From a virus: DNA of 24,008 nt. Location of the stretch: IMG/VR virus record IMGVR_UViG_3300042516_003337, positions 1-24,008 of that record. One strand, written 5' to 3'. The notes beneath the pieces were generated by a model. The model was given only the letters and a program-made list of their open reading frames with translations, did no database searches and was not told where the DNA came from. Position numbers and translations under genes: made by a program. Shown here in pieces: positions 1 to 24,008 of this stretch (the first letter of the stretch is position 1; every line of letters begins with the position of its first letter).

Positions 1-675
1 AGCGTTACCAAAATCAAATTTACCTCCAGGGACATTCATTAGATGAATAGCCTTTTTACCTTCAGGTAATGCCGTCATTCTATAGGTTAAATCACCAGCA
101 ATAATTCTTCTTTGAATATTAATTTCTTGCATTCTCAGTAACATATCAAACGCGGGCATCATAAAATATGACCCAGACATTCCCATTTGTGAATAACCCC
201 CAGGGCCTCCTAAACCAACACCACCTAAAGCTCCGAAAGTCCAAGGGTCAAATAATAAATTATTAAGTTCTGCGGGAGTAAACCACAATAATTCATTTAA
301 CTCTCTACCCGCAGGAATTTCATATATTTGTTGCCCTCTAACTAATTGGATGTAATCTTTTTTTAGAACGGAATCACCGTTGGTCTGTAAACCCACTATT
401 TTAGAATATGCGTAAGTATATCTTTGTTCATAATCTAAACTTTTAGTAACAAATGCTTTAGCTAAAGATTGGGTGTCTAAATTTAAATTATATAATGCAG
501 TCCATTGAGATTCAATTAACCAATCTTGGACATATTGAGAATAATCCTCGATTGCAATCTCTAAAAGAGAATCCAATTGCTCATCTTCCAATTCAACACT
601 TCTAAGAGGAGCACCTAAAATATGTCTAAGTCTTGTGTAAAGTTGACTTCTTTCTGGTTCTGCTATAATTGCCAT
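1..675 (-). CDS. gp13-like neck/head-completion protein (partial, C-terminus off the left edge)
   Basis: An open frame of 225 codons begins at ATG 675 on the minus strand and runs off the window. The N-terminus reads MAIIAEPERSQLYTRLRHIL, followed by GAPLRSVELEDEQLDSLLEI and an acidic/aromatic helix (AIEDYSQYVQDWL). The order 'LGAP, acidic DEQ segment, long helix, then D-Y-I-x-L near residue 107' matches my memory of T4-like gp13 neck proteins, which sit between portal and tail. A Gly-rich stretch (LGGVGLGGPGGYSQMG, about residues 149-165) precedes Met-rich sequence. A TATTTATA box ends 12 nt before the ATG. If it is gp13, it lies on the strand opposite the gp14-like and gp15-like genes, with a helicase and an enzyme fusion between them. 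The structural role is fairly likely; the gp13 assignment is inference. Confidence 0.5.
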   Translation of the reverse strand, partial: MAIIAEPERSQLYTRLRHILGAPLRSVELEDEQLDSLLEIAIEDYSQYVQDWLIESQWTALYNLNLDTQSLAKAFVTKSLDYEQRYTYAYSKIVGLQTNGDSVLKKDYIQLVRGQQIYEIPAGRELNELLWFTPAELNNLLFDPWTFGALGGVGLGGPGGYSQMGMSGSYFMMPAFDMLLRMQEINIQRRIIAGDLTYRMTALPEGKKAIHLMNVPGGKFDFGNA

Positions 676-687
676 AGTTTTTTATTA

Positions 688-695
688 TATAAATA
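688..695 (-). promoter_or_regulatory. TATTTATA promoter-like box before the gp13-like gene
   Basis: On the minus strand TATTTATA is followed by TAATAAAA and the ATG at 675. It overlaps the last codons of the upstream dismutase-fusion gene, so the gp13-like gene can have its own transcript. The same box recurs before other genes of the window. Confidence 0.5.
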
Positions 696-2234
696 TCAAT
701 TGAGTTGATAAATTAAATTACCCACAGGTAAAACAAAATTACCATTTATGATTTTAGTAGATTCATTTTTAAAAACTAAAACATCTTTATTACTTTTAGT
801 AAAAATTAAAAAGTCTGTTTTATACGGTTTAACTTGACCTGTGCCGTAAACCACATAACTATCATCAATCTTTTTAAAATTAGTGTAAGGTTTTATTTGT
901 GCGGTGTAAGTTATGGAATCAATTACTATCTCACAATCAACACCCCCAACCATGTCTTCAGTACTCCCTAATTTACCAATCTGAACAACGTTTTCCTCAC
1001 CAAATTTTTTCTTTAAAATATTAACGGTTGAGTTTTCAGTTTTATCTCCAATTGAATTTGTTTTAGTTAAAGTTGACATTAGGTTTGAAAACGTTGGTGA
1101 CTGTATGTTAAAAATTCTGTCTTTGTATTTTTCAATTACATTAACAAATTTTTTAGTTTCACTAATCTGAACAAAGGGAGGTTGTCCAATCAATTTAATT
1201 TTAGGTTGTTTTTCATATTCTAAAACTTTATTAACATCATTTAATAAAATACAAAAACAAGTGTAGTTAGTGTTAAGTTTATTAATTACTGACCTACCTT
1301 CAGTCTCTAAATCATAGATACCTGAAGATTCATTTTCACCATATTCACCTTTTTCATAGTAATTTTCTTTGAAGACTTCTTTTAAAATAGAATCTATTTT
1401 TAATCTAAAAATTTGTTTAACCTTTGGATTAATGTTAAAAATAAATCGTATTGCTTCATTTTCTTCTCTCGAACATCTTTCAGAAATACCTTCACTAATT
1501 ACTTGTTTAATAATATTCCCTTCATTTAATTTTCTATTAGAGCGTAATGAAAATAATTCGTCTACAAAATCCCAATTAACACATTTCCAAAAGTTAGAGA
1601 TATACTCGTCTCTTTTATTTTTGTATTTTAGATAATATGCGTGTTCCCATAAATCTAACCCTAATATTGGGTACCCACCACTTTTAACAACATTCATTAA
1701 TGGGTTATCTTGGTTAGGGGTGGACATTATCTTTAATTGATTTTTTTTAGTTAAAACTAACCAAACCCAACCTGAACCGAATCTTTCTTTAGCAATTTCT
1801 TCAAATTCAGTTTTAAATTTTTCAAAACTTCCAAAATCGGATTTTAATTTTTTCAATAAGTCTCCTTTAGGAGTTTGTTTTTTTGGGGATAACATTTTCC
1901 AAAACAAAGCGTGATTGAACGCTCCTCCCGCATTGTTTCTAATTGTGGTATTGTATTTACTAATTGATTTAATAATTTCTTCTAATTCTAAATCACCGTA
2001 ATCCTTTTTTGACAGAGCTTTATTTAGTTTATCAACATAACCTTTATAATGTTTGTTATAGTGATAAGACATAGTCTCAGAATCGATAAATTGTTTTAAA
2101 GATGAATAAGAATATGGTAATTTTTCTATACCAATCTTTTTCATTTCATTAAGGAAATGTAATTTGTCTTGGTTTTTTTCTTGTAAGAGTATTTGTTCGT
2201 TAAGTAAATGAACTCTTTCTTCTAATTTGTTCAT
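696..2234 (-). CDS. Mn-type superoxide dismutase fused to a C-terminal PD-(D/E)XK-like domain
   Basis: Residues about 38-230 form a complete Fe/Mn superoxide dismutase, an enzyme that converts superoxide to oxygen and peroxide. The four metal ligands are visible: H58 (SYHYNKH), H108 (AFNHALFW), D194 and H198 (DLWEHAYY). The gateway residues H62 and Y66 are kept. G104 together with Q175 (STPNQDNP) is the manganese-type signature; iron enzymes have Gln and Ala at these places. A charged leader of about 35 residues comes first and holds four L-x-E triplets (L4, L11, L17, L28). After the dismutase comes an unassigned region of about 190 residues, then a C-terminal module with GGVD (430-433) and AQIKP (Q446, K448). 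That is a nuclease-like D...QxK pattern shared with the gene at 4897-6387. Bacterial dismutases are about 200 aa, so the 512 aa length is exceptional. The dismutase call is firm; the nuclease call is inference. Confidence 0.9.
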   Translation of the reverse strand: MNKLEERVHLLNEQILLQEKNQDKLHFLNEMKKIGIEKLPYSYSSLKQFIDSETMSYHYNKHYKGYVDKLNKALSKKDYGDLELEEIIKSISKYNTTIRNNAGGAFNHALFWKMLSPKKQTPKGDLLKKLKSDFGSFEKFKTEFEEIAKERFGSGWVWLVLTKKNQLKIMSTPNQDNPLMNVVKSGGYPILGLDLWEHAYYLKYKNKRDEYISNFWKCVNWDFVDELFSLRSNRKLNEGNIIKQVISEGISERCSREENEAIRFIFNINPKVKQIFRLKIDSILKEVFKENYYEKGEYGENESSGIYDLETEGRSVINKLNTNYTCFCILLNDVNKVLEYEKQPKIKLIGQPPFVQISETKKFVNVIEKYKDRIFNIQSPTFSNLMSTLTKTNSIGDKTENSTVNILKKKFGEENVVQIGKLGSTEDMVGGVDCEIVIDSITYTAQIKPYTNFKKIDDSYVVYGTGQVKPYKTDFLIFTKSNKDVLVFKNESTKIINGNFVLPVGNLIYQLN

Positions 2235-2253
2235 GTGGCTAAAATTAATATAC

Positions 2254-2261
2254 TATAAATA
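2254..2261 (-). promoter_or_regulatory. TATTTATA promoter-like box before the dismutase fusion
   Basis: TATTTATA on the minus strand, 19 nt before ATG 2234, in the 42-nt gap behind the helicase gene. It is an exact copy of the box seen at 688-695, 7617-7624, 11977-11984, 13654-13661 and 15578-15585. Confidence 0.5.
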
Positions 2262-2276
2262 ATCTAAAACTTTGAA

Positions 2277-4037
2277 TTATCTCAGCGTATTAATTTTATT
2301 CATCATTTCTTCGATGATGTCAGACTTGTTTAAATTGTCCCCCATCACAGTTTCAAATATATTTTTCTTGTTTTTTAACATATCATAAATAATCCCTTCA
2401 ATCGTGTTTTCAAAGATTGGGTAATATACAGAAACATTAGATTTTTGACCATATCTATATGACCTGTCTTCAGCTTGAGAGTGGTCTGATGGTACAAATG
2501 ACAGGTCGTTCATAATAACCGCCTCCGCAGCGGTTAATGTAATACCAACTCCTGCGGCTTTTAAGTTACCAACAAAAACTTTTATTTTTTCATTTTCTTG
2601 AAATTGGTCAACCGCATATTGTCTTTGTGGTTTAGTACAACTACCGTCTAAAAAAACGGCTTGTTTACCAAAATGGTCTTTAATTTTTGTTAACGTGTCA
2701 GTGAAGTTTGTAAAAATAATAACCTTTTTGTCTTGGTCTATTATATTTTGAGCCAATTCTATAGTAGAGTCGACTTTTTCATTTGCGATAACTTGTCTAA
2801 CTTTCATTAATTTTGAAAATTGGACTGTTAATGAATTTGACTCGTCGGTTTTATTGTCATACCAATCATAGTATTCGCCCATTAAACCTTCATACATTTT
2901 AGATTTTAATCTCAAGTATACAGGTGTTATTATTTTATCAGGTAAATCTAATACATCTTCTTTTAATCTTCTTAATACTTGTTTGGAGGTTCTGTCTCTA
3001 AGCTCTTCTAAATTAGAAGCTCCTGTCACATTCCATACTTTTCTATTACCAGCTTTAAATTGATACCCTTGACAATATCTAATTGCGTAAGCCATCCAAT
3101 TTTGGGCGACAGGACTTTCAATTAGACTTAATAAATTGTAATAATTCATAGGTCTTGATGTCATTGGAGTCCCTGTCAGTAACCAAAGTTTGTCTACTTT
3201 TTTAGAAAAATTATTAACAAGTTTGGTTCTTTGGGCTTGAGCGTTTTGAATATAATGAGCTTCATCAATAATGATTAATTCGGGGTCAAATTGATATATT
3301 AGTGATTGTTCTTTTTCTTTAATATCATAAAAATTTTTTAGAATATCGTAATTAACAATAACAAAATCATGTTCAGTTGAAAAATTCTTCCCTTCGGCAA
3401 TATAAACACTTCTATCGGTATAATTTCTAATCTCTCTTTCCCAATTTATTTTAAGTGATGCAGGACAAATTATTAATATTCTTTTCGCATTACTTTCTAA
3501 AGCGGCGATTATCGTTGATGTAGTTTTACCCAATCCCATATCATCCGCTAAAATAAATCTCTTTGACCCTGCTAATTTTTCAATAGCTTCTTTTTGGTGC
3601 TCAAGAGGAGGTCTATGAGAATATTTAGAATAATCTATATCAATCTTTTCAACTTTATGGGTTTTTAATAACGCGGCTTTAGGGACCCAAAAATCATGGT
3701 TTTCTTGAGACTCGAATATTTTACCCCATATATGATATGATTTTTCTTTTTCGGCTAATAATTTCTCTACCCAAATTTGTTTTGGAATTTCCATGTAGAG
3801 TTTTTCATCTGCGATTTTCTTTGCGAAATAAGGGTCCAAGTCAACCCATTTTTTTCCTACTTTTGGGGACTTATCATGAAAAGATATAATATAGTCTGAT
3901 TGAGACCTAGTCGGATAAAATTTTTTATTATTATCTTTCTGATTTTTTAATTTTAGTATATAGTTATTCGCCCCTGAATATGAATCCAAGATTGAAAGTG
4001 CTCTCTGTTCAATTAGATTTGATATATTTTCAGACAC
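2277..4037 (-). CDS. SNF2-family DNA helicase/translocase
   Basis: A superfamily 2 ATPase of the SNF2 type, expected to translocate on double-stranded DNA and remodel forks or protein-DNA complexes. Motifs in order: a Q-like LEHQKEA near residue 145, Walker A DDMGLGKT (165-172), DEAH at 258-261, motif III LLTGTPM (286-292), motif V AAGVGITLTAAE (494-505), and motif VI QAEDRSYRYGQ (521-531) with both arginine fingers R525 and R528. The first 130 residues are an N-terminal part I do not recognise. The start is GTG at 4037: an in-frame stop lies six codons upstream and no ATG occurs before residue 82. It is the first gene of the minus-strand block and shares a 51-nt divergent promoter region with the gp14-like gene. 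It is compact (586 aa) compared with cellular SNF2 proteins, as usual in phages. A replication, repair or recombination role similar to T4 UvsW is possible but not shown. Confidence 0.93.
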   Translation of the reverse strand: MSENISNLIEQRALSILDSYSGANNYILKLKNQKDNNKKFYPTRSQSDYIISFHDKSPKVGKKWVDLDPYFAKKIADEKLYMEIPKQIWVEKLLAEKEKSYHIWGKIFESQENHDFWVPKAALLKTHKVEKIDIDYSKYSHRPPLEHQKEAIEKLAGSKRFILADDMGLGKTTSTIIAALESNAKRILIICPASLKINWEREIRNYTDRSVYIAEGKNFSTEHDFVIVNYDILKNFYDIKEKEQSLIYQFDPELIIIDEAHYIQNAQAQRTKLVNNFSKKVDKLWLLTGTPMTSRPMNYYNLLSLIESPVAQNWMAYAIRYCQGYQFKAGNRKVWNVTGASNLEELRDRTSKQVLRRLKEDVLDLPDKIITPVYLRLKSKMYEGLMGEYYDWYDNKTDESNSLTVQFSKLMKVRQVIANEKVDSTIELAQNIIDQDKKVIIFTNFTDTLTKIKDHFGKQAVFLDGSCTKPQRQYAVDQFQENEKIKVFVGNLKAAGVGITLTAAEAVIMNDLSFVPSDHSQAEDRSYRYGQKSNVSVYYPIFENTIEGIIYDMLKNKKNIFETVMGDNLNKSDIIEEMMNKINTLR

Positions 4038-4056
4038 TATTCGTTTTACGTTTTAA

Positions 4057-4064
4057 TAAAAATA
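4057..4064 (-). promoter_or_regulatory. One-mismatch promoter-like box (TATTTTTA) before the helicase
   Basis: TATTTTTA followed by TTAAAA on the minus strand, 19 nt before GTG 4037. It differs at one position from the TATTTATA box and lies back to back with the plus-strand box at 4078-4085. Confidence 0.3.
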
Positions 4065-4077
4065 ACAATTGAATGGA

Positions 4078-4085
4078 TATTTATC
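4078..4085 (+). promoter_or_regulatory. TATTTATC promoter-like box before the neck operon
   Basis: TATTTATC lies only 3 nt before ATG 4089. The sequence matches the box at 7662-7669 (both continue CAAT). The spacing would put a usual start of transcription at or past the ATG, so either the leader is essentially absent or this copy is not a promoter. Confidence 0.35.
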
Positions 4086-4088
4086 AAT

Positions 4089-4604
4089 ATGTCAACAAAT
4101 AAAGTTCCAATAACAAGAATAGGTAAGTTTTTCGGTGCCGAAGATTATAACTTAGACCTCTCAATAGGTGAGGAGTGGTTATATGGTGATATGAACTTTA
4201 CTTTAGTCCTTTACAGGGTAGATAGATTAAAAACAAAAACAGATGATGTTTATGGTGAAACTGTAAAAGATGGTGTAAAATTTTTACCCCCTGTTGAGTT
4301 TAAAGCATTTGTACAAATTTCAGCCCCTGAAAATAAAAACTTAGGAAATTCTAAAATAAATCAAACCGAACCTGGTAACATCAGAATATCAATCTATCAA
4401 AGACAATTGGATGAATTAGGTATTGATATAAACTATGGAGATTATATTGGATATTATGAAACTGAGAATAGAGTTAGGTATTATACTGTAAATAATGATG
4501 GTCGTGTAATATCTGACAACAAACATACCTATGCAGGGTATAAACCATTTTACAGAACAATTACCGCATCGGCGGTTATTGACAATGAATTTAGAGGGTT
4601 ATAA
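4089..4604 (+). CDS. gp14-like neck protein
   Basis: A 171-residue soluble protein without membrane segments. The sequence has an early GEEWLYGD motif, a run of hydrophobic/tyrosine residues (NFTLVLYRVDRLKTKTDD), an acidic DVYGE, then NYGDYIGYYETENRVRYYTV. The C-terminal YKPFYRTITASAV looks like a beta structure. This layout (a 'YGxxxxxVxR...D.yGE' segment, later 'GDyI.y....R.y.V') resembles the gp14 neck proteins of T4-like phages, which close the head above the tail. Its position just before a gp15-like protein matches the T4 order 13-14-15. The stop overlaps the next start (TAATG), so the four genes from here to 7424 look translationally coupled. The family assignment is by pattern only; another head-tail connector is possible. 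Confidence 0.45.
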   Translation: MSTNKVPITRIGKFFGAEDYNLDLSIGEEWLYGDMNFTLVLYRVDRLKTKTDDVYGETVKDGVKFLPPVEFKAFVQISAPENKNLGNSKINQTEPGNIRISIYQRQLDELGIDINYGDYIGYYETENRVRYYTVNNDGRVISDNKHTYAGYKPFYRTITASAVIDNEFRGL

Positions 4605-4900
4605 TGAATATAATAATTACAGAAAATCAGATTGGTGTATTAAGAAGAATATATGAAATAGGTGAATTTGTTAATTATGCTATTGATAGTTTGAATGACG
4701 ACATTAAACAAGGTGGGCCAGGAAATAAACCTGACAACTTTGGAGTTTATGAAAATTGGGTGATACAAAGAGTTAGTAGAATATTTAAAACTAAGTACCC
4801 TGACATTGATTTTGAAAGATACAATTTTTTAACGATTGTAGGGGGAGAATATAATGATAAAATTAGAAGGGGATTTAATAAAGTTAGAAAGAAAAAATGA
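4604..4900 (+). CDS. Small protein with N-terminal ITE-Q tag, function unknown
   Basis: A 98-residue basic protein. Its N-terminus MNIIITENQIGVLRRIYEIG matches the first residues of the next gene (MKILITEKQ) in the pattern M-(K/N)-I-x-I-T-E-x-Q, although the rest is different. The body is predicted helical and ends with a lysine/arginine-rich tail (GFNKVRKKK). (L/I)-x-E triplets occur at residues 5-7, 16-18 and 19-21. The gene overlaps its neighbours at both ends (TAATG upstream, ATGA downstream), so it is made together with them. I do not recognise the fold. The shared tag suggests a common destination, possibly the capsid interior, but nothing in the sequence proves this. Confidence 0.75.
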   Translation: MNIIITENQIGVLRRIYEIGEFVNYAIDSLNDDIKQGGPGNKPDNFGVYENWVIQRVSRIFKTKYPDIDFERYNFLTIVGGEYNDKIRRGFNKVRKKK

Positions 4901-6387
4901 AAATATTAATTACAGAAAAACAAAAAACAAAATTATTAGAAAAAATTTCTAATCAAGAAGTTATTTGTGATAATTGTGGTTGGTCTTGGGACTTAAGTGA
5001 TGGTGGTAATGACCCGTTTATTTGTCATAAATGTGGTCATAACAATTCTGAAGAAGATTACCGAGGTAAAAAAGTTATGGTTTATTATAATTTACATAAA
5101 CACACATTTTCTGTAACATATAAGTCAAAAGTTATTTTACATGCCGATTATGTAAAACTTAAAAATGTTGAGTTTAGAGTTAGACAGGGCGGGAAACAAC
5201 GTGTTAGACAAGAAATGTCAAAGAATGTTCACGCCTTTGTGATTGGTACTTTAGTAGATTATTGTGAATATCCTTGTGATAACATACCTGAAGAATCGTC
5301 AAGTAAAATTGTTACATATAACCCATATAAATATGATTCGTTTGTTTATAAAGACACTGAAGAACCTGTTTATACCGCCAAGGAAGTTGACATGATAAAT
5401 CAAAAAAACAAATTATTTGTAATTTCTGAAATTGTGTCAAGTAGATTGATAGAGTCTGAAGAAACCTCTGAATCAGAACCGACAAAATATACCTACACCA
5501 CATTAGGTCTTTTTGAAAAAGGCACAACTAAAAGATATTATTTTAATAGTGTTCTACCAGTTAATGACCCCGACCCAATTGATGGAAAAATAAAGATTGA
5601 AGGAGCGTCAGGAGATTTCATTTTTAACAAAGGGGATTTAATAATAAACCCTGAAAAAAATACTATTGCAATAACTAAAGAAAATTTTGAATTAGCATAC
5701 CCGAAATATCAAGGAGTTAAAAAAACAGAAGAGATTGGTATAACTTCATCAAATATTAGAACTGCGTTAGAAAAAGCTTTTCCTAGACATTGGAAAGCGG
5801 AGACACCCATTTTTTCACCAGGTTTGAGAGGTATACACACAATAGGTAGTAAAATTGGGGACCCTAGAGAAGATTGGTCGATAATGAATTTTTTTGATAC
5901 AAAAGAAGAAATACACAATTTAATTTATTTAAAATATTTTGATGATGTTTTTGAAGGGGATATTGTTGATTGGATGGTAAAACTATTTAAAAAAGATAAA
6001 AACTTTGTCAAACTTTTAGTTGATAGACAATGGAAATCAATTGAAAGGGGATTTAAATTAGAAAAGGATTCGGTTGACAAGTTTTTAAATAAAATGAATA
6101 CCAATAACGTTGTATATTTTCCTTTTGGTTCTAAAATGGATAGATGGGGAGGTGTTGATGTTATAATTGACGGTGTTAGTTATCAAATAAAACCTTTATC
6201 TTCCTATACCGATAAAAACGGGGTGTTTACAATTAATACTTATGGTATGAGAGATTATTCAGGTAAAAAAGTAGATAAAATAGCTTTCTCAAAAAATGAT
6301 GAGATATTAATTTTTGATAATCGTAATTACAAAGTCGTTTCAAAGACAATGGCGATTTTTAATGAAATGCCTCAAATTTTAAAATAA
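4897..6387 (+). CDS. Tagged zinc-ribbon protein with C-terminal PD-(D/E)XK-like module
   Basis: A 496-residue modular protein. Residues 1-17 are the tag MKILITEKQKTKLLEKI. Residues 22-50 form a zinc ribbon with two CxxC knuckles (C24/C27 in CDNCGWSW and C43/C46 in CHKCGH) joined by a DLSDGGNDPF loop. Residues about 54-122 form a compact domain (GKKVMVYYNLHKHTFSVTYK ... NVHAFVIGTL) that I have the impression recurs in phage proteins but cannot name. A long middle region follows, with DWSIMNFFDTK and DIVDWMVKLF. The C-terminal 80-100 residues carry GGVD (418-421) and YQIKP (Q430, K432), the same spacing class as in the dismutase fusion at 696-2234. The pattern resembles the D...(D/E/Q)xK core of PD-(D/E)XK nucleases, with Gln replacing the usual acid. 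Start and stop overlap both neighbours (ATGA and TAATG). Enzymatic activity is inference. Confidence 0.75.
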   Translation: MKILITEKQKTKLLEKISNQEVICDNCGWSWDLSDGGNDPFICHKCGHNNSEEDYRGKKVMVYYNLHKHTFSVTYKSKVILHADYVKLKNVEFRVRQGGKQRVRQEMSKNVHAFVIGTLVDYCEYPCDNIPEESSSKIVTYNPYKYDSFVYKDTEEPVYTAKEVDMINQKNKLFVISEIVSSRLIESEETSESEPTKYTYTTLGLFEKGTTKRYYFNSVLPVNDPDPIDGKIKIEGASGDFIFNKGDLIINPEKNTIAITKENFELAYPKYQGVKKTEEIGITSSNIRTALEKAFPRHWKAETPIFSPGLRGIHTIGSKIGDPREDWSIMNFFDTKEEIHNLIYLKYFDDVFEGDIVDWMVKLFKKDKNFVKLLVDRQWKSIERGFKLEKDSVDKFLNKMNTNNVVYFPFGSKMDRWGGVDVIIDGVSYQIKPLSSYTDKNGVFTINTYGMRDYSGKKVDKIAFSKNDEILIFDNRNYKVVSKTMAIFNEMPQILK

Positions 6388-7424
6388 TGCCATTACCAAA
6401 AAAAATAAAAAAGAATATACCTTTAACCTCATCTAAAACTCTTTTACCTAGAAGGGAAGAATTAGTTGAAAAAATTAATAAAGATGGTACATATCTGCCA
6501 AAATCTATTTTACACGCTGATTTGGATAGGGGGTTTTTAGATTTTGTAAAAGACGAGTTAAAACTAAGTGTTGAAGGGAAAACAGTCCCGACTATAGATA
6601 TAATTGTTACAACTCAAAATTGGTCTCAGTTTACTGAAACTTGGGATATACAAAATTTAGACAAAAATGTTGAATTACCTTTTATTACAACGGTAAGAGT
6701 TCCCGAAGTTAAGTATGGTACAAACCCGTCTTTATTATATACCATACCAAATAGAAGACAATATTTTTATGCTCAAGTTCCTACATGGGATGGTAATAGA
6801 CATGGTATGGACATATATAAAATACCTCAACCTGTTCCTGTCGATATTACTTATCAAGTTAAAATACTTTGTAACAGAATGAGGGAATTAAATAAGTTTA
6901 ATAAAATTGTTTTAGAGAAATTTTCATCAAGACAAGCCTATCAAGTAATTAAAGGACATTATATCCCAATAGTTATGAATAATATTTCTGATGAATCTGT
7001 TTTAGATGCTGAGAAAAGAAAATATTATATCCAAAGTTATGAATTTACTATGTTAGGGTTTTTAATTGATGAAGATGAATTTGAGGTGTCTCCTGCAATA
7101 AATAGACTACTACAAGTTGTGGAAGTTGATACTAGAACAACAAAAAGAAAAGTTAAAAAAGATGATGACCCATCAAGTTTTACTGAAAATTTAATTTTTG
7201 TTATTGGTAATACAACCTTGTCTCAATTATTTAATTATACCGCGAATATCCTTGTCGGGTTAAGTGAAAATATTAATACTTTTGATGTTTATATTAACAA
7301 CGATTATTATGGTTCAGATGTTAGTGAAATTCAAATTAACACAAACGATGTGTTAAAAATTATAATAGAAAAAAATGACGATGTTTTAGAGTCTAAATTA
7401 GAGTTGTTTATTAATCTAATTTAA
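6387..7424 (+). CDS. gp15-like tail terminator / sheath stabiliser
   Basis: A 345-residue protein. Its central part has WSQFTETWDIQNLDKNVELP, then VDITYQVKILCNRMRELNKF, VIKGHYIPIVMNNISDESVL and KYYIQSYEFTMLGFLIDEDE. The series 'Y-Q-v-x-i-x-x-N-x-M-x-x-x-N-k-F', 'KGH.iPi....isDes' and 'Y.iq.yef..lGfli.E' fits tail completion proteins of T4-like phages (gp15), which cap the last tube ring and hold the sheath end. The place between a gp14-like protein and the sheath agrees. The last 90 residues (from about 256, SFTENLIFVIGN) look like a separate beta-rich appendage that I cannot assign. The start overlaps the preceding stop as TAATG. The stop overlaps by 4 nt the stop of a minus-strand small gene. 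No terminator hairpin is seen in the overlap. Confidence 0.5.
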   Translation: MPLPKKIKKNIPLTSSKTLLPRREELVEKINKDGTYLPKSILHADLDRGFLDFVKDELKLSVEGKTVPTIDIIVTTQNWSQFTETWDIQNLDKNVELPFITTVRVPEVKYGTNPSLLYTIPNRRQYFYAQVPTWDGNRHGMDIYKIPQPVPVDITYQVKILCNRMRELNKFNKIVLEKFSSRQAYQVIKGHYIPIVMNNISDESVLDAEKRKYYIQSYEFTMLGFLIDEDEFEVSPAINRLLQVVEVDTRTTKRKVKKDDDPSSFTENLIFVIGNTTLSQLFNYTANILVGLSENINTFDVYINNDYYGSDVSEIQINTNDVLKIIIEKNDDVLESKLELFINLI

Positions 7425-7582
7425 TTCTCCCCGTATATATCAGGTTTTTCTTTACATTTATCAGTTATAAGTTTTTCTAAAAACCTATACATCTTTACTC
7501 CCTTTTTATCACAATATTTTTTAAGTATATCGTGAACCTCAACTGATATCTTTAAATTCTTTATTTTCTTATTGTCAGACAT
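7421..7582 (-). CDS. Small ribbon-helix-helix-like protein
   Basis: A 53-codon gene, ATG at 7582 and stop TAA at 7423-7421. The sequence starts MSDNKKIKNLKISVEVHDIL and continues with a turn and a second helix (KGVKMYRFLEKLITDK). A short basic strand with alternating residues (NLKISVE), a helix, a G-V turn and a second helix are the layout of ribbon-helix-helix DNA-binding proteins, in which two chains pair their strands and contact the major groove. It converges on the gp15-like gene with a 4-nt stop overlap and diverges from the sheath gene. It has its own TATTTATA box at 7617-7624. It may be a small repressor acting on this divergent region. Motif reading only; a small unrelated protein is possible. 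Confidence 0.6.
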   Translation of the reverse strand: MSDNKKIKNLKISVEVHDILKKYCDKKGVKMYRFLEKLITDKCKEKPDIYGEN

Positions 7583-7616
7583 GGTAGAAAAAAGGCAGAA
7601 TTTATTCTACCCAATT

Positions 7617-7624
7617 TATAAATA
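7617..7624 (-). promoter_or_regulatory. TATTTATA promoter-like box before the small RHH-like gene
   Basis: Exact TATTTATA on the minus strand, 34 nt before ATG 7582. It faces away from the plus-strand box at 7662-7669, so the 125-nt gap 7583-7707 holds a divergent pair of candidate promoters. Confidence 0.45.
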
Positions 7625-7661
7625 GTTACTACAAAGTAAAGTATTTTGGTTTTTTATCTAA

Positions 7662-7669
7662 TATTTATC
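7662..7669 (+). promoter_or_regulatory. TATTTATC promoter-like box before the sheath gene
   Basis: TATTTATC followed by AATAAAAATAA, 38 nt upstream of ATG 7708. The leader is A-rich (AAAAAAAGAAATTAATA before ATG) with no Shine-Dalgarno sequence, as expected for a phage of Bacteroidota. Confidence 0.5.
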
Positions 7670-7707
7670 AATAAAAATAAATCAATAGCTAAAAAAAGAA
7701 ATTAATA

Positions 7708-10700
7708 ATGGCAAACAAAGTATTCGTATCCCCTGGGGTATATACATCAGAAGTAGATTTAAGTTTCGTAGCCCAAAGCGTTGGGGTTACTACTTTAGGT
7801 ATTGTGGGTGAAACAATTAAAGGACCTGCATTTGAACCTATTTTTATTAGAAACTTTGATGAATTCTCTACATATTTTGGAGGAACGTCTCCAGAGAAAT
7901 TCATAAACACCCAAATTCCTAAGTATGAGGCGGCATACATTGCTAAATCATATTTACAACAATCTAATCAGTTGTTTGTAACTAGAGTTTTAGGACTTTC
8001 GGGTTACGACGCTGGACCTTCTTGGTCTATAAGTACAAAGGCTAACGTTGACTGTAGTACGGTTGATTTTTATTGTTTGTCTAGCACCACTGTAAACTGT
8101 GTTGAACAATGTGATGAATATCTAACTATAGATTATGCAATTGACTTTACAGGATGTACAAATAATTCATCGACCATTGTCTTAGACACTGCAGACATTC
8201 CTGATTACCTTTTAGAAAAATTATATTTACCATATGAGAATTTTGATGGTAGTACTTCTACATTATATGAAAATATGATTAATCAAATTTTTGATGTGTT
8301 AAGAACTCCATCTACAGAGGCAACTTCTATTTACTACTACGGACCAATTTCAGGAGATGTTTATAGTGCGTTGTCAACAACATTTACCGCGGAAACTAAC
8401 GTATTCGGTGTTGAGAACGTTAACGCTTCTGAGATTAATTATTGTGCATCTCAAAACGACCCATGGTATTATGCAACTTTTGATAACTTAGGAAACGCAA
8501 TTTATAGTGGATTCTCATTCTTTAGTGTTGTATCAGATTTACAACCTGTACCTGTTACAACTACAACAACAGTACCATTAACCACACCAACACCTTCACC
8601 ATCACCTGTTAATCCATGTATATCTCCAACACCACTTCCTAATGTAACACCAACACCTTCACCTGTTCCTGTAAATTGTTACACAGGTAAATTGATTGGT
8701 ACATTATATGTGTTTGATGGTGTTGCTTACACTGACTATGACGATTTAGTAATCGCAACATTCCGTTCAAGAGGATTGGCAACGTATTCTTCTGATGACG
8801 GAGCGGTATACGAAGTTACAGGATTAACTGACGTATCAATGGATTGTACAAATGGTTATAGTGCGGTTACTAAAAACCCATATGCAACTTTTGGTCTAAA
8901 CGTAACTAATAATGATGGTCAAAGTTTCTTCTTTGAAACATCATTCCAAAACTCAGACCCTAAATATCTTTCTAAAGTGTTTGGAGCATCTAACTTCGCA
9001 AAACCAAGAAGAGAAGTTCCTTTATTTGTCGAAGAAAGGTTCCAAGCGTTATTAAATTACGCATGGAGAAAAGGATACATTAGAGGATTAAATTGTAGTT
9101 TAACCGCTTTACCTGACGCAAGACAAGGTAATGACCCTACATCAATCGCGTGGTACCTTGAAAAATATCAATCACCTATGTCACCTTGGGTTGTATCTGA
9201 ACTTAGAGGTAATAAAGTTTACAACCTGTTCAAAGTAACAACAATCGCTGACGGTGACGCGGCTAATATCGAGGTTAAGATTTCAATTGCTAACATTTCA
9301 TTTGGAAACGGAACATTTGATTTATTTGTTAGAGATTTCTTTGACTCTGATTCAGCACCTACAGTATTAGAAAAATTCACTAACTGTTCACTTGACCCAA
9401 GTAACAACAATTTCGTTGGTAAAAAAGTTGGTTCAGTAGACGGTGAATATGAATTAAACTCTAAATTTATAATGTTGGAACTTAATCCTGACGCTCCTGT
9501 AGACGCATTACCTTGTGGATTCCAAGGTTACGCATTTAGAGAATACGCAGGTCTTAGACCTCCATTCCCAATATACAAAACTAAATATGACTTCCCAGGT
9601 GAGGTTGTTTATAACCCACCATTTGGTTTATCTTCAGGAGCGGACGATATCGTAAGAAGTGCAGGAGATAATGTGAGAAGAACATATTTGGGTATTTCTG
9701 ACACTATTGGTTTTGACGTTGATTTTTACACTTATAAAGGTAAACAATTACCATTGGATGTTTGTACTGATGTTTCAGGTGATGAATGGGCATACAAAAC
9801 TAGAGGTTACCACATGGATAAAAACGCAAGTGGAATTACAATTTCAGGAGCATTTAGTACAAGTGGAACACCAGCATTCTTTGTTGGAGCATCTGAATTT
9901 ACTCAAGACCCTGAAGATGAAACTAACCAATACTATAGATTATTCGCACGTAAGTTCTCATTCTTATGTTCAGGAGGTTTTGACGGTTGGGATATTTACA
10001 GAGAATATAGAACCAACCAAGACCGTTTTGTTCTAGGTAGGTCAGGTTATTTAAAAGGAGCGTGTCCTTCGTTTAGATACCCAACTGCATCAGGGTGGGG
10101 AGCGTTTAAACAAATCACAGTTGGTGACAATACTCAAGATTGGGCAAACACTGACTACTACGCATACTTATTAGGACAAAGAACTTTTGCTAATCCTGAA
10201 GCGGTTAATATTAACGTATTTGTAACACCAGGTATTGATTATTTAAATCATCCAGGATTGGTAGGTACCGCGATTGACATGGTTGAAAACGATAGAGCGG
10301 ATTCCTTGTACATCTGTACTACACCTGACTACAATATGTTTGTACCTCAAACAGGTGACCAATTAGACTTGATTTATCCTCAAGAAGCGGTTGACAACTT
10401 AGAAACTGCGGGAATCGATTCTAACTATACATGTACTTACTACCCTTGGGTTCTAACTCGTGATACTGTAAATAACACTCAGATTTACATTCCAGCAACT
10501 GCTGAAGTTTGTAGAAACTTAGCGTTAACAGATAATATCGCTTTCCCATGGTTCGCATCAGCGGGTTACACTCGTGGTATAGTAAACGCAATTAAAGCAC
10601 GTAAGAAGTTAACTCAAGAAGATAGAGATACTCTATATAAAGGTAGACTTAACCCAATCGCTACTTTCTCTGATGTTGGTACGGTTATTTGGGGTAACAA

Positions 10701-11040
10701 AACTTTACAGATTAGAGAGTCTGCACTTGACAGAATAAACGTTAGAAGATTGTTACTACAAGCTCGTAAGTTGATTTCAGCGGTTTCTGTAAGATTACTA
10801 TTCGAACAGAATGACGAGAAAGTAAGACAAGACTTCTTAAATGCGGTGAATCCTATCTTAGACGCAATTAGAAGAGACAGAGGTTTATACGATTTCCGTG
10901 TAACAGTTTCTTCAGATGCTGCTGACTTAGATAGAAACCAAATGACAGGTAAGATTTACATCAAACCAACTAAGTCACTTGAATTCATTGATATCACATT
11001 CTACATTACTCCAACAGGAGCGTCGTTTGAAAATATCTAA
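7708..11040 (+). CDS. gp18: Contractile tail sheath protein (gp18-like), enlarged
   Basis: The subunit of the contractile outer tail tube. The N-terminus FVSPGVYTSEVDLSFVAQSV and the following GIVGETIKGPAFEPIFIRNF are the usual sheath start (PGVY.sE.D..., G..G...kGPa..P..i....ef...fG). The C-terminal domain is also canonical: AFPWFASAGYTRGIV (from about 945), LNPIATFSDVGTVIWGNKTL, then INVRRLLLQARKLISAVSVR and the final TGKIYIKPTKSLEFIDITFY. With 1110 residues it is much longer than T4 gp18 (about 660). The extra length includes a Cys-rich stretch (about 112-155) and a Thr/Pro linker (about 282-322, PVTTTTTVPLTTPTPSPSPV) leading into a further domain; these probably decorate the outside of the tail. 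Codon use is richer in C- or G-ending and CGT codons than in the adjacent genes, as for a highly made protein. A strong terminator follows. Confidence 0.95.
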   Translation: MANKVFVSPGVYTSEVDLSFVAQSVGVTTLGIVGETIKGPAFEPIFIRNFDEFSTYFGGTSPEKFINTQIPKYEAAYIAKSYLQQSNQLFVTRVLGLSGYDAGPSWSISTKANVDCSTVDFYCLSSTTVNCVEQCDEYLTIDYAIDFTGCTNNSSTIVLDTADIPDYLLEKLYLPYENFDGSTSTLYENMINQIFDVLRTPSTEATSIYYYGPISGDVYSALSTTFTAETNVFGVENVNASEINYCASQNDPWYYATFDNLGNAIYSGFSFFSVVSDLQPVPVTTTTTVPLTTPTPSPSPVNPCISPTPLPNVTPTPSPVPVNCYTGKLIGTLYVFDGVAYTDYDDLVIATFRSRGLATYSSDDGAVYEVTGLTDVSMDCTNGYSAVTKNPYATFGLNVTNNDGQSFFFETSFQNSDPKYLSKVFGASNFAKPRREVPLFVEERFQALLNYAWRKGYIRGLNCSLTALPDARQGNDPTSIAWYLEKYQSPMSPWVVSELRGNKVYNLFKVTTIADGDAANIEVKISIANISFGNGTFDLFVRDFFDSDSAPTVLEKFTNCSLDPSNNNFVGKKVGSVDGEYELNSKFIMLELNPDAPVDALPCGFQGYAFREYAGLRPPFPIYKTKYDFPGEVVYNPPFGLSSGADDIVRSAGDNVRRTYLGISDTIGFDVDFYTYKGKQLPLDVCTDVSGDEWAYKTRGYHMDKNASGITISGAFSTSGTPAFFVGASEFTQDPEDETNQYYRLFARKFSFLCSGGFDGWDIYREYRTNQDRFVLGRSGYLKGACPSFRYPTASGWGAFKQITVGDNTQDWANTDYYAYLLGQRTFANPEAVNINVFVTPGIDYLNHPGLVGTAIDMVENDRADSLYICTTPDYNMFVPQTGDQLDLIYPQEAVDNLETAGIDSNYTCTYYPWVLTRDTVNNTQIYIPATAEVCRNLALTDNIAFPWFASAGYTRGIVNAIKARKKLTQEDRDTLYKGRLNPIATFSDVGTVIWGNKTLQIRESALDRINVRRLLLQARKLISAVSVRLLFEQNDEKVRQDFLNAVNPILDAIRRDRGLYDFRVTVSSDAADLDRNQMTGKIYIKPTKSLEFIDITFYITPTGASFENI
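8584..8663 (+). repeat. 17-bp direct repeat in the Thr/Pro linker of the sheath gene
   Basis: ACACCAACACCTTCACC occurs exactly at 8584-8600 and again at 8647-8663. Both copies are in the same reading frame and encode the TPTPSP-type linker. Such repeats can allow gain or loss of linker segments, or exchange of the flanking domain by recombination. Confidence 0.8.
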
Positions 11041-11050
11041 AACAAAAAAT

Positions 11051-11076
11051 AAGGTGGGGTTTATTCCCCACCTTTT
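11051..11076 (+). terminator. Intrinsic terminator after the sheath gene
   Basis: A perfect 9-bp stem AAGGTGGGG / CCCCACCTT with a 6-nt loop (TTTATT) ends in TTTT, 11 nt after the sheath stop. It is one of the few GC-rich spots in the window and separates sheath transcription from the phosphatase-like gene. Confidence 0.9.
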
Positions 11077-11090
11077 AGCCATTTAATTAT

Positions 11091-11909
11091 ATGAAAGTTA
11101 ATAGAAGAATTTTTAAAGAGGGAATTGATGAGGAGGGTACTCCTGACATGAAATATTATTCATTCGACTGGGATGATAATATTATGGTTATGCCAACAAA
11201 GATAATCCTTAAAGACGAAGGTGGTAATGAAGTTGGTATGTCAACAGAAGACTTTGCGGAATATAGAACTGAAATAGGTAAAGAACCATTTGAGTATGAA
11301 GGTCATACCATAGTAGGTTTTGCAGAAGAACCGTTTAGATATTTTGGGGTTAAAGGAGATAAACAATTTATTGTAGATTCTTTGACGGCAAAGCAAGGAC
11401 CTGCATGGGATGATTTTGTGGAGGCGATAAATAACGGGTCTATTTTTTCCATAATCACTGCAAGAGGACATACACCAAATGTATTAAAAGAGGCAGTTTA
11501 TAATTTAATTGTCTCAAATACAGGAGGGATATCTGCAAAGGAGTTGGTTAAAAATTTAACAAAATATAGAAATTTAACGGACGAAGAGGAGTCTTCCCCA
11601 AGAGAAATGATTAGAGAGTATTTAGATATGTGTAAATTTTACCCTGTAAGTTATGGAGAAGGTTCTGCAACAAATCCTGAAGAAGGTAAAGTTAAAGCGA
11701 TGAAAGAATTTATTTCGTATGTTAGAGATATGGCTTCCCACCTTCAAAAGAAAGCTTTTTTAAAGAACAAAGTATCTAATAATTTCTTACCTACAATTGG
11801 ATTTTCAGATGATGATGTTAGAAATTTAGAAAAAATGAAACAACATTTTGAAAAAGAACCGATACTTAAAACTTATTCAACTGCTGGAGGAAAGAAAAAA
11901 TTATATTAA
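11091..11909 (+). CDS. HAD-superfamily phosphatase-like protein
   Basis: A 272-residue protein with haloacid-dehalogenase motifs. Motif I is YSFDWDDN (nucleophile D26, acid D28). Motif II is FSIITARGHTP (T123). The acidic motif IV is IGFSDDDVRNLEKM (D240-D242). A lysine in EEGKVKAMKEF (near residue 200) is a candidate for motif III. Such enzymes use the first Asp to remove phosphate from small molecules, nucleotides or polynucleotide ends; the substrate cannot be read here. The N-terminal MKVNRRIFKEGIDEEG is a charged leader before the fold. The gene sits between sheath and tube, an odd place for an enzyme, and begins just after the sheath terminator without a TATTTATA box of its own; it may depend on read-through. 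Active-site residues look complete, so it is probably catalytic. Confidence 0.78.
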   Translation: MKVNRRIFKEGIDEEGTPDMKYYSFDWDDNIMVMPTKIILKDEGGNEVGMSTEDFAEYRTEIGKEPFEYEGHTIVGFAEEPFRYFGVKGDKQFIVDSLTAKQGPAWDDFVEAINNGSIFSIITARGHTPNVLKEAVYNLIVSNTGGISAKELVKNLTKYRNLTDEEESSPREMIREYLDMCKFYPVSYGEGSATNPEEGKVKAMKEFISYVRDMASHLQKKAFLKNKVSNNFLPTIGFSDDDVRNLEKMKQHFEKEPILKTYSTAGGKKKLY

Positions 11910-11976
11910 CTAGATACTTATAATGGAAGATTAAAATTAAAAAACCAAAAGTAAAGAGAAAAATTTTACTTGGGGA

Positions 11977-11984
11977 TATTTATA
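11977..11984 (+). promoter_or_regulatory. TATTTATA promoter-like box before the tail tube gene
   Basis: GGGGATATTTATAATAAAAT lies 33 nt before ATG 12018 in the 108-nt gap after the phosphatase-like gene. The leader is A-rich with no Shine-Dalgarno sequence. A box here plus the terminator after the gene make the tube a likely single-gene transcript. Confidence 0.55.
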
Positions 11985-12017
11985 ATAAAATAAAAGAAGA
12001 AAAAAAAATACAACAAA

Positions 12018-12506
12018 ATGGCTGATTTATTAATGAAAATGCCGATACCTTATGAACCTAAAAGACAGAACAGGTTCATCATGAGATTTCCATCTACATT
12101 GGGTATCAATGAATGGTTTGTAGAAACCGCCGCTAGACCGTCAATCACAGTTAACGCTACAGAGATACCGTTTTTAAATACCTCGACATATGTTGCTGGT
12201 AGATTTAAATGGAATCCTATTAACGTTAAATTCCGTGACCCTATTGGTCCTTCAGCATCACAAGCTCTTATGGAGTGGGTTCGTTTATGTGCGGAATCTG
12301 TAACAGGTCGTATGGGTTACGCTGCGGGTTATAAAAAGAATGTGGACCTTGAAATGTTAGACCCAACAGGTGTTGTTGTTGAAAAATGGATTATTGAAGG
12401 GACATTTTTAACTTCAGTTAACTTTGACTCTTTAGGATATTCAACCGATGGTATTGCAACAATTTCTGCAACACTTCAGATGGACCGTTGTGTATTAGTA
12501 TACTAA
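12018..12506 (+). CDS. gp19: Tail tube protein (gp19-like)
   Basis: The subunit of the inner tail tube through which DNA passes. The 162-residue length matches T4 gp19 (163). The sequence has PYEPKRQNRFIMRFPSTLGI, ARPSITVNATEIPFLNTSTY, then a basic FKWNPINVKFRDPIGPSAS, WVRLCAESVTGRMGYAAGYK and DLEMLDPTGVVVEKWIIEG. It ends in a typical F-x-S-v-N-F-x-x-L-x-Y...AtIsaTLqmDrC pattern. All of these are features of the gp19 family beta-barrel. It lies downstream of the sheath and upstream of the tape-measure module, as usual in contractile-tail phages. It is flanked by its own promoter-like box and a strong terminator. Confidence 0.93.
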   Translation: MADLLMKMPIPYEPKRQNRFIMRFPSTLGINEWFVETAARPSITVNATEIPFLNTSTYVAGRFKWNPINVKFRDPIGPSASQALMEWVRLCAESVTGRMGYAAGYKKNVDLEMLDPTGVVVEKWIIEGTFLTSVNFDSLGYSTDGIATISATLQMDRCVLVY

Positions 12507-12529
12507 AATTTAGAATTAACATAAAATTT

Positions 12530-12561
12530 AAAGTTCCATGTACAAACGTGGAACTTTTTTT
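12530..12561 (+). terminator. Intrinsic terminator after the tail tube gene
   Basis: An 11-bp stem AAAGTTCCATG / CGTGGAACTTT (one T-G wobble) with loop TACAAA is followed by a T run. It begins 24 nt after the tube stop. Confidence 0.9.
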
Positions 12562-12572
12562 ATTATATAATT

Positions 12573-12701
12573 ATGGAAAACTTAACAGGATATACATGTC
12601 AAACTTGTGGTAAAATATTTGAAACTAAAGAAGAGTTTGACAATAGACATAAAAAAAAGAAAAAAAATAATAAACAATCAGATTCTAAAAAGAAAGATTG
12701 A
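12573..12701 (+). CDS. Mini zinc-finger-like protein, 42 aa
   Basis: A 42-codon frame from ATG 12573 to TGA 12701. The N-terminal half, GYTCQTCGKIFETKEEFDNR followed by H, has the C-x2-C-G-K-x-F-x-T-K-x-E-F-x-x-x-H shape of a C2H2 zinc finger. After the first histidine there is only lysine, so the second histidine is missing and the finger would have three ligands at most. The C-terminal half is a strongly basic tail (KKKKKNNKQSDSKKKD). It lies between the tube terminator and the gp26-like gene, where an AT-rich segment (TATTATATAATT) may serve as its leader. It could bind nucleic acid or be an assembly helper; I do not know its function. Confidence 0.6.
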   Translation: MENLTGYTCQTCGKIFETKEEFDNRHKKKKKNNKQSDSKKKD

Positions 12702-12737
12702 TTTTTATAATAGTCAAATTATTTTTAAAAGAAAAAC

Positions 12738-13502
12738 ATGGAACAAAACGCATATACCGCAGGACAAGAAAATTTTAATTTACCACATGATGTGGTACAA
12801 TTACCAACAGGGGGTATTTTTTATAAATCAAAAAAGAAATCAGTTAAAGTTGGTTATTTAACCGCTAATGATGAAAACTTTTTAGTATCAGTTGCGTCAC
12901 AACCTGGCTCATCTACAAATATAGTACTATCATTATTAAGAAACAAAATATACGAACACGACATCAGACCTGATGAAATGCTTGAAGGGGATATTGAAGC
13001 GATTCTCATATTTTTACGAAATACTTCATTTGGGCCTGAATATAAAATATCAGTTACCGACCCAAAAACAGGTAAACCGTTTGATACCGAAATCCTTTTG
13101 GATGAGTTAAATATTAAACGTATTCCAAACGCACCTGATGAGAACGGATTATTTACTACTAAACTACCAAGAAGTGGCTCAACAGTTAAATTGAAACCAT
13201 TAACTTATGGTGAAATTATGGATATTGAAAAAATGGTAGAACAATATCCCGTTGGTAGAGTTGCTCCAAAAATAACATGGAGATTAGAAAGACAAATCCA
13301 AGAAGTTGACGGTAATTCAGATAGAGGACATATCGCTCAATTTGTTGCATCGTTACCAATTATGGATTCTAAACACATTCGAAATTTTATGAGAGAAAAT
13401 CAAATCTCTTTAGACTTAAGAAGACAAGTTATAGCCCCGTCAGGAGAATTGGTATCTTTCGAGATTACCTTTGGGGCTGAATTTTTTCGCCCTTTCTTCT
13501 GA
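12738..13502 (+). CDS. gp26-like baseplate / tail assembly chaperone
   Basis: A 254-residue protein beginning MEQNAYTAGQENFNLPHDVV then QLPTGGIFYKSKKKSVKVGY. The opening '.l.LPs.G.fY.....v.v..lta.de..l' and the later LRNTSFGPEYKISVTDPKTG, LPRSGSTVKLKPLTYGEIMD and LPIMDSKHIRNFMRENQISL match the T4 baseplate family typified by gp26/gp51, hub assembly factors. In this operon it lies directly before the tape measure, where other tailed phages keep a chaperone made in two lengths by ribosomal frameshifting. The zero frame ends in FFRPFF-stop immediately after a TTTTTTC run, and another frame continues with a plausible second domain to 13644 (listed separately). The family is fairly sure; the chaperone role is inferred from position and frameshift layout. 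Confidence 0.75.
   Translation: MEQNAYTAGQENFNLPHDVVQLPTGGIFYKSKKKSVKVGYLTANDENFLVSVASQPGSSTNIVLSLLRNKIYEHDIRPDEMLEGDIEAILIFLRNTSFGPEYKISVTDPKTGKPFDTEILLDELNIKRIPNAPDENGLFTTKLPRSGSTVKLKPLTYGEIMDIEKMVEQYPVGRVAPKITWRLERQIQEVDGNSDRGHIAQFVASLPIMDSKHIRNFMRENQISLDLRRQVIAPSGELVSFEITFGAEFFRPFF
13480..13490 (+). promoter_or_regulatory. Candidate ribosomal frameshift site in the gp26-like gene
   Basis: The zero frame reads GAA-TTT-TTT-CGC. A +1 slip of the phenylalanine tRNA from TTT (13485-13487) to TTC (13486-13488) keeps full pairing, is next to the CGC codon (which looks little used here), and enters the open frame beginning GCC at 13489. The zero-frame stop TGA follows at 13500. Confidence 0.45.
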
Positions 13503-13644
13503 TTACAGACTATTCCTACTTGAAGAATTCTATGTTATGGCTAAAATATTAAGAACTTCATATTATGAATTTCTTAATATCCCCACATACGCTCGAAAAT
13601 TTCTAATCAACAAAATCATAGAAGAAAATACTCCAAAAAATTAA
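13489..13644 (+). CDS. Second-frame extension of the gp26-like protein (or separate 35-aa ORF)
   Basis: In the +1 frame the sequence is open from about 13335 to TAA 13644. After the putative slip it encodes ALSSDYRLFLLEEFYVMAKI then LRTSYYEFLNIPTYARKFLI and NKIIEENTPKN. The order 'acidic/aromatic helix (LLEEFYVMAK), Y-Y-E-F, I-P-t-x-x-R-k-F-x-i-x-K-I-i-E-E' resembles the C-terminal domain of frameshifted tail assembly chaperones, which recruit the tape measure. A fusion would have about 301 residues. Alternatively ATG 13537 could start an independent 35-residue peptide, but no good initiation signal is visible. The tape measure starts 33 nt downstream. Confidence 0.5.
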   Translation, partial: ALSSDYRLFLLEEFYVMAKILRTSYYEFLNIPTYARKFLINKIIEENTPKN

Positions 13645-13653
13645 ATCGGAACC

Positions 13654-13661
13654 TATTTATA
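13654..13661 (+). promoter_or_regulatory. TATTTATA promoter-like box before the tape measure gene
   Basis: CCTATTTATATTAAAACTT lies 16 nt before ATG 13678, in the 33-nt gap after the frameshift extension. It matches the other boxes of the window. Confidence 0.5.
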
Positions 13662-13677
13662 TTAAAACTTAAAAAGT

Positions 13678-15573
13678 ATGCAAGCAGGTTCATCTACAGG
13701 AACAACAAACCCAATCCAAGGTTTTGGGGATTATCTTAAAAGTTTGGGTAAAGATATTGGGGATGCTATCATGACCAATTTTGAAGGTTCCGAAATAATC
13801 AAAACCATGGAGGAAATGGAAGGGTATGCGACTAGTATTGCCCACCAATTTGGACAAGGTAGAGAAAATGTTGTTGCAATGCAGGCAGCAATGGGGGATG
13901 CAGCCATCAAAGTAAAAGAGATGGGTGGTGGTATGAAAGAAATTTCAGACATCATGTTTAACGTAGCAAAGGAACTTGGAAGAAATGTCATAACACAAGG
14001 TAAAACAATTGAAGAAATATATGCGGTTACTAAAGTAACAGAACAATCAACCGCAGAATTAGTTAAAGGGTTCAAAGACGCAGGATTTTCTATTTCACAT
14101 ATTAATAAAGAAATGAAAAGCGTAGTTGATGTTGCTAGACAACAAGGTGTTAGTGCGGTTGCGGTTTCAGACAAAGTTTTAGAAAATATGTCCGCTTTAA
14201 ATAAGTTTGGATTTGAAAATGGTGTTCAGGGACTTGCAAAAATGGCTGCTCAAGCTACCGCCTTGAGAATAGACATGAATAAAACCCTTACTCTCGCGGA
14301 TAGTTTATTTAGTCCCGAGAAAGCGATTGATATGGCGGCAGGGTTACAAAGGTTAGGAGTTACCCAAAGTGATTTGTTAGACCCATTAAGATTAATGGAT
14401 TTGGCTCAAAATGACCCTGCTGAATTACAAAATCAAATTGCTGAAATGTCAAAACAATTTGTCCAATTAAATGAAAAAGGTCAATTTGAAATAATGCCAG
14501 GAGCTAGACGACAATTAAGAGAAATCGCTCCACTTGTTGGCATGACCGCAGATGAATTGACTAAAATGGCGTTAGGTAGTGCAGAATTAGATGACAAATT
14601 AAGTAAAATTAGTTTCCCTGATTTTGCAACTGAAGAACAACAAAAAATGATTGCTAATCTCGCTGAAATGGGAGAGGGAGGACAATATCAAGTTACATTT
14701 GAAGATAAAGAAGGTAAAACTCAAACAAAGGCGATTACAGAATTAAGTAAAGAAGATATTGAACAATTAGGTAAAGCTTCTGATACTGAAAAAAGTATGG
14801 AAGATTTGGCGAAAGAACAATTAAAAACTAGTGAAAGAATTGCTGGTATATTGGAGTCTATGAAGAACAGAACAGGAACTGCTTTGGCGGGTACAAGGAT
14901 TGTTGAGCAGGGTAGACAGGCAACAGTAGAGGGATATAATGTTTTGGGTAAAGCGGCGAGTGGTGAAAAATTACAAATTGATACGTTAAGAGAAGCTTTA
15001 GGTAGTGGACTAAGTAATTTACTTGATAGTATAAATAAGGGAGACGCCTTAGGAGGATTTACAACCGCATTGACGAGTACTAGTACCTATATTCAAGGAG
15101 CGTTTGACGAGGCTTTAAAGAATAGTAAGACCGCAATTGACGATTTAACCAAATCAACTAATCCATTAACACAATTATTTACAGGACTAGCCGAAAAAAC
15201 CGCAACTTATGTTGGTGAAAAAGAAAAATTAATACCCCCTAAAACAACTGAAGTTAAAGATTTTGTAATACCATTTGAACAAGACCAATTAAGAATTTAT
15301 AACAATGCGATTGTTGGAGGTACAAATTTAGGTAATAATACTAACACACCCCCGACTGAATCTAATCAAAAAATTTCTGTTGATGGAAACATAACAGTAA
15401 ATGTTACATCTCAAGGAATTGATACTAATTCATTATCAATGGCATTAAATGACTTATCGGTTAAACAACAAATTGTTCAAGCGGTTATTACAGGTATGAA
15501 CCCTAATTCTAATCCTAACCAATTAAATCAACAAATAAAAAGTGGTGAATTAAACTCTTATAATTTTGGTTAA
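13678..15573 (+). CDS. Tail tape measure protein
   Basis: A 631-residue, mostly helical protein; T4 gp29 has about 590. It begins with Gly/Ser/Thr residues and an amphipathic GFGDYLKSLGKDIGDAIMTN, then long Ala/Met/Gly-rich helices such as VVAMQAAMGDAAIKVKEMGG, KELGRNVITQGKTIEEIYAV and MAAGLQRLGVTQSDLLDPLR. These are typical of tape measure proteins, which line the tube and set tail length. The middle has acidic/basic helices and the C-terminus changes to a Pro/Asn-rich tail with a beta segment (KISVDGNITVNVTSQGIDTN). No transglycosylase or peptidase motif is seen. It follows the chaperone-like gene and precedes the hub-like protein. The start ATG has a TATTTATA box 16 nt upstream. Other helical tail proteins are possible, but position supports this call. 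Confidence 0.8.
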   Translation: MQAGSSTGTTNPIQGFGDYLKSLGKDIGDAIMTNFEGSEIIKTMEEMEGYATSIAHQFGQGRENVVAMQAAMGDAAIKVKEMGGGMKEISDIMFNVAKELGRNVITQGKTIEEIYAVTKVTEQSTAELVKGFKDAGFSISHINKEMKSVVDVARQQGVSAVAVSDKVLENMSALNKFGFENGVQGLAKMAAQATALRIDMNKTLTLADSLFSPEKAIDMAAGLQRLGVTQSDLLDPLRLMDLAQNDPAELQNQIAEMSKQFVQLNEKGQFEIMPGARRQLREIAPLVGMTADELTKMALGSAELDDKLSKISFPDFATEEQQKMIANLAEMGEGGQYQVTFEDKEGKTQTKAITELSKEDIEQLGKASDTEKSMEDLAKEQLKTSERIAGILESMKNRTGTALAGTRIVEQGRQATVEGYNVLGKAASGEKLQIDTLREALGSGLSNLLDSINKGDALGGFTTALTSTSTYIQGAFDEALKNSKTAIDDLTKSTNPLTQLFTGLAEKTATYVGEKEKLIPPKTTEVKDFVIPFEQDQLRIYNNAIVGGTNLGNNTNTPPTESNQKISVDGNITVNVTSQGIDTNSLSMALNDLSVKQQIVQAVITGMNPNSNPNQLNQQIKSGELNSYNFG

Positions 15574-15577
15574 TTAC

Positions 15578-15585
15578 TATTTATA
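15578..15585 (+). promoter_or_regulatory. TATTTATA promoter-like box before the giant hub-like gene
   Basis: TATTTATAATAAAATG lies 14 nt before ATG 15600, partly in the 26-nt gap after the tape measure stop. The ATG at 15591 inside this leader is out of use (ATG-AAA-TAA). Confidence 0.5.
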
Positions 15586-15599
15586 ATAAAATGAAATAA

Positions 15600-18500
15600 A
15601 TGTCAGAAAGTTCATTATCATTTATAAATTCATCAAGTTTTAGAAATTCTTTAATTAATAAAAACTTGCCACCCTATTCCGTTAATGGTGTATTCTCACC
15701 ACCTACGGGAGCGGTAAACTATGAAACAAATTTAACAGTAAGTCCTGTAATAGATTCTCCTGATGAATTAATTAGTGATGGAGTTTTTGCTCAACAGTTA
15801 TATCCGTTAAACGAATACGGACCTGAAGGAGGGTTTAATACCGAAATAACGTATAACGGACCACCATTACCTGTTGAACCTAACAAAGGTGAGTACGACC
15901 CAAATGATACAATTTTAGACATTGTAAATGAATTTTACATCGATGCTGCATATATCGAAAATATATACGGGCCTGAAGGAGGATTCAATCAGATGGTTGT
16001 TATTGACAGTATTCAAAATAACAATAAAATATACCTACCTTATTGGGAACCACCAACTTTTAGACCCTCATCATATTCACCATATGAAATTTTATTATCT
16101 GATAATCCGACAGGTTCTGATGGTACATTGTCTCAAGATTCTTATTTGGCCAGATTAGGTGCACAAACTTTAAAGAAACTTTTCCAAGATAGAATTGACG
16201 CTGAAATTTACCAAAATACAGTTGGTCTTGTAAATTTAGAGTCACTTTCAGACCCTTTTGAGGCTAGTTTAATTGTTACAGGACAAGAACCATTAGTATA
16301 TAAAAATTGGAGGATAACAGTACCTGAAAATCCATTATTAGCAGCCGCTGATTTTTTAACAAGATTAGGTGGAGCTTATTGGCCTGTATCACCAATCCCT
16401 GGTGATTATTTTGATGAAAACACTGCTAATGGAGCTCAAACTCAACAAACATCAACCGCTCTTAATGTTATTAATCAATTAACAGGTGGTTTTTTAGGAC
16501 CTATTTTAAATATTAAAAGAAATCCTTCACAAATATTTTTAGCTAACACAGGTAACGGACAAAGGTCTGCATTATTTGCAAACATTAATTATAATAGATA
16601 TCAACCAGGGTACGACAAAAATTTTGGTGGATTATTAGGAGTTGCTCAAGGGTTAATTAATTTAGCAGTTAACCTTATTAATCCTGACAACGGAACTCTA
16701 ATTGGCGGATATTATGTTGGTAGTAGAAATGCCGAACCATCCACAATTACATCACCACCAAATCAAATTCCTGTTAATCCATTTGGACAACAAGACCAAG
16801 TCCCTGTATACGGACCTTCTGAATTGGGTATTTTATTTGAAGGTAATGACGAAAAAATTAATTTTGGTTTAAAAGGGAAGTCTTATACTGATGGAGGAGG
16901 TATTGACGGTCAATTCGTGTGGACTTCACCAAAATATAAAGGAAACGCAGGGTTTAAATCAACACCTGGCGGAGGCTCAGGTTCTTTAGATGAAGAATTT
17001 AATATAATAAGTTCAAGTTATTTAAGTAATGAATCAACAAATATTACTTTTAAACAAAGTTCAATATTAGACCAAACTCAAAGACTTATTGATTCCGCAG
17101 ATAATGTTTCAGGAATTGCGAGATTAAAACATGTTGGTAATGCGATTAATCAAGTTAGTAAAGTCTTTAACGATGGGTACAAAGAAATGACCAAAGGTTC
17201 TCAAGTGGTTTCTTATACTGATAATACAACAGGTGGCGAAGCAGGTATTGAGTATTGTAGAGTATTCCAAAAAGATACTCCTTATTATACTTACGCAGAT
17301 TTACAAAAAACAGATGGTATTACAACTTCAGGAAGAAGGTTTACAAACTCAGTATTTGATAATACATATAATTTAAACATCGCACCACTTAGAAACCCTG
17401 GTTCAACTAATATCATTCCTGATAATGATGTTGGACTAGGAGGATATGCAAAAAAATACATGTTCTCAATCGAGAACTTAGCTTGGAGGACATCAAGCAG
17501 ACCTGGATTTACTTACGATGAATTACCTACTTGTGAAAAAGGTCCTAATGGAGGTAGAGTTATGTGGTTTCCGCCATATGATTTAAAATTTAACGACACA
17601 AGCCAAGCCAATTGGTCACAAACAAGTTTCTTAGGTAGACCTGAACCAATTTATACTTATAAAGATTCAACAAGAACTGGTAGTATAAGTTGGAAGATAA
17701 TTGTTGACCACCCTTCAGTAATGAATACTTTAATTGAAAAACAATTAAAAGGTCAGGCAAAAGAAAGAATTAATTCAATTATAGATTCATTTTTTGCGGG
17801 ATGTGTTAAATATGACATTTATGAATTAGCTAAAAAGTTTAATACTATACCTGTAAAAGATTTGTTCACATATCAGGAAATTTTAAATAATCCAAGATTG
17901 ACGGATGAAGAACTTGCGGGTATTAATAAATCGATACCTAAAGATAACGACCCAATTAATACTACAGGAACTCAGAACACTAATAATAATACCGCACCAA
18001 ATGATAATGTTGATGCGGCTAGTTTTAAGTCTACTTACGAAGGATTGTCATTTTATTTCCATAATGATATTCCCGACCCAAATAGTAATTCAACAACTTC
18101 TTCAGTTCCATATAATCAAACCTTTGATTCATACATCGGATTAAAACCAACATATATTGATAGAGCTAATTCAACATTTAGTGAGGATTCTTCATTTTGT
18201 AAAAAAACAGGAACAGTACCTGGAGAATCGGTAACGTATTCGGAATATTGCAGTAGAGCTAAAAAAGTTGGAGAGTTTTTCGACTCTGTAGTCGTATCTA
18301 ACTATAATAAGATTGCTAAAGATGATAAAAACTTTGTAGTTGAAGCATTCAATATATTAAAACAAGGAGGAACAATAACATTATCTATGATAGGTTCCGC
18401 GTCCGCACCCGCTTCAGTTAGTTATAACCAAAATTTATCTAAAAGAAGAAACGATTCAGTTATCAAATTTTTTAAGGAATATAAGATTGGTGACGCTAAT

Positions 18501-20687
18501 TTGGCGGAATATATCGATAGCCAAAAATTTAAAGTAGTTTTAACTGACGCAAAAGGCGAAGAGATTTCAATTCCTAAATCTGAAAGTGGTGAGAGTTTCT
18601 TTGATGTAAATTGTACTAAAAATATTACAGGTGGAACAGGGACTGTGAATTCAAACTCTCAAATCTACTCAGTTAACGCAATGGCTTGTAGAAGAGTTAG
18701 AATTAAAGATATCAAAGTTGAATTACCTCCACAACCAACAACTACAACAACTACAGTATTACCACAACCTAATCCTGAACAAAATGTACCAGTTCCAAAA
18801 CCACAACCAACTGTTGATTATATTAAAAAAATTAAAGAAGGTATTAGTAAAAAAATATTAAGAAATTTATTTTCTGAGTGTGATTATTTTGAAGTAATTA
18901 AAGAATCAAATCCAATGGTTTTGGATACGATAAAGGAGAAAATTAAATATTTTAATCCTGTCTTCCATTCCATGACACCCGAAGGATTAAACGCAAGACT
19001 TACTTTTTTAAATCAATGTGTAAGACCTGGTGAAACAATACCAACAATTGGTACTGATGGTAAACCTAAATTTAACGACGCGGTTAATACATCATTTGGT
19101 GCTCCACCTATTTTGGTATTAAGAATTGGAGATTTCTACCATACTAAAATAGTGCCTAAAACTGTTTCATTTACTTATGAACCTTTAGTTTTTGATATAA
19201 ATCCTGAAGGGATTGGTATCCAACCAATGATTGCGAATGTTACACTGGGTTTTGATTTTATCGGAGGTCATGGACTTGCAAGACCTGTAGAACAATTACA
19301 AAATGCGTTATCATTTAATTATTATGGTAACACTGAAATATATGATGAAAGAGCGGTTTGGACTGAAGACACTTCCGCATTAGATAAACAAATTGTTGAC
19401 GCAATATTAGCAAGTCAAACTCCCGCAACTCAAAATAACGTGGATACAACATCAACTAATGACGGAGGGTCAACGATAGGAGAGATTGTCACAAACATAC
19501 CAACACCAAGTGGACAAACAGGTGAAATAGGTTACCAAAAAATAATGGATAATTTAATTGATGGTACGAAAAGTTATTTTGAACTTATTACTAACAAATT
19601 AGAAAGTATTAATTCATCATACAACTATGGTCTTGTACAACTATTAAATAGTGTTAGAGATTTTAGTGGCGGTACAGTTGTTACAGGAGATACTATTCCA
19701 GGACAAGGAGTATTAATTGAAATTTATGGTAAGCCTAAAGAATGGGAAAAAGAAATTGATAACCGATTAGCCTTTGCCTTGGATGATATTGATGCAAACA
19801 ATAACCCTATTATAAAAAAATTAGGAAGTTTTTTTAACATAGATGATGACAGTAAACCAATAAGAGATGTTAAAAACAATATCAAAGCTTATTTGGAAAA
19901 TTTAGCGACTACATATAAGAACGGTGTCGCAACAACAGTCCAAGAAATTGTTGTTGAAGAACAAAATTATGTACAGATAATAAGAAAAATAAATGTTGTA
20001 GCTCAAAAAACTGATGGTAAATTATTAGAAACTAATCTTCCTAGAATTTATAACCTGTCAGGAACTACAGAAGTTAGCGATTCAAGTAAACAAAGTGCAA
20101 GTATTCCTAATGATACTTATGAAGAATTGATTTATGATTTTAGAACATTAGAAAATGTCACTGTTGGGACTGGAGGATTTAACAAATTAATTGGGGACTT
20201 TCCTTATCACATCGCCTTTGGTAGCGATACATACAATTCTGGTGATTTTATAACATTTAAAGATGACATTTCATCACTTCCTGATAAAACTTTCTATTTG
20301 TTTATGGCAAGAATTTTATCTGACAAAAACAAAAAAAATGAATTTATTAATTATGTTATAAAAGGTGATTTAGTTGATTGGAAAAACCCTGTAAAATTAA
20401 TGAATAAATTTGAAAAAATTGTTGACGATTTAGGTAAAACTTATGAAAAAGAAATTAAAGAAGAAGAAAAATTATTTGAAAAACTTAAAAAAGAAACACA
20501 ATTCAAAAAACTTACTGAAGGATTAGATGAATTAATGTATCCTAAAGGAAAGGCTAGAAAATTTGAATATAGTACAGAACCACAACCAACTGATGATGAT
20601 AAAAAGAAATTAATTTCTGATTTATATAAAACGGTTAATGTTGATACAAATAAATCAACATTTGATGGTAAAATTAAATTTGATTAA
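15600..20687 (+). CDS. Giant baseplate hub / tube-initiator-like protein with an OmpA-like domain
   Basis: A 1695-residue virion protein. The first 600 residues are Pro/Asn/Tyr-rich, with a repeated YGPEGGFN at 73-80 and 123-130. Around 617-705 there is KYMFSIENLAWRTSSRPGFT, GGRVMWFPPYDLKFNDTSQA and TGSISWKIIVDHPSV, and around 1168-1250 IGDFYHTKIVPKTVSFTYEP, PMIANVTLGFDFIGGHGLAR and LQNALSFNYYGNTEIYDERA. Both resemble the tail-tube-like domains of baseplate proteins gp48/gp54, which start tube polymerisation. Between them, about 813-1040, lies an OmpA-like region: LSFYFHNDIPD, then TITLSMIGSASAPAS, YNQNLSKRRNDSVIKFF and AMACRRVRIKDI, the last being the typical 'YN..LS.RR..sV' helix. A QPTTTTTTVLPQPNPEQ linker follows. 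The C-terminus is Lys/Glu-rich coiled coil (KEEEKLFEKLKKE). It would act at the baseplate and could touch peptidoglycan. The stop is 2 nt before the gp53-like start. Confidence 0.72.
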   Translation: MSESSLSFINSSSFRNSLINKNLPPYSVNGVFSPPTGAVNYETNLTVSPVIDSPDELISDGVFAQQLYPLNEYGPEGGFNTEITYNGPPLPVEPNKGEYDPNDTILDIVNEFYIDAAYIENIYGPEGGFNQMVVIDSIQNNNKIYLPYWEPPTFRPSSYSPYEILLSDNPTGSDGTLSQDSYLARLGAQTLKKLFQDRIDAEIYQNTVGLVNLESLSDPFEASLIVTGQEPLVYKNWRITVPENPLLAAADFLTRLGGAYWPVSPIPGDYFDENTANGAQTQQTSTALNVINQLTGGFLGPILNIKRNPSQIFLANTGNGQRSALFANINYNRYQPGYDKNFGGLLGVAQGLINLAVNLINPDNGTLIGGYYVGSRNAEPSTITSPPNQIPVNPFGQQDQVPVYGPSELGILFEGNDEKINFGLKGKSYTDGGGIDGQFVWTSPKYKGNAGFKSTPGGGSGSLDEEFNIISSSYLSNESTNITFKQSSILDQTQRLIDSADNVSGIARLKHVGNAINQVSKVFNDGYKEMTKGSQVVSYTDNTTGGEAGIEYCRVFQKDTPYYTYADLQKTDGITTSGRRFTNSVFDNTYNLNIAPLRNPGSTNIIPDNDVGLGGYAKKYMFSIENLAWRTSSRPGFTYDELPTCEKGPNGGRVMWFPPYDLKFNDTSQANWSQTSFLGRPEPIYTYKDSTRTGSISWKIIVDHPSVMNTLIEKQLKGQAKERINSIIDSFFAGCVKYDIYELAKKFNTIPVKDLFTYQEILNNPRLTDEELAGINKSIPKDNDPINTTGTQNTNNNTAPNDNVDAASFKSTYEGLSFYFHNDIPDPNSNSTTSSVPYNQTFDSYIGLKPTYIDRANSTFSEDSSFCKKTGTVPGESVTYSEYCSRAKKVGEFFDSVVVSNYNKIAKDDKNFVVEAFNILKQGGTITLSMIGSASAPASVSYNQNLSKRRNDSVIKFFKEYKIGDANLAEYIDSQKFKVVLTDAKGEEISIPKSESGESFFDVNCTKNITGGTGTVNSNSQIYSVNAMACRRVRIKDIKVELPPQPTTTTTTVLPQPNPEQNVPVPKPQPTVDYIKKIKEGISKKILRNLFSECDYFEVIKESNPMVLDTIKEKIKYFNPVFHSMTPEGLNARLTFLNQCVRPGETIPTIGTDGKPKFNDAVNTSFGAPPILVLRIGDFYHTKIVPKTVSFTYEPLVFDINPEGIGIQPMIANVTLGFDFIGGHGLARPVEQLQNALSFNYYGNTEIYDERAVWTEDTSALDKQIVDAILASQTPATQNNVDTTSTNDGGSTIGEIVTNIPTPSGQTGEIGYQKIMDNLIDGTKSYFELITNKLESINSSYNYGLVQLLNSVRDFSGGTVVTGDTIPGQGVLIEIYGKPKEWEKEIDNRLAFALDDIDANNNPIIKKLGSFFNIDDDSKPIRDVKNNIKAYLENLATTYKNGVATTVQEIVVEEQNYVQIIRKINVVAQKTDGKLLETNLPRIYNLSGTTEVSDSSKQSASIPNDTYEELIYDFRTLENVTVGTGGFNKLIGDFPYHIAFGSDTYNSGDFITFKDDISSLPDKTFYLFMARILSDKNKKNEFINYVIKGDLVDWKNPVKLMNKFEKIVDDLGKTYEKEIKEEEKLFEKLKKETQFKKLTEGLDELMYPKGKARKFEYSTEPQPTDDDKKKLISDLYKTVNVDTNKSTFDGKIKFD

Positions 20688-20689
20688 CA

Positions 20690-21013
20690 ATGGCAAGACA
20701 AACTTATAATAGATATACCGATTTCGTAATAAATGGACAACAAACTGTTGTTCCTTATATTAATTTACCATCTAAAACAACTGATAAGAGATTTATTTAT
20801 AAAGTTGGACAATCAAGATTAGATAAAGTGTCGCAACAATATTATGATACTCCCGTGTTTGGATGGTTAATTTTAGTGGCGAATTCTAATTATGGTGGAC
20901 AAGAATGGAACATTCCTGATGGTGCAATATTGACAATTCCATTTCCTTTAGTAGCTTCATTACAAGACTATAAAAACGAATTAGAGAACCACTTCTTCTA
21001 TTATGGCAGATAA
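20690..21013 (+). CDS. gp53-like LysM baseplate wedge protein
   Basis: A 107-residue protein. Residues 37-85 read YKVGQSRLDKVSQQYYDTPV then FGWLILVANSN and WNIPDGAILTIPFP. This is the LysM-like pattern 'Y.v..g..ld.is...yg....w..i...N......i..G..l.iP'. T4 gp53 and related baseplate wedge proteins are built on this fold, where it contributes to wedge contacts and may bind peptidoglycan-like material. The N-terminus RQTYNRYTDFVINGQQTVVP is short and has no signal peptide, and the C-terminus ends with an aromatic ENHFFYYGR. It begins 2 nt after the giant hub-like gene stops and overlaps the next gene by 11 nt, so all three are likely translated from one message. Alternative: a LysM-containing tail connector of P2/Mu type (gpX). 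Confidence 0.65.
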   Translation: MARQTYNRYTDFVINGQQTVVPYINLPSKTTDKRFIYKVGQSRLDKVSQQYYDTPVFGWLILVANSNYGGQEWNIPDGAILTIPFPLVASLQDYKNELENHFFYYGR

Positions 21014-24008
21014 CCAAGAAAATATTTTAGTAGAATTTGATTACAATAACATTATTGTAATAGACCCGAACAAAGTAATTGACGAAAACGGGGCGGCTAA
21101 AGAACGCCTTGTTAGACATGAAGATTTGGTTATGTATGCTAATTTGGAATGTAAGGTTTTACCAAGAACAAAATTAGCGGTTGGAGTTGATAATAGAGAC
21201 GCGATACAAACAGTATCGGTTGCGTCAATTAACTTTTTAAAACCTGGAGGTAAAACATTTTTAGATAATAGTTACACTGATGAAATAACAGGTAAAGATA
21301 CTCTTAAAGGAGAGGGAGTTAATCAACCTAAATCCACCTCAATATCTAACCCCAAAAAAGATGACGACTTTTTTATCAGACAGACTATAACTTCAGGTGG
21401 AAAACCTGGTGCGGTTGACAATGGGTTGTTAGGGATAATGAACATCTCAATTAAAACAAATACGGCATTCACCCCTAAAATTACTGTGAGACTTGTCGAT
21501 ATTAAAGGTAGAGCCTTATTTGAAGGGGCGGATAATTCTCCATACGCGGCCTTTTTTAATTTACCATACCCAACCTTTTATCTAACTATTAAAGGATTTT
21601 ATGGTAAAGCCGTTAGGTTGGCATTGATGTTAAATAGTTTTACCTCTTCCTATAACTCATATTCAGGAAATTTTGATATAACATTAGAGTTTTACACTTA
21701 CAAATATACAGTACTCAAAGAAATTAGTATGGGATATTTGTTAGCAACTCCTCACATGTATAAATCAAGAGTTAAAATACAAACATTACAAGGTAACGCT
21801 TCTCAGTTTTCACCTGTTGATGATGCGATTGTTGAAAGAGGGTATCAAAAAGTTAAGGAAATGTATAGCGAATATAAGTCCAAAGGATTAATTCCTGAGG
21901 ATTTTCCTGAAATTACGGTTATACAAATGAAAGACAGAATTGAAAATTTTGTCAAAAATGTATTAGATTCTTTTACAAAAGAAAATTTAGACCCTTTAAC
22001 TTATTGTGAAGATTACCAAAAATCATTAAATAATTTTGGTAAGGAAGTATACTACGCTGCGGGTTCGTCTTGGATTGATAAATATTTGGATAAAAAAAAT
22101 GTATTTGTTTTAAACGATAAAAATAAAACAACAGTTTATCCTTTTAAAGAAGAATTTAAATCAAAACAAAAACAAGAAGAAGTTGCAATTCCTGAATTAA
22201 AAAAAATAATCGAAAAATATAAAAAGATACTTGAGGAAAATCCTACGGTAGGTAAGGAAGGGAAATATACGATTAACGGAAAAACAAAACAAATATCAAT
22301 TCCATTTACTCCTATATCATACGACATTTTTCCAAAGGAGATTAATTTTTCTGATATTGACATAAAACAAACTTATACTGTTGTTAAAGGTAAAAAAGAA
22401 CCTTCTCAGCAAGAGTTAGATAGTTTTTCAGCCGAGTTACAAAAACAAAATTACTTAGGGTCTGCTAGTGTAAAAACTTCGGATGGTGATAAAACTCCTA
22501 AAGTTATTTATTATGTATTTGAAGGTCCTAATACTTTTGTTGATTACATTGATAAGATGGGTAAAGCTTTAAAGGCATATAGAGAAGAAATTGAAGCTGA
22601 ACTGACAAAAGCGTTGTCTAATTTATTAGAAAACAAAAATAGTGGTATTGGATTTATTCCTAACATCAGAAATGTTTTGGCGGTGTTTTTTGCTAATGGT
22701 GAAGCTTTCTTACGATTAATGGACGATGTTCATAGAGATGCTTGGGAACAAAGAGATAATAAAATTAGGAAGAGTGTTATTTTTGATAAACAAGTTGGTG
22801 GGGCTAGCCAAGATAATCTAAGTTCGGGTGTTGATGAAGAGGTACCAGTATACCCATGGCCTCAATTAATTGTTGAAACAACAGGAGAAAATGGTCAAGA
22901 AAAATATGAAATCAGATATCCTGGTGATAGTAGTATTATTAGTAGAACTAAAGGTTATCTATATGATGTGTGGCCCGAAATTGAATTTGTTGAAGAATTT
23001 ATTAAAGGGTTTGTTGAAAGAACCCTTCCACCTGCCGATTTGACTGCAAATTTTAACGAAACAACTGAACCACAACGAGTTACGTTAGATGCAATTGAAT
23101 TTCCTATAGGTAATGATGTATTCTCTAATAAAGAAGAAGTAAAATATTTTTATGAAATATATGAAAGAATATTGTTGACATCTTTCTACTCAAGATTATC
23201 AAGAACTAACACATTAATATCTGACTCCGATAAAATAACAAACTTAATAGCCGAATGTGAAAATTTAAACATTGTAAAAAGTTTATCTAACGATAATCCA
23301 TTTATAATTCAAAAATTAAAAGATTATGGTTTTAACGCAACAAATTTTACAATAATTCTAAGACAGTTTTCAAATCAGGGAATTGGGGAGAGTTGGCAAA
23401 ATTACATTAGAGGGATATTCAATACAAAATATATTAAAAATAAAGTTGAAAATTCTAGTTTTGAATTTTTAGATATTAGTCTTTTTAATAAAACTAATAC
23501 ACAACCATTAGTTTCATTACCAAATGAAAACGAGTTTGTTGAATATATTGATAACTCAACAACATCAAATAAATTTGATATGTTAGATATTTTTCCATTT
23601 ACTAATAGTAATTGGGATAAAAAATATTTGGCTAATGGTACGACAATTCTAAAATCCGAAAACAGTTTTAACACAACTAAGACACTTACCTTTGATACAG
23701 GTAAAAAAGTTATTTGTAGTTTTCCTTCTGATTTATCGGTTGAAAAAGTAAGACCTATTACAAATTTTATTTATAATGAGGTAAATCAACCTAATGTAAC
23801 TTATACGACAGATTTAAAAGTATTTTATGAAGCTAGAGGTTACAATTTACAATTACCAACTGAAGGTGACATAAAATATGTTGATTATGCTGGGTATGTA
23901 AGTAGTATCCAAACGACTTCAATTTTTAATACCCCATATTTTATAAATTCAATACAAAAAGGGGTTGATAATTTTAGAGATAACCTTGAATATCCATTTG
24001 TTGAAGCG
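21003..24008 (+). CDS. Very large baseplate protein (partial, C-terminus off the right edge)
   Basis: The frame is open from ATG 21003 to the end, 1002 codons without a stop. The first 100 residues are a beta-rich ENILVEFDYNNIIVIDPNKV section. Then come KPGAVDNGLLGIMNISIKTN, ITVRLVDIKGRALFEGADNS and YAAFFNLPYPTFYLTIKGFY, followed by SYNSYSGNFDITLEFYTYKY. The same 'G.....LFe....SPy..fF.lP.P.F.Ltikg.yGk.v' arrangement is found, as I recall, in large structural proteins of big phages and fits a baseplate protein. The middle is helical and Lys/Glu-rich (KIIEKYKKILEENP), then DAWEQRDNKI and VPVYPWPQLIVETTG. It overlaps the gp53-like gene by 11 nt and has no promoter-like box of its own. I cannot tie it to a numbered T4 gene; it could be a wedge core component in the role of gp6. 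Confidence 0.75.
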   Translation, partial: MADNQENILVEFDYNNIIVIDPNKVIDENGAAKERLVRHEDLVMYANLECKVLPRTKLAVGVDNRDAIQTVSVASINFLKPGGKTFLDNSYTDEITGKDTLKGEGVNQPKSTSISNPKKDDDFFIRQTITSGGKPGAVDNGLLGIMNISIKTNTAFTPKITVRLVDIKGRALFEGADNSPYAAFFNLPYPTFYLTIKGFYGKAVRLALMLNSFTSSYNSYSGNFDITLEFYTYKYTVLKEISMGYLLATPHMYKSRVKIQTLQGNASQFSPVDDAIVERGYQKVKEMYSEYKSKGLIPEDFPEITVIQMKDRIENFVKNVLDSFTKENLDPLTYCEDYQKSLNNFGKEVYYAAGSSWIDKYLDKKNVFVLNDKNKTTVYPFKEEFKSKQKQEEVAIPELKKIIEKYKKILEENPTVGKEGKYTINGKTKQISIPFTPISYDIFPKEINFSDIDIKQTYTVVKGKKEPSQQELDSFSAELQKQNYLGSASVKTSDGDKTPKVIYYVFEGPNTFVDYIDKMGKALKAYREEIEAELTKALSNLLENKNSGIGFIPNIRNVLAVFFANGEAFLRLMDDVHRDAWEQRDNKIRKSVIFDKQVGGASQDNLSSGVDEEVPVYPWPQLIVETTGENGQEKYEIRYPGDSSIISRTKGYLYDVWPEIEFVEEFIKGFVERTLPPADLTANFNETTEPQRVTLDAIEFPIGNDVFSNKEEVKYFYEIYERILLTSFYSRLSRTNTLISDSDKITNLIAECENLNIVKSLSNDNPFIIQKLKDYGFNATNFTIILRQFSNQGIGESWQNYIRGIFNTKYIKNKVENSSFEFLDISLFNKTNTQPLVSLPNENEFVEYIDNSTTSNKFDMLDIFPFTNSNWDKKYLANGTTILKSENSFNTTKTLTFDTGKKVICSFPSDLSVEKVRPITNFIYNEVNQPNVTYTTDLKVFYEARGYNLQLPTEGDIKYVDYAGYVSSIQTTSIFNTPYFINSIQKGVDNFRDNLEYPFVEA

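What the first reader, a model, noticed from the sequence alone, without database searches (positions are those of the whole stretch)
696..6387. Two enzyme-like proteins around the neck genes share a GGVD...QIKP nuclease-like module
The dismutase fusion (696-2234) and the zinc-ribbon protein (4897-6387) end in the same kind of segment: GGVD, a short beta strand, then Q-I-K-P (D433/Q446/K448 and D421/Q430/K432), followed by a strand ending in a hydrophobic F/I/L run. The D...(Q/E)xK pattern is that of PD-(D/E)XK nucleases with Gln for the acid. The N-terminal parts (dismutase, zinc ribbon) are unrelated, so this is a swappable tail on different cargo. I have not seen this combination described.
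Basis: partly seen in the sequence, partly recalled or inferred. Interest (0 to 1): 0.75.

Follow-up and report, generated by a model that had tools for sequence, protein, structure and literature searches.

The report
Phage dismutase fused to cleavable nuclease
Two neighbouring genes of a large uncultured virus of bacteria carry the same predicted DNA-cutting domain on different partners, and conserved protease-type sites at the domain borders suggest that these proteins are packed into the virus head, cut apart there and delivered into the host cell.

Summary
The dismutase fusion (minus strand, 2234-696) and the zinc-ribbon protein (4897-6387) share a C-terminal domain (30% over 109 aa, BLASTP E=3e-8); profiles extend the homology upstream to about 220 aa. 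D...QxKP plus an upstream Glu is kept across relatives. The predicted fold of the zinc-ribbon module matches PD-(D/E)XK nucleases (first 19 structural rows: 18 such nucleases plus MepB). Different partners are confirmed, but the nuclease is the constant part and the dismutase an optional cassette, missing in-frame in two lineages.

Beyond the finding: in 92 distinct dismutase fusions (62 clusters at 95%) only six columns are >=95% Glu, and three form [L/I/M]-x-E sites at domain borders (30, 238, 248). L/I-X-E is the cleavage motif of the T4 prohead protease (PMC9026906). Zinc-ribbon fusions carry it at their junction in 21 of 21 (14 clusters). Best reading: head-packaged polyproteins cut by the prohead protease into dismutase, gp82-like protein and nuclease. 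Cleavage, packaging and nuclease activity are inferred, not shown.

The parts
696..2234 (-). Dismutase-nuclease fusion, 512 aa (P0002)
2145..2234 (-). Residues 1-30: variable N-terminal helix, putative capsid-targeting propeptide, ending in site 1 L28-N29-E30
   Evidence: pos 28 L51/I41, pos 30 E 92 of 92; helix 3-32 in the model but at low confidence (block pLDDT 59/53/46)
1521..2144 (-). Residues 31-238: Fe/Mn superoxide dismutase domain (Pfam 37-226), ending in site 2 L236-N237-E238
   Evidence: PF02777 2.6e-41, PF00081 2.4e-22; Z up to 21.1; site 2 E 92 of 92
1491..1520 (-). Residues 239-248: 10-residue spacer ending in site 3 I246-S247-E248
   Evidence: E 90 of 92, L/I/M two residues before in 99%
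699..1490 (-). Residues 249-512: helical part with GRSVINKLNTNY plus PD-(D/E)XK-like nuclease domain (379-512)
   Evidence: occurs without the dismutase
891..938 (-). Predicted active site D433 ... Q446-x-K448 (upstream Glu E400 at 1035-1037)
   Evidence: E400, D427, D433, Q446, K448 each 92 of 92
4897..6387 (+). Zinc-ribbon / gp82-like / nuclease fusion, 496 aa (P0001)
4897..4917 (+). N-terminal tag MKILITE; I-T-E fits L/I-x-E
   Evidence: tag pattern on 17 of 368 and 13 of 245 predicted proteins in two large relatives
4954..5061 (+). Zinc ribbon, residues ~20-55 (C24, C27, C43, C46)
   Evidence: cysteines invariant in 8 rows; Pfam zinc-ribbon hits weak only (E 0.21 or worse)
5065..5406 (+). 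Phage_L5_gp82 domain PF25735 / phrog_586, residues 57-170; stand-alone 137-195 aa protein in relatives
   Evidence: E 5.1e-31; 1.8e-31
5446..5454 (+). Junction site L184-I185-E186
   Evidence: [L/I]xE in this linker in 21 of 21 fusions (14 clusters at 95%) vs 13% of 16-aa background windows
5455..6384 (+). Beta-rich segment plus nuclease module (368-496); E389, D421, Q430, K432 at 6061, 6157, 6184-6192

Best explanation
The shared segment is a PD-(D/E)XK-type nuclease domain with a Q-x-K third motif, preceded by a conserved helical part. It belongs to a family of head-packaged phage proteins made as precursors. The variable N-terminal helix (or the short MKIxITE tag) targets the precursor into the prohead. 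The T4-gp21-type prohead protease then cuts after [L/I]-x-E at the domain borders. From the dismutase fusion this would free a Mn/Fe superoxide dismutase (31-238) and a nuclease (249-512); from the zinc-ribbon fusion, a gp82-like protein and a second nuclease. These would travel with the genome into the host, where the dismutase quenches superoxide and the nuclease attacks host or competing DNA. Shown here: homology, conserved catalytic residues, predicted fold, site conservation, in-frame dismutase loss, and a protease and capsid protein in related contigs. Inferred: cleavage, packaging, injection, DNA target.
For: Homology. Catalytic set: E400/D427/D433/Q446/K448 92 of 92; D..D..QxK(P/G) in 141 of 142 unique complete module ORFs. 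Fold: first 19 VIA rows are 18 PD-(D/E)XK nucleases (I-Ssp6803I Z 7.3 rmsd 3.5 over 97; NhoI 6.6; SPARDA 6.6; Hjc 6.0; DpnI 5.8; RecU 3.7; superfamily membership recalled) plus MepB; the first unrelated row is Z 3.0. BFVD rank 2 for the zinc-ribbon model is a 501-aa 'superoxide dismutase' of an uncultured phage, E 9.0e-9 over 278 columns. Sites: three of six >=95% Glu columns are [L/I/M]xE at borders 30, 238, 248. Motif L/I-X-E: PMC9026906, passages. T4 gp23 loses 65 residues (PMC9958956, passages), which falls at SFLTE|A; three relatives here have SFLINE|A or SYLINE|A with E at residue 60; dismutase fusions read for example FLNE|M or FLTE|M. Peptidase S77 in 2 of 8 contigs, 195 kb and 322 kb, Gp23 in 4 of the same 8. 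Dismutase loss: a 609-bp in-frame absence in L252 vs L177, two changes on the tree, no SOD in 11 of 11 contigs searched of the 15, one of 318 kb; propeptide and site 3 retained.
Against: No cleavage or virion data exist. The protease was found in 2 of 8 related contigs, not in the 86-kb contig that encodes both proteins at 100% identity nor in the window; these may be fragments. L/I-x-E is short (0.018 per residue in dismutase fusions): by that rate about half of random 45-residue stretches would hold one (my arithmetic), so the early-site counts weigh little. A further conserved LxE (E197) lies inside the SOD fold. The residue after site 1 is Met in 92 of 92, unlike Ala in the capsid protein. 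In the MAFFT alignment the T4 LTE and the relatives' INE are not in one column, and they lie at different distances from the conserved VRR, so that match is by motif. Three of 17 'other' module proteins have no early site. The best VIA Z of 7.3 is in the range the tool says can occur without kinship; plain Foldseek on the PDB gave nothing at E<=0.001 and an unrelated first hit. Mean pLDDT of the zinc-ribbon model is 61.
Confidence: 0.6

Rival explanations
1. The fusion is an uncut intracellular enzyme. The PD-(D/E)XK part processes phage DNA (resolvase-like) together with the adjacent SNF2-family helicase; the dismutase is an auxiliary function. The L/I-x-E sites are only linker features.
For: A helicase gene lies next to the nuclease gene in the window and, judged by eye, in SOD-less relatives; VIA hits include Hjc and RecU resolvases; [quoted passage not shown]
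Against: Glu invariance at exactly three borders with variable residues around is not expected of plain linkers; the gene lies 20 bases from a neck-like gene (head-tail adaptor hit E 0.0014) in a tail gene cluster.
Confidence: 0.22
2. The module has the PD-(D/E)XK fold but serves as a DNA-binding or head-core anchor, without catalysis.
For: It is attached to several different partners, as an anchor could be; no activity is known.
Against: The full catalytic set, including the helix Glu, is invariant in 92 of 92; a non-catalytic anchor would be expected to lose some of it.
Confidence: 0.13
3. The two segments resemble each other by chance and the motif is coincidental.
For: Motif alone is short; a default-filter HMM search missed one copy.
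Confidence: 0.01

Closest known systems
PD-(D/E)XK nuclease superfamily (Hjc/RecU resolvases, DpnI, NhoI, I-Ssp6803I; MjaI and DUF6602 families weakly)
   Same: Predicted fold and order helix-Glu, Asp, Q-x-K; Pfam RE_MjaI weak in 5 of 15 members (best E 0.0013), DUF6602 in 2 of 15 (best 0.021) and 3 of 10 (best 0.0025)
   Different: No strong family match: best E over Pfam 3.3e-4, NCBIfam 0.011, PHROGs 0.0023, PADLOC 0.013, all for scattered unrelated families; extra upstream helical part; phage-specific fusions
T4 internal head proteins IPI-III and Alt (capsid targeting sequence, cut by gp21)
   Same: N-terminal extension ending in L/I-x-E before the functional domain; same protease family in relatives
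   Different: Several predicted cuts within one chain releasing two enzymes; T4 IP propeptides are 10-19 residues (PMC9026906 passages), here about 30 in the dismutase fusion
Polyvalent proteins of phages (PMC5512222, passages)
   Same: Multi-domain phage proteins, some predicted to be packaged and injected; P1 DdrB is processed before packaging
   Different: Hallmark domains of that class did not appear in the Pfam scan of the two window proteins; the processing proposed here is by the prohead protease, not a built-in peptidase
Virion-packaged superoxide dismutase of giant eukaryotic viruses (PMC9405923, passage)
   Same: Antioxidant enzyme carried in a virion (here proposed)
   Different: The passage cites the Megavirus Cu,Zn enzyme; here the Fe/Mn type; no nuclease fusion mentioned in the passage

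Membership tests
PD-(D/E)XK superfamily | Core alpha-beta fold | tested here: met
   zinc-ribbon protein model only, Z up to 7.3, moderate model confidence; the dismutase fusion by homology only
PD-(D/E)XK superfamily | D ... (D/E/Q)-x-K motif and helix acidic residue conserved | tested here: met
   92 of 92 dismutase fusions; 15 of 15 both types; 141 of 142 for D..D..QxK
PD-(D/E)XK superfamily | Metal-dependent phosphodiester cleavage | not testable with these tools
   Needs purified protein
Fe/Mn superoxide dismutase | Both SOD domains and conserved H/H/D/H ligands (ligand identity recalled) | tested here: met
   H58, H108, D194, H198 invariant in 8 rows
T4-type gp21-processed head proteins | Propeptide ending at L/I-x-E | tested here: met
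   (motif conservation, not cleavage)
T4-type gp21-processed head proteins | Cognate S77 protease in the same phage | tested here: inconclusive
   Present in 2 of 8 related contigs, 195 kb and 322 kb, both of which carry a dismutase fusion; not found in the 86-kb contig with identical proteins or in the window, possibly fragments
T4-type gp21-processed head proteins | Protein in the mature head and cut in vivo | not testable with these tools
   No cultured relative or proteome at hand
Polyvalent proteins | Hallmark domains (MPTase, ART, ParB-like etc.) | tested here: inconclusive
   None in the Pfam scan of the two window proteins; remote versions not excluded
Phage_L5_gp82 family | PF25735 above cut-off | tested here: met
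   107.5 bits vs cut-off 27

The most novel reading that the evidence does not exclude
A widespread lineage of large T4-like phages builds prohead-protease-cleavable polyproteins: one targeting propeptide carries an optional enzyme cassette (dismutase, gp82-like protein, others) together with a constant PD-(D/E)XK nuclease into the capsid, and the parts are freed only after assembly. A short N-terminal K-[ILV]n-T-E tag may mark a dozen or more such head cargo proteins per genome.
Probability: 0.5. Interest if true: 0.78.

Novelty: new variant of a known kind. Interest (0 to 1): 0.62.

Why it matters
If true, the tag and cleavage sites give a sequence rule for listing the injected cargo of uncultured large phages, most of whose proteins have no function assigned. 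A phage that ships a dismutase and a nuclease in one cleavable precursor would be a new design for delivering several enzymes in fixed ratio, and natural loss of the dismutase shows that the cassette is dispensable to the nuclease.

Tried and rejected
Chance motif: rejected. 'Tail on cargo': rejected in favour of a constant nuclease with an optional dismutase. Known named family: no strong hit for the module in Pfam, NCBIfam, PHROGs or PADLOC (NCBIfam and the second Pfam and PHROGs scans on the 10 rows of A4, PADLOC on the 15 rows of A1); weak hits such as NagA_C, ABC-3C MC4, Phage_Orf51 or Phage_capsid were treated as chance. Search of solved structures by sequence profile gave one hit at E 1.1, ignored. 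Cultured phages: module not found by tblastn at E<=1; with whole proteins the 29 of 29 listed records match the dismutase part only and the 30 listed of 629 records match residues 29-172 of the zinc-ribbon protein only (the other 599 not seen). One scan of bacterial genomes with the dismutase-type C-terminal half found no relative (111 stretches matched a pattern, none confirmed). Fold search of the dismutase fusion returned dismutases or dismutase-fold chains in the 50 rows shown by each program, so its module was not tested by structure alone. The searches against cultured phages used only the window's own sequences, so remote versions there are not excluded.

Literature: seven searches brought no title or abstract start about a phage dismutase-nuclease fusion or a packaged phage dismutase; I saw listings (15 of 104 papers, 10 of 641) and opened passages of PMC9405923, PMC12542629, PMC5512222 and PMC12619734 only. 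Another listed paper with dismutase mentions (PMC12524860) was not opened. The library lacks most subscription papers.
Full report
Observation. The window is a 24-kb IMG/VR virus record with a contractile-tail gene cluster: PHROG hits to tail sheath, tail tube, baseplate hub and baseplate wedge in 4 of the 7 further proteins scanned. The dismutase ORF lies on the minus strand (2234-696, 512 aa) and the zinc-ribbon ORF on the plus strand (4897-6387, 496 aa), with a SNF2-family helicase gene and two smaller ORFs between them. BLASTP between the two proteins gives a single meaningful hit at the C-termini, 33 of 109 identical, E=3e-8. Family profiles (8 rows each) align over 279-501 vs 286-486, E=6.2e-7. 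So the shared unit is about 220 residues: a helical part with 'GRSVINKLNTNY' / 'WSIMNFFDTK', then the GGVD...QIKP domain. An HMM of dismutase fusions alone, run without filters, recovers zinc-ribbon fusions (20 printed rows, 21 sequences searched, 1.1e-12 to 1.7e-6) against a best shuffled score of 2.5e-3 in 210 shuffles. The helical part alone is a weak match (best 1.8e-5).

Fold. AlphaFold2 models had mean pLDDT 61 (zinc-ribbon) and 69 (dismutase fusion). For the zinc-ribbon model, the first 19 VIA-align rows begin between residues 382 and 398, end at 495-496, and are 18 PD-(D/E)XK nucleases (membership recalled) plus MepB; the next row is Z 3.0. The best Z, 7.3, is modest, so the weight rests on the consistency of the list. 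Plain Foldseek against the PDB gave no E<=0.001; its first hit is unrelated, though Hjc resolvases rank 3, 6 and 7. Against viral models the second hit is a 501-aa 'superoxide dismutase' of an uncultured phage; since the query has no dismutase, this is probably the same fusion matched through its C-terminal part. The dismutase-fusion model returned dismutases in the rows shown. E400, D427, D433, Q446 and K448 are each 92 of 92 in distinct dismutase fusions, which fall into 62 clusters at 95% identity and 32 at 80%. Across 142 unique complete module ORFs in the loci held, 141 keep D..D..QxK(P/G); the exception, L302:4802-5884, was not examined further.

Distribution. Of 599 stretches matching a pattern of the dismutase fusion, 513 encode a relative; only the best 80 were returned, and these cover the query nearly end to end. 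The other 433 were not seen and may include plain dismutases. With the nuclease half alone 421 of 598 were relatives, best 80 returned. For the zinc-ribbon protein 415 of 461 were relatives, best 80 returned; many of these match only the first 180 residues, where the gp82 part stands alone (137-195 aa). A scan with the zinc-ribbon type nuclease half gave 59 relatives of 117. Among these the nuclease also occurs with only an N-terminal tag, with a zinc ribbon but no gp82, with other N-terminal segments, and once followed by a zinc ribbon and a metallopeptidase-like part (23 of the 59 loci inspected). Classes of unique complete ORFs over all loci: 101 dismutase, 18 gp82, 6 dismutase-type without dismutase, 17 other. 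The scans were seeded with window proteins, so these are not unbiased frequencies. Cultured phages and bacterial genomes gave no module hit at the sensitivity used.

Optional dismutase. In 78 of the 80 loci, 15 lack the dismutase; they hold 6 distinct proteins of 294 or 309 aa. They keep the N-terminal helix and the last [L/I]SE site and, judged by eye where flanks reach, the same neighbours (helicase, neck protein), with extra ORFs between in L302 and L303. No Sod_Fe_C match was found in 11 of 11 contigs searched out of the 15, one of 318 kb; the control rang in 12 of 14 genomes. On a tree of 38 dismutase, 5 dismutase-less and 8 zinc-ribbon modules the dismutase-less state needs two changes, and starred branches force two; the tree has some long branches, including the one to the zinc-ribbon root. 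L252 and its sister L177 differ by a 609-bp in-frame absence flanked by 79% and 87% identical DNA; L252 still carries 'MKKIEIEKL', matching the first residues of the dismutase, so this is a loss. For the second lineage loss is inferred from the tree only.

Cleavage sites. In the 92-row alignment (window columns) only six columns are at least 95% Glu. E53 and E197 belong to the dismutase and E400 to the nuclease helix. The other three, E30, E238 and E248, mark the borders propeptide/dismutase, dismutase/spacer and spacer/nuclease; each has L, I or M two residues before in 99-100% and a variable residue between. The only other [L/I/M]xE at 90% or more is E197. In zinc-ribbon fusions the linker after the gp82 part holds [L/I]xE in 21 of 21 (14 clusters at 95%), against 13% of background windows; the stand-alone versions end before that point. 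L/I-X-E is the gp21 cleavage motif, and short N-terminal propeptides target T4 internal proteins into the head (PMC9026906, passages). T4 gp23 loses 65 residues (PMC9958956, passages), which falls at SFLTE|A in its sequence; three relatives of the window phage read SFLINE|A or SYLINE|A with E at residue 60. The aligner did not place these in one column, so this match is by motif. Peptidase S77 was found in 2 of 8 and Gp23 in 4 of the same 8 related contigs; neither was found in the 86-kb contig, and the window, searched for S77 only, gave none.

A second hint is the short start 'MKIxITE-x-Q/K' on the zinc-ribbon protein. A matching N-terminus occurs on 17 of 368 and 13 of 245 predicted ORFs of two large relatives, against shuffled means of 0.3 (maxima 2 and 3). 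The pattern was set after seeing examples, so the excess is partly by construction. Its residues after the Glu are also conserved, so it may be a docking motif and not, or not only, a cleavage site.

Mechanism. Most likely these are head-packaged precursors cut by the prohead protease, freeing a dismutase, a gp82-like protein and nucleases that enter the host with the DNA. Homology, catalytic residues, site conservation and cassette loss are shown; cleavage, packaging, injection and the DNA target are inferred. How packaged phage DNA would be spared is open: specificity for unmodified or branched DNA, or activation only in the host, are possibilities.

Known relatives. By mechanism the nearest are T4 internal proteins and polyvalent proteins (PMC5512222, passages; P1 DdrB is processed before packaging). 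Giant phage SPN3US cuts head proteins after AXE (PMC10052503, passages). Giant eukaryotic viruses package a dismutase (PMC9405923, passage). PMC12619734 on aquatic large phages has no occurrence of 'superoxide' or 'dismutase'. I saw no description of this fusion in the listings of searches.

Noticed in passing
window 4604-4900 and 4897-4917; relatives in L202-L228: A short N-terminal tag MK[ILV]n-T-E-x-Q/K sits on many otherwise unlike small proteins (17 of 368 and 13 of 245 in two large contigs; shuffled mean about 0.3).
   Followed up: partly
L343:3674-5422: 582-aa protein: nuclease module followed by an internal 'KIITE' tag-like stretch, zinc ribbon and a HEIRHE metallopeptidase-like part (by eye), as if two tagged genes had fused.
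   Followed up: no
L364:3335-4717: Nuclease module with a tagged N-terminal segment of unknown kind and a SINEEISE stretch before the module.
   Followed up: no
L213:17487-18221 and L223:4886-5599: HNH-endonuclease-like ORF near the major capsid gene in two large contigs (kind judged by eye, not searched).
   Followed up: no
L302:4802-5884: 360-aa ORF between nuclease and neck gene that scores with a module profile but lacks the D..QxK signature.
   Followed up: no
window 7708-11040: Tail-sheath protein (phrog_23, E 2.7e-56) is long (1110 aa) with a Thr/Pro/Ser-rich stretch.
   Followed up: no
L356:3449-4645: Module protein with a duplicated N-terminal repeat and no early L/I-x-E site.
   Followed up: no
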